From Puniceicoccaceae bacterium 5H (GTDB taxonomy: Bacteria > Verrucomicrobiota > Verrucomicrobiia > Opitutales > Oceanipulchritudinaceae), in NCBI GenBank assembly GCA_009772895.1, contig WOUP01000001.1, forward strand, positions 186,001 through 250,000: a stretch of DNA of 64,000 bases, written 5' to 3'. The notes below the pieces were generated by a model. It was not told the origin of the DNA and searched no databases. It saw nothing but the letters and a program-made list of their open reading frames with translations. Shown here piece after piece: positions 1 to 64,000 of this stretch (within the stretch, counting starts at the first letter, position 1; each line of letters opens with the position of its first letter). The position numbers and the translations under genes are program-made.

Positions 1-1314
1 CATGCCCATGGTGTCATGGTAAAAGCGGATATCCATGGGCGGAGCGTCAGGAGAATACATCCACAGGGTCGCTTCAGCCGCATCGGTCTGGGCGTTGCGG
101 ATGTCGATCTGCGTCGGATGCAACTCCCAAAAGTCGCGCATGCCAAAGGCCAGACCACCGGAAGCGCCGCCCACGTAGCCGACACCGGAAGCGCGGTGGC
201 CCTGGTCGACGTCGATCCAGCCGAAGCCTTCCTTGGTGCGTTTGCGGATCTGAAAGCCGTTGGCCGAAAGTTGTGAAAGCGAAACGTCGCCCCATTGTGG
301 CACGTATTGCAGGCGACTCGTCACGCGCTCGTCCCATTCGCTGAGCGGCGGCAGCTTCTTGCCGTCGATTTGGGCCTGGCGCACTTCCTTGCCCGGGTCA
401 CGGCGCAGACCGGTAATCCCTTGCACCGCTTCGGCCCAAAGGCCTTCGCCTTCGCCAGTCAGACGGAGGTGGCGGTCATAAGGCTTGTCGCGCATCGGCA
501 CCGTGAAACGCACGCCCAATCCGCGGATAAAGTCCTTCTGTTCGTCGCCGTCGTAGATGAAGGTGTGGCTGACGCGGATGGACTCGCCGCCCGCATAGAG
601 GTAGACGCGCAGCGTAAAGGGCAGCCAGCTGACGTCCCCTTCGGTTACGTGCTGACCCGTGATCTTGACGACGCCGCGCACGGGGCCGTCCTGCTCGATC
701 TCAACGCTCTGGACCTTACCCTGGAACTCGGAGACATCCGCATTGATGTCCGGGGATCCTTGAACCATGCCGATCAGCTTGCCGTCCTTGGCCGTGACCT
801 TGCCGTTGCGCTCGAGGCTCTGGATGAAGACGTCTCCGCGGCGGGGCACCACACAACGCACCATGCCGTTGTCCAGCACGATGGCATCCCCATCGCGGAT
901 CACCTTGACGGGGTTTCGCGGCTTGGAAGTCGCGCCGGGTTCTACGCTGTATTCACCTGCCGAAACTTCACCGGCGGGAATGGCGTGGGCGGTCCACTTC
1001 AGCGAGCCATCCGGCCAGTAGGCGGTCGGCCAGGTCTGCAACGGCAGTTTCTTGCCCTTGGCATCGGTGATGGCGAAGCTGGCATTGGCCTTGTGAGCGC
1101 CACGAGGCCAGGCCAGGCCCCAGGTGGTGCCGGGATTCAGCGCCGGTTTTTCTTCGAGCCATTGCAGGCGGGTGGGGCCGCCTTTGGAGAATGTGCGGGC
1201 GCTCTTGGCAGTCGGGGGCGTCTGGGCGCCGAGGCTGTGGGAGAGTTGCCAGGCAGCGGCTGCGGTTACAGCGCTGAATTTAACGAAATCGCGGCGGGAA
1301 ACGTTTTGCTTCAT
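1..1314 (-). CDS. Rhamnogalacturonan exolyase-like (PL26/YetA-like) exported protein, 3' end cut by window
   Basis: The reverse strand is open from the ATG at 1314 to base 1, giving 438 residues with no stop, so the C-terminal part lies outside the window. The N-terminus carries a Tat-type signal (SRRDFVKF near residue 5, then an Ala-rich stretch ending at LGAQ). The first domain has the pattern of the PcRGLX/YetA-like N-terminal domain: a TWGLAWPRG segment, then LPLQTWPTAYWPDGSLKW. Family members include exo-acting rhamnogalacturonan lyases that release unsaturated galacturonosyl-rhamnose from pectin. The gene is 33 bases downstream of L-rhamnose mutarotase on the same strand, which fits a rhamnose-releasing enzyme. 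The assignment rests on motif recall and context. The catalytic part is not all visible, so substrate is inferred. Confidence 0.7.
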   Translation of the reverse strand, partial: MKQNVSRRDFVKFSAVTAAAAWQLSHSLGAQTPPTAKSARTFSKGGPTRLQWLEEKPALNPGTTWGLAWPRGAHKANASFAITDAKGKKLPLQTWPTAYWPDGSLKWTAHAIPAGEVSAGEYSVEPGATSKPRNPVKVIRDGDAIVLDNGMVRCVVPRRGDVFIQSLERNGKVTAKDGKLIGMVQGSPDINADVSEFQGKVQSVEIEQDGPVRGVVKITGQHVTEGDVSWLPFTLRVYLYAGGESIRVSHTFIYDGDEQKDFIRGLGVRFTVPMRDKPYDRHLRLTGEGEGLWAEAVQGITGLRRDPGKEVRQAQIDGKKLPPLSEWDERVTSRLQYVPQWGDVSLSQLSANGFQIRKRTKEGFGWIDVDQGHRASGVGYVGGASGGLAFGMRDFWELHPTQIDIRNAQTDAAEATLWMYSPDAPPMDIRFYHDTMGM

Positions 1315-1347
1315 GGGGTTGGGGGAACGAGAGGGAAATAAAAAAGG

Positions 1348-1662
1348 CTACTCGAGGTGAAAGACCTCGGTTAGCGACTGGGAAACGGGACTATTGTCCG
1401 GATTGGCGGGCATGACGTCCGCCATGTGCTTCCACCACTTCTGACAGATTGCGGTCTGGGCGATCGCATCCCAGCGGGCTTCGTCTTCGACTTCGACGTA
1501 GCCGAAAAGTTGGCGGGTGTCAGGGTGGAGGAAGATGGAATAGTTGTGTGCGCCGTGGCTTTTCAGGGTGTCGGCCAGTTCTTGCCAGATGGGTGAGTGG
1601 CGGCGCTCGTATTCCGCTTCCATCCCCTCATTGACGCTCATTACGAAGGCTTTGCGTATCAT
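1348..1662 (-). CDS. rhaM: L-rhamnose mutarotase
   Basis: This 104-residue protein matches the short ferredoxin-like fold family that interconverts the alpha and beta anomers of L-rhamnose in the cytoplasm. Visible hallmarks are the opening [13 protein letters not shown], the central ARRHSPIW-like segment ([12 protein letters not shown]), the [24 protein letters not shown] strand region, and the C-terminal [10 protein letters not shown]. The length is typical for RhaM. Its start codon overlaps the stop of the upstream oxidoreductase by four bases (1659-1662), which indicates translational coupling. The exolyase-like gene follows. The trio therefore looks like a unit for rhamnose-containing pectin. 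The rhaA/rhaB genes of the same window supply the next catabolic steps. Confidence 0.93.
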
Positions 1663-2858
1663 GACGTTGCAAGTTCGGTAAGTTTGTAGGGTCGGATTGA
1701 TAACAACGCCGCATCCTGCTTCATGGCACGGTCCAGCACGTCGTCGAGATCCTTCACCACCGGGATCTCTCCCTGCTCCGGATTCACCACCTCGTGTGAG
1801 ATTTCCTCCTCGTCGAAGGTGTGGATCTGGAAGTTCTGGTGCAGGTCGGAGATCAGGTGCGTGTGGGGCAGCGCCGTCGAGGCATGACAGATGGGCGTGA
1901 CGCCATCCTGCAGGCGCGCCAAGACCGCGTCGAACATTTGTTGCCGCGTCTTGGCGTAGTCTGGACCGTCACGTCGTATCTCCGATTTGCCATTAGGTGC
2001 TAGCACATACTGGCGATCGTGAAACCACTGTGCATAGCCGTTTTCACCGTAAATGTGAATCTCGGGCTCGCGCAGTTGTCGCGACGAGTGGGTCACACCA
2101 AACCAGAATCTTACATTGTCGTCCGAGCGCGCTTGCACGACCGCCGTATCAAAGCTCTCGATGTCGTGCGCTCGTAATAAGTCCGCCTGGCTGATCTCGA
2201 CAGATGCGGCCGATTCCGCTTTGCGCCCTGCAAAATAAAGGGAAAGATTCACAAAGTGGGCGAACGCATTGTTCAGCGGGGAGTCCATTGCCGCAGCACC
2301 GTCGGCATAGAGTTTTCCGGCCCAGCTGTTGCGCTCGAAATAGGCTCGTGGTCGCGGCCAGATGCCAATCATGCGGACTTTTTTCAAACGCCCGATAGAA
2401 CCATCCACAAGCTGGGACTTCAGCCAACGGGCTTCAGTTGCGTAAATATCTTGAAAACCAATGGCTACCCAGCGCTGGTACTTCTTCTCCGCATCCAGGA
2501 TCGCCTGGGCGTCTTCCTTGCTTCCGGCGAGCGGTTTTTCGACGAGCACATGGGCTCCCGCCTTGAGCGCGGCAATCGTCATACGCGCGTGCCACTGGAT
2601 GCCTGTAGGGATCAGACAGAGGTCGAGATTACCATGCTCTTTCTCGAGCATTTCCTCGTAAGATGGGTAGATTTTAGCCCCCCACTCCTGGAGCTCCCCG
2701 ACCGCCTCGAGTTGCTGCTGGCTTGGAATGACGGCAGCGGCAGTAACCTGCAGGCGCCCTTGTTGATTGGCCTCGCGCAGTAGATCCAGATAGATCTGAG
2801 CATATCCGGTCACACCGATTAGTGCGACCCTGGGACGGGAAGAATTATGAAGAAGCAT
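1659..2858 (-). CDS. Gfo/Idh/MocA family oxidoreductase
   Basis: This is a 399-residue NAD(P)-dependent sugar or sugar-acid dehydrogenase-like protein. The N-terminal Rossmann fold begins [17 protein letters not shown]. The family EKP motif, whose Lys is catalytic, occurs in [18 protein letters not shown] near residue 105. The C-terminal half is the usual alpha/beta substrate domain. There is no signal peptide, so it is probably cytoplasmic. It is the first gene of a three-gene minus-strand unit with rhaM and the exolyase-like gene, and faces a LacI-type regulator. The context suggests a role in handling a rhamnogalacturonan-derived sugar or unsaturated uronate. The substrate cannot be read from sequence, since this superfamily is functionally broad. 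Confidence 0.82.
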
Positions 2859-2969
2859 TTAGCGCAAAAATAGCCACGCATCATCGTAAATTGACGATCA
2901 TGGATAAGGGGTTTTAACCAGAGGGGGTGAGTAGCGGGCTGGCTGTTTAAATAATATTAATAAAGCGCT

Positions 2970-2985
2970 TGCCATCAGCGGCAAT
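2970..2985. promoter_or_regulatory. Inverted repeat, possible LacI-family operator
   Basis: TTGCC-N6-GGCAA lies in the divergent region between the oxidoreductase operon (start 2858, minus) and the LacI-type regulator (start 3068, plus). A separate palindrome, AAGCGCTT, sits immediately upstream at 2963-2970. Symmetric sites of this size between a LacI-family gene and a divergent catabolic operon are often operators. Binding is inferred. Confidence 0.3.
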
Positions 2986-3067
2986 ATGGTTCAAATCTGA
3001 CAGTCAGAGCCGCATCTCACCCAATCATACCCCCAAAAATCACCCTTTACCACGGCTCTCTACTCCT

Positions 3068-4117
3068 ATGGCGATAAAATCGGTTCGTGAACTTGCCCGT
3101 ACCCTCGGGCTGTCCCATACAACCGTCTCAGATGCCCTGCGAAACAACCCTCGAGTTAAAGAAGAAACGCGCAAGCGGGTCTTGGAAGCAGCAGAAGAGG
3201 CGGGTTACCAGTACAATCCCTTAGCCGGCGCGCTGATGTCCGAGATGCGCCGGTCTGGCGTCGGCACCTTCCGCGGCGTTGTGGCCGTTATCGATCTGGA
3301 AGACGCCAAGCAGCGTCCCAGCACCGCACAGTCCTACCACCGGCAACTCATGCGCGGGGCAACGGCGGCGGCCAACAACCTCGGCTTCAAGACTGAACTC
3401 TTTGTGCTCGGCCGCGAGCACTTGTCGGTCGAACGTCTGAACACCATCCTGAAATCGCGCGGTATCCGCGGCGTCTTCCTGCTGCCGGCGGGCATCTCGC
3501 CCGATATCGCGAATCTGGACTGGAGTTACTTCGCTGGCATCTACACCGACTACATCATCGAGAAGCCCGGCCTCAACTCCGTCTGTTCCGACCACTTCCG
3601 CTCGATGGTCATTGCCATGCATCGACTGAAGGAACTCGGTTACGAGCGGCCCGGTCTGGTGATGGAAGAAGCGCATGACCGGCGGCTGCTTTACCGTTGG
3701 GAGGCGGCTTTCCGCACCTTCCACGAGCACAACGACTGCTTTACCTGCGTGCCGCCACTGATGGTCAATGCGCTCGACCCAACGCCCTTCAAGCGCTGGT
3801 TTCAGAGTGAGAAGCCTGACGTCGTCCTCTCCCACCGCTCCGATGTCGTGCAGTGGATGGAGGAACTCGGCGCATCTGTCCCGGGAACTCATGGCTATTG
3901 CAGCCTGAACGTGATGACCAGCAACATGGAAGCTGGCGGGCTGGATCTGCGGCCCTATCTCATTGGTGTGCGGGCGATGGAGCAACTGATCGCTCAATTG
4001 CACCGTAATGAATACGGTGTTCCAGAAACGCCGAGTACGACGACTATTCCCGCGGCCTGGAAGCCGGGGCCTACCTTGGCTCCAGTGGAAGCTCAAGCAT
4101 ACTGCGAAGCGGTATAA
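3068..4117 (+). CDS. LacI family transcriptional regulator
   Basis: The 349-residue protein opens with a LacI-type helix-turn-helix (KSVRELARTLGLSHTTVSDALRNNP, residues 3-27) followed by the hinge region. A periplasmic-binding-protein-like effector domain fills the rest, including the GVFLLPAGIS and CSDHFRSMVIAMHRLKELGYERPGLVM segments. I chose the ATG at 3068 because the HTH of LacI proteins starts within a few residues of the N-terminus. An upstream in-frame ATG at 2969 would add 33 residues without domain character. The gene is divergent from the oxidoreductase-rhaM-exolyase operon and upstream of a TonB-dependent receptor, so it probably senses a pectin-derived sugar and controls one or both. 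A terminator follows the stop. Confidence 0.9.
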   Translation: MAIKSVRELARTLGLSHTTVSDALRNNPRVKEETRKRVLEAAEEAGYQYNPLAGALMSEMRRSGVGTFRGVVAVIDLEDAKQRPSTAQSYHRQLMRGATAAANNLGFKTELFVLGREHLSVERLNTILKSRGIRGVFLLPAGISPDIANLDWSYFAGIYTDYIIEKPGLNSVCSDHFRSMVIAMHRLKELGYERPGLVMEEAHDRRLLYRWEAAFRTFHEHNDCFTCVPPLMVNALDPTPFKRWFQSEKPDVVLSHRSDVVQWMEELGASVPGTHGYCSLNVMTSNMEAGGLDLRPYLIGVRAMEQLIAQLHRNEYGVPETPSTTTIPAAWKPGPTLAPVEAQAYCEAV

Positions 4118-4144
4118 TTCGGCATCACATCTCTTACCTGATCG

Positions 4145-4172
4145 AGCGGAGCCTTTGTGCTCCGCTTTTTTT
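4145..4172 (+). terminator. Rho-independent terminator after the LacI gene
   Basis: An 8-bp stem (AGCGGAGC / GCTCCGCT) with a 6-base loop is followed by a run of T. It lies 27 bases after the regulator stop and separates the regulator from the TonB receptor transcript. Confidence 0.85.
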
Positions 4173-4543
4173 ATGTATCGCATAGGCCGCCCGAGAGGGG
4201 GTGTCTATGCCGATGGAAGTCGCCCGATGGTATCTCGATGTGCGGAAGTCAAGATGTATTGTTGTCGGACATAAACTATTGATGGTGAGGTAACTGTAGT
4301 AAGGTTATACGGTTATTAGTCATTGTATGTGACTGTCAGATTTTCATAACATTGCCGTTTGGGTGTATTGTTAGAACACTAGAACCACGCTGGGTCTAAC
4401 CAATGCCCAGTTGTTTACCCCAAGCTACTCAGGCAGTACTCACTAACCCAGCTACTCCCGACAGTTCACTGACCGAATCGGTATGAACATATATGCTGTT
4501 CATGCTCGCCGTAGGTTTGTGCCTATTGTCACAACTCTAACGA
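4173..4543. other. Non-coding leader region before the TonB-dependent receptor
   Basis: About 370 bases, visibly more AT-rich than the flanking genes, without a convincing gene. It follows a terminator and precedes a large receptor gene, so it must contain the receptor promoter and a long 5' leader. I could not pick a reliable -35/-10 pair and found no recognised riboswitch pattern. Confidence 0.5.
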
Positions 4544-7500
4544 ATGCAGTACACTATGACTACGTGCAAGATTCCCCTCTGCAAGAAACTACTCCCCTTC
4601 GCGTCTCTATCGTTATTACTGGCTGCAGCTCCCCATGCCTGGAGCCAGTCCGATTCCGAAGAGGATGACGAAGTCTTCGAGCTCTCGCCTTTCGAGGTGC
4701 GCAGCAGCGAGGACGATATCGGTTACTATGCCTCCAATACCCTGGCTGGTAGCCGCCTCAATACCAACATTGAAGACCTTGCATCTCCCATTACTGTTGT
4801 GACCAAACAGCAGATGCAAGACACGGGCGCGACCAGCTTCAACGAGGTCTTTCTCTATGAAGCCAACACAGAAGGTGCGCTGAACTATACGCCGATCGAA
4901 CTCAATCGTGGCGGTCTGAAGGACAACGTCGGCGGTTCTGCTACCAACGGCGGCGTCAGTGCGACCGCGACGACCGCCAACCGTGTGCGTGGTCTCACCG
5001 CACCGGACTTCGGCTGGAACTATTATCCCTCCCTGGCCCGCATCCCGGCGGACGCCTATAACGTACGGTCGATCGAAATCAATCGCGGCCCGAATTCGAT
5101 TCTATTCGGCTTGGGCAGCCCGGCCGGTATCGTCAACCAATCCGTAGGCTACGGCGTGCTCGGTGACGACCAGACCGACCTGCAATTCCGGGTCGGCACT
5201 GATGGTGTTCGCACCAGCGCCTCGACCAACCAGTCGATGCTGGACGACCGCCTCGCCGTATTCGTCGCGGGCGTCTACGACGAGAAGGAGTTCAGCCGCA
5301 AGCCCTCTCAGGATATTCAGCGGCGCGCCACCATTGGAGTGACGGCCAATCCCTGGAAGGGCGGTACGATCAAGGCCTTCTTCGAGAAATACAGCCGCGA
5401 TCAGCGCCTGCCAAACTACATCATGCCGCGCGACGGCATCACGCCATGGCTCGAAGCCGGGCGCCCGGTATGGGACACGGTGAACCAACAGATCGAGTAT
5501 CTCGATACCGGTGAAATTGTGCCCTTCAACTACACCTATAATGCAGAAGCGGGGGATTTTACCGGTGACTCGGTTCTGACGAACCTAGACTCACCCCAGT
5601 ACGTGCCCGGTATTGGTTTTACTGCTTATGGTCGCTCCGGTGTTATCCGCATGCAATCCGACGGCAGCTTTGATTTCATTCAGCGCCAAGCCAATCAGCA
5701 CTTCCCAGACTTCGACGCCATGGGTACGACCCGGGATGCTTGGCTCGCTGAAGATCCTGCTCGTGCTGCTATGTTCAGCCGCCGTTTGACCCAGTCTGTC
5801 CTACCGCCTACGCCGGATAACTTCGCCTCCAACTGGACGGCTCCTGCTATTACGGATAAGGCTCTTTACGATTGGACGGAAGTCAATCTGCAGGCGACCA
5901 ACTTCGGGGAGTTCAACGCCGAAACCTATAACATCGAGTTCGAGCAAAAAATCATCGAAGACCTCTACTTCACGGCCGGTTGGTTCCGTCAGAATTACAA
6001 GGCCTTCGAGTTTTATCCGATGGGGCAGCAAGCGCCGGTGACGGTTTATATCGATACCAATAAATACGATATCGATGGCAGCCCAATCCCCAACTATCTA
6101 CTGCCGTATGCCGAAGACTATCAGCAGGATCTCGTCCGCTCCGGCCATGACCGCGACGTCGTTCGCGCCATGTTGGCCTATGAAAAAGACTTCACGAAAT
6201 ACGACGGTTGGATGAAGTGGTTTGGCCGGCATCGTTTGATGGGCCTCTATCAATGGCAGGAAGATTATGACTACTACAACCGCCACCGGATCGCGTTTGT
6301 AGAGCCGTCCGTCGATCCTTGGGTAACAGATGATAAGGGCGAGAACTTCCGTTACGCCAATGATACCAGCAAGATCCCTCGTAACCTTTACTACGGTAGT
6401 ACGCAGATGCGTATTACGGCCGGGAGCGACACCAGCTTCGGCGTTCCTGGCTATGGTGGTGTGACGGATACATCGATCCGTGCCTACAATTGGGAGACCG
6501 GGCAATTCCAGGCCGATCCTGTTACGCTGGAAGCGGTGCACTACGATGCCGGCAATGGCGTGGGCGTCCAGCACTCCCAAATCGAATCATACGCAGGTGT
6601 GCTGCAAAGCTTCTTCCTGGATGATCGCATCGTGACGACGCTCGGTATCCGCAATGACGAGTGGAAGGCGCAGGCAAACACCTTGGGTGTTCTCGGCGAC
6701 GAACCCGCCTTGACGACCTCTGAACTCTACCCGCCATCCAACGATTACCGCCTCGCCAACGTGGACAAGCTGCGGGAACGCTTCATGCCTTACGAAACGA
6801 TCGAGCAGACGACCAGTACGGTTGGCATCGTGGTCAAGCCGCTGTCGTGGCTGCACCTCCACTACAATAATTCGGAGAACTTCAGTCCGCCCCCGAGTCA
6901 GGCCTTCAGTATCTATGGCAATACCCTACCCATTCCCTCAGGCGAGGGCGAGGACTACGGGGTGTCGATCAATATGTTCGACAACAAGTTGATTGCTCGC
7001 CTGAACTTCTTCGAAACGAAGTCCATTGCGGAGCGGGCCGGCCAGGCGACCACACTGTTGGATCGGACCGCCCGGATGGATACCGCCAATCTTCGTGGAT
7101 GGGCCGAGACTGTGGTGCGCATTCGCAGTGGGGAAGATCCCAGTGACGAAGATTTCCGGGAGGCTTCGCTGACCGATGCCCAGATTGCTCAGGTCGAGGA
7201 ATTGACTGGCCAGCCTTATACCTGGCCCGACTTCCCGGTCGCTTCGACCCAGACAAACACCGCGGAAGGGTTCGAATTCGAGTTGATCTACAACCCGATG
7301 CAAAACTGGAACATCAAGTTTGTCTTCGCCAAACAGGAGACCGCCTATGACAGCATCCTGCCTGAATATGAGCCATGGATCGCCGACCGAATGGAAGTTT
7401 GGCAAAGCGCCAGCGCTCCGGACTTGGCGGGTGAATACGAGACATCTACTCCGGGTAACACCATCAACGTCGAGAACTTCTGGACGGGGTGGGGCTTCGG

Positions 7501-8029
7501 GGAAATTCCGAACCATCCCAACTCCACGGAGTGGAATCAGGACGTAGCCACCTACTTCGATCAGGTCGTCGATGCGATCGTGGCGGAAGCGCGTCAGTTG
7601 GAAGGGGCGGCACCTTACGGACAACGTGAATGGCGTGCCAATCTGATCACCAACTACCGCTTCACCGAAGGTATGTTCGAAAACTTCAGTGTGGGGGGTG
7701 CCATCCGTACAGAAGCGAAGGCGATCGTGGGTTACCACGGCCTCGTGAATGAGGAAGGGCAATACTACCAGACGGACGCGAACCGCCCGATCTACGACAC
7801 GGATGTGGGCGCCGATCGTTGGGATGACCTGACCCACATCGACTTGTGGTTCAAATATGACTTCCAGCTCAATAACGGGAAGATCAACGCCAGCATCCAA
7901 CTCAATATCCGCGACGTGTTCGCCGAAGAAGACCTCGTGCCGATCTACGCCAATTGGGACGGGACCGTGGCCAACTATCGCATCAGCGAGCCGCGTCAGA
8001 TTTTCCTGACGACCAACCTGAGCTTCTAG
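4544..8029 (+). CDS. TonB-dependent outer-membrane receptor
   Basis: The 1161-residue protein has a signal peptide (a hydrophobic run ending near HAWSQ). The mature N-terminus contains the ELSPFEVRSSEDD motif common in verrucomicrobial TonB receptors. The plug domain follows (SRLNTNIEDLASPITVVTKQQMQDTGA, later SIEINRGPNSILFGLGSPAGIVN). The remainder is a long beta-barrel ending in NLSF, with a terminal aromatic residue as expected for outer-membrane insertion. It should import a large ligand through the outer membrane using TonB-ExbBD energy. It lies between the rhamnogalacturonan unit and the rhamnose operon, so an oligosaccharide containing rhamnose is a reasonable inferred ligand. No SusD-like partner is adjacent. 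An alternative ATG at 4556 would remove four residues. Confidence 0.9.
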   Translation: MQYTMTTCKIPLCKKLLPFASLSLLLAAAPHAWSQSDSEEDDEVFELSPFEVRSSEDDIGYYASNTLAGSRLNTNIEDLASPITVVTKQQMQDTGATSFNEVFLYEANTEGALNYTPIELNRGGLKDNVGGSATNGGVSATATTANRVRGLTAPDFGWNYYPSLARIPADAYNVRSIEINRGPNSILFGLGSPAGIVNQSVGYGVLGDDQTDLQFRVGTDGVRTSASTNQSMLDDRLAVFVAGVYDEKEFSRKPSQDIQRRATIGVTANPWKGGTIKAFFEKYSRDQRLPNYIMPRDGITPWLEAGRPVWDTVNQQIEYLDTGEIVPFNYTYNAEAGDFTGDSVLTNLDSPQYVPGIGFTAYGRSGVIRMQSDGSFDFIQRQANQHFPDFDAMGTTRDAWLAEDPARAAMFSRRLTQSVLPPTPDNFASNWTAPAITDKALYDWTEVNLQATNFGEFNAETYNIEFEQKIIEDLYFTAGWFRQNYKAFEFYPMGQQAPVTVYIDTNKYDIDGSPIPNYLLPYAEDYQQDLVRSGHDRDVVRAMLAYEKDFTKYDGWMKWFGRHRLMGLYQWQEDYDYYNRHRIAFVEPSVDPWVTDDKGENFRYANDTSKIPRNLYYGSTQMRITAGSDTSFGVPGYGGVTDTSIRAYNWETGQFQADPVTLEAVHYDAGNGVGVQHSQIESYAGVLQSFFLDDRIVTTLGIRNDEWKAQANTLGVLGDEPALTTSELYPPSNDYRLANVDKLRERFMPYETIEQTTSTVGIVVKPLSWLHLHYNNSENFSPPPSQAFSIYGNTLPIPSGEGEDYGVSINMFDNKLIARLNFFETKSIAERAGQATTLLDRTARMDTANLRGWAETVVRIRSGEDPSDEDFREASLTDAQIAQVEELTGQPYTWPDFPVASTQTNTAEGFEFELIYNPMQNWNIKFVFAKQETAYDSILPEYEPWIADRMEVWQSASAPDLAGEYETSTPGNTINVENFWTGWGFGEIPNHPNSTEWNQDVATYFDQVVDAIVAEARQLEGAAPYGQREWRANLITNYRFTEGMFENFSVGGAIRTEAKAIVGYHGLVNEEGQYYQTDANRPIYDTDVGADRWDDLTHIDLWFKYDFQLNNGKINASIQLNIRDVFAEEDLVPIYANWDGTVANYRISEPRQIFLTTNLSF

Positions 8030-8070
8030 ACAGGCAAGGGTTTCAGACAGGAGCTTTGTTGATATGTTTC

Positions 8071-8107
8071 GCCTCCGCACTGCCTGGCCTGGTGCGGAGG
8101 CTTTTTT
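8071..8107 (+). terminator. Rho-independent terminator after the TonB receptor
   Basis: A 10-bp stem (GCCTCCGCAC / GTGCGGAGGC) is followed by six T. It lies about 40 bases after the receptor stop. Confidence 0.9.
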
Positions 8108-8146
8108 GTGCAGCGTCTCTCGGGTGAGCTAGACGCCGGTACACAG

Positions 8147-8178
8147 GCAAGCCGCCGGGAGTCTACCGGGCGGCTTGC
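8147..8178 (-). terminator. Hairpin downstream of rhaA, possible terminator without U-tract
   Basis: A 10-bp inverted repeat (GCAAGCCGCC / GGCGGCTTGC) sits 19 bases past the rhaA stop on the minus strand. No T-run follows in that direction, so it may be a weak terminator or an mRNA-stabilising stem for the rhamnose operon. Confidence 0.4.
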
Positions 8179-8197
8179 GTAGCAATGAATGGATCTC

Positions 8198-9445
8198 TTA
8201 GCGCTGACTCAGCACGTTGCTTTCGTAGCTCTTGACCTCTTTCAGCCAGGCAGCTTCGCCGGGCGTGCCCTGGCGCTGGCAGAACTCTTCCCACACCGCC
8301 GACCACGGCATGGCCTTCGCCTGCTCGAAGAGCGCCAGGCGGGTAGTGTAGTCGCCGGAAAGCTCGGCCTGCTTCAGTTGTTCGGCGGGCTCCAGCAGCG
8401 CTTGCAGCAGGGCCTTTTGGGCGGCACGGGTGCCGATGACCCAGGCGGCGATGCGATTGATGCTCGCGTCGAAGAAGTCCAGCCCGATGTGGGTCTTGGG
8501 CAGCGCGTTGCAGCGCACGAGTTCCTGCATGATCGCCTTGGTCGGATCGTCGAGCAACACCACGTGGTCGCTGTCCCAACGGACACCGCGGCTCACGTGC
8601 AGCAACAGGTGCGGGACCGAGAGCAGGACCGAGGAAATCTTGTCGGCGATGCTCTCCGTTGGGTGGAAGTGGCCGGCGTCGAGGCACAGCACCTTTTGCT
8701 TTTTGATCGCATAGCCGAGGTAAAACTCGTGCGAGCCCACCACAAAGCTCTCGGAGCCGATGCCGAAGAGCTTGGACTCCACGGCGTCGAGGTGCTCGGA
8801 TGCCGGGATGTCTTCGGCGAAGACCGTGTTCAGGCTCTCTTCCAGACGCGCGCGGTAGCTCAAGCGGTCGGCCGGCAGATCCTTCATGCCGTCCGGGATC
8901 CAGACATTGGTCACGGTCGGGCTGCCGAGCTGTTGACCCATGGCGCGACCGATCTCGCGACTGCGCTTGCAGTGTTCGATCCAGAAATCCCGTACGCTGG
9001 TGTCCGGGTGGCTCAAGGTCAGGCCATCGTCGGCCTTCTCGTGGCCGAAGCAGGTCGGGTTGAAATCCATGCCCATCTTGCGCTCGCGGCACCAGTCGAT
9101 CCAGCTCTGGAAGTGGCTGACTTCGATGGCGTCGCGGTCGACGGTCTCGCCGCCGAAGTCGCCGTAGATGGCGTGCAGGTTGAGGCGATGCGTGCCCGGG
9201 ATGAGCTTCAGGGCCTGATCGAGGTCCTGGCGCAATTCCGCGAGGGTGCGGGCCTTGCCGAGGTAGTTACCGGTCACGGCGAGGCCGCCACCGAGTTCAC
9301 CGTCGGCATTTTCAAAGCCGCCGACGTCATCGCCCTGCCAGCAGTGCAGGGAAATCGCGACCTGGGCGAGCGTGCTGAGGACTGCCTCGGTGTCGACGCC
9401 GAGACTGGCGTAGCTTTCGCGGGCAAAATCGTAAGGAGCGGTCAT
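8198..9445 (-). CDS. rhaA: L-rhamnose isomerase
   Basis: This 415-residue cytoplasmic enzyme converts L-rhamnose to L-rhamnulose. It is strongly similar to the E. coli RhaA type along its whole length: [15 protein letters not shown] near residue 32, [47 protein letters not shown] and [12 protein letters not shown]. The last segments hold the conserved metal-binding and catalytic residues of the TIM barrel. I chose the ATG at 9445, where homology begins. A longer in-frame start would read into lutC. It is the last gene of the rhaB-lutABC-rhaA operon, 22 bases after lutC, and a hairpin follows it. Confidence 0.97.
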
Positions 9446-9467
9446 GGTGTGTGGTCGAGTCTTCGGT

Positions 9468-10094
9468 TTAGGAGAGGTGTAGGCAGAGTTGCTGGCCGGG
9501 CCCGTGCACGCCTTCGATGAGGATACCCTCGACGTCGGCGGTTTTGGACGGGCCGGTAACCCAGATGACGTTGGGATCGTCACCCAGCTCTGCCAGGGCC
9601 TCGCTCATGGTGGAAAAGATAGGAGCTTCCTCGGTCAAAACGGCGACATGCACCCAGGGGGCGAGGGCACCCAATCGATTAGAGGTGCCGCGGTCCTTGA
9701 GGATAATGGTGCCGCTTTCGACGATGATGCCGCTGGCTTTGGTGATGCCGAAGCTGTAGCGTTCGAGCGATGCGCGGTCGAACTCCGGATGCAGCGTAAA
9801 GGCCGAGCCGAGACCTTCGCGCAGGCGGTCGATCAGTTCGGGGTCGCAATAGCCTTCGGTCACGCCATGCTCCTGCAAAAAGGCAGCGCATTCCTCGATC
9901 TTCTCATAGGCGTGGCCGTTAACGGCGGCCAGGTTGCGGGCGAAGGCCTGCCAGCTCTCTTCCGCGCCGAGGCGGGGCAGGGAGGTGAGTTGGCCGACTT
10001 CGTAGTCGGGGTAGGGCGACGCTTTGCCGGCGGACTGCAGGGGCTGGAGAGCCTCGCGGATAGCGGCGAAAATGCGGCTGCGGTCATCGCTCAT
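9468..10094 (-). CDS. lutC: LutC-like lactate utilization protein (LUD domain)
   Basis: The 208-residue protein is a LUD-domain protein (formerly DUF162) of the LutC/YkgG type. The characteristic [21 protein letters not shown] segment lies near residues 110-130 and the C-terminal [22 protein letters not shown] closes the domain. LutC works with LutA and LutB in the Fe-S-dependent oxidation of L-lactate to pyruvate. Its start lies inside the end of lutB (11-base overlap), which implies coupled translation, and rhaA follows after 22 bases. Its place inside a rhamnose operon suggests it deals with lactate derived from rhamnose through L-lactaldehyde. That step is inferred. Confidence 0.93.
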
Positions 10095-11496
10095 GGTTGC
10101 GCTCCTTTTGGTGTTCCTTCATCCAGTTGCGGAATTTGCCGCCTTGCCATTTCGGCAGCGTGCGCTGGCGCGTCCAGGCCCGTAATGGCGCGATCGGCAT
10201 CATGTCGTAGGGCAGACCGTTCAGCAGGTTGGCCGACTTCATGGCGGTGCGCCAAACCTTGGGGTGCGTCGCGAGCTCCGACCACAAAGTCATGTCCGGC
10301 GTGCCGATGGCCGCCTTGTCCGCGTGCTCCGTCTTGGCCTTGTTGCGCAGGCGCAAGAGCAAGTCGGGGATCGGGATGTTGACCGGGCAGACTTCCTGGC
10401 ACGCGCCGCAAAGGCTGGAGGCTTTCGGCAGGTCCGCCAATTCCGGATAGCCTGCCTTGCCCGCAAGCAGCGGGCTGAGCACCGCCCCCAGGGGGCCCGG
10501 GTAAACGGAGCGATAGGCGTGACCGGAGGACTGACGGTAAACAGGGCAGACATTCATGCAGGCCCCACAGCGGATGCAGCGCAGGATCTCGCGACAGTCC
10601 GAGGCCAGCACTTCCGTGCGGTTGTTGTTAAAGAGGATAACGTGCATCTCCTCCGGACCCTCGGGCTGGCTCTCGCTGCGCGGGCCGGAGATAAATTCGG
10701 TGTAGACGGTCAGTTGCTGACCGGTGGCGGAACGTCCCAGTAGGTTCAACATCACGCCGAGGTCCCGGTCGGTGGGCACCAGCTTTTCGATGCCGATCAG
10801 GGCGATGTGGCACTTGGCGCCGGCAAGGCCGAAGCGCGAATTGCCCTCGTTGGTCACAATCACCATTCGACCGCTTTCGGCCGAGATGAAATTGCCCCCC
10901 GTCATCGTCACTTCGCCCTGCAGATACTTTTGGCGCAGGTGCTTGCGGGCTCGCTGCGTGATGACTTCCGGCTCGTCATTGTATTCGCCGAGGCCGTGTT
11001 TCTCGAAGGTCTTGGCGATCTGGCGGCGGTTCTTGTGGATGATGGGTTTGACCACGTGGCTCGGGTGGTCTTCGTCGAGCTGGAGGATGAACTCGCCGAG
11101 GTCGGTTTCGACCATGTCATAGCCCTTTTCGGTCAGAAAATCGTTCAGCTCGATTTCCTCGCTCGCCATGCTCTTCGACTTGCAGATGGTGCGGGCCTTG
11201 CGTTGCTGGATGATCTCGAGGATCTGCTCCTTGGCCGAGTTCCCGTCCCATGCGAAGTGGACCTGGATGCCGTTGGCGCGCATCTTCTGCTCCGCCTGCT
11301 CCAGATAGGTGTCGAGGTGTTCGAGCGTATGCTGCTTGATCTGTCCGGCCAGCTCGCGGATGGCGTTGGCGTCGGGGAAGTCGGCGGCAAGGATTTCTCG
11401 ACGTTTGCTGACGCCTGAGGCGGAGCCAGCGCGGACCGCTTCCTTCACGTCGGCCGCCAACACCTCGGAAAATGTATCGATCTCCTGGTGCTTCAT
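10084..11496 (-). CDS. lutB: LutB-like iron-sulfur lactate utilization protein
   Basis: The 470-residue protein has an N-terminal LUD-like domain (KSKSMASEEIELNDFLTEKGYDMVETDLGEFI) and a C-terminal ferredoxin-like segment. The latter carries two four-cysteine clusters, CIRCGACMNVCP near residue 311 and CGACQEVCP near residue 361. These should bind two [4Fe-4S] clusters for electron transfer. It is the LutB/YkgF subunit type of the L-lactate-oxidising complex, expected at the cytoplasmic face. The start shares a base with the lutA stop and the end overlaps lutC by 11 bases, so the three are tightly coupled. The length is close to Bacillus LutB. Confidence 0.95.
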   Translation of the reverse strand: MKHQEIDTFSEVLAADVKEAVRAGSASGVSKRREILAADFPDANAIRELAGQIKQHTLEHLDTYLEQAEQKMRANGIQVHFAWDGNSAKEQILEIIQQRKARTICKSKSMASEEIELNDFLTEKGYDMVETDLGEFILQLDEDHPSHVVKPIIHKNRRQIAKTFEKHGLGEYNDEPEVITQRARKHLRQKYLQGEVTMTGGNFISAESGRMVIVTNEGNSRFGLAGAKCHIALIGIEKLVPTDRDLGVMLNLLGRSATGQQLTVYTEFISGPRSESQPEGPEEMHVILFNNNRTEVLASDCREILRCIRCGACMNVCPVYRQSSGHAYRSVYPGPLGAVLSPLLAGKAGYPELADLPKASSLCGACQEVCPVNIPIPDLLLRLRNKAKTEHADKAAIGTPDMTLWSELATHPKVWRTAMKSANLLNGLPYDMMPIAPLRAWTRQRTLPKWQGGKFRNWMKEHQKERNHER

Positions 11497-12257
11497 TAGA
11501 GGGCTCCTTCGTTGCGCAGCGCGTCACGGATGAGCTGGACGACGTGCTGGGCGTTGTAGTCGACGCCCGCTTTCTGGGCCAGCCCACGCATGTGCATGAG
11601 GCAACTCATGTCGCCGGAGACCACGAGGTCGGGCTTTTCCTGCTGCAGGTTTTCGATTTTGATCTTGCCCATTGAGGACGAGATATTGGGAAAGGCCACG
11701 GAGAACGTGCCCCCGAAGCCGCAGCACTGCTCCGGCTCACCGATCTTGACCACTTCCACGCCGTCGATGGAACGCAGGAGCTTGTCCATGGCCGCACCAG
11801 TGCCCGAGCCGCGGGTGTGGCACGAGTTGTGGACGGCCACCTTGGCCTGGTAGCGACCGGGAATGGCCTCGACGCCCAGACCGTTGACGAGGAAGTCGCA
11901 AAGCTCCCAGGTGCGGCGGGCGAAGTCCTCCATCTCGGGCAAGTCCGTCTCTTTCTCGAACGCGAGCAGGTTGCCGTGGAAGACCATGGCAGCGCAGGAG
12001 CCGGAGGGCACGATTACGGGTTGGTCGCCCGCAAAGGCGTGGGCCTGGTGGCGCGCCACCGTTCGCGCGGCCTTCCAATCGCCGCCGTTAAAGGCGGGTT
12101 GGCCGCAGCAGGTCTGGTTTTCCGGGAAATCCACGGTGCAGCCAAAAAACTCCAGCACTTCCACCGTGGCACGGGCGACGTCGTCAAAAAACGCGTCACA
12201 CAGGCAGGTGGACATCAGCTGGATGTGCGGACTGCGGGGACGATCTAAAGTTTGCAT
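11496..12257 (-). CDS. lutA: LutA-like (Fe-S)-binding lactate utilization protein
   Basis: The 253-residue protein contains two CCG-type cysteine-rich domains, seen as NQTCCGQPAFNGG near residue 66 and EQCCGFGGTFS near residue 187. These modules are found in LutA/YkgE, GlpC and heterodisulfide reductase subunits and hold Fe-S or redox centres. It opens with HIQLMSTCLCDAFF, typical for LutA. It sits 11 bases after rhaB and abuts lutB. In the operon it completes a LutABC complex that would oxidise L-lactate to pyruvate, linking the lactaldehyde branch of rhamnose breakdown to central metabolism. Confidence 0.95.
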   Translation of the reverse strand: MQTLDRPRSPHIQLMSTCLCDAFFDDVARATVEVLEFFGCTVDFPENQTCCGQPAFNGGDWKAARTVARHQAHAFAGDQPVIVPSGSCAAMVFHGNLLAFEKETDLPEMEDFARRTWELCDFLVNGLGVEAIPGRYQAKVAVHNSCHTRGSGTGAAMDKLLRSIDGVEVVKIGEPEQCCGFGGTFSVAFPNISSSMGKIKIENLQQEKPDLVVSGDMSCLMHMRGLAQKAGVDYNAQHVVQLIRDALRNEGAL

Positions 12258-12268
12258 AAGCAGCGGGG

Positions 12269-13768
12269 TTAGGCTGTTTGCTGGCAGATGGCGTCGAAAC
12301 GGGCGACCACGGCGGCCAGGTCCGGCACAGGGCGGGGTGCGTACCGGTCGAGCGGGAAGGACTCTTGAATCAGTTTACGCCCTGCCGCCATATCCTCAAT
12401 CACTCCCATCGCCTTCATTTGCATGATGGCGTTGCCGAGCGCGGTGGCTTCGATCGGGCCGGCCAGAATTTCGCACTCGGTGGCGTCGGCCGTCAGCTGG
12501 TTGAGCAGTCGGCTTTGGGCGCCTCCACCGACGATGTTGATGCGCTCGAGCGAAAGGCCGGTCAGGTCGCGCAGGGCGTTGAGGGTGCGGCGATAGGTTA
12601 ATGCCAGCGTGTCTTGGATCGCGCGGATGATGGCGCCTTTGGTCTCAGGGATGATCTGATCCGTCTGGCGGCAAAACTCGCGGATTTTTTCCGGCATCTC
12701 ACCCGGCACGAGGAAAGGGCCGTAGTCGGGATTGAGCAACACGCGCCAGGCCGGCTCTTTGGCCGAGGCCTGGTCCAGTTCGCCGAAGTCGACCTTTTCT
12801 CCGTTTGCGCGCCAGTCGCGAACACACTCCTGGATCATCCAGAGGCCGACGATGTTGCGCAGCAGACGGTTGGTGCCTTCCGCGCCGGCCTCGTTGGTCA
12901 TGCCGGAGTTGAAGGCTTCCTCTGCCAGCACCATTTCGCGCGTTTCCACGCCGAAGAGCGACCATGTGCCCGAGCTGAGGAACGCCGTCGATGCGTTCAT
13001 GCACGGCGCCGAGACGTAGGCGGAGGCCGTGTCGTGGGATGCGACGGTGACGACCTTGAAGTCGACGCCCAGCTCCCGTTGCAGTGCGGGCTTCAGGCTG
13101 CCCAGCACGGTCGCCGGTTGCACCACGTCGCAGAAGACGCTGCTGGGAATGCCGTAGGCCTGCAGCAATTTGGGATGGAAGCCGAGGCGAGTGTCCATCA
13201 GTTGAGACGTGCTGGCATCCGTCAACTCATTGGCTTTTACGCCGCTGAGCAGATAGTTGATCCAGTCCGGCATGAAAAGCAGCCGGTCGGCCTGCGTCAC
13301 CAGCTGGTTGCCGTGCTGGAGGTCTGCACAAAGCTGATTGGCCGTGTTGAAGAACTGGTTCTGGATGCCCGTCTCTCGAAAGCGTTCGAATGGCGAGAAC
13401 TTGCGGTCCATCCACGGCACGATCTGATCCGTCCGCCCGTCGCGATACTGGAAAGGATCGTCCAGCGCTTTACCCTCGGCATCGAGCAGCACGTAGTCGA
13501 CGCCCCAGGTGTCCGCCCCGATGGAGCGGATGTCCGAGCCGTAGGTTTCGGCTGCCGCCTTTAACCCGCGCAGAAACTCCTCCTGCATGACCTGGAGGTC
13601 CCAGTGCAGGCCGCCGTTGCGATCGTAGAAAGGCGTGGGAAAACGGTGTAACTCGTGCAGTTTCAGCCGTTCATCCTGCCACACGACCGCGATGACTCGC
13701 GAGCTGGAGGCACCGCAATCGATGGCGATGAAAACATGTCGTGCTGAATGGGGTTCAGGAGTAGGCAT
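12269..13768 (-). CDS. rhaB: Rhamnulokinase
   Basis: The 499-residue FGGY-family kinase phosphorylates L-rhamnulose to rhamnulose-1-phosphate with ATP. Visible motifs are the phosphate-binding DCGASSSRVIAVVW at the N-terminus, GADTWGVDYVLLD near residue 86, SSGTWSLFGVE near residue 262 and the C-terminal INIVGGGAQSRLLNQLTAD. The length and motif order match RhaB. It is the first gene of the minus-strand operon rhaB-lutA-lutB-lutC-rhaA, and its start faces a DeoR-type regulator 243 bases away. No rhamnulose-1-phosphate aldolase is found in the window, so the product must be cleaved by an enzyme encoded elsewhere. Confidence 0.96.
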   Translation of the reverse strand: MPTPEPHSARHVFIAIDCGASSSRVIAVVWQDERLKLHELHRFPTPFYDRNGGLHWDLQVMQEEFLRGLKAAAETYGSDIRSIGADTWGVDYVLLDAEGKALDDPFQYRDGRTDQIVPWMDRKFSPFERFRETGIQNQFFNTANQLCADLQHGNQLVTQADRLLFMPDWINYLLSGVKANELTDASTSQLMDTRLGFHPKLLQAYGIPSSVFCDVVQPATVLGSLKPALQRELGVDFKVVTVASHDTASAYVSAPCMNASTAFLSSGTWSLFGVETREMVLAEEAFNSGMTNEAGAEGTNRLLRNIVGLWMIQECVRDWRANGEKVDFGELDQASAKEPAWRVLLNPDYGPFLVPGEMPEKIREFCRQTDQIIPETKGAIIRAIQDTLALTYRRTLNALRDLTGLSLERINIVGGGAQSRLLNQLTADATECEILAGPIEATALGNAIMQMKAMGVIEDMAAGRKLIQESFPLDRYAPRPVPDLAAVVARFDAICQQTA

Positions 13769-14011
13769 AAAAGTCGGTATAACCGGAGGGGGCTTCCGCG
13801 AGACCGCCGTCTACGGCAATCACCGGTTGGACGCCCTTGTTCCGTGAAAAGTTGAGTGGACTAAAGGAATAGACAAGGAAGGGGATGGCGACGCGCGAAA
13901 TTGGTTTTTCCACGCTGTTTCGTTGGGTTTTTTGCTGCCTCGAAGCGTCAGACTCGACAAAGCCCACAAATTAGGTCAAAGTCAAAGCAAAACACAGAAA
14001 ACCAAAATTAA
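13769..14011. promoter_or_regulatory. Divergent promoter region rhaB / DeoR-type regulator
   Basis: A 243-base spacer between two divergent genes holds both promoters. The right end is AT-rich and contains a tandem GTCAAA-GTCAAA at 13975-13986 followed by A-rich repeats just before the regulator start. Direct repeats of this kind are plausible DeoR-family binding sites. The operator call is inference. Confidence 0.35.
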
Positions 14012-14767
14012 ATGCTGGCATCCCAAAGACATCGCATCATCCTTGAAACGCTGCATGAAGCGGGTGCGGTTCGCACCGCTGCGCTGGCCGAACAGCTGAA
14101 CGTAACCGAAGAAACGGTGCGTAAAGATCTTTTGAAGCTGGAGAATTCCGGCAAACTCAAGCGGGCTCACGGCGGCGCGGTACTTGAGGTGTCGCTGGAC
14201 CGTGAACTGGACTACCAGGAACGCGAAGGGCAACAAATCAAAGAAAAGGCCAGAATTGCCAAGCGCGCGCTGCGGTTGATCGAACCGCGGTCCAGCATCT
14301 TTCTGGACGCCAGTTCCACGGTTTTGGCTTTGGCCCGCCTGCTTGAGGATCGTGAGCTGACGGTGATCACGCATGCGCAGAAAGTCGTGTCGCAGCTCAG
14401 CCATCTGGCGGACGTCAAGGTGATCCAGTTGGGCGGCAATCTGGACCGACGTTCCCTCAGCTTTACGGGACCGGCGACGATCGACAGCTTGCGCCGCTAC
14501 AAGATCGACCAGTTTTTCTTCTCCTGCCGCGGTCTGCACGAGACGCGCGGACTCAGTGAAGCCTCCGAAAGCCAGGCGGCGCTGAAATACGCCCTGTTCG
14601 AGCAAGCTGAGCAAGTCGTGCTCCTGGCCGACCACACCAAGTTTGGGCTCAGCTCCTCCTATTTCTTCGGTCAGGCGGACGATCTGGACGTGGTGGTAAC
14701 GGACCAGATGCCGCCGGAGCCGTATCAAAGAACTCTCAGTCCGGCCGAACTGGTGCTCGCGAACTGA
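14012..14767 (+). CDS. DeoR/GlpR family transcriptional regulator
   Basis: The 251-residue protein has an N-terminal DeoR helix-turn-helix (HRIILETLHEAGAVRTAALAEQLNVTEETVRKDLLKLE, residues 6-43) followed by KRAHGGAV, the usual end of the wing. The C-terminal DeoRC sensor domain includes FLDASSTVLALARLL and VIQLGGNLDRRSLSFTGPAT. Such regulators typically repress sugar operons and respond to a phosphorylated sugar. It is divergent from rhaB, so regulation of rhaB-lutABC-rhaA, with rhamnulose-1-phosphate as a possible effector, is a reasonable inference. Its stop nearly touches the convergent GH115 stop (14769). Confidence 0.93.
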   Translation: MLASQRHRIILETLHEAGAVRTAALAEQLNVTEETVRKDLLKLENSGKLKRAHGGAVLEVSLDRELDYQEREGQQIKEKARIAKRALRLIEPRSSIFLDASSTVLALARLLEDRELTVITHAQKVVSQLSHLADVKVIQLGGNLDRRSLSFTGPATIDSLRRYKIDQFFFSCRGLHETRGLSEASESQAALKYALFEQAEQVVLLADHTKFGLSSSYFFGQADDLDVVVTDQMPPEPYQRTLSPAELVLAN

Positions 14768-14768
14768 T

Positions 14769-17375
14769 TTACTCTGCCGTCTCCTTCGGGCCGAGGTAGC
14801 CACGCGGGAGCTCACCAAAGTGTAGCACCATCCTATCCACGACCACGCCGGCGTCGACCTGGTAGAGCTTCAGACGGTGGGAGCCCGCTGAAATCTCGCC
14901 GAGCGATACTTCGACCTGCAGGCGATGGTCGAGCACGGCCTGCTTCCATTGTTTGCTGCCCGTATGGCGGGTCACGTTGACCTGCTGCGGGGCCTGGTCG
15001 TCGATGCCCACCGCCAGACGTAAGCCGTGCCCTTCGTCAATCGGGTAGGTCGGCAACAGGTCGAGGGTCAGCGTCGCGGCGCCGGAGGAGGTCGTTCGGA
15101 TCGCGTATTCCAGCGCCGCAGCCTTGGAAGTGCGGTTGGTCTGATCGAAAGAAGCGGCGGTGACGGGAAAGATAGCGACCGCATCGCCCGTGCGCCCCAA
15201 TTCCGGGATCACTTGCCAGCTTGCTTCATCGGGCGCCGAACGAGCGGTGAAGTGCTCGGCCTCGATGGCGACCACGCCTTCATGCTCGACGAAGCGCTTC
15301 GGGGCCTGGGCATCTGCCAACAGCCCGCCGATGTCTTCCCGGGGGAAGAGCTTTGCGTCGAGTTCTTCCGCCACCAGACCCTCCGCGGGCAGCACCACGG
15401 GCACGGTCCGGAAGGAGCGCCACATGTTATCCGCCGGTTCGACCGCCATCATGCGGTTCCACTTGCCACCGGCGATCTCGTGGTTGTAGCGGTTCGTCAG
15501 TTCGGTCAGCCGTGCGTCAGACTGGCGGGCTTTCAGCCCATACTGCCGGGCGAGGGCCGGATCGTGGTTGAAGTAGTGGCGGTAGAGCTCGTTGTAGAAA
15601 ATCCGATCGTTGGCCATCGCCGTCGCGACGACGGGGTAGTAGACCAGCTCGTAAAAGGCATCCTGATCGGCCTCCGGCAACTGGTCGGTCAGGCCCTCCG
15701 CCTGCTGGACCAACGCGGCAAAAGCGGCCGTGCGCTCAAGGCGTTCCTGCTCGGTCAGTGCGCTGTCGCGTTCTCGGGTGTAGGGCAGCCACCATTGCAG
15801 GTGCTCCGGGCGACGCTGGAAGTTGAGCCGGTAGTAGCCGCGCATCAGCTTCGCAATGGCGTCGGCATGTTCGGGGCCAAACTCCCGGGCAGCCCAGGTG
15901 GGCAGGAAGTCGGGTAACGTATCGAGGTTCCAGCGGTCGATATCCCAAGCCATTTGCAGGAAGAACTCCATCCCGATCTCTCCCGGTTTGATGTCGCCGA
16001 CGTTGACGATCCATTGATCGCGTACGCCGAGTTCGTAGGCCTTGGCCATTTCCTCCCAGATCTGGGCCGGCGGGGTGGAGTTGAGCCAGAGGTAGGCGAG
16101 GGGGGAGCCGAGGTAGGAAATGTGATAATAGACCCCGGAGCCACCTTCCCGGGCGCGTTCTTCCGACGTCGGAAAGTGGCGGATGTAGCCGTGGTTGTCG
16201 TCGGGCCACATCAAGGTCACGTCCTCAGGCACCCGCAGGCCCTTGCGGTAGAGGTCGAGCACCTCCTTATAGGGCGTAAAGACCTGGGGCACCTCGGTCA
16301 CATCTTCGTTTACGTGCTCGCGCAACATGTCGCGCTGGTCCTTGATCACACGTTCGAGCAGGGCGACCTTTTCGTCGTCGCTGGCCCCGCCCGTCATGCC
16401 GCTGTCGTGGATTCCGCGCATGCCGAGCGTGTATATGTTCTCGAAGTCCCCGTTCTGGCGCACGCGTTCTTCCCAGTAATCCGCGACTTCATCGGGATGG
16501 GTCGCATAGTTGAAGTGGCTCTTCGGCAGGGTCCATTCCGTTACGTTGTTGCGCAGCATCGGCTCCGCATGGGACGAGCCCATGACAATGCCGTATTTGG
16601 CGGCCAGCTCGGCATTCTCGGGATACAGGTTGAACGCCTTAGTCACTTCGTGCATCGCCGGCCAGATCATATTGGCCTTCAGGCGTAGTAGAAGCTCGAA
16701 TACCTTGTCGTAGGTCTTCGGGCCGATGTCGCCTAGTTCCGGATCAAAAGTCTGGGCCGCCCACGGGTGCAGCGCCCAGTCTTCGTCGTTGATGAAAATG
16801 CCCCGGTATTTTACCGACGGCGGCCCCTGGACGTATGGACCCGCGGGAAGGGCGACTTGCAGGTTGTGCTCGACCGCAACGTCTGCCCACCAGTACCACG
16901 GCGAAACACCGATGGCCTGGGAAACTTCGTAGATGCCATAAATGGTACCGCGCATGTTGCTACCGGTAATGACGAGCGCCGTGTCCACTCCAGGTAAAGG
17001 ATCCTGCACTGACTGGATCACAAACGACTCCCATTGGCCCTGTATATCCTGCACATCCAGCTTCCCAGCCTCGACCAGGCGGCGGATGGGTTGCTGATCC
17101 AGTTGCCCGATCAAGACCACAGTCTTTGCATTCGAAGCGGTGTCCTGAAGCAGCTCAGGGCGCTGGCCCGTGACGCGTTCGACATCGGCGGCGAGGTCGT
17201 GTGCGGCCCGAGTGATCGGGGCTGGAAGATCCTCGGCCAGCAGGAGGGGCACGGCCTTGGTCTGTCGGATGAGCGGGAAAATATCGGCATCATTCGGGGC
17301 CGCTGACTGCAAGGGCTTGGCCGTGGCAGCAGCGAAGATGAGCAGCAGGCTGATGAAAAGGCACAGAAGGCGCAT
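14769..17375 (-). CDS. GH115 family glycoside hydrolase (xylan alpha-glucuronidase-like)
   Basis: The 868-residue secreted protein has a signal peptide of about 19 residues (ending ATA-KP). An N-terminal alpha/beta domain has ITGSNMRGTIYGIYEVSQAIGVSPWYWW. The GH115 core carries KYRGIFINDEDWALHPWA, KANMIWPAMHEVTKAF and MWPDDNHGYIRHFPTSEE. These are recognisable hallmarks of the family that removes 4-O-methyl-glucuronic acid from xylan. The C-terminal third contains an Ig-like region with TLDLLPTYPIDEGHGLRLAVGID. The length fits GH115. The gene is divergent from a GH10 xylanase, so the two probably form a glucuronoxylan locus: one cuts the backbone and the other removes side groups. The enzyme likely acts in the periplasm or outside the cell. 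Confidence 0.9.
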   Translation of the reverse strand: MRLLCLFISLLLIFAAATAKPLQSAAPNDADIFPLIRQTKAVPLLLAEDLPAPITRAAHDLAADVERVTGQRPELLQDTASNAKTVVLIGQLDQQPIRRLVEAGKLDVQDIQGQWESFVIQSVQDPLPGVDTALVITGSNMRGTIYGIYEVSQAIGVSPWYWWADVAVEHNLQVALPAGPYVQGPPSVKYRGIFINDEDWALHPWAAQTFDPELGDIGPKTYDKVFELLLRLKANMIWPAMHEVTKAFNLYPENAELAAKYGIVMGSSHAEPMLRNNVTEWTLPKSHFNYATHPDEVADYWEERVRQNGDFENIYTLGMRGIHDSGMTGGASDDEKVALLERVIKDQRDMLREHVNEDVTEVPQVFTPYKEVLDLYRKGLRVPEDVTLMWPDDNHGYIRHFPTSEERAREGGSGVYYHISYLGSPLAYLWLNSTPPAQIWEEMAKAYELGVRDQWIVNVGDIKPGEIGMEFFLQMAWDIDRWNLDTLPDFLPTWAAREFGPEHADAIAKLMRGYYRLNFQRRPEHLQWWLPYTRERDSALTEQERLERTAAFAALVQQAEGLTDQLPEADQDAFYELVYYPVVATAMANDRIFYNELYRHYFNHDPALARQYGLKARQSDARLTELTNRYNHEIAGGKWNRMMAVEPADNMWRSFRTVPVVLPAEGLVAEELDAKLFPREDIGGLLADAQAPKRFVEHEGVVAIEAEHFTARSAPDEASWQVIPELGRTGDAVAIFPVTAASFDQTNRTSKAAALEYAIRTTSSGAATLTLDLLPTYPIDEGHGLRLAVGIDDQAPQQVNVTRHTGSKQWKQAVLDHRLQVEVSLGEISAGSHRLKLYQVDAGVVVDRMVLHFGELPRGYLGPKETAE

Positions 17376-17614
17376 GATCGAAAGGGTAGGCGTAGGGGAA
17401 TTCGAAGGCGGTTAACATAACATGAAAGTTGGGACGGGGCGCGACCTGAAGGGGGCAGAAATCAGACCGTGGGAGGACGCTCCGGCACCCTCCCACCGGG
17501 ATTTGTATCACGCGGACAAGTTCAGGCGAGAGGTTCTAAAGTTAGAGTCAGCAAACACTCGGGGAGCAACCATGCCACGATAAACTTCAACTGTTCACTT
17601 ACCCCTTCTGTGTT

Positions 17615-19339
17615 ATGAGAATATCCCTAAGTACCCTCGCGGTCGTGTTGGCCGCGTCTACCCCCCTGCATGCCCAGAATACCGCCTACGTGATTGAAGC
17701 GGAGTCGGGTGTGCTCGGTTCCAATATGGTCACGAGCTCCGAAGGCGATGTCAGCTGGGTGGAGATCTCGACCTCCGCTGCCGGCACTGCTCCCGGCTCC
17801 GCCGACAACGTTGTCACGCTCACCCCTTCCTTCTCTCAGGCGGGCGAATACGATCTGTATGCGCGTCTTTATGTCGGCCCTGAAACTTACAGCGACGACA
17901 GCTTTTTCTATGCAAACGCCTTCGGTTCTCCCGCCGTCGACGACGAAGCCCAATGGGTGACGATGAACCAGATCGCCGCCGCCATGGGCTATACGGAGGA
18001 CGACCAATTGATTGCGGATGGAGGTCAGGCCACCACTGAGGCCTGGAAATGGGTCCGTCTCCAGACCGAAGAAGCTGCGCTCACTTATACTGTCCCTGAT
18101 AACGTGTTGACCCAGACGTTCCAGTTCGCGGGCCGCGAGGACGGTCTGCGTATCGACAAGTTCGCCTTTGGTCCTCACGGCTACAGCTTCACGGTCAATC
18201 AGATCGAGAACGGCCTGCCGGGCACCGAGGGTGTGCCCGAGGAATACCAACCGGAGGGCCCGCCGATCGCGTCCGCCAAGTCCAAGTTCCTCGGCAGTGC
18301 CTACGCGGACTCGCAAGCCAAGAACTTCACCTATTACTGGAATCAGGTCGTGCCGGAAAATGCCGGCAAATGGGGCAGCGTGGAGGGTACCCGCGACACC
18401 ATGAATTGGGCGGACCTCGATGAGGCCTACAACCTTGCCCAGGAAAACGGCTTCCCCTTCCGCATGCATGTGCTGGTATGGGGCCCGCAACAGCCGGGGT
18501 GGATCAGCAGCCTCGACCCCTCCGACCAATTGGCCGAGTTGCAGGAATGGTTCGATGCCGTGGCCGAGCGCTATCCGGATCTCGACTATCTCGAAGTCGT
18601 CAACGAGCCGCTGCATGCCGCTCCGGATGGGACTTCCGATCGCGCGGATTACATCGATGCCCTCGGCGGCATCGGCGACTCCGGCCACGACTGGATTCTC
18701 ACCGCCTTCCGCATGGCGCGGGACACCTTCCCGGCGTCGGTGAAGCTCATGATCAACGAATACGGCGTCGTGGGCAGTAACAGCAACACGACTGCTTATC
18801 TGGACATCATCGGAGACCTGCAGGCGGAGAACCTGATCGACGTCATCGGCATCCAGTGCCACGCGTTCGAAACCCGTGGCTCCGTCGACACGATGCAGGC
18901 CAATCTGGACCGCCTCGCCGAGTCCGGCCTGCCGATCATGGTCACGGAAATGGACATCGACGGCACCACTGGCGATGACTCCGACACCGTCCAACTGGCG
19001 GACTACCAGCGTGTCTTCCCGGTTTTCTGGGAGCATCCCGACGTGATCGGCATCACGCTTTGGGGCTGGCGCATCGGCCTTTGGCGCACCGACGAAGAAG
19101 CTTTCCTGGTCGATGAATACGGGTATGAACGCCCGGCCCTGCAGTGGCTGCGCGAGTATGTCCAGAGTAGCGAAGACTGGTATGGCTACGATGTCTGGAA
19201 CAACTGGGTCCAGACCGACGACTGGCTGGGCAAGATCTACGTTGGCTATGCCCCCTGGATTTGGGCCGGCGACAACTGGATCTGGATGCCGAACCCAGAT
19301 GAAAGCGAAACGGGAGCCTGGGGTTACATCTCCAAATAG
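17615..19339 (+). CDS. GH10 endo-1,4-beta-xylanase with Trp-rich C-terminal module
   Basis: The 574-residue protein has a signal peptide (residues 1-20, ending LHAQ). An N-terminal beta-rich, carbohydrate-binding-like region spans about residues 25-190, and a GH10 catalytic domain runs from about 220 to 510. The acid/base Glu is in VVNEPLH (near residue 330) and the nucleophile Glu in VTEMDID (near 444). Flanking GH10 signatures are NQVVPENAGKWGS, MHVLVWG and GITLWGWR. The last 50 residues form a Trp-rich module (TDDWLGKIYVG, APWIW, SETGAWGYISK) that recurs in the next gene. The enzyme should hydrolyse xylan backbones outside the cytoplasm. It is divergent from GH115. Confidence 0.94.
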   Translation: MRISLSTLAVVLAASTPLHAQNTAYVIEAESGVLGSNMVTSSEGDVSWVEISTSAAGTAPGSADNVVTLTPSFSQAGEYDLYARLYVGPETYSDDSFFYANAFGSPAVDDEAQWVTMNQIAAAMGYTEDDQLIADGGQATTEAWKWVRLQTEEAALTYTVPDNVLTQTFQFAGREDGLRIDKFAFGPHGYSFTVNQIENGLPGTEGVPEEYQPEGPPIASAKSKFLGSAYADSQAKNFTYYWNQVVPENAGKWGSVEGTRDTMNWADLDEAYNLAQENGFPFRMHVLVWGPQQPGWISSLDPSDQLAELQEWFDAVAERYPDLDYLEVVNEPLHAAPDGTSDRADYIDALGGIGDSGHDWILTAFRMARDTFPASVKLMINEYGVVGSNSNTTAYLDIIGDLQAENLIDVIGIQCHAFETRGSVDTMQANLDRLAESGLPIMVTEMDIDGTTGDDSDTVQLADYQRVFPVFWEHPDVIGITLWGWRIGLWRTDEEAFLVDEYGYERPALQWLREYVQSSEDWYGYDVWNNWVQTDDWLGKIYVGYAPWIWAGDNWIWMPNPDESETGAWGYISK

Positions 19340-19375
19340 ACGCTCATCATGGAACACTTCAACCTACATTCGACT

Positions 19376-20191
19376 ATGAAAAATCTTTTCCCCGTTCTTG
19401 CCCTCACGTCTTTCAGCCTGCTTGCTGCGACAGGTTTTGGCGCCGTGGAGGTGACCAACCACGGTAGCGTATCCGTCGAAAATGGCCCGACGGCCTGGCC
19501 GGGCACGCCTCTCTTGGCCGGTAACGACAATCCCGTGCTGGCCCTGCCCTCGGACCACAGCGGCGAAGGCGGCGTCGAGGCGGTGGATTCGACGTATGTC
19601 GCCCAGAGCTTCCGCGTCGCATCGGATACGACGCTCGATTCGATCGCCCTCATGTTTGCCTCCGGGGGTGCTGGCTCGCACAGCATCAAGGTCTACGATC
19701 TCGGTGCGTCCGGCACGGCGCTGACCGAAGGCAGCTATACGGGCGGGACCGAATTGGTCTCCACCACCTTCACCATCGATGCCGGCTTCGATTATTCCAT
19801 CGTGGAACTCGACTTCACGGAGGCCGACGAAGTGGCGTTGATGGCTGGCCACAACTACCTGTTTGAAGTCAGCAAGGACCCGGACGGTGCCGCGTTCTAC
19901 TGGGCCAGGTTTAGCGAGACCAACTCGACTTACGCGGATGGGGCGCTCTTCAAGACGGGCACGTTGGCCAACGGTCAAAACGCCGATGCTGCGTTTGCGG
20001 TCTATACGAAAGCCGCGGCGACCGAGATGTGGCTGGGCTACCCGATTACGGACGACTGGGCCGACACGGGAGACTGGCTCGGCCAGGTCTACGTGAAGGA
20101 GGCCCCCTGGATCTGGACCGATCTGGGTTGGGTCTATATTCAGGAGTCTTCGGACAGCGAAACAGGAGCCTGGGGCTGGTTCGTGAAATAG
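19376..20191 (+). CDS. Exported protein of unknown function with the same Trp-rich C-terminal module
   Basis: The 271-residue protein starts at the ATG of MKNLFPVLAL, which gives a clean signal peptide ending near GFGAVE. Residues 60-205 form a beta-rich domain (AQSFRVASDTTLDSIALMF, then GHNYLFEVSKDPDGAAFYWAR) resembling the choice-of-anchor type found in secreted bacterial proteins. Residues 215-271 repeat the module of the upstream xylanase: DWLGQVYV, APWIW and SETGAWGWFVK. No catalytic motif is visible. It lies 36 bases after the xylanase and before a terminator, so the two are probably cotranscribed. A carbohydrate-binding or surface-display role is inferred from its partner. Confidence 0.75.
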   Translation: MKNLFPVLALTSFSLLAATGFGAVEVTNHGSVSVENGPTAWPGTPLLAGNDNPVLALPSDHSGEGGVEAVDSTYVAQSFRVASDTTLDSIALMFASGGAGSHSIKVYDLGASGTALTEGSYTGGTELVSTTFTIDAGFDYSIVELDFTEADEVALMAGHNYLFEVSKDPDGAAFYWARFSETNSTYADGALFKTGTLANGQNADAAFAVYTKAAATEMWLGYPITDDWADTGDWLGQVYVKEAPWIWTDLGWVYIQESSDSETGAWGWFVK

Positions 20192-20225
20192 TTTCGGCAG
20201 AGTATTATTTAGGGCAGTCTTGATC

Positions 20226-20260
20226 GGCCGTGTCGCTCCAGGCGGCACGGCCTTTTCTTT
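20226..20260 (+). terminator. Rho-independent terminator after the xylanase unit
   Basis: A 7-bp stem (GGCCGTG / CACGGCC) is followed by TTTTCTTT. It lies 35 bases after the exported-protein stop and upstream of the TPP riboswitch. Confidence 0.8.
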
Positions 20261-20324
20261 GGCCGGGCTTTGGTTGTGCGCAGTTTGACATTGGCGTTTT
20301 CTGCCGTCATGCTGCGGCTTATCA

Positions 20325-20405
20325 GCGTGACACGGGGTGCCCACAAGGGCTGAGAAAATACCCGTCGAACCTGCTCCGGATTGTGCCGGCGAAGGAATCG
20401 TCACC
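20325..20405 (+). promoter_or_regulatory. TPP (THI element) riboswitch
   Basis: The conserved THI-element landmarks occur in order: ACGGGGTGC, GGCTGAGAAAATACCC, GAACCTGCTCCGGAT and GTGCCGGCGAAGGAA. A closing P1 helix pairs GTGAC (20327-20331) with GTCAC (20400-20404). It precedes thiM by 57 bases. High thiamine pyrophosphate should fold the aptamer and lower expression of the thiamine salvage genes. I see no clear intrinsic terminator between aptamer and start codon, so control may act on translation. Confidence 0.95.
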
Positions 20406-20461
20406 GAAAGGCCGACCCAGGTTGGCCTGCGGGGCGACTATAGCCGGGAAAGGACGTTGTT

Positions 20462-21268
20462 ATGCCAAACTCTATCATCGAGAACCCCAGCGCCGCTCCG
20501 ATCCTCAACGAACTGCGGCGGCGTAAACCCCTGATCCACTGCCTGACCAATCAGGTCGTGAAGAATTTTACCGCCAACGCGTTGTTGGCTCTCGGCGCGG
20601 CTCCGGCCATGGTCGAGCACCCGGAAGAAGCGGCTGAGTTCGCCGTCATGGCAGATGCGCTGCTGATCAACGTTGGTACGCTCGACGAAGCCCAGCAAAC
20701 CGCGATCGAGGCGGCGGTGCATGCCGCCGTCGGGGCCAGCAAGCCATGGGTCCTCGATCCGGTGGCGGTCGGTCCGCTCAGCGTGCGCACGCTCCTGGCC
20801 CGCCGATTGGTGGACTATCGCCCCAACATCATCCGCGGCAACGCGTCCGAGATCATTGCCCTGTCTGGCCAGCAAAGCCAGGGGCGCGGCGTCGATAGCG
20901 GCGATACCTCCGACAAGGCACTCGAAGCTGCGAAATCGCTGGCTTACCGCACCGGGGGTGCCGTGTTGGTGACGGGGGAAGTCGATTTGGTTACCGACGG
21001 GACGCACGTTTGCCAGTGTTCGAATGGCGTGGAGCTGCTAACTCGGGTTACGGGTGTCGGGTGTGCCCAGGGCGCTATTGCCGCCGCATGTGCCGCCGTG
21101 GAGCCCAGCCCCTTCAAAGGCGCGGTGGCGGCCGCGGTGCTCATGGGAGTGGCCGGTGAGCTGGCCTCCAAGGTTTCGATGCGGCCCGGTTCATTTCAGG
21201 TCGCGCTCTTGGATGCTCTGGACGAGCTCGACGCGCAGACGCTTGCCGAACGCGCCAGCCTGGCATGA
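20462..21268 (+). CDS. thiM: Hydroxyethylthiazole kinase
   Basis: The 268-residue ribokinase-like enzyme phosphorylates 4-methyl-5-(2-hydroxyethyl)thiazole for thiamine salvage. Motifs include PLIHCLTNQVVKNFTANALLALGAAPAM, DALLINVGTLDE, PWVLDPVAVG and RGNASEIIALSG. The anion-hole/catalytic region reads VTGVGCAQGAIAAACAA, retaining the conserved Cys although GVGC replaces the usual GTGC. It follows a TPP riboswitch and overlaps thiE by four bases (ATGA, 21265-21268). No thiC, thiD or thiG lies nearby, so this is a salvage-type pair. Confidence 0.95.
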   Translation: MPNSIIENPSAAPILNELRRRKPLIHCLTNQVVKNFTANALLALGAAPAMVEHPEEAAEFAVMADALLINVGTLDEAQQTAIEAAVHAAVGASKPWVLDPVAVGPLSVRTLLARRLVDYRPNIIRGNASEIIALSGQQSQGRGVDSGDTSDKALEAAKSLAYRTGGAVLVTGEVDLVTDGTHVCQCSNGVELLTRVTGVGCAQGAIAAACAAVEPSPFKGAVAAAVLMGVAGELASKVSMRPGSFQVALLDALDELDAQTLAERASLA

Positions 21269-21930
21269 GCGAAGTCGACTACACGCTCTATCTCGTCACC
21301 GACGCTCCGGAACACTACTCCAACGGCCTCCTGACGGGAGTTGAGCAGGCGATCGAGGGTGGGGCTACCTTGGTGCAATACCGCGCCTCTACGGGCAGTC
21401 GGCGGCAGCTTTACGATACCGCCCTGACGCTGCGCGATCTGCTGCGAGGGATGGGGGTGCCGCTGATCATCAACGATTATCTGGACCTGGCGTTGGCGGT
21501 AGAGGCCGACGGAGTGCATCTGGGGCAGAACGACCTGCCAGTGACCGTCGCGCGGCGGCTACTGGGCCCGGACAAGCTCCTGGGCTTGTCGATCACGGCC
21601 CCGGAGCAGTTGCAGGCGTGCGATCCTGAGCAGATCGACTATTTGGGCATCGGACCGGTCTTTGCGACCTCCTCCAAGGACGACGCCGCCCCGGCGATGG
21701 GATTGGAGGCGTTGCGGACGCTGGCACCCCAATGCAGCCTACCGACGGTCGCCATCGGAGGTATTTCGCAGCAAAACGCCGAAGAAGTCTTTGCGGCGGG
21801 CGTCGACGGAATCGCGGTGGTCTCGGCGCTGTCTCATGCGGCAGATCCCGCCGAAGCGGCGCGTCGCCTCAGGGCCTGTGCAAAAAATAGAGCAGGGCGA
21901 ACCGGCTCTATACGTCGAAGCCAGGGCTGA
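21265..21930 (+). CDS. thiE: Thiamine-phosphate synthase
   Basis: The 221-residue TIM-barrel enzyme joins HMP-pyrophosphate and thiazole phosphate to form thiamine phosphate. Recognisable segments are LYLVTD at the N-terminus, EGGATLVQYRAS, VPLIINDYLDLALAVEADGVHLGQNDLP, LGLSI, YLGIGPVFATSSKDDA and TVAIGGIS. It is translationally coupled to thiM and under the same riboswitch. It ends nine bases before the stop of the convergent DAHP synthase gene, with no terminator visible between them. Confidence 0.94.
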   Translation: MSEVDYTLYLVTDAPEHYSNGLLTGVEQAIEGGATLVQYRASTGSRRQLYDTALTLRDLLRGMGVPLIINDYLDLALAVEADGVHLGQNDLPVTVARRLLGPDKLLGLSITAPEQLQACDPEQIDYLGIGPVFATSSKDDAAPAMGLEALRTLAPQCSLPTVAIGGISQQNAEEVFAAGVDGIAVVSALSHAADPAEAARRLRACAKNRAGRTGSIRRSQG

Positions 21931-21939
21931 ATGCCTCCC

Positions 21940-23097
21940 TTAGGCGAAGCGGGGGCCGATCTTTTCGTAGGCCTCGCTGATGATGCGCTCGGTGGTGTCC
22001 CAGTCGATGCAAGCATCGGTGATCGAGCGACCGTAGGCCAGCTGATCGATCGGCTGGGGGAAGGGCTGGTTGCCATCCTCCAGGTTGCTTTCGATCATGG
22101 CGCCAATGACGGAGCTCGAGGCGTCGAGCGACTGATCCAGCAGGTTGCCGAACACCTCCGGCTGACGGCGGTGGTCCTTGTTGCTGTTCCCGTGGCTGCA
22201 ATCGACCATGACGGCCGGCTTGAGGCCCGCCTTGCGCAGCAGCTCGGCGGAGTCCGCCACATGAGGCGCATCGTAGTTGGGCCCCTTGTCGCCGCCGCGC
22301 AGGATGAGGTGGCAATAGGGATTGCCGCGTGTGCTGACGGCGCTGGCCAGCCCTTGATGACTGATGCCGAGAAAAGTCTGCGGCTGGCTCGCGGCCTTGA
22401 TCGCGTTGATCGCTACCTTGATGTCACCACTGGTGCCGTTCTTGAAGCCGAGCGGCATCGAAAGGCCGCTGGCCATCTGGCGGTGGGTCTGGCTCTCGGT
22501 GGTGCGGGCGCCGATGGCTGCCCAGCAAACGAGATCTGCGATGTACTGGGGCGTGATCGGGTCCAGAAATTCGGTTGCCGTCGGCAGCTTGAGATCCAGC
22601 ACGTCCAGCAGGAACTGACGGGCGACCTTCAGGCCGTCATGGATATTGGCGGTCCCGTCGAGGTCCGGGTCCATGATCAAGCCCTTCCAGCCCACGGTCG
22701 TGCGCGGCTTCTCGAAATAGACGCGCATGACCAGCTTCAGGCGGTCCTGGACCTGAGGCGCGAGCTCGGCGAGGCGGCGGGCGTAGTCGAGCCCGGCCTG
22801 GGTGTCATGGATCGAGCACGGGCCTACTACGACCAGCAGGCGGCGATCGTCGCCAAAGATGATACGGTTGATCTCTTCGCGCGCCTGAGCAATGAAGTTG
22901 GCTTGCGGTTCGGGACGGGCGATCTCACGGCAAAGCAATTCAGGCGCAGGCAGCACGCTGTAATCAATGACGTTGGTGTCGGATAGTTGCGGGGCTTGCA
23001 CGGCGGTTTTCGGCTGATGTGGAAGCGAAAAACGAGCATTACGCACTCCGGGAGACGGACGGGCAAGATTTAAAGCGGAAAGGTGACTTGTCGCCAC
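21940..23097 (-). CDS. 3-deoxy-7-phosphoheptulonate (DAHP) synthase, AroG/F type
   Basis: The 385-residue class I enzyme condenses phosphoenolpyruvate with erythrose-4-phosphate, the first step of the shikimate pathway. Visible family segments are LLVVVGPCSIHD, MRVYFEKPRTTVGWKGLIMDP, ATEFLDPITPQYIADLVCWAAIGARTTESQ, GFKNGTSGD, LRGGDKGPNYD, VDCSHGNSNKD and MIESNLEDGNQP. The N-terminus is about 37 residues longer than in E. coli AroG and low in recognisable features. A GTG at 23046 is an alternative start. Only 27 bases separate it from the divergent ygfZ gene, a short space for two promoters. aroE, a later pathway step, is at 28215. Confidence 0.93.
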   Translation of the reverse strand: MATSHLSALNLARPSPGVRNARFSLPHQPKTAVQAPQLSDTNVIDYSVLPAPELLCREIARPEPQANFIAQAREEINRIIFGDDRRLLVVVGPCSIHDTQAGLDYARRLAELAPQVQDRLKLVMRVYFEKPRTTVGWKGLIMDPDLDGTANIHDGLKVARQFLLDVLDLKLPTATEFLDPITPQYIADLVCWAAIGARTTESQTHRQMASGLSMPLGFKNGTSGDIKVAINAIKAASQPQTFLGISHQGLASAVSTRGNPYCHLILRGGDKGPNYDAPHVADSAELLRKAGLKPAVMVDCSHGNSNKDHRRQPEVFGNLLDQSLDASSSVIGAMIESNLEDGNQPFPQPIDQLAYGRSITDACIDWDTTERIISEAYEKIGPRFA

Positions 23098-23124
23098 ACC
23101 CGAGCGTGTTTACAAACAGGCACC

Positions 23125-24027
23125 ATGGCGGAAATTCCATACTTCTGGAGTCAACCGGCCGCCCTCATCCGGGTGACGGGTGAGGATGCAGGCGACTTTT
23201 TGCAGAGCCAGTGCAGCCAGGACCTGCGCGGTGGGGCGGGCAGTGTCCGCTACGGGCTTTGGCTCGATCACCGGGGGCGCATCCAGGGAGACAGTTTTGT
23301 GCTGCAACTGGAGGCAGAGGCCTTTCTGTTGTTGAGCTACCATACGCCAGCCGAGCTGCTGCAGCAAAAGCTCGAGCATCACATCGTGGCTGACGATGTG
23401 GAATTGGAAGACCTGACGGACAACTGGCAGCTCTTGAGCATCGTGCCGACCGCCCATGGCGCGACCCTGCCCGATGCGGTGATCGCCGCGCCGGAACGAG
23501 GTGCATTCATCCAGCAGGGTGGCGTCATCGTCTTCCAGGGGCGCCGTGCCCGCACGCCGTGGCTCGAAGTGCTATGCCCCGCGGAGCTGGCGCGCCCGAT
23601 GGCGACCTCGCTGGAAGACCTGGACGAGTTCGAGATCCTCTCCCCCGAGGAGGTCGAGACGCTGCGCCTCGAGGCGGCCTTGCCGCGTGTCCCCGCCGAA
23701 GCAGGCCCGGAAGACACGCCGGGCGAGGTGGGATTGATGGACGGGGTGTCGCTGGAGAAGGGCTGCTATCTGGGGCAGGAAGTGGTGAACCGCATGGCGC
23801 GCCTGGATCGGGCCTCCAAGCGCCTGGTGGCGGTTGATCTACCTCGGGAGGTGCCCGTGCCCTCAAAGATCCATCAGGACGGCCAGGAGGTGGGGGAATT
23901 GCGCAGCTGCGTGACGACGCTCGATGGTTACCAAGGCTTTGCCATGATCAAGGTGAAGGCCCTTTCCGACAGCCAGCCGTTGCGGATCGATTCCAATGAG
24001 ATCTATCTCCACGGAGCCCACGGATGA
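23125..24027 (+). CDS. ygfZ: YgfZ/GcvT-like folate-binding protein
   Basis: The 300-residue protein is related to the glycine cleavage T-protein and belongs to the YgfZ family, which supports Fe-S cluster assembly or repair in a folate-dependent manner. The family signature KGCYLGQE, with its conserved Cys, is near residues 210-217. The N-terminal FLQSQCSQDL and GLWLDHRGRIQGD segments also match. I took the ATG at 23125 (MAEIPYFW), where homology starts. Its stop overlaps the start of a small downstream gene by four bases. Confidence 0.88.
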   Translation: MAEIPYFWSQPAALIRVTGEDAGDFLQSQCSQDLRGGAGSVRYGLWLDHRGRIQGDSFVLQLEAEAFLLLSYHTPAELLQQKLEHHIVADDVELEDLTDNWQLLSIVPTAHGATLPDAVIAAPERGAFIQQGGVIVFQGRRARTPWLEVLCPAELARPMATSLEDLDEFEILSPEEVETLRLEAALPRVPAEAGPEDTPGEVGLMDGVSLEKGCYLGQEVVNRMARLDRASKRLVAVDLPREVPVPSKIHQDGQEVGELRSCVTTLDGYQGFAMIKVKALSDSQPLRIDSNEIYLHGAHG

Positions 24028-24269
24028 GCGCGTTGAGTGAAGGACCGTATGTGGATCAGGTGGCGACGATTTTCGAGCGATTGGGGGCGGAGCCGCAGCA
24101 GGCGAAAACCATGGCGAAGCAGCTGCTCAAGCGGGCCGAGCAGCTTTCTGCCGAGCAGGACGTAACGCCGGTGGAGGCGTTGCAGGAGCTTTTGCAGAAG
24201 GCGGTGCAAGGTCGCCAAGGCTTCTCTCCATCAGAGAAAGAGGGTCAAGGGCCGGATTCCAGCAAATAA
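24024..24269 (+). CDS. Small hypothetical protein coupled to ygfZ
   Basis: An 81-residue, mostly helical, charged protein whose ATG overlaps the ygfZ stop (ATGA). Residues 8-60 look like a continuous helical region rich in Gln, Glu, Lys and Ala (FERLGAEPQQAKTMAKQLLK). The tail is polar and probably disordered. There is no signal peptide, membrane segment or Cys. I do not recognise a family. The coupling and codon usage like its neighbours support a real gene. Confidence 0.6.
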   Translation: MSALSEGPYVDQVATIFERLGAEPQQAKTMAKQLLKRAEQLSAEQDVTPVEALQELLQKAVQGRQGFSPSEKEGQGPDSSK

Positions 24270-24381
24270 GCGCCTTCCGGGAGCATCTAGCGGGGAAAAT
24301 AGGTTGACGAAGGCCTAACCCGGTGCTTTTCCTTGGCGCGACTATCTATTTCTGAACCAACAAGCAAAGGATTCTATTAAC

Positions 24382-24657
24382 ATGAAAAAAGCTGAGTTAG
24401 TCGAAGCGGTGCGGCAACAATTGGGTGAAGAAACCTCCAAGGCGTCTGCCGAACGTGCCGTCGACGCTGTGATCGCTGGCATTAAGCAAGGTCTTCAGGA
24501 AGATCAGAACGTGACCCTCGTCGGTTTTGGTACCTTCTCCGTGGTGGAACGCGCGGCCCGTACCGGGATGAACCCGCAAACCAAGGAAAAGATCCAGATC
24601 GCGGCCTCGAAGGCCGTGAAGTTCAAGCCGGGCTCCGGCTTGAAGGACGTTCTCTAA
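24382..24657 (+). CDS. HU family DNA-binding protein
   Basis: The 91-residue nucleoid protein matches the HU/IHF fold: KKAELVEAVRQQLG at the N-terminus, then VTLVGFGTFSVVERAARTGMNPQTKEKIQI, which contains the DNA-contacting beta arm, and AASKAVKFKPGSGLKDVL at the end. It bends and compacts DNA as a dimer. A good Shine-Dalgarno sequence (AAAGGA) lies about 10 bases upstream, unusual in this window and fitting high expression. A strong terminator follows, so the gene is probably monocistronic. HU versus IHF cannot be decided, but a homodimeric HU is more likely. Confidence 0.95.
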   Translation: MKKAELVEAVRQQLGEETSKASAERAVDAVIAGIKQGLQEDQNVTLVGFGTFSVVERAARTGMNPQTKEKIQIAASKAVKFKPGSGLKDVL

Positions 24658-24682
24658 GCCTGAGACTTTCGTTCCTTTCGTA

Positions 24683-24717
24683 GATCCGGTTCCCGCTGTG
24701 GAGCCGGGTCTTTTTTT
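24683..24717 (+). terminator. Rho-independent terminator after the HU gene
   Basis: A 10-bp stem with G-U pairs (GATCCGGTTC / GAGCCGGGTC) is followed by seven T. Confidence 0.9.
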
Positions 24718-24961
24718 GTCCAGTTTTCTCCACGGCGAGAGCTTGGGAGGACAAATTTAGGCATCTCCTGTCAACTGCCGCCCGCAGATTGTGCGCACCC
24801 TTTACAACTTGCCCCCCAGAGGATGGATTTTCGGAAAAAGAAGTGGGTTGGCACCGCGGCTGCTTCTTTATGTTTCAGTCAATTACCAACAGCATGGTTT
24901 GGCAAGATAAGTCAGTCAGTTAATGGGGTATAACGGATTAATCCCTAGTTGGGAAGAAAGT
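24718..24961. other. Unassigned region between two terminators, possible small transcript
   Basis: About 240 bases lie between the HU terminator and a second strong plus-strand terminator with no gene assigned. A 36-residue open frame (ATG 24823 to TAA 24933, starting MDFRKKKW, with a short hydrophobic stretch) exists, but its only Shine-Dalgarno-like AGAGG directly abuts the ATG. A TATAAC box at 24929-24934 could be a -10 element for a short RNA. I cannot decide between a small RNA, a microprotein and untranscribed spacer. Confidence 0.3.
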
Positions 24962-25004
24962 GGGGCCGGACGTTTGGGGTTTTCGTCCGGCCCCTTAATT
25001 TTTT
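24962..25004 (+). terminator. Strong orphan terminator
   Basis: A perfect 11-bp GC-rich stem (GGGGCCGGACG / CGTCCGGCCCC) with an 11-base loop is followed by TTAATTTTTT. No recognised plus-strand gene ends upstream of it after the HU terminator, so it implies an unannotated transcript or HU read-through. Confidence 0.8.
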
Positions 25005-25032
25005 GAAAAAGAGCCTGCTCGCCGAAGGAGAC

Positions 25033-25060
25033 GAAAAAAGCCCCGGAGGGGCCGGGGCTT
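25033..25060 (-). terminator. Rho-independent terminator after the DUF3568 gene
   Basis: An 8-bp stem (AGCCCCGG / CCGGGGCT), followed on the minus strand by six T, lies about 30 bases past the stop at 25092. Confidence 0.88.
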
Positions 25061-25091
25061 CGTCAAAAAAGAAGAAATGTGCGTCTCTTGT

Positions 25092-25496
25092 CTAAAGTAG
25101 ATAGCGCTTCACGCGGTCCAGAAAGGCCCGACTGCGCCCTTCGTCACCAAAGAGGCCCACTCGCACGCGGATCTGCGTCGAGTTCTCCGTAATAGGGTCG
25201 AGGGCGATCACCCACTTGTCGTCCTTCTCGTCACGGTAAGTCAGGACGACAATCTGTTCGTCCGTCTTCTCGTTGATAAACGCGAGGCCGGATTGTTGGG
25301 CCACGGTTGTTACGGCCTCTCTCAGGCGCTGCTGAGAGACGGGAACGTTTTCGACATACTCTCCGCGGATATAGCCCACTGTGCTCGCGCCGGCCCCGGC
25401 GGCAGCGCCGACAGCGACCACCGCACAACCAGCCGCGCCGAGCGTGGCCAAACCCAACAGAAGAGCCATCACGCACTGCTTCCAGCCAAACTTCAT
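25092..25496 (-). CDS. DUF3568-like lipoprotein
   Basis: The 134-residue protein begins with a lipoprotein signal: a positively charged start (MKFGWKQ), a hydrophobic run and a lipobox reading LGAAGC. The mature Cys is followed by an Ala/Gly-rich stretch (VVAVGAAAGAG). The rest (YIRGEYVENVPVSQQRLREAV, ITENSTQIRVRVGLFGDEGRS) fits the DUF3568 family of small envelope proteins. The function of that family is unknown. The ATG at 25496 is preferred over the one four codons upstream, because it places the charged residues at the start of the signal. It is a single-gene unit ending at a terminator. Confidence 0.8.
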   Translation of the reverse strand: MKFGWKQCVMALLLGLATLGAAGCAVVAVGAAAGAGASTVGYIRGEYVENVPVSQQRLREAVTTVAQQSGLAFINEKTDEQIVVLTYRDEKDDKWVIALDPITENSTQIRVRVGLFGDEGRSRAFLDRVKRYLL

Positions 25497-25568
25497 ATGT
25501 TGCAGCATAGCAAAGAGTTGATGGCAAGCAACCTAAAGAAATGATTTCTGGTCGGTTTCCTCGGGCAC

Positions 25569-26531
25569 TCAGGCGGCCGATTCGGAACCATCATTGTGTT
25601 CCTGGCCCTGGCTGTTTTCGGCCTGCTCGGTCTTGTCCATCTCGTAAGGCTTGCCGGTGAGGCAGGCGATGAACTTTTTCATGGCAGGCGTCAGCACACG
25701 GCCCTTGCGGTGGATAATGGCCAGCGGGCGGGTCGCGTTCTTGATGTGACCTCCGAGGCGCACTTCGCGCAACAGCCCTTGGGCGACCTCCTGACGGATG
25801 GTGGCTTGCGGTACGATCGCCACGCCGGCGTCAATCTCGACCGCACGCTTCACTGTCTCGATGTTGTCGAACTCCATCACTGGCTCGGACTCGATCTTGG
25901 CTTCCTTGAAGATCTGGTCGGTCGCCTTGCGGGTGGGGATGTCCTGGTCGAAGGCAATGAACTTCTCCTCACCGATCAGCTTGGGGTCCACCGTTTCCAT
26001 ATCCGAGAAGCGGTGCTTGGGGTGGCAGATGAGCACGAGGTTGTCTTCGAGGAAAGGCACCACGTCCAACTGGCGCATCTTGATCGGGTAGGCGACGAGG
26101 CCCATGTCGACCGAGTTGTGCAGGATGTCTTCGTAGACGAGGTTGGAGCGTCGATACTCCACGCGTACGTTTACGGAAGGGTATTCCTTCAGGAACTTGG
26201 TGATGTAAGGGGGCAGCTCGTGCAGGCCAATGCTGTAGATCGTGGAAATGTGGATGGTCCCGCTGATGACCTTGCGCATTTCCTGCAACTCGCTATTGAG
26301 TTTTTCGTACCGGTGGAGGATATCCTTGGCGCTCTCGTAGAGTTTTTGCCCTTCGCGGGTGAGGCGGAATTGCTTCTGGCTTCGATCAACGATGAGGACC
26401 TTGAAATGCTTCTCCATCGAGCGGAGCTGCTGACTAACGGCCGATTGGGTAATTCCATTTAGCTTGGCAGCTCGCGAGAAACTCTGACTCTCGACTAAAT
26501 CAGAAAAAATTTTGAAGTTCTCGATGTGCAT
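25569..26531 (-). CDS. LysR family transcriptional regulator
   Basis: The 320-residue protein has the LysR winged helix-turn-helix at its N-terminus (HIENFKIFSDLVESQSFSRAAKLNGITQSAVSQQLRSMEK) and a two-lobed periplasmic-binding-like effector domain (STIYSIGLHELPPYITKF, then VKRAVEIDAGVAIVPQATI). The effector domain resembles the CbbR/CysB branch in general shape, but no ligand can be assigned. The last 25 residues are polar and Glu/Gln-rich, probably disordered. It is divergent from yggS with 61 bases between, where self-regulation would be expected. Confidence 0.92.
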   Translation of the reverse strand: MHIENFKIFSDLVESQSFSRAAKLNGITQSAVSQQLRSMEKHFKVLIVDRSQKQFRLTREGQKLYESAKDILHRYEKLNSELQEMRKVISGTIHISTIYSIGLHELPPYITKFLKEYPSVNVRVEYRRSNLVYEDILHNSVDMGLVAYPIKMRQLDVVPFLEDNLVLICHPKHRFSDMETVDPKLIGEEKFIAFDQDIPTRKATDQIFKEAKIESEPVMEFDNIETVKRAVEIDAGVAIVPQATIRQEVAQGLLREVRLGGHIKNATRPLAIIHRKGRVLTPAMKKFIACLTGKPYEMDKTEQAENSQGQEHNDGSESAA

Positions 26532-26592
26532 AATGTAGTCTGATAGCGGGGCAATATGCGCATTTCAATATAATAATAGCTAATCTATCAAG

Positions 26593-27306
26593 ATGTCTGC
26601 GATTTCAAAGGGTTATACTTATGACGGCTTTACAAATCGATTAGCCGATCTGGAACGCGAGATAAGTTCAGTTTGTGGACGTTGTGGTCGTGCGCGCCAT
26701 GAAGTTGAGCTTATGCCTGTAACGAAGACTTGGGGCCCCGAAGCGGTCTCCTGGTGCGCACGAGCGGGCCTGAAGCGGGTCGGTGAAAATCGTGTCCAGG
26801 AGGCGGTGGACAAACAGGAACAGGTGCCGGAACAGGTCGCCTGGGAGCTGATCGGTCACCTGCAGTCCAACAAGGCCAGGCAGGGGGTGACGCACTTCGC
26901 CCGCATTCAGAGTGTCGATAGCGCCAAGCTGCTGCGTCTGCTGGATCGCTATGCCGGCGAAGCGCGGGTAAAGCGCGCCGTCCTCTTGCAGGTGAATGCT
27001 GGTGAAGACCCCGCCAAATACGGCGTGACGGTCGAGCAGACCCCTGCACTGCTCGAAGCAGCTCTAGGCTGCGAAAATCTGATCGTAGACGGATTGATGA
27101 CGATTGCCCCACTGGAGATGGACGACCGCTCGGTGGCCCGGCGCTGCTTCGCCCGTTTGCGGGAGACACGAGATCGGCTGGCCGAGCAGTTTGGGGTACC
27201 GCTGCCGGTGCTCTCCATGGGCATGAGCGGGGATTGGCGTGAAGCGGTCGAAGAAGGCAGCACGTTGATTCGCGTGGGCAGCGCGCTCTTTGGCCAGCGC
27301 GGTTGA
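26593..27306 (+). CDS. yggS: YggS family pyridoxal-phosphate homeostasis protein
   Basis: The 237-residue PLP-binding protein is related to the N-terminal barrel of alanine racemase and is thought to buffer PLP and amino acid pools. The PLP-lysine region reads LMPVTKTWGPEAVSWCARAGLKRVGENRVQEA, and WELIGHLQSNKARQ, QVNAGEDPAKYGV and LSMGMSGDWREAVEEGSTLIRVGSALFG match the family. The length is typical. It is followed after 52 bases by a SirB1-like gene on the same strand. Confidence 0.95.
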   Translation: MSAISKGYTYDGFTNRLADLEREISSVCGRCGRARHEVELMPVTKTWGPEAVSWCARAGLKRVGENRVQEAVDKQEQVPEQVAWELIGHLQSNKARQGVTHFARIQSVDSAKLLRLLDRYAGEARVKRAVLLQVNAGEDPAKYGVTVEQTPALLEAALGCENLIVDGLMTIAPLEMDDRSVARRCFARLRETRDRLAEQFGVPLPVLSMGMSGDWREAVEEGSTLIRVGSALFGQRG

Positions 27307-27358
27307 TCGCTGCGGTTTGGAGTTGCGGGCGCAGCTTCTTATGGGTTGAACTATTCCC

Positions 27359-28228
27359 GTGGCAAATCGGATCCTCAGTCCAGATCGGGAGGCCGCAATC
27401 GTAGCGTTGCTCGATGACGATTCCCCGGTGGTGCAACAGGCTCTCCTGGCCGAACTCAAGCGCCTGGATGACGTTGGCCTGAGCCTGCTGCGCAAGGTGA
27501 TGCGCGAGGAAGTAGACCAGCGCGTGACGATCGCTCAGCGTTTGCTTGAGCAGCTGGAGGGGCCGAATCCTGCCTCCGAATTCGTCCGCTTTATCGAGAG
27601 TCTCCACTATGAGCTGGAGACAGGGTTGTTGTTGCTCAATCGCGTGGCCAAGCCGGATTTTGCGCTCGAGGTGGCGCGTCGTCAGCTGGAGGTGATCGCC
27701 CAGCGCTGCCTGGAGTTGAGCCCACAGCCCAGCACGCCCTGGGAGCGCTGCAAGGTGATCAATCGGGTTCTCTTTCATGAGTATGGCTTTCGCGCCAATG
27801 CCGAGGATCTCGACGATCCCCATAACAGCCTGTTGAGCTCCGTACTGATGCGCCGCAAGGGCGGTCCGCTCATCCTCAGCGCCATCTATTTGCTGGTCGC
27901 GGATCGCTGTGGGCTCGAGCTTTCGCCTATCAGCTTGCCGAAGCACTTTTTGGTGGCCCATTTCAGCGAAGGCATCCCTTTTTACATCGACCCGATTGAG
28001 CGGGGTCGCTTCCGGCTGCCGGACGAAGTTGAGGGCATGCTCGACAAGGAGCAAGGCCTGCACCCGGTGCAAGTCATGGGCCCGGCGCCCGTCGGAGCGG
28101 TACTTTGCCGCGCCTGCCGGGACCTCGTCCACCAGTATTCGGTGCGGAACAACCCGCGCCTGGCGAAGGTTTTCGCTGGCTTTGTCCGTACCTTTCAAGA
28201 GACTTACCGGCGTCATGCCGAATCCTGA
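27359..28228 (+). CDS. SirB1/transglutaminase-like family protein
   Basis: The 289-residue protein starts at GTG. The N-terminal half is helical and repeat-like. The C-terminal half matches the SirB1 family transglutaminase-like fold, with KVINRVLFHEYGFRANAEDLDDPHNSLLSSVLMRRKGGPLILSAIYLLVADRCGL and FLVAHFSEGIPFYIDPIERG. The classical Cys nucleophile position appears to be Gly/Pro here, so enzymatic activity is uncertain, as in many relatives. Its end overlaps aroE by 14 bases, which suggests coupled translation with the shikimate gene. Confidence 0.82.
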   Translation: MANRILSPDREAAIVALLDDDSPVVQQALLAELKRLDDVGLSLLRKVMREEVDQRVTIAQRLLEQLEGPNPASEFVRFIESLHYELETGLLLLNRVAKPDFALEVARRQLEVIAQRCLELSPQPSTPWERCKVINRVLFHEYGFRANAEDLDDPHNSLLSSVLMRRKGGPLILSAIYLLVADRCGLELSPISLPKHFLVAHFSEGIPFYIDPIERGRFRLPDEVEGMLDKEQGLHPVQVMGPAPVGAVLCRACRDLVHQYSVRNNPRLAKVFAGFVRTFQETYRRHAES

Positions 28229-29156
28229 AGCTGTGGTGCCTCCCGACCGCGTATATACGCTGGACGATCTGGAGTCGTGGACGTTTGCCGGTCCCTCGCT
28301 GGCCGTCCTGGGTCAGCCGGTCACTCACTCGCTGAGCCCCATCATGCACCGGGCTGCGCTGGCCGAGTTGTCCAAAGAGGACTCGAAGTTCGCCCGATGG
28401 AGTTACTTTCGCTTTGCGGTAGATGCCGACGACCTGGAATCGGCGCTGCCGCGCTTCCATGCCAAAGGTTTTCTTGGGCTCAACCTCACGGTGCCGCACA
28501 AGGTGCGTGCGGTCGAGCTGGTGAAGTCGATTGATCCTTCCGCCCGGGAAATGGGTGCCGTGAACACACTTGTTGCCCAGGAAGAGGGCTATGCGGGCTA
28601 CAACACCGATGGCGAGGGGCTCAGCCACGCGGTGCGGGAAGAGCTGGGGCGGCCGCTGAAGGACCGTGAAGTAGTGCTAATGGGCGCCGGCGGTGCGGCG
28701 CGCGCTATCGCGGTGCAGCTACTGAAGGAGGGCTGCCGCAAGCTCTGGATCGGCAACCGTAACCCGCAGCGCTTGCACGAGCTGATGAAGGCCTTGCAGC
28801 CGCCTTTTGTGGAGGAAGCGCCGCGAGTCGTTGGTTTTGCCTTCGATGAGATTCCCGAGACTTTGCCCGAAGCGCCGTTGATCATCAACGCGACCACCCA
28901 AGGCCTGAAGAAGGACGACTCGCTGCCGATGAGCCTGGACCATTTCGGCGACGGCACGCAGATCTACGACACAACCTATGGCTGCGCCAATATCTGGCGG
29001 CGCACGGCCGACGCCCGCTCGTGGGATTACGCGGATGGCTTGGCGATGTTGGTCGCCCAAGGTGCATTTTCCCTTCAGCGCTGGACGGGCAAGCCGGTGC
29101 GACTCGAGACGATGCGCGCCGCGGTGGCGTTGGCGTTGGCGCCCCGGTTGGCTTGA
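28215..29156 (+). CDS. aroE: Shikimate dehydrogenase
   Basis: The 313-residue enzyme reduces 3-dehydroshikimate to shikimate with NADPH. Key features are the shikimate-binding VTHSLSPIMHRAAL, the catalytic Lys in LTVPHKVRA, GYNTDGEG, the NADP loop GAGGAARAIAVQLL, the NRNPQR cofactor-specificity segment, and INATTQGL. I took the ATG at 28215, inside the end of the SirB1-like gene. Longer in-frame reading only covers that gene in another frame. About 20 extra residues precede the core. Prepilin peptidase starts three bases after the stop. Confidence 0.95.
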   Translation: MPNPEAVVPPDRVYTLDDLESWTFAGPSLAVLGQPVTHSLSPIMHRAALAELSKEDSKFARWSYFRFAVDADDLESALPRFHAKGFLGLNLTVPHKVRAVELVKSIDPSAREMGAVNTLVAQEEGYAGYNTDGEGLSHAVREELGRPLKDREVVLMGAGGAARAIAVQLLKEGCRKLWIGNRNPQRLHELMKALQPPFVEEAPRVVGFAFDEIPETLPEAPLIINATTQGLKKDDSLPMSLDHFGDGTQIYDTTYGCANIWRRTADARSWDYADGLAMLVAQGAFSLQRWTGKPVRLETMRAAVALALAPRLA

Positions 29157-29158
29157 CC

Positions 29159-30118
29159 ATGGAGACCGAAGCGATACTGGCACCCTTCCCCTGGCTTTTC
29201 GGCTCTTTTGCTTTTGTGCTCGGAGCCTGCATCGGCAGCTTTTTGAACGTTGTCATCCTCCGCCTGCCGCGTGGAGAAACGTTGGGCGGCCGGTCACACT
29301 GTTCCTGTGGGCAGATGATCCGCTGGCATGATAACATCCCCATCCTCGGTTGGGTCATTTTGCGGGGACGAGCACGGTGTTGCGGCAGTCCCTTCAGTAT
29401 CCGCTATCCGTTGGTCGAGTTGCTGGTGGGCCTGCTGTTCCTTGGCGTCTGGTTGCAGTATCCACCCGTAGCGGCTGGTATTTTTGCCGTCTTCGTTTCC
29501 TTGATGGTCGTCGCGGCTGTTGTCGACCTCGATACGATGGAGATCCCGGATTCGACTTCCATCGGCGGCTTCATTCTGGGGGTCTTGGCCAGCTTTGCCT
29601 GGCCGCAGTTGCACGGGGTTTCAGGTGACCTCTATCTCTTCGATGCGTTCCAGTCCGGGTTGTCTGCCGTGATCAACGGCTTCGTTGCGTCTGCGCTTAT
29701 CCTCTGGATTGGCATCCTGAGCAGCGCCCTGCTCAAGAAGGAGACGATGGGGTTTGGCGATGTAAAGCTGATGGCTGCCATCGGCGCCTTTTGCGGCTGG
29801 CAGGGCGGGCTGTTCGCGCTCTTTGGCGGCGCGACAATCGGCACAGTATGCCTGGCATTATGGTATGGCCTGAAAGCCGTATGGCCGCGCAAGGCTGGTG
29901 AAATAGTGCCGGAGTCTCAACCGGTTTCGGCCGAGCAGGGCTACCGCGAAGCCTTTGAGCTGGCGGCAAAGCATCCCGATGAATGGGAAATCGAGAACAC
30001 TGGGCCGATCCCCTTCGGTCCAATGCTGGTTGCTGGAGCGCTGGTTTACCTGATTCTGCTGCGCGAACCGGTCGACGCCTTTTTCTTTGAGCTGCAGGCG
30101 CTGATTTTTGGCGGGTAA
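29159..30118 (+). CDS. Prepilin peptidase (A24 family)
   Basis: The 319-residue polytopic membrane protease cleaves and N-methylates type IV pilin-like proteins. The N-terminal segment (SFLNVVILRLPRGE) is typical. The catalytic aspartates are visible in VVDLDTMEIPD and in MGFGDVKLMAAIGAFCGW. The zinc-finger-like region is altered, with cysteines at 48, 50, 74 and 75 (HCSCG and RCCG) instead of two CxxC pairs. A cytoplasmic loop near residues 245-285 is longer than usual. It is the last gene of the sirB1-aroE-prepilin peptidase unit. No pilin or secretion ATPase gene is in the window. Confidence 0.93.
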   Translation: METEAILAPFPWLFGSFAFVLGACIGSFLNVVILRLPRGETLGGRSHCSCGQMIRWHDNIPILGWVILRGRARCCGSPFSIRYPLVELLVGLLFLGVWLQYPPVAAGIFAVFVSLMVVAAVVDLDTMEIPDSTSIGGFILGVLASFAWPQLHGVSGDLYLFDAFQSGLSAVINGFVASALILWIGILSSALLKKETMGFGDVKLMAAIGAFCGWQGGLFALFGGATIGTVCLALWYGLKAVWPRKAGEIVPESQPVSAEQGYREAFELAAKHPDEWEIENTGPIPFGPMLVAGALVYLILLREPVDAFFFELQALIFGG

Positions 30119-30127
30119 CATACCTGC

Positions 30128-30162
30128 GAAAAAAGGCGCGCCAGCCAATGCTCGCGCGCCTT
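30128..30162 (-). terminator. Terminator between prepilin peptidase and the PEP-CTERM gene
   Basis: A 9-bp stem (AAGGCGCGC / GCGCGCCTT) followed on the minus strand by a T-run (complement of 30129-30134). It terminates the PEP-CTERM gene and may also act on the opposite strand. Confidence 0.8.
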
Positions 30163-30196
30163 CGGGATGGAAAGACTGTAGATCGGTTCCGCCTGG

Positions 30197-30811
30197 CTAC
30201 GCGGTGCGACGGCGATAGAAGACGATCCCCAGCGCCAGCAAGCCGACTCCCGCAGCATAGGTGGAGGGTTCCGGAATGGCAGTGTTGACGACCATCCATT
30301 GGCCTACTGTCGGCTCCGCTTCGAAGGTGTATCCCGGGTAGATGTTACCGGAGGTGCCCACCGAGGGCAGAGAGGCGGCAAATGCAGAAAAGTCAAAAAC
30401 GGCCTCTCCGGTGAACGCAGGGCTGCTGGTGTCGAAGACCTGGCTTTCGGATCCTTCGTTGGTCGCCGTATAGACGCTCAGATCGTCACCTTGTCCAAAA
30501 TTGATCGTATTGTCGTACTGATAGGTGCCGTACCGATTGTAGGTGGCGGTGGTGCCGATGACGGGCGACAGATCGCCGCCTACTGGAGCCCCCGCCGCAA
30601 CTTCAATCGTGTTGCTGGTGAAAAAGTTCTCGATGGTGATACCGCCATTGATGTTCGAGTTGTAACTCGAATTGGCAGCCGCAAGGTTGTCGGTCGCAGT
30701 GAAGCGGACCGCCGCCGGATTGCTGATATCGATTTCGAGCAGAACAGCCGCCTGAGAGGCCGTCACCGAGCATAAGCCGGCGAGCAGGGAGAAAGCTATA
30801 GGACGATTCAT
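30197..30811 (-). CDS. PEP-CTERM sorting domain protein
   Basis: The 204-residue exported protein has a signal peptide (ending near TASQA) and a C-terminal PEP-CTERM tripartite signal: IPEPSTYAAG, a hydrophobic segment GVGLLALGIVF, and the basic end YRRR. Such proteins are processed by an exosortase and displayed or released at the surface. The middle is a beta-rich, Asn/Ser/Thr-rich region with no Cys and no recognised domain. Its presence implies an exosortase elsewhere in the genome. The function beyond surface export cannot be assigned. Confidence 0.88.
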   Translation of the reverse strand: MNRPIAFSLLAGLCSVTASQAAVLLEIDISNPAAVRFTATDNLAAANSSYNSNINGGITIENFFTSNTIEVAAGAPVGGDLSPVIGTTATYNRYGTYQYDNTINFGQGDDLSVYTATNEGSESQVFDTSSPAFTGEAVFDFSAFAASLPSVGTSGNIYPGYTFEAEPTVGQWMVVNTAIPEPSTYAAGVGLLALGIVFYRRRTA

Positions 30812-30947
30812 AGGGGAGATGCGTATTGCAGGAGAATTCGACGATTATGTAACGGTAACAAGCTGAATGTTCATCTGTCTTGAGTCAATCGGTTTACCGA
30901 CGAGATGTTTCTAATAACTTATTGAAGAAGCATATAAAAAGTCTTGA

Positions 30948-31928
30948 ATGCTTGAGATGCGTGCCGCTGAGCTCCGATCTCTGACCGAGCAGCTTCTATC
31001 TCATGAAGTAGAGAGCGGCGCCTATGCTTCATCTCTGGCCCGCGTCTTCAGTTCAATCGATCCGGCGTTGGATTTTGATGAAATTTTTACTCCTGCAGGT
31101 ACGGCTATTTCATCGTTCGATGCAGGGCTTTGTGTTCAGGATGCTGCACGCACCGCAAAGTTTACCAGAGGTATTCATGCTGCAATGAGAGACCTTTGGC
31201 AGACACGGCCCAAGTTGCGTATTTTATATATAGGTACAGGTCCGTACGCGACATTATTGATGCCGCTGTTGGTTATGGGCGGAACCAGCGCGTTGGAGAG
31301 AGTTGATCTGGTCGAGGTGAATCCGTCATCCGCACGCATGCTGCAGACGTGCCTGGACCTCCTGGAGCTGGACCAACGCCGCATCCATCTGTATGCAGCG
31401 GACTTCATGAGCTGGGAGACGCCCCACCGCTACGATCTGATTATCTGCGAAGTAATGGCGGCCGCACTGGTGCGGGAACCGCAAATGGCAGTCGTGAAAA
31501 AAGCTCGAGGACTGCTTTCACCGGGGGGCGTTTTAATCCCCGAGCGGATCTCCCTTTTCTGGGGACTTTCGAATCAAAACCGCGAGCCTCGCTGGCCGAG
31601 TGGGATGAGCCGCGTCCCTCCTGCGCGTTATCAGTGGACGCATTTGGGCGATCTTTCAGCTGCCGAAACCCCGCCGACCACAGTCGAACTAGAAGTGAAA
31701 AGGGCGCATTGCGAGGGCCAGGAGCTGACGCTCTTCACCGAAGTGCAGGTCTACGGTGAAGAGGTGCTGCAGGATGCCGAGTCGATGATCGTCAATACGG
31801 TCTGTGTCTTTTCAGATTTCCGGGCGTATCCGTGTCGACTCCGGCTCCATTATGTAGAAGGCCCGCGGCCCGGGTGGACGGCTGAGCCGATCAGGAGCGG
31901 GGAGGGTAATTGCCTTCGAGGCAAATGA
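30948..31928 (+). CDS. PRMT-like class I SAM-dependent methyltransferase
   Basis: The 326-residue protein has a SAM-binding Rossmann core: motif I LRILYIGTGPYATLLMPLL near residue 85, the acidic end of strand 2 in VDLVEVNPSSARML, and motif-II/III-like DLIICEVMAAALVREPQ and LLSPGGVLIPERI. The arrangement, including GGVLIPE and a long beta-rich C-terminal part, resembles protein arginine methyltransferases. The N-terminal FTPAGTAISSFDA followed by RTAKFTRGIHAAM would position the substrate. There is no signal peptide. The 5' part is less GC-rich than the neighbours. Its 3' end overlaps the opposite-strand collar gene by 38 bases. The substrate is unknown. Confidence 0.72.
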   Translation: MLEMRAAELRSLTEQLLSHEVESGAYASSLARVFSSIDPALDFDEIFTPAGTAISSFDAGLCVQDAARTAKFTRGIHAAMRDLWQTRPKLRILYIGTGPYATLLMPLLVMGGTSALERVDLVEVNPSSARMLQTCLDLLELDQRRIHLYAADFMSWETPHRYDLIICEVMAAALVREPQMAVVKKARGLLSPGGVLIPERISLFWGLSNQNREPRWPSGMSRVPPARYQWTHLGDLSAAETPPTTVELEVKRAHCEGQELTLFTEVQVYGEEVLQDAESMIVNTVCVFSDFRAYPCRLRLHYVEGPRPGWTAEPIRSGEGNCLRGK

Positions 31929-32574
31929 CGAAATTCACCACCAGAAACGGCTGCATATTGGTGTGGGGAAGGCCACCTCCTGTCGTTTGATTGGTGACGT
32001 GAAAGGAGCCATCCACCGGCGCATCGCTTAGGGATACCTGGGTGCTGGTGATGACCGACCCTTGGTTCAACTCCACATCGGGGGTATTTGTGTTGAAGGT
32101 ATCGTATTGCGTGGTGGTGCGCCCTGTCTGGGCTACTGTCGCCAGAGATGCGCCGGTCGTGGCCGTGGGTTGGGTAGCGTTTTGGTCGCTGGCGAACAAC
32201 TGGCTCGAAGAAGTTGCTGTGGCGGTGGCCTGCGAGGTCTTGGCGATCAGTTGACCGGTTTGCACTGTGGCGCCGTGTGTATGTTCCGGCATCTGGCTTA
32301 GAAGGAGCGATACGGTTTCGGAACCGTTCATCATACCGCGGGTATACGTTGTGCCTGAGTAGGGGTTTGTGCCTTGGCCTAGCGGAATTCGACCCTGGAG
32401 GTTGGGTAGCCCAAACGTTACACGTCCGTCGCCTCCGTAGGTTGTGCCAATGATAGAAAAGAGCGCTTGGTATTGTGCAATCTGTAACAGGGCGCCGTTG
32501 CAGAACGCCCAATTGCGAGGAGCAAAATCGCCGCCGAATATTTCAATTGATCCAATGAATGAGTCGGGTCCCAT
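31891..32574 (-). CDS. Phage tail collar domain protein (microcystin-dependent-protein-like)
   Basis: The 227-residue protein has the collar-domain signature IEIFGGDFAPRNWAFCNGALLQIAQYQALFSIIGTTYGGDGRVTFGLPNLQGRIPLGQG in its first 75 residues and SQMPEHTHGA after it. It ends with a Thr/Ser/Gln-rich beta region and PHTNMQPFLVVNFVICLEG. Free-standing members occur in many genomes outside prophages, often called MdpB-like, with unclear function. I chose the ATG at 32574, since collar proteins begin directly before this signature. An upstream start at 32655 would add an unlikely tail. It is convergent with the methyltransferase (38-base overlap). No other phage gene is present. Confidence 0.85.
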   Translation of the reverse strand: MGPDSFIGSIEIFGGDFAPRNWAFCNGALLQIAQYQALFSIIGTTYGGDGRVTFGLPNLQGRIPLGQGTNPYSGTTYTRGMMNGSETVSLLLSQMPEHTHGATVQTGQLIAKTSQATATATSSSQLFASDQNATQPTATTGASLATVAQTGRTTTQYDTFNTNTPDVELNQGSVITSTQVSLSDAPVDGSFHVTNQTTGGGLPHTNMQPFLVVNFVICLEGNYPPRS

Positions 32575-32835
32575 AAGGTGTATTGTGTTGAGGTTGTTTA
32601 GGAGTAATGGGATCCTATTTATACTGCATAAAACACTTGAACACAAGCTAAGCATATCCGCGTTTAAATTAAATTATCATGTAAGCACTTCCCTTTGAGA
32701 TGCTTGAGACTCGTGAGTTTTTTCTTCTTGCCGGCCAACCCAACTGGATAGGATGAGGACGGCTTGACGGGCTGATCTTGGGGGCTTTCTCCGGGCTTGC
32801 AGGATTCGCGGGGGTAGCCTAGCTTGTCTAGTATT

Positions 32836-33822
32836 ATGGCCATTGGCACCCTCAACTATGAGCCGCAGGTATTCAATCCCGTGCAGGAAGCGGCACCTTT
32901 GACGCCCCTGCAGGAAGAGATTCTGGAGCTCAAGCGCCAACGCAACGCCGTCATCCTGGCTCACAACTACCAGATCGAGCCGATCCAGCGTATTGCCGAT
33001 TATCTGGGCGACTCCCTCGGACTCGCTTATGAAGCGGCCAATGCCGATGCGGATGTGATCCTCTTTTGTGGTGTTCACTTCATGGCGGAAACGGCCAAGA
33101 TCGTGAACCCGCAGCGCACGGTGATTCTGCCGGACGCCGAAGCCGGCTGCTCGCTGAGCGACTCGTGCCCCCCGGAAAAACTGAAGGCCTACCAGGACGC
33201 CAACCCCGGCCTCTATACCGTCGCCTACATCAATTGCTCGGCGGCAGTCAAAGCACTGGCCGACGTCATTGTGACGAGCGGCAACGCGGTAAAAATCGTC
33301 GAGCAGATCCCCGAAGACCGGGAGATCCTCTTCGTGCCCGATCAAAACCTCGGGGCCTGGGTTTCGCGGCAGACCGGGCGCAAGATGCGCCTGTGGCCAG
33401 GCTCGTGCTACGCCCACGTGCTCTTTACGACCCGGGCGATCGAAAAGGTGCGCGGCGAATTCCCGGACGCCCCGGTGGTTGCCCACCCGGAGTGCACGCA
33501 GGCTGTGCGCGATCTGGCGGACGAAGTCTGCTCCACGGAAAAGATGGTGCAGTTCTGCAAGAACACGCCCGCCGAGCGCATTATCGTCGTCACGGAGACG
33601 GGGATGATCCACCGCCTGCAGCGCGAGATCCCGCACAAGACCTTTATTGCCGGGCCGACGGATACCTGCGCCTGCAACAACTGCCGTTACATGAAGATGA
33701 ACACGCTCGAGAAGGTGCGCGATGCCTTGCTCAAGCTCGAGCCGAGCATCGAAATGGACGAAGATCTCCGCCAGCGGGCCGAATTGCCGATCCGCCGCAT
33801 GCTCGAGTGGAGTAAGCGCTAG
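32836..33822 (+). CDS. nadA: Quinolinate synthase
   Basis: The 328-residue [4Fe-4S] enzyme condenses iminoaspartate with dihydroxyacetone phosphate to quinolinate for NAD synthesis. Family features are AVILAHNYQIEPIQRIADYLGDSLGLA, ILFCGVHFMAETAKI, VAYINCSAAVKALADVIVTSGNA, PDQNLG, HPECTQAV and a C-terminal CACNNCRYMKMNT. Cys residues in the first and last of these, and in the central GSCYAH, are candidate cluster ligands. The ATG at 32836 is preferred to a TTG four codons upstream. The stop overlaps the start of the next gene by one base. nadB and nadC are not in the window. Confidence 0.96.
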   Translation: MAIGTLNYEPQVFNPVQEAAPLTPLQEEILELKRQRNAVILAHNYQIEPIQRIADYLGDSLGLAYEAANADADVILFCGVHFMAETAKIVNPQRTVILPDAEAGCSLSDSCPPEKLKAYQDANPGLYTVAYINCSAAVKALADVIVTSGNAVKIVEQIPEDREILFVPDQNLGAWVSRQTGRKMRLWPGSCYAHVLFTTRAIEKVRGEFPDAPVVAHPECTQAVRDLADEVCSTEKMVQFCKNTPAERIIVVTETGMIHRLQREIPHKTFIAGPTDTCACNNCRYMKMNTLEKVRDALLKLEPSIEMDEDLRQRAELPIRRMLEWSKR

Positions 33823-35054
33823 TGAGCGCATCCGCGTCTGCTGCGGCCACAGCCGATCCGACACCCGAGGTCACGCGGAAAACCTTCCGCTGGGACCTGG
33901 TTCGCGGCGCCTGCCATGGAGTGCTCGAGAGCGTCTGGCAGGCGTTCGCGCTCGTGATCGCCATTCGCTACTTCCACGCGAGTGAGACGCTCAAGCCCTT
34001 CATCGCTGCAGGGTGGGGCATCGGCTTGCTTTCGGCCTTCTTTGTCATGCCCCTGGTGGCCCGTATGCCAGTGAGGCAGGCAACGGCGGCTGCGATCTTC
34101 TGCGCTGGCGGTTCCGTGTGCCTGGTGGGGGCCTCGTTTATGCCGACCATCGTCGGCTACGTGGTGCTGATGCTGCTGTTCCCCGTTTTTGTGGCGCAGG
34201 CGGCGACCATGCTCACGCAGCTGCTGGCCAACAATTACCCTTCCCAGCAGCGCGGCAAGCGTCTGGCCGCCGCCAACCTGTTGCTGGCCTCATCGAGCAT
34301 CGGTGCGGCAACGTTGTTTGGCTGGCTGCTGGATGCGGACCTGGAAAACTACCGCATCCTGCTCTGGATCGCGGCTGGAGTCGGCCTCGTGGGTTCCTTC
34401 GCCTTTTGGCATATTCCGTCTGCACCTGCCAAGGACCTGACCGTGCGCAACCCGTTGCAACACTTGCAGTTGATCCGGGAGGACAAGACTTTCCGCCAGA
34501 TGCTGATTGCCTGGAAGCTATTGGGTGTGGGCAATCTGATGATGTTGCCGCTGCGGGCAGAATATCTGGCGAACCCCCAGTACGGCCTTCAGCTCTCCAA
34601 TACGGAGATCAGCCTGCTGCTGGTGACCAACGTCGCCGTTTTCCGCATTCTTTCGACCTTCGTTTGGGGATATCTCTTCGACCGCTTCAACCTGATCTAT
34701 ACGCGCGTGGCGGTTAACCTGTGTTTCTTCGTTTACATCGCCGTGTTCTTCAACGCGCGCGAAATGTGGCAGCTCGCCATCGGCACGGCCTTCTTGGGCA
34801 TGGCGTTTGGGGGCGGGGGCATCCTCTGGCAAATCTGGGTGACGAAAGTGGCGCCACCACCTTTGGTGGGAGCCTATATGAGCATTCACGGCGGGCTTAC
34901 GGGCGTTCGTGCGGCGCTGGCACCTTTCCTCGGTTACGCGATTCTCAGCTACGCGCAACCCTCGGTTACCGCCTGGTTTTCCTGCCTGCTGATCGGTACA
35001 TCCACCTGCATGTTCCTGCCCTTGCGACACGTGCTGCCGGAGCGGGTACAGTAG
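33822..35054 (+). CDS. Major facilitator superfamily transporter
   Basis: The 410-residue protein begins at GTG, overlapping the nadA stop, so it is probably cotranscribed with it. About 12 hydrophobic segments are visible (for example AAGWGIGLLSAFFVMPLVA, VGYVVLMLLFPVFVAQAATM, LAIGTAFLGMAFGGGGILW). A cytoplasmic loop lies in the middle, which is the MFS layout. The first 30 residues are soluble and Ala/Thr-rich. The substrate cannot be predicted. Coupling with nadA hints at NAD-related metabolism only weakly. A GAAGGCCG/CGGCCTTC hairpin directly at the stop (35054-35082) lacks a T-run. Confidence 0.85.
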   Translation: MSASASAAATADPTPEVTRKTFRWDLVRGACHGVLESVWQAFALVIAIRYFHASETLKPFIAAGWGIGLLSAFFVMPLVARMPVRQATAAAIFCAGGSVCLVGASFMPTIVGYVVLMLLFPVFVAQAATMLTQLLANNYPSQQRGKRLAAANLLLASSSIGAATLFGWLLDADLENYRILLWIAAGVGLVGSFAFWHIPSAPAKDLTVRNPLQHLQLIREDKTFRQMLIAWKLLGVGNLMMLPLRAEYLANPQYGLQLSNTEISLLLVTNVAVFRILSTFVWGYLFDRFNLIYTRVAVNLCFFVYIAVFFNAREMWQLAIGTAFLGMAFGGGGILWQIWVTKVAPPPLVGAYMSIHGGLTGVRAALAPFLGYAILSYAQPSVTAWFSCLLIGTSTCMFLPLRHVLPERVQ

Positions 35055-35114
35055 AAGGCCGCCCCAACACAGGACGGCCTTCAACACCTCTGCTTGTTAC
35101 TGCTTCTATCTATC

Positions 35115-35972
35115 TTACTGCTTCACTTCCAATTTGTTGCGGACATTCATCGCAGTGGCCTTCTTGACCGCTTGCTCGATGGAGTCCTTGCTTTGGTCGG
35201 AGGATACGCGGCCATCGAGCACCAAGGCATCGCCTTCACGCTGAATCCTCACTTGTTGCAAATCTTCCTGGACTTCCGGGCTGCCCTTCAGGTCTTCATG
35301 CAGGCGCTGCATCAGAGCAGTTGATTCTTGATCCATGTCTTGCGCGACCTGCTGGCTTTCGTCTGAAGTCACCGGGTCGGCCGTTTCTTCCGAACTCAGC
35401 GGGCGGTCCGTGCCCATGGACATGTCGGCGCTGATGCTCATGTCGCCGACCGGTGGGCGACGATGGATGCTCTTGTCCTGCTCCGTCTCGGTTGAGGTCG
35501 AGGCTGTCGCATCGTGGCGCATCTGTTTCTCTTCCGCCTTGTGGCGGGCGTTTTCCTGATTCGTTGGCAAGCCCGCCAGGGTGCCGCGAACTTTCTTCGA
35601 CGCAGTCGCGACGGTATTGTCGGTGCTGAAGCGCAGATCCTTGGCTGAGACGCGAGTCGATTCGCCGCTCTTGTCGTCTGCGGAGATGGCCGTCACCTGA
35701 TAGGCGACAACCTTATCGTCTGCGTGCTCAACGTCCGTCACACGGCCGAGCATACGCCCATCCGGGCCGTAAATCTCCGCGCCGATGCGCGCCTGACCGA
35801 TCTTGCGTTCCGTCGTGGAATCGCTGCTTTGGGCTTGGTCGTGATGCTGATCGGTATGGTAGACAGGGGTTGTGGAGCCTTGCTGGCGCGCTTCGTCGTA
35901 ATCCGTTTCGGCAAAGAGTCCGCCTGCCAGCAGCATGGTGGTGGTGAGGGCAATGATCTTTTGATATTTCAT
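35115..35972 (-). CDS. Exported PRC-barrel and BON domain protein
   Basis: The 285-residue protein has a signal peptide (KIIALTTTMLLAGGLFA). A PRC-barrel domain follows near residues 57-115 (IGQARIGAEIYGPDGRMLGRVTDVEH). A long polar, Ser/Thr/Glu-rich, probably disordered linker spans about 120-215, and a C-terminal BON-type region from about 218 (LMQRLHEDLKGSPEVQEDLQQVRI, then LVLDGRVSSDQSKDSIEQAV) closes the protein. PRC barrels and BON domains are small protein- or membrane-binding modules common in envelope stress proteins. The combination suggests a periplasmic stress or envelope protein. The precise role is unknown. Confidence 0.78.
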   Translation of the reverse strand: MKYQKIIALTTTMLLAGGLFAETDYDEARQQGSTTPVYHTDQHHDQAQSSDSTTERKIGQARIGAEIYGPDGRMLGRVTDVEHADDKVVAYQVTAISADDKSGESTRVSAKDLRFSTDNTVATASKKVRGTLAGLPTNQENARHKAEEKQMRHDATASTSTETEQDKSIHRRPPVGDMSISADMSMGTDRPLSSEETADPVTSDESQQVAQDMDQESTALMQRLHEDLKGSPEVQEDLQQVRIQREGDALVLDGRVSSDQSKDSIEQAVKKATAMNVRNKLEVKQ

Positions 35973-36190
35973 GGCTGTTCAGGGGTTGTGGTTTGCCCTC
36001 TGAATATCATGCCCCATGCCAACGCCAGCCCTTCAAGCCTGCAATATGCTGTAAATCAGGAAGATTTGAATTCCAAGCGCCAGCCGCTATGGGAGCGTCA
36101 ACAAGCAGATGAAGCAATCTGCACGCGACATTCATGTCGTGTTGGCAAAACGCTTGCCGTCCCGCGAGGAGCTTTGGCGTATGGACGGGG

Positions 36191-37201
36191 CTACTCTCGG
36201 ATATCGAAAATCCGGCTGAGCAGATCCTTGCCTTCGCTGTCGAGACGAGCGGTTTCTCCATCCCACTTCACCACATCCCGGCAAGCAAACTTCTCGAGCT
36301 GCTCTGGATCGACGGCTACGATCTTGACCGCGCCGTAGTCGCCCAGGCCTTGCGCTTCATCCTGTGAGAGAGGGCGCAGTGTGAGGGGCAGCCCGTAACC
36401 GGTGAGGCTGACTTCCCAGCCTTCGACGCTCTGCGGCAGGGGGCCGTCGAGCAGGGTGGGATAGCGCTTCACCAGATCGGGAATCACGCGGGTGCGGATC
36501 TGCAGGACCGCGGCGGGAGGCATGCTCGCCCAAAAGAGCTGCAAATCGTCGGCCTCGCCATTGGAGAAAAAGGTGTAGAACTCGCGGGGATCGAAACCGA
36601 CCAGATTCATGCCGTTCCAGATTCCGTGCTGATTCTTGGAGCCAAAGGGCTGACGGTCATACCAGCTCTGGAAGTCGTCCGAGAGGCGCAGGCCGATCTC
36701 CAGGTGCACGTGCGCCCGCTGGCGCGGGATGGAGTAGCTAGCACTGCGCCCGAGGATGCCCAGTTTGGTGCCTTCTTTCACGTCCTGGCCCACCTTCAAG
36801 TCGTCGTCGATGGAACGGAGGTGGGCGTAGAGCGAGTAGACCGATGGCTTGAGCCCAGTATGCTCGAGCACCACGTAGCGGCCGAAGGAGCTGTCGCCGG
36901 CAATCGGGTTCATGTAGACCACGCGGCCAGGCATGATCGCGTGGACCACATCGGTGGCCTCGCGGCGGTTGTCCCAATGCGTCGCCGCGATGTCGAGTGC
37001 CTCGTGAAAGCGGTGACCATTGGTGCGCACGCAGCCGAACAAGGCCGATTCCGGGTCGCCGCTCACGGTAGGCTGCGCCCAGTCTTCCAGCTGGTCGCCC
37101 TCCAGAATCGAGGGGCCGTCAATGGGCCAGAGCAGCGGAACGGCCGCGGCACGTAAAACAAACAAAAAGAGGCAAGGGCAGAGGCAAAGGAGACGGATCA
37201 T
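36191..37201 (-). CDS. M23 family metallopeptidase-like exported protein
   Basis: The 336-residue protein has a signal peptide (a Cys-containing hydrophobic run ending near RAAA-VP) and a LytM/M23 domain. Metal-binding motifs are visible: HEALD in RFHEALDIAATH near residue 66 and HVHLEIG near residue 164, with GRYVVLEHTG and SLYAHLRSIDDDLKVGQDV between them. These give the Hx(n)D and HxH ligands of active enzymes, so it may cleave peptidoglycan cross-links. The C-terminal 130 residues are a separate region of unknown fold. The downstream TPR gene upstream on the strand (start 37606) is 42 bases away and may be cotranscribed. Confidence 0.87.
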   Translation of the reverse strand: MIRLLCLCPCLFLFVLRAAAVPLLWPIDGPSILEGDQLEDWAQPTVSGDPESALFGCVRTNGHRFHEALDIAATHWDNRREATDVVHAIMPGRVVYMNPIAGDSSFGRYVVLEHTGLKPSVYSLYAHLRSIDDDLKVGQDVKEGTKLGILGRSASYSIPRQRAHVHLEIGLRLSDDFQSWYDRQPFGSKNQHGIWNGMNLVGFDPREFYTFFSNGEADDLQLFWASMPPAAVLQIRTRVIPDLVKRYPTLLDGPLPQSVEGWEVSLTGYGLPLTLRPLSQDEAQGLGDYGAVKIVAVDPEQLEKFACRDVVKWDGETARLDSEGKDLLSRIFDIRE

Positions 37202-37243
37202 GAACTTTCGGATGCGGCGTTGAGCGAAGAAACCAGTAGTGCC

Positions 37244-37606
37244 TTATCGCCGGATTTCAAACTCGGCGAGCAGGTTCACGAAGGGAGGGAACCCCTGCAG
37301 CGTCTGCAGGTCTTCGTCGCGTAGCATCCACTCGTAGTCGCTATACCCCTTCTGCAGGGCGAGGCGCAGGCGTTCTACCGCATCGTCCTTGCGCCCTTTG
37401 AGCGCGAGGCTGCAGGCGAGGTTGTAATGGTGGGTGGCATTGTCCGGACAGAGCTCGACGAGTCGATGGTCCAGCTCCAGTCCATCGTCAATGCGCCCCG
37501 CCTTGGTGTAGTAGCCCGCCAGCATTTCCATGACATCAGCGTCCAGAGGCTGTTGTCGCAGGACGCTCTCGCAAAAGGTGATTTCGAAATGCCAGTTTTC
37601 CGCCAT
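37244..37606 (-). CDS. Small TPR-repeat protein
   Basis: The 120-residue protein consists of about three tetratricopeptide-like helical pairs (ADVMEMLAGYYTKAGRIDDGLELDHRL, then DNATHHYNLACSLALKGRKDDAVERLRLALQKGYSDYEWM), so it is probably a protein-protein interaction module in the cytoplasm. I used the ATG at 37606 (MAENWHF). A GTG at 37618 would add four residues. It lies 42 bases upstream of the M23 peptidase gene on the same strand. Its partner is unknown. Confidence 0.8.
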   Translation of the reverse strand: MAENWHFEITFCESVLRQQPLDADVMEMLAGYYTKAGRIDDGLELDHRLVELCPDNATHHYNLACSLALKGRKDDAVERLRLALQKGYSDYEWMLRDEDLQTLQGFPPFVNLLAEFEIRR

Positions 37607-37718
37607 GTCTATCAGCACGGTAACATATCCGTCTGATCAGGCAATGCTAAGGTGACAACTGCTAATGGAAGTATTTTGGGTTTGCGGCCCAAGATAAGAG
37701 CCGATAACCATGGGCATT

Positions 37719-38132
37719 ATGAAACTGTCACTGAAGGTTGGTTACGCATGTCAGGTCCTGGCGCAACTGGGTCGTGCCTACGGCCAGGCCGAGCTGCCCC
37801 ACATCGAAGACCTGGCCAGCGCTGAGCAGATCCCGCAAAACTACCTGGTGCAGATTCTGAATGAACTTCGCAACGCCGGCGTCATCATCAGCAAGCGCGG
37901 CAAACAGGGCGGCTATGCGCTCGCTCGCTCCCCGCGCGAAATTACCCTCTACGACATCGTCTGCGCCGTAGAGGGCGAGCTGTTGGGCTTTTCCACCAGC
38001 AGCGAGGGCGAGAGTGCGCGCAATGTGCAGCAGGTCTGGAGTGAGGTCGTGAAAAACCTCGAGCAGCAGACCCGCGGCTTTACGGTCGAAGACCTCATGC
38101 GCACTGCCGCCGAAGAGATGTATTACATCTAG
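37719..38132 (+). CDS. Rrf2 family transcriptional regulator
   Basis: The 137-residue protein has the Rrf2 winged helix: MKLSLKVGYACQVLAQLG, then LPHIEDLASAEQIPQNYLVQILNELRNAGVIISKRGKQGGYALARSPREITLYDIVCAVEG. The three-cysteine Fe-S motif of IscR/NsrR is absent, so it resembles cluster-free members such as CymR. I used the ATG at 37719, where the Rrf2 pattern starts. The ATG at 37710 would add three residues. Its stop codon overlaps the stop of the convergent luciferase-like gene through the shared CTAG at 38129-38132. Confidence 0.9.
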   Translation: MKLSLKVGYACQVLAQLGRAYGQAELPHIEDLASAEQIPQNYLVQILNELRNAGVIISKRGKQGGYALARSPREITLYDIVCAVEGELLGFSTSSEGESARNVQQVWSEVVKNLEQQTRGFTVEDLMRTAAEEMYYI

Positions 38133-39133
38133 CGCTTTGGGGCATCGGCGTGGACGCCCATGGCCTCCGCGATCAACTGTACCGAGAGCAACCGCGCCTG
38201 ATGGTCGTAAATGTCCGACACAATCATGAGCTCGTCGACCCCCGTCTCTTCGATGAAGGCTTGCAGGCCGTTGCGCACGGTCTGGGGTGAACCGATGACC
38301 GATCGCGCAAGCATCTGCTTCGCCTTGGCTTTTTCCAAGGGTGACCAATAGGTCTCGATGTCGTCGATCGGTGGCTGGCTGAGCCCGCGTTGTCCACGGA
38401 TCAGGTTGGCGAACGACATTTGCTGCGTCGTAGCCAGGCGCTTCGCCTCCGCGTCCGTCTCCGCTGCGATCACGTTGATTCCGGCCATGGTATATGGACG
38501 CTTCAACTGCTTGGAGGGCTTGAAGCGGGCCTTATACTGTCGCAGCGCGGTCATCAGCATATCGGGCGCGAAGTGGGAGGCGAAGGCGTAGGGTAGGCCG
38601 AGTTCCCCCGCCAGTTGCGCGCCGAAGTTGCTTGAGCCGAGAATCCAGAGCGGCACATTGGCGCCCGCCGCCGGTACGGCTACGAGGCGCTGGCCCGGTT
38701 CTTCCGGTGAGAAATAGGCCTGCAGCTCCAGCACGTCTTGCGGAAAGTGTTCCGGATCGTTGGATTTGCGCCGCATCGCCTGCATGGCGGGCATGTCGGT
38801 GCCGGGCGCACGGCCCAGCCCTAGATCGATGCGCCCCGGATAGAGCCGCTCGAGCGTGCCGAAGTGCTCCGCAATGATATAGGGGGCGTGATTGGGCAGC
38901 ATGATGCCACCGGCGCCGACGCGGATCTTGCTCGTGCCGCCGGCGATGTGACCGACCACGACCGACGTGGCTGCACTGGCGATGCCGGCCATGTTGTGAT
39001 GCTCGGCGACCCAGATGCGTTGGTAGCCCCAGTCCTCGGCATGAGCCGCCAGATCGCGGGCGTCGTGGAGCGCTTGGCCGGCGTCTTTTTCCTGGGTAAC
39101 GCGGACTAGTTCCAGTAGGGAAAGTTTCGTCAT
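38129..39133 (-). CDS. Luciferase-like (LLM class) flavin-dependent oxidoreductase
   Basis: The 334-residue TIM-barrel protein belongs to the LLM flavoprotein family. Typical segments are RIWVAEHHNMAGIASAATSVVVGHIAGGTSKIRVGAGGIMLPNHAPYIIAEHFGTLERLYPGRIDLGLGRAPG near residues 40-110 and a later GSSNFGAQLAGELGLPYAFASHF. It matches the MsnO8-like branch, whose members are widespread and mostly uncharacterised monooxygenases. It is soluble and probably uses FMN. It stands alone on the minus strand and shares its stop bases with the Rrf2 gene. Confidence 0.92.
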   Translation of the reverse strand: MTKLSLLELVRVTQEKDAGQALHDARDLAAHAEDWGYQRIWVAEHHNMAGIASAATSVVVGHIAGGTSKIRVGAGGIMLPNHAPYIIAEHFGTLERLYPGRIDLGLGRAPGTDMPAMQAMRRKSNDPEHFPQDVLELQAYFSPEEPGQRLVAVPAAGANVPLWILGSSNFGAQLAGELGLPYAFASHFAPDMLMTALRQYKARFKPSKQLKRPYTMAGINVIAAETDAEAKRLATTQQMSFANLIRGQRGLSQPPIDDIETYWSPLEKAKAKQMLARSVIGSPQTVRNGLQAFIEETGVDELMIVSDIYDHQARLLSVQLIAEAMGVHADAPKR

Positions 39134-39204
39134 GTCTTTGCGTGAAAAGCGAGGGGTTAAACACTCGCTTGAATACTCCTACTGTAGTCAATTTGGTCGC
39201 TAAC

Positions 39205-41037
39205 TCAAATCGACTGGAACGGCCAGAGCATCGGGATCAGGAAAATGGACGTGAGGAAATAGACCACGTTGAGCGGCAGGCCCACCTTGATGAAGTCGAC
39301 GAACTTGTAACCGCCCACGCCGTAAACGTAGGTATTGGTCTGATAGCCGATGGGGGTGGCGAAGCTGGCCGAGCTGGCCACGCAAATCGCGATGATGAAG
39401 GGGCGCGGGTCGAGCCCCAGAATACCGGCCAGACTGAGCGCAATCGGCGCCATGAGGACGACCGTGGCGTTATTGGAAAGCAGCTCGGTCAGCAGGCTGG
39501 TGACAAAGTACAGCACGGCCAGGGCGATGAAGGGCTGCAAGCTCGGCATGGAGCCCAGGGAGATGACGTGGACCATGAGATCGGCCAACAGCTTGCTGGC
39601 ACCGGTCGTCTCCATGGCAGCGCCCAAGGCCAGCATGCCGTAGATCAGGGCCAGGATGCTCCATTCGATGGCGTCGTAGCCGTCGGCGGGTCGGATGCAC
39701 CCGCAGAGGAAAATGATGGCGACGGCGGCGATCGCCGCGACCGAGATTGGCATGATGCCGAGGGTGACGCTCGAGATGACGCCGACGAGCGAGAGGCTGA
39801 CGATCCAGGCATTGCGCTTCTGGTTGCCCGTGGCGTGCGTCGGCGGGCGATCGAGCAGCAACAGGTCGTCGCTATGGCGCAGGGCCTCGCGCGCCTGGTC
39901 GGTCCCCATCAGCAGCAGGGTATCCCCGCGCTCGAGGCGCACGGTGTCGAGCTGGTCGCGCAGGTTCATGCCGCGGCGGTGCAGGGCGAGCACCACCATG
40001 CGGAAGCGCTGGCGGAAGTTGATCTCACGGATGGTCTGCCCGGCCAGCGTCGAGCGCGGGCTGATGACGCCTTCCACGATGGCCCCGGAGTGAGCTGAGA
40101 TCGTTTCCAGGCCTTCTTCTTCCTTCCCTTCGCGGATGTTGAGGCCGTCGACCGAGGCGGCGTGGGCGACGCCTTGAGGCCGGGCGGCAATCACGAGCCG
40201 GTCGCCAATCTGGAGCGGCACATCGCGCGGATCGCCTTGCACGGCGACGCCGTTGCGGATGATTTCCACCACCCGCATCTGTTTGGTCTTGATGATACCA
40301 CTATCGCGAATCGTCTCGCCAATCAGACGTGAACCGGGGCGCACATAGGCTTCGGTCAGGAACTCCTTGCGCTCTTCCTCCGACAGCATCGCCGTCAGCG
40401 TCTCGCGGTGGGGAATGAGCTTGTGGCCAAAAATCAGCAGAAAACCCGTGCCAATAAACATCAGCGGCACGCCGATGCGGGCCAGTTCAAACATACCAAG
40501 CGCCGGTTGTCCGGCTGCTACGATCTGACCGCTGGCCAGCAGATTGGTGCTCGTGCCTACGAGCGTACAGACGCCGCCGAAAATCGAGCCGTAGGAAAGG
40601 GGAATGAGGAACTTTGACGCCGGGATGTTGATCTTGCGCGCAAAACTGAGGATCACCGGCATGAAGATCACCACCACCGGCGTATTGTTAATAAAGGCCG
40701 AAATGCAGGCCACCAGTAGGATGATAGCCACAAGGGATCCTCGGTAGCCCAGTTTGGCGATCCCGTCCGTCCAGGTTGCGATGGTATCGATCACCCCCGC
40801 CTTTTCCAGGGCTGCACTCAAGATAAACATCGCCGCAATCGTCACGGGTGCTGGGTTGGCAAATACCGACAGTAACTCGTCCACCCGGGGCAGATCGTGG
40901 GCAAACGGCATTTGTGCCGCTACCAGTAGCACCGCGAAGACAATCAACGCGGTAACATCGGTCGGTATCTTTTCCCAGATGAAACTAGCCAGGGAGCCAA
41001 TCAGCAGAAAGATGACAAAAGCGATTTCCCAAGTCAT
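39205..41037 (-). CDS. SLC13/DASS-type transporter with RCK_C domains
   Basis: The 610-residue membrane protein has two hydrophobic halves with family motifs. ISAFINNTPVVVIFMPVI and SYGSIFGGVCTLVGTSTNLL lie in the first, and LLSNNATVVLMAPIALSLA with SSASFATPIGYQTNTYVYG in the second. Between them a soluble region of about 200 residues holds two TrkA-C (RCK_C) repeats (PGSRLIGETIRDSG, then PRSTLAGQTIREINF). This is the layout of bacterial Na+-coupled dicarboxylate or sulfate transporters. The RCK domains probably sense a ligand. The substrate is uncertain between sulfate and dicarboxylates. It is preceded by gluQ on the same strand. Confidence 0.9.
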   Translation of the reverse strand: MTWEIAFVIFLLIGSLASFIWEKIPTDVTALIVFAVLLVAAQMPFAHDLPRVDELLSVFANPAPVTIAAMFILSAALEKAGVIDTIATWTDGIAKLGYRGSLVAIILLVACISAFINNTPVVVIFMPVILSFARKINIPASKFLIPLSYGSIFGGVCTLVGTSTNLLASGQIVAAGQPALGMFELARIGVPLMFIGTGFLLIFGHKLIPHRETLTAMLSEEERKEFLTEAYVRPGSRLIGETIRDSGIIKTKQMRVVEIIRNGVAVQGDPRDVPLQIGDRLVIAARPQGVAHAASVDGLNIREGKEEEGLETISAHSGAIVEGVISPRSTLAGQTIREINFRQRFRMVVLALHRRGMNLRDQLDTVRLERGDTLLLMGTDQAREALRHSDDLLLLDRPPTHATGNQKRNAWIVSLSLVGVISSVTLGIMPISVAAIAAVAIIFLCGCIRPADGYDAIEWSILALIYGMLALGAAMETTGASKLLADLMVHVISLGSMPSLQPFIALAVLYFVTSLLTELLSNNATVVLMAPIALSLAGILGLDPRPFIIAICVASSASFATPIGYQTNTYVYGVGGYKFVDFIKVGLPLNVVYFLTSIFLIPMLWPFQSI

Positions 41038-41155
41038 ACGAACGACAGCGGTAAAGGCGGCATGATGCAGATCACGGGCGGCATGGAAATGGAATTCGGA
41101 TCAAAACCGTATATCTTGGGTATCTTTGGTCGCTAAGGCAACAAAAAGCGCCACC

Positions 41156-42022
41156 TTAACCTAAGGAAAAGCCTTCAGGTAGGTGATGCCAGAGGTCCGA
41201 AGCTTTCCAATTGAGGCTCGCCAATGCACGAATACTCAAATCTGCATGCCGTTTGGCAAGCCTCCGGCCTTCGTGGTCGCGGACCAGAGCAGTGTGATAC
41301 CAAGCTGGCGGTTCCCAGTCGAGCGCTCGGTAGAGCAGGAGTTGCCTGGCTGTCGCAAGCAGGAGGTCTTCTCCGCGCACGACCTCGGTGATGTGCATGG
41401 CATGATCGTCAGCCACCACTGCCAGGTCATAGGCCGCAAACCCATCCCGTCGCCACACAATGAAGTCTCCAAAGTCCCGACCGGCCGTATAGGCTCGGGT
41501 ACCGCAGCGGCCGTCCTCAAACCGGATCGTTTCGCCATCCGGCACGCGAAATCGCCAGTTTACCTCACCCGGTTCGGTTCGGTTTTGTCCGGTTCCCGGG
41601 GTAGGGCGGAGGTCTGTGGGAAAGAGTTCCTCGGCCGGATCCCCTTCGTTCGGCGCATTCGCCGCCTGGCGTGCGGCGGCCACCTCCTTGCGCGAATGGT
41701 GAGACGGGTAGATCCAGCCGCGGTCCTTGAGGCGCCGCCAGATGGCTCGGTGCCAGTCTCCCCGTTGGCTCTGAATGTAGGGAGCATGCGGGCCGCCGAC
41801 GTCGGGCCCTTCCTGCCAGTCGAGGCCGAACCAGCGCAGATCTTCCATCGCCGCCATGGCATATTCCGGGCGACAACGTGCCTGATCGAGGTCTTCCAAC
41901 CGGTAGATCAAGGTGCCGCCTGCCAGGCGACAGCGTTCAAAGGCACAACCAAACGTGCGCGCGTGGCCTAGATGGAGGTACCCGGTGGGAGTGGGGGCGA
42001 TTCGTCCACGGTAGTCAGGCAT
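41156..42022 (-). CDS. gluQ: Glutamyl-Q tRNA(Asp) synthetase
   Basis: The 288-residue protein is a truncated glutamyl-tRNA synthetase lacking the anticodon-binding domain, as in GluQ-RS, which attaches glutamate to queuosine in tRNA(Asp). It has the HIGH-type motif in APTPTGYLHLGHA, YRLEDLDQARCRPEY, IQSQRGDWHRAIW and a KMSKS-like RRLAKRHAD. The zinc-binding YxCxCSR segment is replaced by YPSHHSR near residue 105, so zinc is probably not bound there. It requires queuosine synthesis elsewhere. The SLC13 transporter gene is downstream on the same strand. Confidence 0.93.
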   Translation of the reverse strand: MPDYRGRIAPTPTGYLHLGHARTFGCAFERCRLAGGTLIYRLEDLDQARCRPEYAMAAMEDLRWFGLDWQEGPDVGGPHAPYIQSQRGDWHRAIWRRLKDRGWIYPSHHSRKEVAAARQAANAPNEGDPAEELFPTDLRPTPGTGQNRTEPGEVNWRFRVPDGETIRFEDGRCGTRAYTAGRDFGDFIVWRRDGFAAYDLAVVADDHAMHITEVVRGEDLLLATARQLLLYRALDWEPPAWYHTALVRDHEGRRLAKRHADLSIRALASLNWKASDLWHHLPEGFSLG

Positions 42023-42186
42023 GGCTTGTTCTAGATGGGGGCGGATACCCGTAACGGCAGCATTCCAGGAGTCGATCCAGTTTGTGCTTTAATTACGGGT
42101 AAATTCACGTAATATAAGAAATATCGCAATCCGCTAGCAGACGCAGTCTTGACATAGCGGAAGAACCTTAGAGGGTGAACGGCATT

Positions 42187-42522
42187 ATGGAAATCGTCGC
42201 ATACTTGAAACCCACCTGCGGGTGGAGCAACGGCGTCCGCGCTATTTTTCGCAAGTACCAACTCGAGTACACCGACAAAGACATCATCAACGATCCGAGC
42301 AACTACGAAGAGATGGTTCGCCTGTCCGGGCAACCGCTGTCTCCCTGCGTGATGATCGACGGTGTCATGCTGGCCGATGTCTCGGGCGAAGAAGTCGAGC
42401 AATACATGCTCTCCAATGAACTGGTGAAGGCGAACGACGTCCAGCCGGACGTGCCGACGAATGCGGCCTGCTCCGACGAAGAGCACGCGCGTCAACGGTC
42501 CCAGGCCATCCGCTTCTTCTAG
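42187..42522 (+). CDS. Monothiol glutaredoxin-like protein
   Basis: The 111-residue thioredoxin-fold protein starts MEIVAYLKPTCGWSNGV, so the active site is a monothiol CGWS with Cys11. YTDKDIINDPSNYEEMVRLSGQPLSPCVMIDGVMLADVSGEEVEQYM supplies the cis-Pro and glutathione-binding region of glutaredoxins. The C-terminal 25 residues are polar with one further Cys. It probably handles disulfide or glutathione-type redox exchange, or Fe-S transfer. A GTG at 42175 is an alternative start. It precedes gltB by 152 bases. Confidence 0.85.
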   Translation: MEIVAYLKPTCGWSNGVRAIFRKYQLEYTDKDIINDPSNYEEMVRLSGQPLSPCVMIDGVMLADVSGEEVEQYMLSNELVKANDVQPDVPTNAACSDEEHARQRSQAIRFF

Positions 42523-42531
42523 CCTGTAGCC

Positions 42532-42550
42532 TACAGCTGTTGCAGCTGTA
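42532..42550. promoter_or_regulatory. Perfect inverted repeat upstream of gltB
   Basis: TACAGCTG-TTG-CAGCTGTA lies 10 bases after the glutaredoxin stop and 125 bases before gltB. The three-base loop makes an RNA hairpin tight and no T-run follows, so a protein-binding site is as likely as a terminator. Confidence 0.3.
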
Positions 42551-42674
42551 AACTTTGACAGGCCCTGGCAGGGATTCCTTGCCGGGGCGTTCGTGTCGGG
42601 TAACGGATTTTTTACCCGCTGGTTATATTCTGGCCTTGCCATTGCAGGTCTTGTTCCTACAACCCTCCTTCCTT

Positions 42675-45600
42675 ATGTCCGCGCCTATTCACTGCACGAC
42701 CGTTAACCACCGCGCGCTGCGTCCCGCCGCGCAGGGGCTCTACGATCCCGCGCAGGAACACGATGCCTGCGGGGTGGGCTTTATCGCTAATCTTCATGGC
42801 AAAGCCAGCTATGAAATTATTGATGGGGCCATCACCGGTCTGTGCAATCTAGCCCACCGTGGGGCCATCGACGCCGACGCCGTTACCGGCGACGGTGCCG
42901 GTATCCTCACGCAGCTTCCATACGAGATTTTCTTCGAACATCTCGCCTCACAAGGTATCAAGGCGCCGAAAGAAAAGGATCTGGCCGCCGGGATGTTCTT
43001 CCTGCCGCGTGGCAGCAAGAAGGTGATCAACCGTTGCAAGGAGATCATCGAAGAGGCGATCAATCGCGAGGGTCTCAAGTTCCTCTGCTGGCGGGAAGTC
43101 CCGATCGACAACAGCACACTCGGCCGCAAGGCGGAATCGACGCGCCCGGAAATCCTCCAGGTGCTCATTCAGCGTCCCAAGAACCTGAAGGACGACGAGT
43201 TTGAGCGCAGTCTGCTGCTGGCGCAGAAGTATTGCACGCGCCTGGCGGCGGAAGAGAAGGTCCACGACTTTTACGTGGTGAGCCTGTCGCACCTCAGCAT
43301 TACCTACAAGGGGCTCTTCCACGCCCCGCAGGTGCGCAAGTTTTACCTCGACCTGAAGAGCCCGAAGTTCGTTTCGACCTTCGCCATCTTCCACCAGCGC
43401 TTCGCCACGAACACGTTTCCGGACTGGGCCAAGGCGCAGCCGTTTCGCATGCTCGCGCACAACGGTGAGATCAACACCATCCGCGGCAACCGGAATAACA
43501 TGCGGGCCCGCGAATACTCCAACGCTCCGGGCGCTTGGGGTGACCGCTTCCAGGACCTCGTGCCGATGGTGCAGGAAGACATGTCCGACAGTGCGAGCTT
43601 CGACAATTGCCTGCAGTTGATGACGGTGGGCGGTCGCCCGGCCATCGAGAGCGCGGCGATCATGATGCCTTGCGCGTGGGAAGAAAACCCGCAGCTGCCG
43701 AAGAAGGTCCGCAATTTCTATAAGTACCATGCGGTGATGATGGAGCCGTGGGACGGCCCCGCCGCGATCGTGTTTTCCGATGGCCGCTACATCGGGGCGA
43801 CCCTCGACCGCAACGGCCTGCGCCCGGCGCGCTACAAGGTCTTTGAAGATGGTACCGTGATCCTCGCCTCCGAAGTCGGCCTCATCCCCAAGTGGGATAC
43901 GCCAGTTGTCCAGGCGGGCCGCCTCGGGCCGGGCCGCATGCTCGCGGTCGACCTCAAGGACCATCTGATCCTCGAGGACGACGAGTTGAAGGAGCGTCTC
44001 GGCGACACCTTCGACTATTCGAGCTGGTGCGATGAGCACATCCACAACCTGGGCGAAGACGCGGAAAAGTCCGCCACCTTCGACCAGAGCACGACGGATG
44101 ATGACGCCATCACCGCGCTGCGGGTGGCCCACGGCTACGATCTCGACGAGGAGAACGTGCTGCTCAAGCCCATCATGGAGCACGGCAAGGAGCCGATCGG
44201 CGCGATGGGTGAGGATACGCCGCTGGCCGTCCTGAGCCGTCGCCCGAAGCTGGTCTACCAATACTTCAAGCAGCTCTTTGCCCAGGTGACGAACCCGGCG
44301 ATCGATTCGCTCCGGGAACGCACCGTCATGTCCCTCAAGATGCACCTCGGCGGGCGTGTCGGCCTGTTCGACAACCGCGTGCAGGAGCATCACTTCCTCG
44401 CGCTGGAGTCTCCGGTTCTCTTCGACCACGAGTTCCGCCAGATTGCCGAGACGGACTTCCTGCAGGACAAGGTGCTGACGCTCGACGCCATCTTCCCGGT
44501 GGCCGAGGGCCCGGCTGCGCTTGAGCAATACCTCGAAGCCCTGCGCATGCAGGTGCGCAAGGCACTCGAAGAAAAGCCCTACCGCATCATCGTCATCTCC
44601 GACCGCAAGGTGGACCGCGAGCACGCCAACATCCCGATGTTGCTGGCCGTCGGTGCGATCCACAGCGAGCTGGTCCTGATGGGCCGCCGGATCGACTGCG
44701 ACATCGTGGCCGAAACCGGTGATGTGCGCGACGTGCACCAGATGGCCACGGTCCTCGGCTATGGCGCCAATGCCGTTTACCCGTATCTCGTTTGCGATGT
44801 GATCCGCAAGATCCTGCGCGAGGCGGGCGAGGAAGACTCCGTCGCCAAGCTGAAGCCGGAAGAGGCCCTCTACAATTACCGCAAGGCCATTGATGCCGGC
44901 TTGCTGAAGATCATGTCCAAAATGGGCATCAGCACGCTCTTCAGCTATCAGGGCGCCAAGATCTTTGAAGCCATCGGCCTCAGCTCCGAGCTCATCGACG
45001 CCAACTTCATGGGCACTCCCAGCCCGATCGAAGGTATCGGCTATGAGCAGCTGGCGCTGGAAGTCCTGCGTCGCCACCAGAACGCGTTCCCGATGGATCG
45101 CCCCTCCGAGCTGTGGCACGAAGGTTGGCTGACCCCGGCTAAGAAGGGCGCGGGCGAATACCACGCCTGGAGCAGCAAGGTCGTGTCGGGGATGAATTCC
45201 CTGATCCGCAAGAACGGGGACTATTCCAGCTACCTGACCTGGCAGGAAGCTTCGGACAACCACCCGCCGGTTACGATCAAGGACTTGCTGCGCTTCAAGT
45301 ATCCGGAAGCCAAGGCCAAGAAGTCGGTGCCGCTCGACGAGGTAGAATCGGTCGAAGACATCCGCCGCCGCTTCACCACGGCTGCCATGTCCCTCGGTGC
45401 GCTTTCGCCCGAGATGCACGAGACGCTGGCCATCGCCATGAACCGGATCGGCGGCAAGTCGAACTCCGGTGAGGGCGGCGAAGACCCGGTGCGCTTCCAC
45501 CCGTATGAAAACGGGGACAGTGCCAACAGTGCGATCAAGCAAGTCGCCTCGGGCCGTTTCGGCGTTTCGGCGGAATACCTCGCCAACGCGAAGGAAATCG

Positions 45601-47276
45601 AGATCAAGGTCGCCCAGGGGGCCAAGCCGGGCGAAGGGGGTCAGCTGATGGGCTGGAAGGTCAGTCCGCTGATCGCGCGTCTGCGCTTTTCCACGCCAGG
45701 CGTCACGCTGATTTCGCCGCCTCCGCACCACGACATTTACTCGATCGAAGACCTGGCCCAGCTGATCTTCGACCTGAAGGAAGTAAACCCGCGCGCCAAG
45801 GTGTGCGTGAAGCTCGTCTCCAGCTCCGGCGTGGGCACGATCGCCGCCGGTGTGGCCAAGGCCTACGCCGACGTGATCCTCATCTCCGGCCACGACGGTG
45901 GCACGGGCGCTTCGCCGATCTCTTCGATCAAGCACGCAGGCTCCGCGTGGGAAATCGGTCTCGCCGAAGCCCACCAGGTGCTGATGCTCAACGACCTGCG
46001 CAGCCGCGTCACCCTCCGCACCGACGGGGGCATGAAGACCGGTCGCGACATCGTGACCGCAGCGCTGCTCGGGGCCGAGGAGTACAACTTCGGCACTGCG
46101 GCCCTTATCGCCGGCGGTTGCGCCATGTTCCGCGTCTGCCACCTCAACACCTGCCCGGTGGGGGTTGCGACCCAGCGTGAAGACCTGCGCGCTAAATTCC
46201 GCGGCAAACCGGAATACGTGGTGAACTACTTCAACGCGGTCGCTCAGGATGTGCGCATGATCATGAGCAAGCTCGGCTTCCGCACGATGGACGAGCTGAT
46301 CGGCCGCACCGACATGCTGCAGCAGATCAACGATCCGCGTAACCCGAAGACCGACTTCCTCGACTTCTCGCGCCTGCTGTATGCGGTCGATCCCACTTGG
46401 GAGCAGCCCCGCATTCACACCCGCGCCCGTAACGAGCGCATCGGCAACCAGGGCACGCTGGACGACTCGATCCTGCAGGACGCCAAGGAAACCGTGACCC
46501 ACCGCAAGCCTGTCTTCTCGCAGAAGTACAAGGTGGTGAACGTGGACCGCAACGTCGGCACCAAGATTTCCGGCGAAGTGGCCTACCTGCACGGTAACCA
46601 CGGCCTCGAGCCCGGCACGATCAACATTGAGCTCAAGGGCAGCTCCGGCCAGAGCCTCGGCTGCTTCCTCATCCAGGGCATCCGGATCAAGCTCATTGGC
46701 GACACCAACGACTATGTCGGCAAGGGCATGAACGGAGGCGAGATCATCCTGCGCCCGAAGGACAACGTGAAGTATCCGTGGCACGAAAACACCATCGCGG
46801 GCAACACCTGCCTCTATGGTGCGACGGGCGGCTACCTCTTTGCCGGCGGCCAGGTCGGGATGCGCTTCGCCGTCCGTAACTCCGGTGCGACGGCTGTCGT
46901 CGAAGGGGTGGGTGACCACGCTTGCGAATACATGACGCGCGGCACAGTGGTCGTGCTCGGTGATACGGGCCGTAACTTCGGTGCGGGTATGAGCGGTGGC
47001 GTGGCTTTTGTTTACGATCCCGAGAACAAGCTGCCGGCCAACTTGAACCCGGACATGGTCTACCTCGAGCGTCTCGACGATAACGGCGAGATTATGGCGT
47101 TGCGCAAGCTGGTGGAACTCCACCGCAAGCTTACGGACAGCCCCCGGGCGGCCGAGATCCTCGCCGACTGGGAGACGTCTCTCGGACACTTCCAGCGCGT
47201 GACGCCCTACACGGCACCCGAAGTGGCCAAGGCAGTCTTCGCCTTCGACAGCCAGCTCCAGGCCATCCAGGTCTGA
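42675..47276 (+). CDS. gltB: Glutamate synthase large subunit
   Basis: The 1533-residue protein transfers the glutamine amide to 2-oxoglutarate. After a 31-residue propeptide comes Cys32 (HDACGVGF), the N-terminal nucleophile of the class II amidotransferase domain. The central and FMN-binding synthase domains follow (SNSGEGGEDPVRFHP, PPHHDIYSIEDLAQLIFDLK, ISGHDGGTGASPISSIKHAG). The [3Fe-4S] ligands CAMFRVCHLNTCPVGVATQ are near residue 1150. The GXGXG beta-helix (GNHGLEPGTINIELKGSSGQSLG) ends the protein. I used the ATG at 42675 because it gives a standard propeptide. No gltD follows. A CysJ-like reductase does. Whether this is NADPH- or ferredoxin-dependent cannot be told by eye. Confidence 0.97.
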   Translation: MSAPIHCTTVNHRALRPAAQGLYDPAQEHDACGVGFIANLHGKASYEIIDGAITGLCNLAHRGAIDADAVTGDGAGILTQLPYEIFFEHLASQGIKAPKEKDLAAGMFFLPRGSKKVINRCKEIIEEAINREGLKFLCWREVPIDNSTLGRKAESTRPEILQVLIQRPKNLKDDEFERSLLLAQKYCTRLAAEEKVHDFYVVSLSHLSITYKGLFHAPQVRKFYLDLKSPKFVSTFAIFHQRFATNTFPDWAKAQPFRMLAHNGEINTIRGNRNNMRAREYSNAPGAWGDRFQDLVPMVQEDMSDSASFDNCLQLMTVGGRPAIESAAIMMPCAWEENPQLPKKVRNFYKYHAVMMEPWDGPAAIVFSDGRYIGATLDRNGLRPARYKVFEDGTVILASEVGLIPKWDTPVVQAGRLGPGRMLAVDLKDHLILEDDELKERLGDTFDYSSWCDEHIHNLGEDAEKSATFDQSTTDDDAITALRVAHGYDLDEENVLLKPIMEHGKEPIGAMGEDTPLAVLSRRPKLVYQYFKQLFAQVTNPAIDSLRERTVMSLKMHLGGRVGLFDNRVQEHHFLALESPVLFDHEFRQIAETDFLQDKVLTLDAIFPVAEGPAALEQYLEALRMQVRKALEEKPYRIIVISDRKVDREHANIPMLLAVGAIHSELVLMGRRIDCDIVAETGDVRDVHQMATVLGYGANAVYPYLVCDVIRKILREAGEEDSVAKLKPEEALYNYRKAIDAGLLKIMSKMGISTLFSYQGAKIFEAIGLSSELIDANFMGTPSPIEGIGYEQLALEVLRRHQNAFPMDRPSELWHEGWLTPAKKGAGEYHAWSSKVVSGMNSLIRKNGDYSSYLTWQEASDNHPPVTIKDLLRFKYPEAKAKKSVPLDEVESVEDIRRRFTTAAMSLGALSPEMHETLAIAMNRIGGKSNSGEGGEDPVRFHPYENGDSANSAIKQVASGRFGVSAEYLANAKEIEIKVAQGAKPGEGGQLMGWKVSPLIARLRFSTPGVTLISPPPHHDIYSIEDLAQLIFDLKEVNPRAKVCVKLVSSSGVGTIAAGVAKAYADVILISGHDGGTGASPISSIKHAGSAWEIGLAEAHQVLMLNDLRSRVTLRTDGGMKTGRDIVTAALLGAEEYNFGTAALIAGGCAMFRVCHLNTCPVGVATQREDLRAKFRGKPEYVVNYFNAVAQDVRMIMSKLGFRTMDELIGRTDMLQQINDPRNPKTDFLDFSRLLYAVDPTWEQPRIHTRARNERIGNQGTLDDSILQDAKETVTHRKPVFSQKYKVVNVDRNVGTKISGEVAYLHGNHGLEPGTINIELKGSSGQSLGCFLIQGIRIKLIGDTNDYVGKGMNGGEIILRPKDNVKYPWHENTIAGNTCLYGATGGYLFAGGQVGMRFAVRNSGATAVVEGVGDHACEYMTRGTVVVLGDTGRNFGAGMSGGVAFVYDPENKLPANLNPDMVYLERLDDNGEIMALRKLVELHRKLTDSPRAAEILADWETSLGHFQRVTPYTAPEVAKAVFAFDSQLQAIQV

Positions 47277-47404
47277 TCCTCTTGACGCGGGGGCCGGCAA
47301 TCAACTGCCGGCTCTCGCCATTTGACACGTCTCGTTTTCAGCTACTATAACCTTCCCGTCATCAAGGGCTTCATCTGACGTCCTGAAGTTGTAACCTTCG
47401 CGCA

Positions 47405-49285
47405 ATGCCGCAGAATATTCAAATCCCAGACAACGCACCTTTTGCACATGAACAGAAGGTGGCGCTGAACGCGCTGCTACCGACCCTGCAACCCGCCCAG
47501 GCCATGTGGCTGGGGGGCTATTTCGGGGCTCTCGGCCAAGCCATGTTGGGGGGCGGCGCCGCCAAAACCAGTCAGGCGCCGGCCGCGGCGGCTCCGGCTT
47601 CCGCACCGACGGTGCCTCTGCTCATCCTTTTCGGTTCCGAGAGTGGCAACTCCGAAGGGTGCGCCCAGGAGGCTGACAAGGCAGCGAAGGCGGCCGGCTT
47701 CAAGTCCACCGTGGTGGACATGGCCGACTACGACATGTCCAAGATCAAGGACGAAGAGAACGTGCTCGTCATCGTCTCCACTTGGGGTGAGGGCGAACCG
47801 CCGCAGAACGCGACGCCATTCTACGAGTTCATGATGGGTGACCAGGCGCCCAAGCTCGAGAAGATGCGCTTCTCCGTCTGCGGCTTGGGTGACACCGGTT
47901 ACGCCGACTTCTGCCAATGCGGTAAGGATTTCGACAAGCGCCTCGCCGATCTGGGAGCCGAGCGTATCTACGATCGCCAGGACTGCGACGTGGAGTTTGA
48001 AGCGCCCTTCCGTGAATGGCTCAACGGCGCGATGGAAAAGATGGTCGAAGCGACCGGCGTCAAGGAGCAAGCGGCGGCTGCGCCTGCTGCTGAACCGGCC
48101 GCGGCTCCTGCCATCGAAGTCCCGTCCGACTTCAAGATGCCCGGCCTCGAAAAGGAAGAGGGCTATTCCAAGAAGAACCCCTTCCCGGCGAAGATTAAGA
48201 ACAATTTCGTCATGAATGCCGAAGGCTCGGCCAAGGAAGTGCTGCACGTCGAGATCGACCTCGAAGGTTCCGGCATGACCTACGAGCCGGGCGACGCCCT
48301 GGGCGTCATCCCGAGTAATTGCCCGGAGGTGGCCGACGACGTGCTGCGTATGGCCGGCTTCCGTGGCGACGAGCTGAAGGAAGTCGACGGCGAGCTGCTG
48401 TCGCTGACCGAGCTCGTGATGCGCGATTACGACATCACTTCGCTGAGCCGCAGTCTGGTCCGCAAGTATCTGCCCTTTGCCAAGAACAAGGCGCTGGACA
48501 AGATGCTGGAGGACGAGAACAAGGAAAAGTTGAGCGAATGGCTTTGGGGCCGCGAGATTCGCGACCTTTTCGCCGAGTTTCCGCCTGCGGACAGCCTGAC
48601 TGTCGACCAGCTGCTGAACCTGCTGCGCTCGCAACCCCCGCGCCTGTATTCCATCGCTTCCAGCCTGCGCAAGCACCCGGATGAGGTGCACCTGACTGTC
48701 GGCGCGGTCCGCTACAATGCGCATGGCCGCGAGCGCAAGGGCGTGTGCTCAACGTTCTTTGCCGATCGCGTGCAAGCAGGGGACACGGTGCCGGTCTACA
48801 TGCACCACAACAAGAACTTCAAGCTGCCGGCCGATCCGGATACGCCCATCATCATGGTCGGGCCGGGCACGGGCATCGCACCGTTCCGCTCTTTTGTGGA
48901 AGACCGCGAGGCTACGGGCGCCCGCGGGCGCAACTGGCTGTTCTTTGGCGACCAGCGTTTCCTCTACGACTTCTATTATCAGACGGAGTGGCAGGATTAC
49001 CTCAAGTCTGGCATCCTCACGAAGATGGACGTCGCCTTCTCCCGCGATACGGACAAGAAGGTCTACGTGCAGGACCGCATGCGCGAGAAGGCCAAGGAGC
49101 TCTACGCGTGGATCGAGGAAGGCGCCTACTTCTACGTCTGCGGCGACGCGAGTCGGATGGCCAAAGACGTCCACCAGGCCATGATCGACATCGTGAAGGA
49201 GCATGGCGGGATGAGCCAGGAGGACGCCGCCGCCTACGTCAAAAAGCTCCAGAAGGAAAAGCGCTACCAGCGCGACGTCTACTAG
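47405..49285 (+). CDS. cysJ: CysJ-like diflavin reductase (sulfite reductase flavoprotein)
   Basis: The 626-residue protein has an N-terminal extension of about 65 residues and an FMN-binding flavodoxin domain (LLILFGSESGNSEGCAQEADKAAK, VIVSTWGEGEPPQNA, CGLGDTGYADFCQCGKDFD). An Ala/Pro linker near residues 217-237 leads to a FAD/NADPH reductase module with RLYSIASS near residue 412, GVCSTFFADR, and the NADPH site GPGTGIAPFRSFVEDREA near 485. The C-terminus ends YQRDVY, as in CysJ. It passes electrons from NADPH to a partner, normally the sulfite reductase hemoprotein CysI, which is not in the window. It lies 128 bases after gltB and ends at a strong terminator. Confidence 0.92.
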   Translation: MPQNIQIPDNAPFAHEQKVALNALLPTLQPAQAMWLGGYFGALGQAMLGGGAAKTSQAPAAAAPASAPTVPLLILFGSESGNSEGCAQEADKAAKAAGFKSTVVDMADYDMSKIKDEENVLVIVSTWGEGEPPQNATPFYEFMMGDQAPKLEKMRFSVCGLGDTGYADFCQCGKDFDKRLADLGAERIYDRQDCDVEFEAPFREWLNGAMEKMVEATGVKEQAAAAPAAEPAAAPAIEVPSDFKMPGLEKEEGYSKKNPFPAKIKNNFVMNAEGSAKEVLHVEIDLEGSGMTYEPGDALGVIPSNCPEVADDVLRMAGFRGDELKEVDGELLSLTELVMRDYDITSLSRSLVRKYLPFAKNKALDKMLEDENKEKLSEWLWGREIRDLFAEFPPADSLTVDQLLNLLRSQPPRLYSIASSLRKHPDEVHLTVGAVRYNAHGRERKGVCSTFFADRVQAGDTVPVYMHHNKNFKLPADPDTPIIMVGPGTGIAPFRSFVEDREATGARGRNWLFFGDQRFLYDFYYQTEWQDYLKSGILTKMDVAFSRDTDKKVYVQDRMREKAKELYAWIEEGAYFYVCGDASRMAKDVHQAMIDIVKEHGGMSQEDAAAYVKKLQKEKRYQRDVY

Positions 49286-49294
49286 TTTCTTTTC

Positions 49295-49324
49295 AAGCCC
49301 GTCCCAATGCGGACGGGCTTTTTT
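49295..49324 (+). terminator. Rho-independent terminator after the diflavin reductase
   Basis: A 10-bp stem (AAGCCCGTCC / GGACGGGCTT) with a 6-base loop is followed directly by T residues. Confidence 0.92.
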
Positions 49325-49377
49325 GTCCGTCGTGCAACGGCTTGACGACGTTCGCACCTTGGCGCAATCTAGCCGCT

Positions 49378-50043
49378 ATGAAGCGGATGAAATTGGTGGC
49401 CCTGTTCGGGGCTCTTCTGTGCGGGTTTACGGCTGTTTTGCAGGCCGAGCTCAGCTTCGAGAATCCCCAGATCACGATCGAAGCCACTCCAGACATGGAG
49501 GAATCGGTCGGGGTCTTCGAGTTCACCAATACGGGCGACGAACCGATTCTGATTCAGCGCGTGCAGAGTTCCTGTGGCTGCACGGTGCCCGAGCTGAAGA
49601 AGCACGAATACGCCCCGGGCGAGTCTGGCGAAATTACGGCAGTCTTTACCTTCGGCCAACGTCAGGGACGTCAGAGCAAGCACCTTGGCGTCTACACCGA
49701 CCACGGTAACTACAACCTGGAGCTGACAACGATCATCCCGGCCCGCTACAAGATGGAGCCGCGCCTGCTGGCTTGGGTGGATGAAGGTCGCCAGGAGAAG
49801 ACAGTCGATGTTACGTTCATGCAGGGCCAACCGGTCGAGATCACCAACATCAACGACCTCAAGGGCTACAATGTCGAAGTCGTGACGGTGAAGGAAGGTG
49901 AGCAGTACCAGCTGAAGGTGAAGCCGGTCGCGGAAACTCTGCCGGCAACCGAAGCCTTGCGTTTCGAAGCCTTGGACTCTGAGGGTCACAAGGAGCGGAT
50001 GACACTGTTTCTGCGCTACCTGCAGCGCCACAACAAGAGCTGA
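49378..50043 (+). CDS. DUF1573 domain exported protein
   Basis: The 221-residue protein has a signal peptide (MKRMKLVALFGALL, ending near LQA-EL). The DUF1573 signature VFEFTNTGDEPILIQRVQSSCGCTVPELKKHEYAPGESGEI lies near residues 40-80, with its CGCT pair. The domain is Ig-like, and the family is common in Bacteroidetes, Verrucomicrobia and Planctomycetes with no settled function. A second beta-rich region ends the protein. I used the ATG at 49378. The frame stays open much further upstream, but that part overlaps the diflavin reductase gene and the terminator. The strand is the same as the neighbours. Confidence 0.88.
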   Translation: MKRMKLVALFGALLCGFTAVLQAELSFENPQITIEATPDMEESVGVFEFTNTGDEPILIQRVQSSCGCTVPELKKHEYAPGESGEITAVFTFGQRQGRQSKHLGVYTDHGNYNLELTTIIPARYKMEPRLLAWVDEGRQEKTVDVTFMQGQPVEITNINDLKGYNVEVVTVKEGEQYQLKVKPVAETLPATEALRFEALDSEGHKERMTLFLRYLQRHNKS

Positions 50044-50156
50044 TCGACAAGGACGGGAAGCACTTGTGCGGCTCATGCGGGCATGGTTTCACCGGCAGCA
50101 AATCTAAGGTGGCGGCGACTTCCCACAGTATGTCTCTCATGGTCGATTGATTGTAG

Positions 50157-51164
50157 GTGAGCGATACAAAACATATTGTGCTACTGGTCGTCCCCGGCGT
50201 AACCATCCTGGATGTCGCGGGGCCTGCGGATGTTTTTTCCAAGGCAACGGATTGCCTGGCCACGGCCTCGGATCAGGAGGGCTCCTACCGCGTTTCCTGT
50301 GTCGCAGCGTATGGCTCCCGCACGGTGCGCAGCTCGTGCGGGATCCCTTTTGTCTGTGATTATACGATCGATACGATTGATTTTGTTCCCGACACGATCC
50401 TGGTGACCGGGCGTGCGCAGGGGCTTCAATTCCCTGATGCGGCGCTTGATTGGTTGAAATCCCAGTTTCCTTTGTGCCGACGTATGGGCTCGATCTGCGC
50501 AGGTGCCTTTATTTTGGCCGAGTGCGGATTCTTGAGCGGTAGACGCGCGACCACCCATTGGGTTAAGTGTGAAGAGCTGGCCAGCCTGTACCCGGATATC
50601 CGAGTGGAGAAGGATCCGATATTTGTTCGCGACGGAAAGGTCTACACCTCGGCGGGTGTGTCGGCCGGCATCGATCTCTCATTGGCCTTGGTCGAGGAGG
50701 ACTACGGTCGGGAGTTGGCGCTCAAGGTCGCAAGGCAGTTGGTGTTGTTCATGAAACGTCCTGGCAGCCAATCCCAGTTTAGCGTTTCCCTGTCCAATCA
50801 GCATGTCGACTACCAACCAGTGCAGAAATTATTGGAGTGGCTCGCCGATCACTACAGTGAACCTCTGTCGGTCGAGACTTTGGCCGAGCGCGCACAGATG
50901 AGCCCGCGGAATTTTGCCCGCGTCTTTGCGAAAGAGACGGGTGAGACCCCGGCAAAATTCCTCGAAAAGCTTCGGGTCGAAAAGGCTCGTCAGCGGTTGG
51001 AAGAAAGCCGCCTGTCCTCTGATGCCATAGCGGCCCAGTGTGGTCTCACGAGTGCAGACACGATGCGAAAGATGTTTTTGCGGCATCTAGGCATAACGCC
51101 TTCAGAGTATCGCGAACGTTTTTCGTCCTGCTGGGGCTTGGAACGCGAGCTGGAGCAGGTGTAG
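50157..51164 (+). CDS. GlxA family AraC-type regulator (DJ-1/PfpI domain plus HTH)
   Basis: The 335-residue protein begins at GTG. Residues 5-190 form a DJ-1/PfpI-like domain (IVLLVVPGVTILDVAGPADVFSKA, GSICAGAFILAECGFLSGRRATTHW), with the Cys of ICAG at the nucleophile elbow position. Residues 220-325 are an AraC-type double helix-turn-helix (PLSVETLAERAQMSPRNFARVFAKETGETPAKFLEKLRVEKARQRLE, then ITPSEYRERF). The PfpI domain acts as a sensor in such regulators. The GAPDH-like gene lies 134 bases downstream on the same strand and may be its target, but this is only positional. Confidence 0.92.
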   Translation: MSDTKHIVLLVVPGVTILDVAGPADVFSKATDCLATASDQEGSYRVSCVAAYGSRTVRSSCGIPFVCDYTIDTIDFVPDTILVTGRAQGLQFPDAALDWLKSQFPLCRRMGSICAGAFILAECGFLSGRRATTHWVKCEELASLYPDIRVEKDPIFVRDGKVYTSAGVSAGIDLSLALVEEDYGRELALKVARQLVLFMKRPGSQSQFSVSLSNQHVDYQPVQKLLEWLADHYSEPLSVETLAERAQMSPRNFARVFAKETGETPAKFLEKLRVEKARQRLEESRLSSDAIAAQCGLTSADTMRKMFLRHLGITPSEYRERFSSCWGLERELEQV

Positions 51165-51298
51165 GCTCGCGCCGGACGGTGAAGCTCAAGTTTGCGTGGC
51201 AGAATTTTCCGGTTTGCTGTCATTTCCGCCATAGAGTGAATCTGCTATCATCTCTCTCGGTTGCTGGCGCTGGTCCAGCTCCATAACTGGAAGTAAAG

Positions 51299-52309
51299 AT
51301 GATTAAAGTAGCGATCAACGGATTTGGCAGGATTGGGAGACTGGCCTGCCGTGCTCTTCTCGAAGATCCCGCATTTGAAGTTGTTGCCATCAATGATTTG
51401 GGCTCGCCCGAGGCGATGGCGTATCTCCTTCAATACGATACGGCCCAGGGTAAATGGGATCGGGCGGTGTGCGCGGTTGGGGACTCGATTTCGGTCGGGG
51501 AAAAACCCATTCGCGTCTATGCGGAACAGGATCCTTCGAGGTTGCCATGGAAGGACCTCGGCATCGATCTCGTGCTTGAATGCACCGGATTCTTCACGAC
51601 TCTGCCCAAAGCTTCGCAGCATTTGTCGGCCGGGGCCAAGCGGGTGATTGTTTCCGCCCCGGCGGGCAATGACATGAAAACGATCGTATACAACGTGAAT
51701 CATGAGATTCTCGACGGCGGCGATCGCGTCATCAGCTGCGCCTCCTGCACCACAAACTGCCTTGCGCCGATGGCCAAAGTGCTGGATCGGGAGTTTGGGA
51801 TTGTGACCGGGCAGATGTCCGCCATCCATGCGTATACGAACTCCCAGCCCTTGTTGGACACGGCGCGGTCCACGGGTAACCTGCGCGCGCTGAGAGCCGC
51901 CCCGACGAACGTGGTGCCATACTCGACCGGGGCCGCCAAAGCGATCGGTCTGGTGATCCCGGAGTTAGCCGGAAAACTGGACGGCTCTTCTCAGCGGGTG
52001 CCGGTGGATTCGGGGTCGCTGGTGGAACTCTTTACTGTGTTGGAAAAGGAGGTGGACGTCGATCGCGTCAACGAAGCAATGCGGGCAGCATCGAACGAAT
52101 CGTTCGGTTTCAACGAGGCGTTGATCGTCTCCAGCGATATCCTGGGAATGCGATTTGGTTCGCTGTTCGACGCTACGCAGACCAAATTGACGCAAGGTTC
52201 TGGAGTCCAAATGCTTAAAACGGTGGCCTGGTACGATAACGAAATGTCTTTCGTGTCTCAGATGCTGCGCACGGGCAAATATCTGGCGTCCAGCATGGAG
52301 AAGCAGTGA
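51299..52309 (+). CDS. Glyceraldehyde-3-phosphate dehydrogenase, divergent type
   Basis: The 336-residue enzyme shows the NAD-binding start IKVAINGFGRIGRLACRALLE, Asp in INDLGSPEAMAYLLQYDT, and the active site ASCTTNCLAPMAKVL with Cys150. The catalytic His lies in IHAYTNSQPLLD and the C-terminal WYDNEMSF closes the family pattern. It should oxidise glyceraldehyde-3-phosphate to 1,3-bisphosphoglycerate. The usual RVPTPNGS segment after the S-loop reads RVPVDSGSLVELF, which is atypical. A Shine-Dalgarno-like GGAAG precedes the ATG by a few bases. It may be a secondary paralogue rather than the main glycolytic gene. The nearest regulator is the GlxA-type gene upstream. Confidence 0.9.
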   Translation: MIKVAINGFGRIGRLACRALLEDPAFEVVAINDLGSPEAMAYLLQYDTAQGKWDRAVCAVGDSISVGEKPIRVYAEQDPSRLPWKDLGIDLVLECTGFFTTLPKASQHLSAGAKRVIVSAPAGNDMKTIVYNVNHEILDGGDRVISCASCTTNCLAPMAKVLDREFGIVTGQMSAIHAYTNSQPLLDTARSTGNLRALRAAPTNVVPYSTGAAKAIGLVIPELAGKLDGSSQRVPVDSGSLVELFTVLEKEVDVDRVNEAMRAASNESFGFNEALIVSSDILGMRFGSLFDATQTKLTQGSGVQMLKTVAWYDNEMSFVSQMLRTGKYLASSMEKQ

Positions 52310-52390
52310 CCCCGCGGCAGGGAGCTTGAAGGTGCTGAAGTGCGCCTTGGGCTCTCCGGCCTGCTGACTGGGCCCAAGCAGTGCGCCGTT

Positions 52391-54874
52391 TTACTCGAAG
52401 CGCAGGAAGCTCTTGTGCCGCTTGCGCTGGCTCGGCGTCAGAGCCGGTAAATCTTCCGGGTGGAAGGTCGTTTCCGGCATGCTGCTGACCAGCCATCTTG
52501 CGTGGTCGCGCAACTCCAGCCAGCGTTCCCACTCCAGATCCGGCGCGTGCGCAATGTGGTTGAGCAGGCTGCGCCACTCGAGTCGTGCGCGCTCGATGTC
52601 GCCGCTCAGTAGATCCTCACTCATCAGCTGGTGCTTGATGCCGGGTTGGGCATCCAGGCGGCGCAAGGTTTCGGCGGCACCATCCCCATATTCCGGGGGC
52701 ACGCCCTTGCGCAAATACCCCCGATAGGAAGCATTGCGATAGGTGCTACGGCAAATGCTGCCGAGCCGCCCCGAGTATTCCTCGTGGATGTGGAAGCGGT
52801 GCCCGGCTCGTAGATTGGCGATGTCGAAGATCAGTTCTTCGATCGGATAGGTACGATCTTCGAGCGCCGCGGCGACCGCGAGACCTTCGCCGTGGTTGAA
52901 ATAGCTGAAGAGCACTCCGCGGCGGGTCGGGCGCGCATCCCGGTCGATCAGGCCGAGCTGGAACCACGCATCCGCCGGGGTGGGGCCCGCAATGGGTGAG
53001 CCCTCGTTGGTTTCGCCGGAAAGGCGTAGGTCGGCCATGAGCTCCACCGTGCGCTCCGGCGGGCCGAGCAGGTAGCGGCCAGCGCTGTCGCGGTAGGCGT
53101 AGGCGACGGCCTGGCTGTAGTCGAGGCGTGCCGCAATAGTGTCGCCCCGCGTCTCGATTTCCACCGCGCGGCCTCCCATCGTCCAGGCGGGCAATTGAGG
53201 CAAGATCTCCGTTTCCAGCTTTTCGAGCGACCAGCGATGACGGGAGAGGCGCGGCCCTTTTTTGCGAGGCTGGGGCAGGCTCTGCTTCAATTGCTTCCAC
53301 ACCCAGTTGGTCAACACCAGCTCGCCTTCTTCCTCGCCGCGGCCCAGCCGTGCCAGTGGCAGTTCGCGCCCGTAGACCACCTGGCCATTCTGCTTGAGCT
53401 TGCAGAGGGTGCCCACGGGGACTTGTTCCAGCGTCGAGGGAATGCTGAGGGCGTCTTTCCATTGCCCGCGCCGATAGAAGAGCACCTGCCCGAGCGGCCC
53501 TTTTTGCGGGGCACGCTGGCGTTCCCACTCGCCGTCGGGGTTCTGGATTTCTCGAACTTCCTGTCGGTGGATGCGTTGCGGCTGCTCTATTTCGCGCGGA
53601 CGGGCGCCTTTGATCGAAAACTCACGCAGCCCCAAAGGCACCCGTTCGGCACTGAAGAGGCGACTGGCGACGCTGTGAGCAGCCACGACAGGATCTTCTT
53701 CCGCGACATTGGCCAAGTGCATGACTGAAAGGAAGCTGGGCCAGTCGACGGTGGAGTGACGCTTCAAGTGCAACGGTCGGGCCTCGTGCAGCCGAGGACC
53801 ACCGGGAAAAACGAGGGCGAAGCCTCGCTTGTCGATGCCGCGTCGGCCCGCGCGCCCGAACATCTGCAGCAGCTCATCGGGGCGCACCTGATTGGTGCGG
53901 TCACCAGCGCGGAACTCCCGATCGGTGACGAGCACGCTGCGCATGGAGAAATTGATGCCGGCAGACAGGCCCATCGTGGCAACGACAATGCGTAGCTGAC
54001 CTGCCTTGGCCAGTGGTTCGACGAGCCCTGCGCGTTGGCGGTAGCTCAGGCCGCTGTGGTGAAAGGCGATACGGGCCTTGAGCAGGCGCGTCAACGTCTC
54101 GCCGGCCAGTTGCTGCTGCTCGGGCGTAAGGATAAGCGGATCTTCTTCCGGGAGCTGTTTGGCAATCTCAATGGCAAGGCGCTCGGCCGCTTTACGCCGC
54201 GGGGCGAAGGCAAGCAGTGGGGCCATACCAGCCTTGAGCACTCGCGCTACCGCCCGTGGCCAGAGCCCTTTTACGCTCGCGGGAATGCCCTTTTCCGGCA
54301 GGGCCTCGATATGAATCTCGTCCAGCGGCACCGGACGCTCCAGGTGTTGGATCAGCTCGACTTGCCGGCCCAGACGCCGCAGCCAGGCGACCACACTTTC
54401 GGGGTTGCCGACCGAGCCACTCAGCATCAGCAGTTGGGTCTCTTCGGGGGCCAGGGCGATGGCCAACTCGTAATTCGTGCCGCGGCTGGGGTCCCCAAGC
54501 ATCTGGTACTCGTCGATCACGAGCAGGGCAGGGCCTTCGCCCGCAAGCAGGCGGCTCTTCTGGGCCTCCAGGGTGGCCACCACGACAGGTGCGTTTAGAT
54601 TTTCCGCGAGGTCGCCTGTGGCGATGCCGACGTTCCAGCCCTTGGCGCGCCACTCCAGCAGTTTGTCGTTGGCCAAGGCCCGGGTGGGCACAGTGTAGAT
54701 GGCTTGACCGCGCGGGCCTTTTTCCAGCCATTGCTCAAAGACGTAGGTCTTGCCTGCGCCGGTGGGGGCATCGACAACGACATCCTTCCCCGCTTGTAAC
54801 GCACGAATGGCCTCCTGCTGCCAGAGGTCGGGCAATCTGAGAGAAATCTCCAGATCACTGGAAAGCTCAACCAT
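52391..54874 (-). CDS. Ski2-like DEAD/DEAH-box helicase
   Basis: The 827-residue protein has an N-terminal superfamily 2 helicase core. It shows a Q-like LWQQEAIRALQAGKDVVVDAPTGAGKT (Walker A at residues 36-43), TVPTRALANDK, the DExH-type VIDEYQMLGDPSRG, SGSVGNP, ATMGLSAGINF and the motif VI QMFGRAGRRGID. The last is typical of Ski2-like RNA/DNA helicases. The C-terminal 400 residues are a large accessory region without a recognised domain. I used the ATG at 54874, because the longer frame starts at TTG. It follows trhO on the same strand after 63 bases. Substrate (RNA or DNA) is unknown. Confidence 0.88.
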   Translation of the reverse strand: MVELSSDLEISLRLPDLWQQEAIRALQAGKDVVVDAPTGAGKTYVFEQWLEKGPRGQAIYTVPTRALANDKLLEWRAKGWNVGIATGDLAENLNAPVVVATLEAQKSRLLAGEGPALLVIDEYQMLGDPSRGTNYELAIALAPEETQLLMLSGSVGNPESVVAWLRRLGRQVELIQHLERPVPLDEIHIEALPEKGIPASVKGLWPRAVARVLKAGMAPLLAFAPRRKAAERLAIEIAKQLPEEDPLILTPEQQQLAGETLTRLLKARIAFHHSGLSYRQRAGLVEPLAKAGQLRIVVATMGLSAGINFSMRSVLVTDREFRAGDRTNQVRPDELLQMFGRAGRRGIDKRGFALVFPGGPRLHEARPLHLKRHSTVDWPSFLSVMHLANVAEEDPVVAAHSVASRLFSAERVPLGLREFSIKGARPREIEQPQRIHRQEVREIQNPDGEWERQRAPQKGPLGQVLFYRRGQWKDALSIPSTLEQVPVGTLCKLKQNGQVVYGRELPLARLGRGEEEGELVLTNWVWKQLKQSLPQPRKKGPRLSRHRWSLEKLETEILPQLPAWTMGGRAVEIETRGDTIAARLDYSQAVAYAYRDSAGRYLLGPPERTVELMADLRLSGETNEGSPIAGPTPADAWFQLGLIDRDARPTRRGVLFSYFNHGEGLAVAAALEDRTYPIEELIFDIANLRAGHRFHIHEEYSGRLGSICRSTYRNASYRGYLRKGVPPEYGDGAAETLRRLDAQPGIKHQLMSEDLLSGDIERARLEWRSLLNHIAHAPDLEWERWLELRDHARWLVSSMPETTFHPEDLPALTPSQRKRHKSFLRFE

Positions 54875-54937
54875 CGGAATGCCCTTAGCATCTATCCTTT
54901 CCGCCCGTGGCGCAACTGGAAACCCCAATGAGCGGGA

Positions 54938-55870
54938 CTACATTTCGGCTGGCGGAGGCAGGGTGGCCCCCAGATGCTCGTAACCGCGCTGCCTGGCCAG
55001 TTGCATCTGGCGGTGACGCTCGCGGCGGCTCTCCCGTTTTTCCTCGGTCAAACCCTCGTAGCAATACGGGCAGGAGACACCCTCTTCAAAGTAGGCGCTA
55101 CGCTTGTCTTCAGCATCGATCGGATGACGGCAACCACCGCACAGTTCGTAGTCGCCCCGCTGTAGTTGATGGTCGACGGTCACGCGCTCATCGAAGACAA
55201 AGCACTCACCATCCCACAAGCTGTTATCGGCGGGCATTTCTTCGAGGTATTTGAGGATGCCACCTTTGAGGTGATAGACTTCGTCGAAGCCTTGCTGCTT
55301 GAGATAGGCGGTAGCTTTCTCGCAGCGGATGCCGCCGGTGCAAAACATAGCGACCTTCTTGTGCTGGCCTGGATCGAGGTTTTCCCGCACCCATTCGGGG
55401 AATTCCCGGAATGAGTCGGTATTGGGATTCAGCGCCCGCCGAAAGGTGCCGAGCTCGACTTCATAGTCGTTCCGCGTATCGACCACCACGACCTCGGGAT
55501 CTGCGATCAGGGAGTTCCAGGCCTCCGGGTCGACGTAGGTGCCTACGATGTGGTTGGGATCGATACCGGGCTGGCCGAGGGTGACGATTTCCTTCTTCAG
55601 GCGCACCTTCCACCGGCGAAACGGCATCTGCTCGCTTTCCGCGTATTTACGCTCGATCGGGCCCAGTTCGGCCTGCTCTTCGAGGAAGACCAGAAACTGG
55701 CGCACGCCTTCGGGCGGTCCCGCGAGCGTACTGTTAATGCCCTCGTCGGCAATCAGAACGGTCCCGCGCAACCCGAGCTTCTGGCCAAGCTCCAGCAAGG
55801 GACGCTGCCATTCGCGGAACGTCGGGAAAGGTGTGAATTTATAAAAAGCGGCAATGAGCACCGAGCCCAT
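54938..55870 (-). CDS. trhO: tRNA uridine(34) hydroxylase / rhodanese-related protein
   Basis: The 310-residue protein matches TrhO (YceA). An N-terminal UPF0176 domain (VLIAAFYKFTPF, GTVLIADEGINSTLAG) precedes a rhodanese domain (VVVVDTRNDYEVELGTF) with active-site Cys177 in AMFCTGGIRCEKATAYL. A C-terminal Cys-rich stretch (CGGCRHPIDAE, CPYCYEGL) may bind zinc. TrhO makes 5-hydroxyuridine at position 34 of several tRNAs. I used the ATG at 55870 (MGSVLIAAF). It starts 31 bases after the beta-subunit gene of the decarboxylase operon on the same strand and may share its transcript. Confidence 0.95.
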   Translation of the reverse strand: MGSVLIAAFYKFTPFPTFREWQRPLLELGQKLGLRGTVLIADEGINSTLAGPPEGVRQFLVFLEEQAELGPIERKYAESEQMPFRRWKVRLKKEIVTLGQPGIDPNHIVGTYVDPEAWNSLIADPEVVVVDTRNDYEVELGTFRRALNPNTDSFREFPEWVRENLDPGQHKKVAMFCTGGIRCEKATAYLKQQGFDEVYHLKGGILKYLEEMPADNSLWDGECFVFDERVTVDHQLQRGDYELCGGCRHPIDAEDKRSAYFEEGVSCPYCYEGLTEEKRESRRERHRQMQLARQRGYEHLGATLPPPAEM

Positions 55871-55901
55871 TGCCGCAGTTGAAAACAATTTGGGGAACGA
55901 A

Positions 55902-57242
55902 TCAACCCCCGAGCACCGAGATGAAGTAACCGGCGGCCAACGCACTGCCGATCACGCCGGCCACATTGGGCCCCATGGCGTGAAAGAGCAGGTAGTTGGA
56001 GGAGTCGGCCTTCTGGCCTTCCACGTGGCTCACGCGGGCGGCCATCGGCACCGCACTGACGCCGGCACTGCCGATCAGCGGGTTGATCTTGTTCTTGCTG
56101 AAGACGTTCATCGCCTTCGCCATCAACACGCCGGCTGAAGTCGCGACGAGGAAGGCGACGATGCCGAGCGCCAGGATCCCGATCGTTTGGAAGTTCAGGA
56201 ACTTGTGGCTCTCCATCTTGAGGCCTACGGCTACGCCGAGGAAGATGGTGACAATGTTGATGATCTCGTTTTGGGCCGCTTTCACCAAGCGCTCCGTCAC
56301 CTGACATTCACGGAGAATGTTACCGATGAAGAGCATGCCGATCAGCGGGGCCGAACTGGGCACCACGATACAGCAGGCGGCCATCACCACGACCGCGAAC
56401 GCCAGCTTTTCGAGCTTGGATACGTTGCGCAGCTTCGTCATGCGGATCTTGCGCTCTTCCGGGCTGGTGAGCAGGCGCATGACGGGAGGCTGGATGACCG
56501 GCACGAGCGCCATGTAGGAATAGGCTGCCACGGCGATCGCCCCCAGTAGCTCGGGTGCGAGCAGGGTAGCGGTGTAGATGGAGGTGGGGCCGTCCGCACC
56601 GCCGATAATCCCGATCGCGGCCGCTTGCTTGAGGCTGAACCAGGGCGTAGCCGCCGCACCGAGGAAGGTGGCGAAAATGCCGAACTGGGCGGCGCCGCCG
56701 AGCAACAGCGTGCGCGGGTTGGCGATCAGCGGGCCGAAATCCGTCAACGCACCGACCCCGAGGAAGATAATCGGCGGGAAGAGGCCGAGCACGATCCCTT
56801 GGTTAATGTAGTAGAGCAAACCGCCCGGGGTTACGTTGTCCACCTGCTGAAACACGCGATCGCCGTCGACGACCTGCTTGAGGATGGTGAACTCGTGGTT
56901 GGGCTTCAGCTTGTGCGGCTTGGCGTTCGTTGCCTCAGCGGGAGACAGAATGTCGGCCGGCACCGCTGGATACTCATCGAGCGTATAGGTGGGGATACCC
57001 GCCTGAACCTCGCTTACCTCGACCCATTGGATCTGGCTGGCCGGAGGGCTCATGATGATCTCGGAAATCGGCAGATTGGCCAGGAGGGCGCCCATGGAGA
57101 TGGGCACCAGCAGGAGCGGCTCAAACTGCTTCGCGATGGCGAGGTAGAGGAGAACGCCCACGACAATCCACATCGCGACCATTCCCCACTCCAGACCGGT
57201 AAAACCGGTGGAATGCCAGAAATCTAGGAGAAGCTCTTGCAT
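55902..57242 (-). CDS. Na+-translocating decarboxylase beta subunit
   Basis: The 446-residue polytopic membrane protein is of the OadB/MmdB/GcdB family that couples decarboxylation of a carboxybiotin to Na+ export. Family landmarks are GLFPPIIFLGVGALTDFGPLIANPRTLLLGGAAQFGIFATFLGA, IGIIGGADGPTSIYTA, a SPEERKIRM cytoplasmic loop, and the C-terminal NPLIGSAGVSAVPMAARVSH with HAMGPNVAGVIGSALAAGYF. The loop of about 65 residues after the second membrane segment (SQIQWVEVSEVQAGIPTYTLDEYP onward) is an insertion relative to compact homologues. With the adjacent acyl-CoA carboxyltransferase, it indicates a methylmalonyl-CoA decarboxylase. Confidence 0.93.
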   Translation of the reverse strand: MQELLLDFWHSTGFTGLEWGMVAMWIVVGVLLYLAIAKQFEPLLLVPISMGALLANLPISEIIMSPPASQIQWVEVSEVQAGIPTYTLDEYPAVPADILSPAEATNAKPHKLKPNHEFTILKQVVDGDRVFQQVDNVTPGGLLYYINQGIVLGLFPPIIFLGVGALTDFGPLIANPRTLLLGGAAQFGIFATFLGAAATPWFSLKQAAAIGIIGGADGPTSIYTATLLAPELLGAIAVAAYSYMALVPVIQPPVMRLLTSPEERKIRMTKLRNVSKLEKLAFAVVVMAACCIVVPSSAPLIGMLFIGNILRECQVTERLVKAAQNEIINIVTIFLGVAVGLKMESHKFLNFQTIGILALGIVAFLVATSAGVLMAKAMNVFSKNKINPLIGSAGVSAVPMAARVSHVEGQKADSSNYLLFHAMGPNVAGVIGSALAAGYFISVLGG

Positions 57243-57260
57243 GGAAAAGGCTTCTCCCCT

Positions 57261-57674
57261 CTACGCAATCGTCATGAGGGATTGGCCCTCATCAACGCCA
57301 TCACCTGGCGTTACGTGCACGGCCTGGACGGTGCCCGCGTGGGGAGCCGTCACCTCGGTGTTCATCTTCATGGCTTCGAGGATCATAATGGTCTGCCCGG
57401 GCTGGACGGCGGTGCCGACCTTGGCCTCGATGCTGACCACCTTGCCCGCCAGAGGGCTGGGCACGTCTCCTGCACCCGCTGGAGCGGCGGCAGGGGCCGG
57501 TGCCGGGGCGGCGGCTGGTTGAGCGGGCGCTGCGGAAGGCGCAGGTGCCGCCGGCGTGGCAGGCGCAGCCGGGGCTGCGGGGGCATACGCGACTGCACTG
57601 CCGCCTTCTTCGATAACTTCGGCTTCGACCTCGAAGACCTTGTTGTTCAGCGTGATGCGGAACTTGCGTTTCAT
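57261..57674 (-). CDS. Biotin carboxyl carrier subunit of the decarboxylase
   Basis: The 137-residue protein has a short N-terminal segment (KRKFRITLNNKVFEVEAEVIEE), an Ala/Pro-rich flexible linker at residues 31-68, and a biotinyl domain with the site EAMKMN (biotin on Lys103). The swinging carrier moves CO2 from the carboxyltransferase to the membrane beta subunit. The layout matches MmdC and GcdC subunits. It lies 18 bases before the beta-subunit gene and 42 bases after the HicB-like fusion gene. The linker DNA is repetitive and GC-rich. Confidence 0.95.
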   Translation of the reverse strand: MKRKFRITLNNKVFEVEAEVIEEGGSAVAYAPAAPAAPATPAAPAPSAAPAQPAAAPAPAPAAAPAGAGDVPSPLAGKVVSIEAKVGTAVQPGQTIMILEAMKMNTEVTAPHAGTVQAVHVTPGDGVDEGQSLMTIA

Positions 57675-57716
57675 GGTTATAAAGATGCTTGGGGGATGAA
57701 AATTGAGGATAAGGAA

Positions 57717-58169
57717 CTAACGTAGTCGATGGGAGGCGTGGATCTGTCGGCGACCCTCGCGGCTCCAGGCGGATTCCACCGGCCGAATTGAAACGATGCG
57801 GTGCTTTTGCTGATCGAGCATCATGCCTACCAAGGCAAAGATGGCGGCGGCTTCTTCTTCGGGGGTCAACCCGGCCATGGCGGCTGAACCGTGGCTGAGC
57901 GGTGCGACACTCGTGGTGGGGGCAAAGTCGGCTCCGGGCACGTGCACGGCCAGTTTTTGCCCGTTGATCTCCGGGAGCGGTTCATGAGCCCAGACCCGTT
58001 GCAGGATCCATTGCTCAAGAAGCGTTTCCAGCGAGCTGCGACATTGCTCCAGAGTGCCGGTTCGAGCCCAGACGCCGGGGCAGGTGGGAACGCTGCCGCG
58101 GATGGAGCCGTCTGCCTCCAGCTGGTAGTGCGCCTGTTCCAAGGCTGCCAGTAGGTAGGACTTCAACAT
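57717..58169 (-). CDS. HicB-antitoxin-like domain fused to a decarboxylase gamma-subunit tail
   Basis: The 150-residue protein has two recognisable parts. Residues 1-76 (MLKSYLLAALEQAHYQLEADG, then CPGVWARTGTLEQCRSSLETLLEQWI and PLPEINGQKL) match the HicB-like family seen in type II toxin-antitoxin systems. Residues 99-150 repeat the C-terminal tail of the upstream gamma subunit (HRIVSIR, WSREGRRQ, HASHR). No HicA toxin gene is adjacent. It starts 10 bases after the gamma-subunit stop and precedes the biotin carrier gene, so it is embedded in the decarboxylase operon. I used the ATG at 58169, because the frame upstream overlaps the gamma gene. The inferred role is an accessory subunit docking on the carboxyltransferase; there is no direct evidence. 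Confidence 0.72.
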   Translation of the reverse strand: MLKSYLLAALEQAHYQLEADGSIRGSVPTCPGVWARTGTLEQCRSSLETLLEQWILQRVWAHEPLPEINGQKLAVHVPGADFAPTTSVAPLSHGSAAMAGLTPEEEAAAIFALVGMMLDQQKHRIVSIRPVESAWSREGRRQIHASHRLR

Positions 58170-58179
58170 GGTGAATGAA

Positions 58180-58539
58180 TCAGCGTATGCGGTGCGAGGC
58201 GTGGTGCTGACGGCGCCCTTCACGACTCCAGTCAGTGCCGCGCTGGCGGATCGAGACGATCCGGTGGGCGCGTTCGTCCAGGAGCATCGCCACTACGGCG
58301 GCAATGACGGCCATCTCGTCTGTTTCGTCCGAGGCTGCCGGAGCGGCCGCTGCTGCTTGCGGGGCCGCTGCGACCGGCTGGGCGGTTTTCGCAACGGCTG
58401 CTTTGGGCTTGGGCAGGATCATGCCGATCACGTCGGTCAAGACCCAGAGGCCGATAAGCACCACGAGCACGATCGCGAAGCCGATCAGGTGCGGGACGGA
58501 GTCAGATAAGGTAGCTACTGCAAGGATGGGAAGTTGCAT
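58180..58539 (-). CDS. Na+-translocating decarboxylase gamma subunit (OadG-like)
   Basis: The 119-residue protein has one N-terminal membrane segment (HLIGFAIVLVVLIGLWVLTDVIG), an Ala/Pro-rich linker at about residues 45-70, and a conserved soluble tail (MAVIAAVVAMLLDERAHRIVSIR, WSREGRRQ). This is the architecture of OadG/MmdD gamma or delta subunits, which anchor the carboxyltransferase to the membrane beta subunit. The tail is duplicated in the next gene. It lies 99 bases after the carboxyltransferase gene, the longest gap in this operon. Confidence 0.87.
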   Translation of the reverse strand: MQLPILAVATLSDSVPHLIGFAIVLVVLIGLWVLTDVIGMILPKPKAAVAKTAQPVAAAPQAAAAAPAASDETDEMAVIAAVVAMLLDERAHRIVSIRQRGTDWSREGRRQHHASHRIR

Positions 58540-58638
58540 GGGCGGGGCCAGCTTTTGGCCAATTGAATCAAAAGGCGAGTTTAATACGGTTGAAAGGAGG
58601 GGGCAGGGCAGGCCGGCCCCCTGCAGTTCGGCTGTTGC

Positions 58639-60195
58639 TTAGAGCGGGATGTTACCGTGCTTCTTGGGCGGACGCGTTTCGCGCTTGCTCAGCAGGGTGC
58701 GCAGGCCGAGGGAAACGGCGCCGCGGGTCTGCGACGGCTTGATCACGTCGGTGATCAGCGCGTTGGCGGCGGCCTGATACGGGCTGGCGAACATGTCGTG
58801 GTATTCGCTCACCAGTTCCTGCAGGCGGGCGTCCGGATCTTCGGCGTCCTTCAGCTCCTTGCCAAAGATCACCTTCACGGCACCCTCGGCACCCATCACG
58901 GCGATTTCGGCGGTCGGCCAGGCAAAGACGAGGTCGGCACCCAGGTCGCTCGAGCACATGGCGAGGTAAGCGCCACCGTAGGCCTTGCGCATGATGACGG
59001 TGATTTTGGGGACCGTCGATGCCGCGTAGGCAAAGAGCATCTTGGCACCGTGGCGGATGATGCCGCCGCGCTCTTCCTTCAGGCCGGGGAAGAAGCCGGG
59101 CACGTCCACCAGCGTCACGATCGGGATCTGGTAGATGTTGCAGACGCGGACGAAGCGGGCACCCTTGTCGGAAGCATCGATGTCGAGGCAGCCGGCCTTG
59201 ACCTTGGGCTGATTGGCCACCACGCCGACGACGCAGCCGTCGATGCGCGCAAAACCGGTCACAAGGTTAGCCGCAAAGGTCGGCATGATTTCGAAGAAGC
59301 TGCCTTCGTCCACCATCTTGTTGATGACAGTGTGGACGTCGAACGGGGCCTTCTGGTTTTCCGGCACGACCTCGTTCAGCTCTTCGATCTCGTCCATGCT
59401 GACCTGTTCGGTCAGTTGGTGGGGCGGATCGTCGAGGTTGTTCGACGGCAGGTAGCTCATCAGCTGCTGGGCGAGCTCCACCGCGTGCTTGTCGTCGCGG
59501 GCCGACATGTGGATGTTGCCGGAGACCGAGGCCTGGGCTTGCGCCGTAGCAAACTGGTCGAGGCGGGCGTTCTCGCCAGTGGCACTCTTGATCACCTGCG
59601 GGCCGCAGATAAACATGTTGGTGCACTCGTTTTCCACCATGATGAGGAAGTCCGTCAGGGCGGGCGAGTAGGCGGCACCGCCCGCGCAGGGGCCGGCGAT
59701 GATGGCGATCTGCGGCACGAGACCGGAAGCGGCCACGTTGCGGAAGAAGATTTGGCCGTAGCCGGAAAGCGAGTCGACGCCTTCCTGGATCCGGGCTCCG
59801 CCGGAGTCATTGATGCCGACGACGGGCATGCCGGCCTTCATGGCGAAGTCCATCAGGTCGCACACCTTCTTGGCGTGGATGCGGCCGAGGGCGCCACCGC
59901 CGACGGTGAAGTCGTGGGCAAAGGCTGCGACCGGGCGACCGTTCACATAGCCGGTGCCGGTGACGACGCCATCGGAGGGCATCTTCTTGTCGGCCAGGCC
60001 AAAGCCGGTGCAGGCGTGCTGGGCGTGCATGCCGAACTCCTGGAAGGTATCGGCATCAAAGAGGGCGGCAAGACGTTCGCGCGCCGTCATCTGCCCTTTG
60101 GCATGGCGCTTTTCGATCTTGTTTTCACCCCCACCCAGTTCGGCTTCGCGCCGCCGGGCTTCCAGGGTTTCCATCAATTTCGGGTCGATGGGCAT
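58639..60195 (-). CDS. mmdA: Methylmalonyl-CoA decarboxylase carboxyltransferase subunit
   Basis: The 518-residue protein is an acyl-CoA carboxyltransferase (crotonase fold, twin domains) like MmdA or the beta chain of propionyl-CoA carboxylase. Key segments are the N-terminal oxyanion region GGGALGRIHAKKVCDLMDFAMKAGMPVVGINDSGGARIQEG, IAGPCAGGAAYSPALTDF, and in the second half VDVPGFFPGLKEERGGIIRHGAKMLFAYA and KAYGGAYLAMCSSDLGAD. It transfers the carboxyl group of (S)-methylmalonyl-CoA to biotin. No biotin carboxylase gene is in the operon, and a Na+-pump beta subunit is present, so decarboxylation rather than ATP-driven carboxylation is inferred. Confidence 0.93.
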   Translation of the reverse strand: MPIDPKLMETLEARRREAELGGGENKIEKRHAKGQMTARERLAALFDADTFQEFGMHAQHACTGFGLADKKMPSDGVVTGTGYVNGRPVAAFAHDFTVGGGALGRIHAKKVCDLMDFAMKAGMPVVGINDSGGARIQEGVDSLSGYGQIFFRNVAASGLVPQIAIIAGPCAGGAAYSPALTDFLIMVENECTNMFICGPQVIKSATGENARLDQFATAQAQASVSGNIHMSARDDKHAVELAQQLMSYLPSNNLDDPPHQLTEQVSMDEIEELNEVVPENQKAPFDVHTVINKMVDEGSFFEIMPTFAANLVTGFARIDGCVVGVVANQPKVKAGCLDIDASDKGARFVRVCNIYQIPIVTLVDVPGFFPGLKEERGGIIRHGAKMLFAYAASTVPKITVIMRKAYGGAYLAMCSSDLGADLVFAWPTAEIAVMGAEGAVKVIFGKELKDAEDPDARLQELVSEYHDMFASPYQAAANALITDVIKPSQTRGAVSLGLRTLLSKRETRPPKKHGNIPL

Positions 60196-60250
60196 TGGTG
60201 TACTTTCGATTAGTAGAAATTATATTGGTGCGATGGGGACCGGTCGGCGC

Positions 60251-60655
60251 TTAGCTCTTGGGCATGCAGAGTTCGGTCAGGACGCCGTGGGTGCTCTTGG
60301 GGTGCAGGAACGCCACCAGCTTGTTGGCCGCGCCTTCAAAGGGCACTTCGTGGATCAGGCGGGCGCCGGAGCCCTTGGCGTGGGCCAGTTGCCCTTCGAT
60401 GTCGTTCGTCCCGAAGGCGATATGGTGGATGCCTTCGCCCCGGCTTTCGAGGAACTTGGCGATCGGGCTCTCCGGATCTGTGGGCTCCAACAGCTCAATG
60501 TGGACTTCGCCCACGTGGAAGAAAGCAGTGCGAACCTTTTGCGAGGCCACTTCTTCCTTGCCTTCACAATGGAGGCCCAGGGTGTTTTCGTAGTAGGCTA
60601 CGACCTCGTCCAGGTCTTTTACCGCGATTCCGATATGGTCGATTTGAGTAATCAT
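60251..60655 (-). CDS. mce: Methylmalonyl-CoA epimerase
   Basis: The 134-residue vicinal-oxygen-chelate protein interconverts (R)- and (S)-methylmalonyl-CoA. It starts with ITQIDHIGIAVKDLDEVVAYYENTLGL, giving a His metal ligand near residue 7. It continues with VRTAFFHVGEVHIELLEPT, SRGEGIHHIAFGTNDIEGQL and a final HGVLTELCM, which supply the remaining metal and catalytic residues. The length is standard. It is the first gene of the decarboxylase operon and divergent from mutA, so mutase, epimerase and decarboxylase steps are all side by side. Confidence 0.96.
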   Translation of the reverse strand: MITQIDHIGIAVKDLDEVVAYYENTLGLHCEGKEEVASQKVRTAFFHVGEVHIELLEPTDPESPIAKFLESRGEGIHHIAFGTNDIEGQLAHAKGSGARLIHEVPFEGAANKLVAFLHPKSTHGVLTELCMPKS

Positions 60656-61005
60656 GGCGCTCGAAAGAGTTAAGGGAAGTTATCCGGTAGATCAGATGCC
60701 ATGATCGGTAGAAGAAACACTCCGTCGATGCAAGACCTAATATTACAAAATTTAATGACAGGCCGGAAGCATGATAAGCATTACGTATGATAGGCGAAGA
60801 GTGCCTACTTTTGACACCCCATTGTCAGGAGTGCGAGCAATCGGCCGCTTGTTGACTGAAAGATGCCAATAAATGCTTATGCCGGAATGGGTTTACCATA
60901 AGAAATGCTTAATAAAAAGCTTGGCTCGTATCAGTAAATCTACCAAAGTCATGTCCGTAGCGCCCCACGGCGCACCCAATCTGCCACATCATCTTCGAAA
61001 CTGCG
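60656..61005. promoter_or_regulatory. Divergent promoter region between the decarboxylase operon and mutAB
   Basis: A 350-base, AT-rich spacer holds both promoters and no credible gene. Visible elements are the inverted repeat at 60812-60827, a TTGACT at about 60853 that could be a plus-strand -35 box, and several repeats of an AATGCTTA-like motif (in TAATGCTTATCAT on the minus strand, AAATGCTTAT and AAATGCTTAA on the plus). The motif repeats suggest a shared regulator binding several sites. Exact start sites cannot be set. Confidence 0.45.
60812..60827. promoter_or_regulatory. TGACA-N6-TGTCA inverted repeat, possible operator
   Basis: The perfect 5-base arms sit near the centre of the mce/mutA divergent spacer. 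The position suits a regulator controlling both directions. No regulator gene is adjacent. Confidence 0.35.
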
Positions 61006-63150
61006 ATGGCAAAAGACGTAGAGCAAACCGAGTCCCAGAACCCACGCCTTTTGGAGGAGTTCTCTCCCCACACCTACGAACAATGGAAGGAAGCCGCTGA
61101 CAAGCTGCTGAAAGGCGCTCCGTTCGAAAAGGTCATGATCACGCCGACTTACGAAGGCTTTGATCTGCAGCCCCTCTATACGTATGAGCATGCGAAAAAG
61201 CTCGTGCAATGGGGCGACGACCTGCCCGGCAAGGGCACGAAGGTGCGCGGCGGCAGCAACGGCGGCTACCGCCAACAACCCTGGTGGATTTCGCAGGAGC
61301 TGACCCTCGCCACCCCGAAGGAGTTCAACACGATCGCCCGCCACGAGCTGGAAAACGGGCAGAACGAGTTGAACGTCTGGCTCGACAAGCCGGGCCGCGA
61401 CGGGGTTGATCCCGACGACTCCTGCGCGGAGAGCGTCGGCGTATGCGGCACGTCCCTCGTGGGCGTGAGCGATCTGGCGCAAATGTTCAACGGGGTCTAC
61501 CTCAATTACATTTCCGTCTACTGGCGCGCGGGCCTCAGCCCGGTGGCCCTGGCCGGTCTTTACTTCGCTTATGCGGAGCGCGCGGGCATCGACCCGAAAG
61601 ACCTCAAGGGCTGCATCGAGGCCGATCCGATCGGCTTCCTCGCCGAAAACGGTCGTCTGCCCTTTGAATTGAGCCACGCCTACGACGAGATGGCGGCGCT
61701 CACGGCCTATGTGGCGGACAATGCCCCGGCCCTGCAGTCCATCGGGGTGCAAACGCACGTCTATCATAATGCGGGCGGCGCCTCCCACCAGGAGATGGCT
61801 TTTGCCCTCGCCACCGGCGTTGAATACCTGCGTGCTATGCAGGCTCGCGGCCTGAAGGCTGAAAAGGTAGCCCCGCGCATGCGTTTCAGCATGTCGATTG
61901 GCCCCAACTACTTTATCGAGATCGCGAAGTTCCGGGCCATGCGCATGCTCTGGAACAAGGTGTTGGAAGGTTTCGAGGTGCCGGAAGCGGCCCGCGATAT
62001 CTATTTGCACGCCCGCACCGGTCTCTGGAACAAGACCAAGACCGACCCCTACGTCAACATGCTGCGCACCTGCACCGAGGGCTTCAGCGCCGTCGTCGCG
62101 GGCGTGAACGGGCTGACGGTCGGGGCGTTCGACGAGATCATCCGCGAGCCGGATGCCTTCTCGCGCCGCGTTTCCCGCAACCTGCACCACATTCTGGCCG
62201 AAGAGTGCGACCTCACGAAGGTGATCGACCCGGCCGGTGGTTCCTGGGCGGTGGAAAGCCTCACCGAGCAAATGGCCGAGAGCGCCTGGAAGCTGTTCCA
62301 GGAAATTGAAACGGCTGGCGGCATGGTCCAGGCCCTGCGCGACGGCTTCCCGCAGATCAAGACGCAGGAAGTGCTCGCCCAGAAGATGAAAAAGATCCAC
62401 CAGCGCCGCGACGTGATTGTGGGGACGAACAATTACCCCAATCCGATCGAGAAGGCGCTCGAGCCGCGCAACATCGATTACAAGGCCACCGCCGACGAGC
62501 GCTCCAACGCCGCCAAGAAGGCGCGGGAGCAGGCCGTGAAAGGTGGCACCCACAGTGCGTTGCAGTGCCTCAGTCAGGCCGATCCGGTCGCCGACCCAGG
62601 CGTGGTCGTAGCGGCGGTTGCCGCAGCCAAGGCAGGCATGACGCTCGGCCAGATCAACGCTGCCTTACGCGAAAACAAGTCGGGTAGCGAACAGGTCGAG
62701 CCGCTGAAGATGCAGCGTGCCAGTGAGACTTACGAAACCCTGCGGGCGGAAGCCGAAGCACTGGGGGACAAGGCCCGTATCCTGCAAGTCAACTTCGGCC
62801 CCAGCCGCCGCTACCGTGGACGGGCCGACTGGACGAGCGCCTTCTTCCGCGTGGGTGGCTTCCAGGTCCTCTCCGACACCGACTTCAACACGGTCGAGGA
62901 AGCCGTGGCCGCCGCCAACGAATCGCAGGCGCCGATCGCGGTCATTACCTCCGACGACCAGACCTACGCCGAATCCGCGGTAGAGCTCGCCAAGGCCCTC
63001 AAGCAGGCCCGCCCGAGCCTTTACCTGATCCTCGCCGGTGCGCCGGGCGACAATGAAGCCGCCTTCAAGGAAGCCGGGGTCGATACCTTCGTGCACGTCC
63101 GCGTGAACAACTACGAGATGAACCAACAACTGGTGCAACGCCTCAAGTAG
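61006..63150 (+). CDS. mutA: Methylmalonyl-CoA mutase small subunit
   Basis: The 714-residue protein resembles the catalytically inactive small subunit of heterodimeric methylmalonyl-CoA mutase. A barrel domain covers most of the length ([95 protein letters not shown]). The C-terminal cobalamin-like domain lacks the DxHxxG motif; the equivalent stretch reads [14 protein letters not shown]. This is expected for the small subunit, which supports the B12-carrying MutB. It is followed after five bases by mutB, and the pair is divergent from the epimerase and decarboxylase operon. Confidence 0.95.
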
Positions 63151-63155
63151 TAGCC

Positions 63156-64000
63156 ATGATTTCTCCTGATTTTAAGACGATCGACTGGAAACCGGCCGCC
63201 AGCCAGCCCACCCAGACCTATGGTGAGTGGAAGGCAGACCTGGAAAAACGCACGGGCCAAGACGCCGAGGAACTGGTCTGGCAGACGATGGAGCAGATCC
63301 CCGTCGAGCCGCTCTATACCAGCAATGCCTACGAGGGCATGGAGCACCTCGAGTATCAGGCCGGTATCGCACCGTTCTTGCGCGGGCCGTATGCCACGAT
63401 GTATGTGTTCCGCCCTTGGACGGTGCGCCAATACGCCGGCTTCTCCACGGCGGAAGAGTCCAACGCGTTTTATCGCCGCAACTTGGCCGCTGGTCAAAAG
63501 GGCCTCTCCGTAGCCTTCGACCTGGCGACGCACCGCGGCTATGACAGCGATCACAAGCGCGTGGTCGGGGACGTCGGCAAGGCCGGGGTGGCGATCGACT
63601 CGATCCTGGATATGCAGATCCTGTTCGACCGCATCCCGCTGGACAAGGTGTCCGTCTCCATGACGATGAACGGTGCGGTATTGCCGATCATGGCCTTCTA
63701 CATCGTCGCGGCCCTGGAGCAGGGCGCGAAGCTGGAAGACCTCAGCGGCACGATCCAGAATGACATCCTGAAGGAATACATGGTGCGGAATACCTACATC
63801 TATCCGCCCGAACCTTCGATGCGCATCATCGCGGATATCTTCGAGTTCACGTCGCAGAACATGCCGAAGTTCAACTCGATCTCGATCTCCGGCTACCACA
63901 TGCAGGAAGCGGGTGCGACGGCCGACCTCGAGATGGCCTACACCCTGGCCGACGGTCTCGAGTATCTCCGCACGGGTATCCAGGCCGGCATCGATGTCGA
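63156..64000 (+). CDS. mutB: Methylmalonyl-CoA mutase large subunit, 3' end cut by window
   Basis: The first 281 residues are visible with no stop before the window edge. They contain the substrate-binding segment [62 protein letters not shown] near residue 70. [62 protein letters not shown] and [16 protein letters not shown] follow. These are catalytic-barrel hallmarks of the active, adenosylcobalamin-dependent subunit that interconverts succinyl-CoA and (R)-methylmalonyl-CoA. The cobalamin domain would lie beyond the window. It starts five bases after mutA. Confidence 0.97.

Follow-up and report, generated by a model that had tools for sequence, protein, structure and literature searches.

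In oxaloacetate decarboxylase (OAD), a relative of the enzyme discussed here, the cytoplasmic tail of the gamma subunit is bound to alpha, and when the tail is taken away the amount of alpha on the beta-gamma part falls severely; methylmalonyl-CoA and glutaconyl-CoA decarboxylases carry a homologous scaffolding delta subunit (both from passages of PMC7274780). In glutaconyl-CoA decarboxylase, the C-terminal region of GcdD perhaps lends stability to the complex (from a passage of PMC7145394), and the Veillonella delta subunit is described as indispensable for complex formation in a section of PMC11575231, where a 50-aa hypothetical gene is also placed between mmdA and mmdC of Xylanibacter. Small HicB proteins without a DNA-binding domain, encoded upstream of hicA, are treated as the Class 2 arrangement in a portion of PMC10865869.

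The window analysed here, a stretch of 64,000 nucleotides from Puniceicoccaceae bacterium 5H, encodes a 150-aa protein, P0001 (57717..58169, at the coordinates given in the earlier note and on the minus strand, which the note had left unstated), which consists of a HicB-like domain, a linker and a tail of the MmdD/OadG type, and which we propose to be an epsilon-like decarboxylase subunit. The subunit to which it is likened comes from Veillonella, where the gene order is reported to be mmdA-D-E-C-B (Huder and Dimroth, 1993 and 1995); there the epsilon subunit MmdE reportedly consists of a tail alone, about 55 aa long and with homology to the C-terminal end of MmdD, and adds to stability. P0001 and MmdE, as described for Veillonella, share the slot between mmdD and mmdC, solubility and an MmdD-type C-terminal tail. 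Unlike MmdE, P0001 carries an added HicB domain and, at 150 aa, is nearly three times as long. P0001 is thus called epsilon-like, not a plain MmdE.

Operon context of P0001

P0001 is the fourth gene in a minus-strand run ordered mce-like, mmdA, oadG/mmdD, P0001, mmdC and mmdB, with successive gaps of 55, 99, 10, 42 and 18 nt. The run opens with the mce-like gene (60251..60655), a methylmalonyl-CoA epimerase by name as read from the translation, and continues with the carboxyltransferase gene mmdA (58639..60195; 518 aa; PF01039, E 1.6e-179), which has the PDB relatives 1vrg and 1on3. The product of oadG/mmdD (58180..58539; 119 aa; PF04277, E 1.9e-9) comprises one hydrophobic (membrane) stretch, a linker and a tail; it matches the NF047902 MmdD model at E 1.9e-9, but its 37.7 bits fall short of the cut-off, which is 150. 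Downstream of P0001 lie the biotin carrier gene mmdC (57261..57674; 137 aa; PF00364, E 1e-17) and mmdB/oadB (55902..57242; 446 aa; PF03977, E 6.4e-150), encoding the Na+-transporting decarboxylase subunit. The setting inside a decarboxylase operon, read from the letters in the earlier note, is thus confirmed by Pfam through carboxyltransferase, OAD_gamma, biotin carrier and OAD_beta neighbours. Upstream of the run and divergent from it are mutA-mutB-like genes (methylmalonyl-CoA mutase; 61006..63998, plus strand), likewise named from their translations, the second of which is cut by the window end. From the neighbouring genes we infer that the decarboxylase substrate is methylmalonyl-CoA.

The stop codon of oadG and the ATG of P0001 are 10 nt apart, a spacing that suggests coupled translation. 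The genome has one OAD_beta match, which is mmdB/oadB itself, and its only MmdA-related sequence besides mmdA is a partial match at 31%. With a single OAD_beta and a single close MmdA, there is one complex for P0001 to join.

HicB-like domain, linker and tail

Residues 1-76 (57942..58169, minus strand) form a UPF0150/HicB-like domain. The UPF0150 profile PF21748 matches residues 5-66 over profile positions 2-64 of 64, at E 2e-18 and with 66.5 bits where 27.3 is the cut-off, which upholds the HicB-like identity proposed in the earlier note and rules out a chance likeness of this part to HicB. A profile of the two orthologues, P0001 and its counterpart in the related genome G001, retrieved the structure 2dsy of the Thermus HicB-like protein TTHA0281 from PDB sequences at E 5e-8. 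The domain is 36-45% identical to five unfused HicB proteins, and 17 positions are invariant across P0001, the G001 orthologue and five unfused HicBs (those of loci L086 and L088 being left out). Its net charge is -2, versus -4 to -14 in the six unfused HicBs compared; this lower acidity is a hint, drawn from few sequences, that HicA binding is no longer selected. The single-sequence structure model of P0001 has a pLDDT of 42.6, too poor to judge the partial RNase H fold.

The linker, residues 77-100 (57870..57941, minus strand), consists of A, P, S, T or G at 17 of 24 positions and is the fastest-changing part of the protein. Residues 101-150 (57720..57869, minus strand), ending W-SREGRR-x4-SHRLR, are homologous to the OadG/MmdD tail by own-genome search and alignment. 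Searching the genome with P0001 at E <= 0.001 returned only P0001 itself and the adjacent oadG tail, the latter at E 2.1e-13 and 52% over residues 83-150. Identity to OadG is about 59% over the last 49 residues, so that the kinship with the gamma tail put forward for residues 99-150 stands as homology, not as an exact copy. Nor was a Pfam match of the tail to the OadG family obtained: P0001 has no match to the OAD_gamma (PF04277), oadG_fam or MmdD (NF047902) profiles at E <= 10. Against PDB sequences the tail had no match, and OadG gave chance-level matches only. P0001 and OadG/MmdD share the W-x-x-EGRR...SH tail motif after an Ala/Pro-rich linker; P0001 differs from them in having no membrane helix, its highest 19-residue hydropathy being 1.07 versus 2.64 for OadG. 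With neither the helix nor a profile match, P0001 is not itself an OadG/MmdD.

The relation between the two tails was examined in a tree of 43 tails, gathered by the tail-motif pattern and hence not an independent measure of motif conservation; 44 had been collected, two of them identical over the 49 residues used, and off-pattern tails (for example, those of G019, G012, G014 and G015) were left out. The two fusion tails group together, as do the two OadG tails of the same genus, each of these clades being well supported. These clades sit in a loosely supported group with most family tails, within which 50 columns do not settle the deeper branching. Because the fusion tails and the OadG tails of the genus fall into separate clades, the tail copy is older than the split between the two species. 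A recent copy of the tail from the neighbouring oadG is unsupported by this tree.

Distribution of the fusion and HicA neighbours of its relatives

The orthologue in G001 is 75% identical to P0001 over 150 positions, is 148 aa long from the matching ATG and has the same neighbours, so that the order mmdA-oadG-P0001-mmdC-mmdB, whose absence from any related genome would, by the earlier note, have refuted its interpretation, is common to the window and G001. The fusion is real and conserved in the genus, of which G001 is the only other genome in the relatives and order searches. A frame error or a wrong merger of neighbouring genes was ruled out, as G001 reads alike at near-equal length. Nei-Gojobori omega between the two orthologues is lowest in residues 1-76 (0.07), higher in the tail (0.15) and highest in the linker (0.25, on 22 codons), values that are rough given dS of 1.6, 1.0 and 3.2, respectively; judged by this codon comparison, both domains of P0001 are under purifying selection.

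Full-length matches to P0001 numbered 2 among 55 relatives and 2 among 372 genomes of the order; the samples of the phylum (387 genomes) and of the class (384 genomes) contained 1 each. These samples overlap, the matching genomes were always G000 and G001, and in the phylum and class samples the matching genomes listed did not include G001. Among 14 other genomes in which an mmd operon was inspected, 10 have the ordinary order with mmdC directly after oadG (L071-L078, L081 and L085), and the remaining 4 are arranged otherwise and have no fusion: G142, G175 and G310 encode two OadG and two OadB proteins, and G239 a tail-only protein. Genome contigs searched with P0001 and the two-sequence alignment, and viral contigs searched with a plasmid HicB and P0001, yielded no relatives, at a reach limited to close ones. 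Among plasmids, two records matched, with a coverage of P0001 of 46-50%. PADLOC assigned neither P0001 nor the two HicA-like neighbours put to it to a defence system, and P0001 had no match among PHROGs phage families.

In G239, the tail-only protein (L069, frame 2157-2406) is encoded after mmdA and mmdC and is 55 aa long from its ATG, or 83 aa from stop to stop. It resembles P0001 in being soluble, in carrying an MmdD-type tail and in lying near mmdA and mmdC, and differs in having no HicB domain and in belonging to a genome, rated 99% complete, in which no OAD_beta match was found. With no pump subunit found, the tail would serve soluble subunits there, a hint that it docks on the carboxyltransferase/biotin-carrier side. 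We note that this frame precedes birA-like and oadA-like frames, named by eye, and that the locus may be a non-pumping decarboxylase or transcarboxylase.

Two further features of these operons were observed. In G142 (L066), G175 (L067) and G310 (L068), a single operon holds two OadG-type and two OadB-type genes in the order mmdA, first OadG, mmdC, a divergent OadB, second OadG and an ordinary OadB. The first OadG carries the tail variant QQWSxEGRRQIYSSH, the divergent OadB is 30-34% identical to the OadB of the window, and the whole is possibly a two-pump or hetero-oligomeric version. The OadB proteins also vary in an insert, which is 81 aa in the window (about residues 59-139), 83 aa in G001, and 13-28 aa in 9 and 133-134 aa in 2 of 11 other pattern-matched family genomes, so that a genus-specific insert length co-occurs with P0001. 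Many order relatives have an insert of 128-143 aa; the only one tested, in the OadB of L077 (L077:2854-4335), matches Biotin_lipoyl at 4.1e-5, and by eye the others resemble it.

A HicA or HicA-like gene lies directly downstream in all seven of the closest unfused relatives of the N domain examined (L079, L082, L083, L086, L088 and the plasmid proteins in L097 and L098). Two of the seven are annotated as HicB/HicA pairs. The downstream HicA is above the Pfam cut-off in L086 and L088 and below it in L082 and L083 (0.0022 and 0.15, respectively), the L082 gene also having a PHROGs match, to a 'toxin' family (0.007). The seventh, in L079, is a broken HicA-like frame. That frame, around L079 1440-1610 in G024, follows an intact HicB and stands beside restriction-modification-like genes (by eye), an observation that may represent a hicBA module losing its toxin. 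Since the seven closest unfused relatives adjoin a HicA or HicA-like gene, the N domain most likely descends from a toxin-paired, Class-2-type HicB; these neighbourhoods and that of L080 are the ones covered, further N-domain-only places and weaker PF21748 matches lying outside the set.

P0001 itself is flanked by oadG and mmdC, with no HicA beside it, and no HicA exceeds the Pfam cut-off anywhere in its genome (best 17.9 bits), in agreement with the earlier note, which had reported no HicA gene. The idea of a repurposed HicB, also raised there, is strengthened by the contrast between the unfused relatives, with their adjoining HicA or HicA-like genes, and the fused proteins, which have none. 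However, G001 encodes one HicA above the cut-off, on contig C9, its mmd operon being on C12, and this counts against a simple story in which the toxin was lost everywhere. The genome of the window also encodes a second, unfused and more distant HicB-family protein of 69 aa (L080:4243-4452, contig C10), beside which no HicA was found; the absence of an adjoining HicA is thus not special to the fusion. Compared with the Class 1/2 HicB antitoxins, which according to PMC10865869 are small and lack a DNA-binding domain, and with UPF0150 proteins such as TTHA0281, P0001 shares the nearly full-length UPF0150 match, and differs in having no adjoining HicA, in carrying a decarboxylase docking tail and in lying in a metabolic operon. 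It is not a HicAB system, as it has no adjoining HicA.

Proposed role and alternatives

We consider it probable that the Na+-pumping methylmalonyl-CoA decarboxylase has in P0001 an additional, soluble subunit of the epsilon-like kind. The delta-type C-terminal tail of P0001, as in OadG/MmdD, would dock on the carboxyltransferase/biotin-carrier part; both this docking and the status of P0001 as a subunit are predictions. Of the roles suggested in the earlier note, this reading favours the accessory subunit docked on the carboxyltransferase over a pure regulator. The N domain would be an antitoxin domain of the HicB family, taken over from a Class-2-type hicBA module, with HicA no longer beside it, and the flexible linker would display it on the complex. 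Being a protein-binding fold, the HicB domain might join copies of P0001 and in this way clamp or stabilise neighbouring carboxyltransferase assemblies. Such clamping by self-association is a conjecture and our first guess, one that, even granting the epsilon-like-subunit reading, we would expect to prove wrong rather than right. In MmdA, Pfam detected carboxyltransferase-type matches and one weak chance match, and no OadA-type association domain; as that domain is the reported target of the OAD gamma tail on OadA, the OAD docking model transfers only in part.

Each half of P0001 is of a known kind, and a second-tail subunit has a precedent in MmdE; what is new is the HicB domain in this combination. 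The earlier note knew of no described protein with this architecture. As to the combination this holds among the matches listed from the open-licence literature, where a HicB domain with an MmdD tail is absent; as to a second tail it does not, MmdE being a precedent. The word 'mmdE' brought up unrelated titles among the matches listed there, and within the open-licence literature HicB and methylmalonyl-CoA are mentioned together only in a Propionibacterium acnes genomics paper.

For the action of the HicB domain, our guesses run from the clamp, through a decoy or switch, to a toxin sink. As a decoy, the anchorless P0001 would compete with delta and free carboxyltransferase and biotin carrier for a soluble, non-pumping transcarboxylase pool. 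The tail has no membrane helix, as this would demand, and G239 encodes a soluble tail-only protein beside mmdA-mmdC with OAD_beta not found, but the case of G239 is indirect and comes from one genome only, and a competitor encoded 10 nt after oadG, and so made together with it, would be odd. We regard the decoy as unlikely, and as decidedly unlikely the more specific version in which a ligand of the HicB domain (a HicA-like protein of dsRNA-binding fold or another) decides whether the carboxyltransferase works in the Na+ pump or in a soluble transcarboxylase that does not pump, the tail competing with the membrane anchor. It seems very unlikely that the HicB domain has kept its binding to HicA-type toxins and makes of the complex an immunity scaffold against incoming or residual hicBA modules. 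Such a sink would suit a domain that is complete and strongly conserved, whose close relatives are HicA-partnered, and the one HicA elsewhere in G001; yet the genome of the window has no HicA above cut-off, the N domain is less acidic than the six unfused HicBs (a comparison of few sequences), and the sink gives no reason for siting the domain on a decarboxylase.

P0001 could be functionless debris of an insertion that brought a HicB gene together with a duplicated oadG tail, and the separate origin of N domain and tail and the restriction of the fusion to one genus, as far as seen, are what this would produce. We hold it highly improbable, since the purifying selection read from omega of 0.07 and 0.15 (at dS 1.6 and 1.0) disfavours it, and the frame is open and in the same place in both species. 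That P0001 is a transcriptional autoregulator of its operon seems scarcely credible. HicBs with a DNA-binding domain do autorepress their operon according to a section of PMC10865869, but the DNA-binding part there is a separate HTH or RHH domain, in place of which P0001 has the MmdD-type tail, and Pfam finds no DNA-binding domain of these or other kinds in P0001 at E <= 10.

On the epsilon-like-subunit reading, P0001 would be a case of an antitoxin domain that no longer adjoins its toxin and has been wired into core energy metabolism by a portable docking tail. The occurrence of the MmdD-type tail with a membrane helix in MmdD, with nothing in G239 and with a HicB domain in P0001 suggests that it acts as a carrier module. 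What the second small subunit does in decarboxylase sodium pumps, a poorly understood matter, would thereby become directly testable by domain removal.
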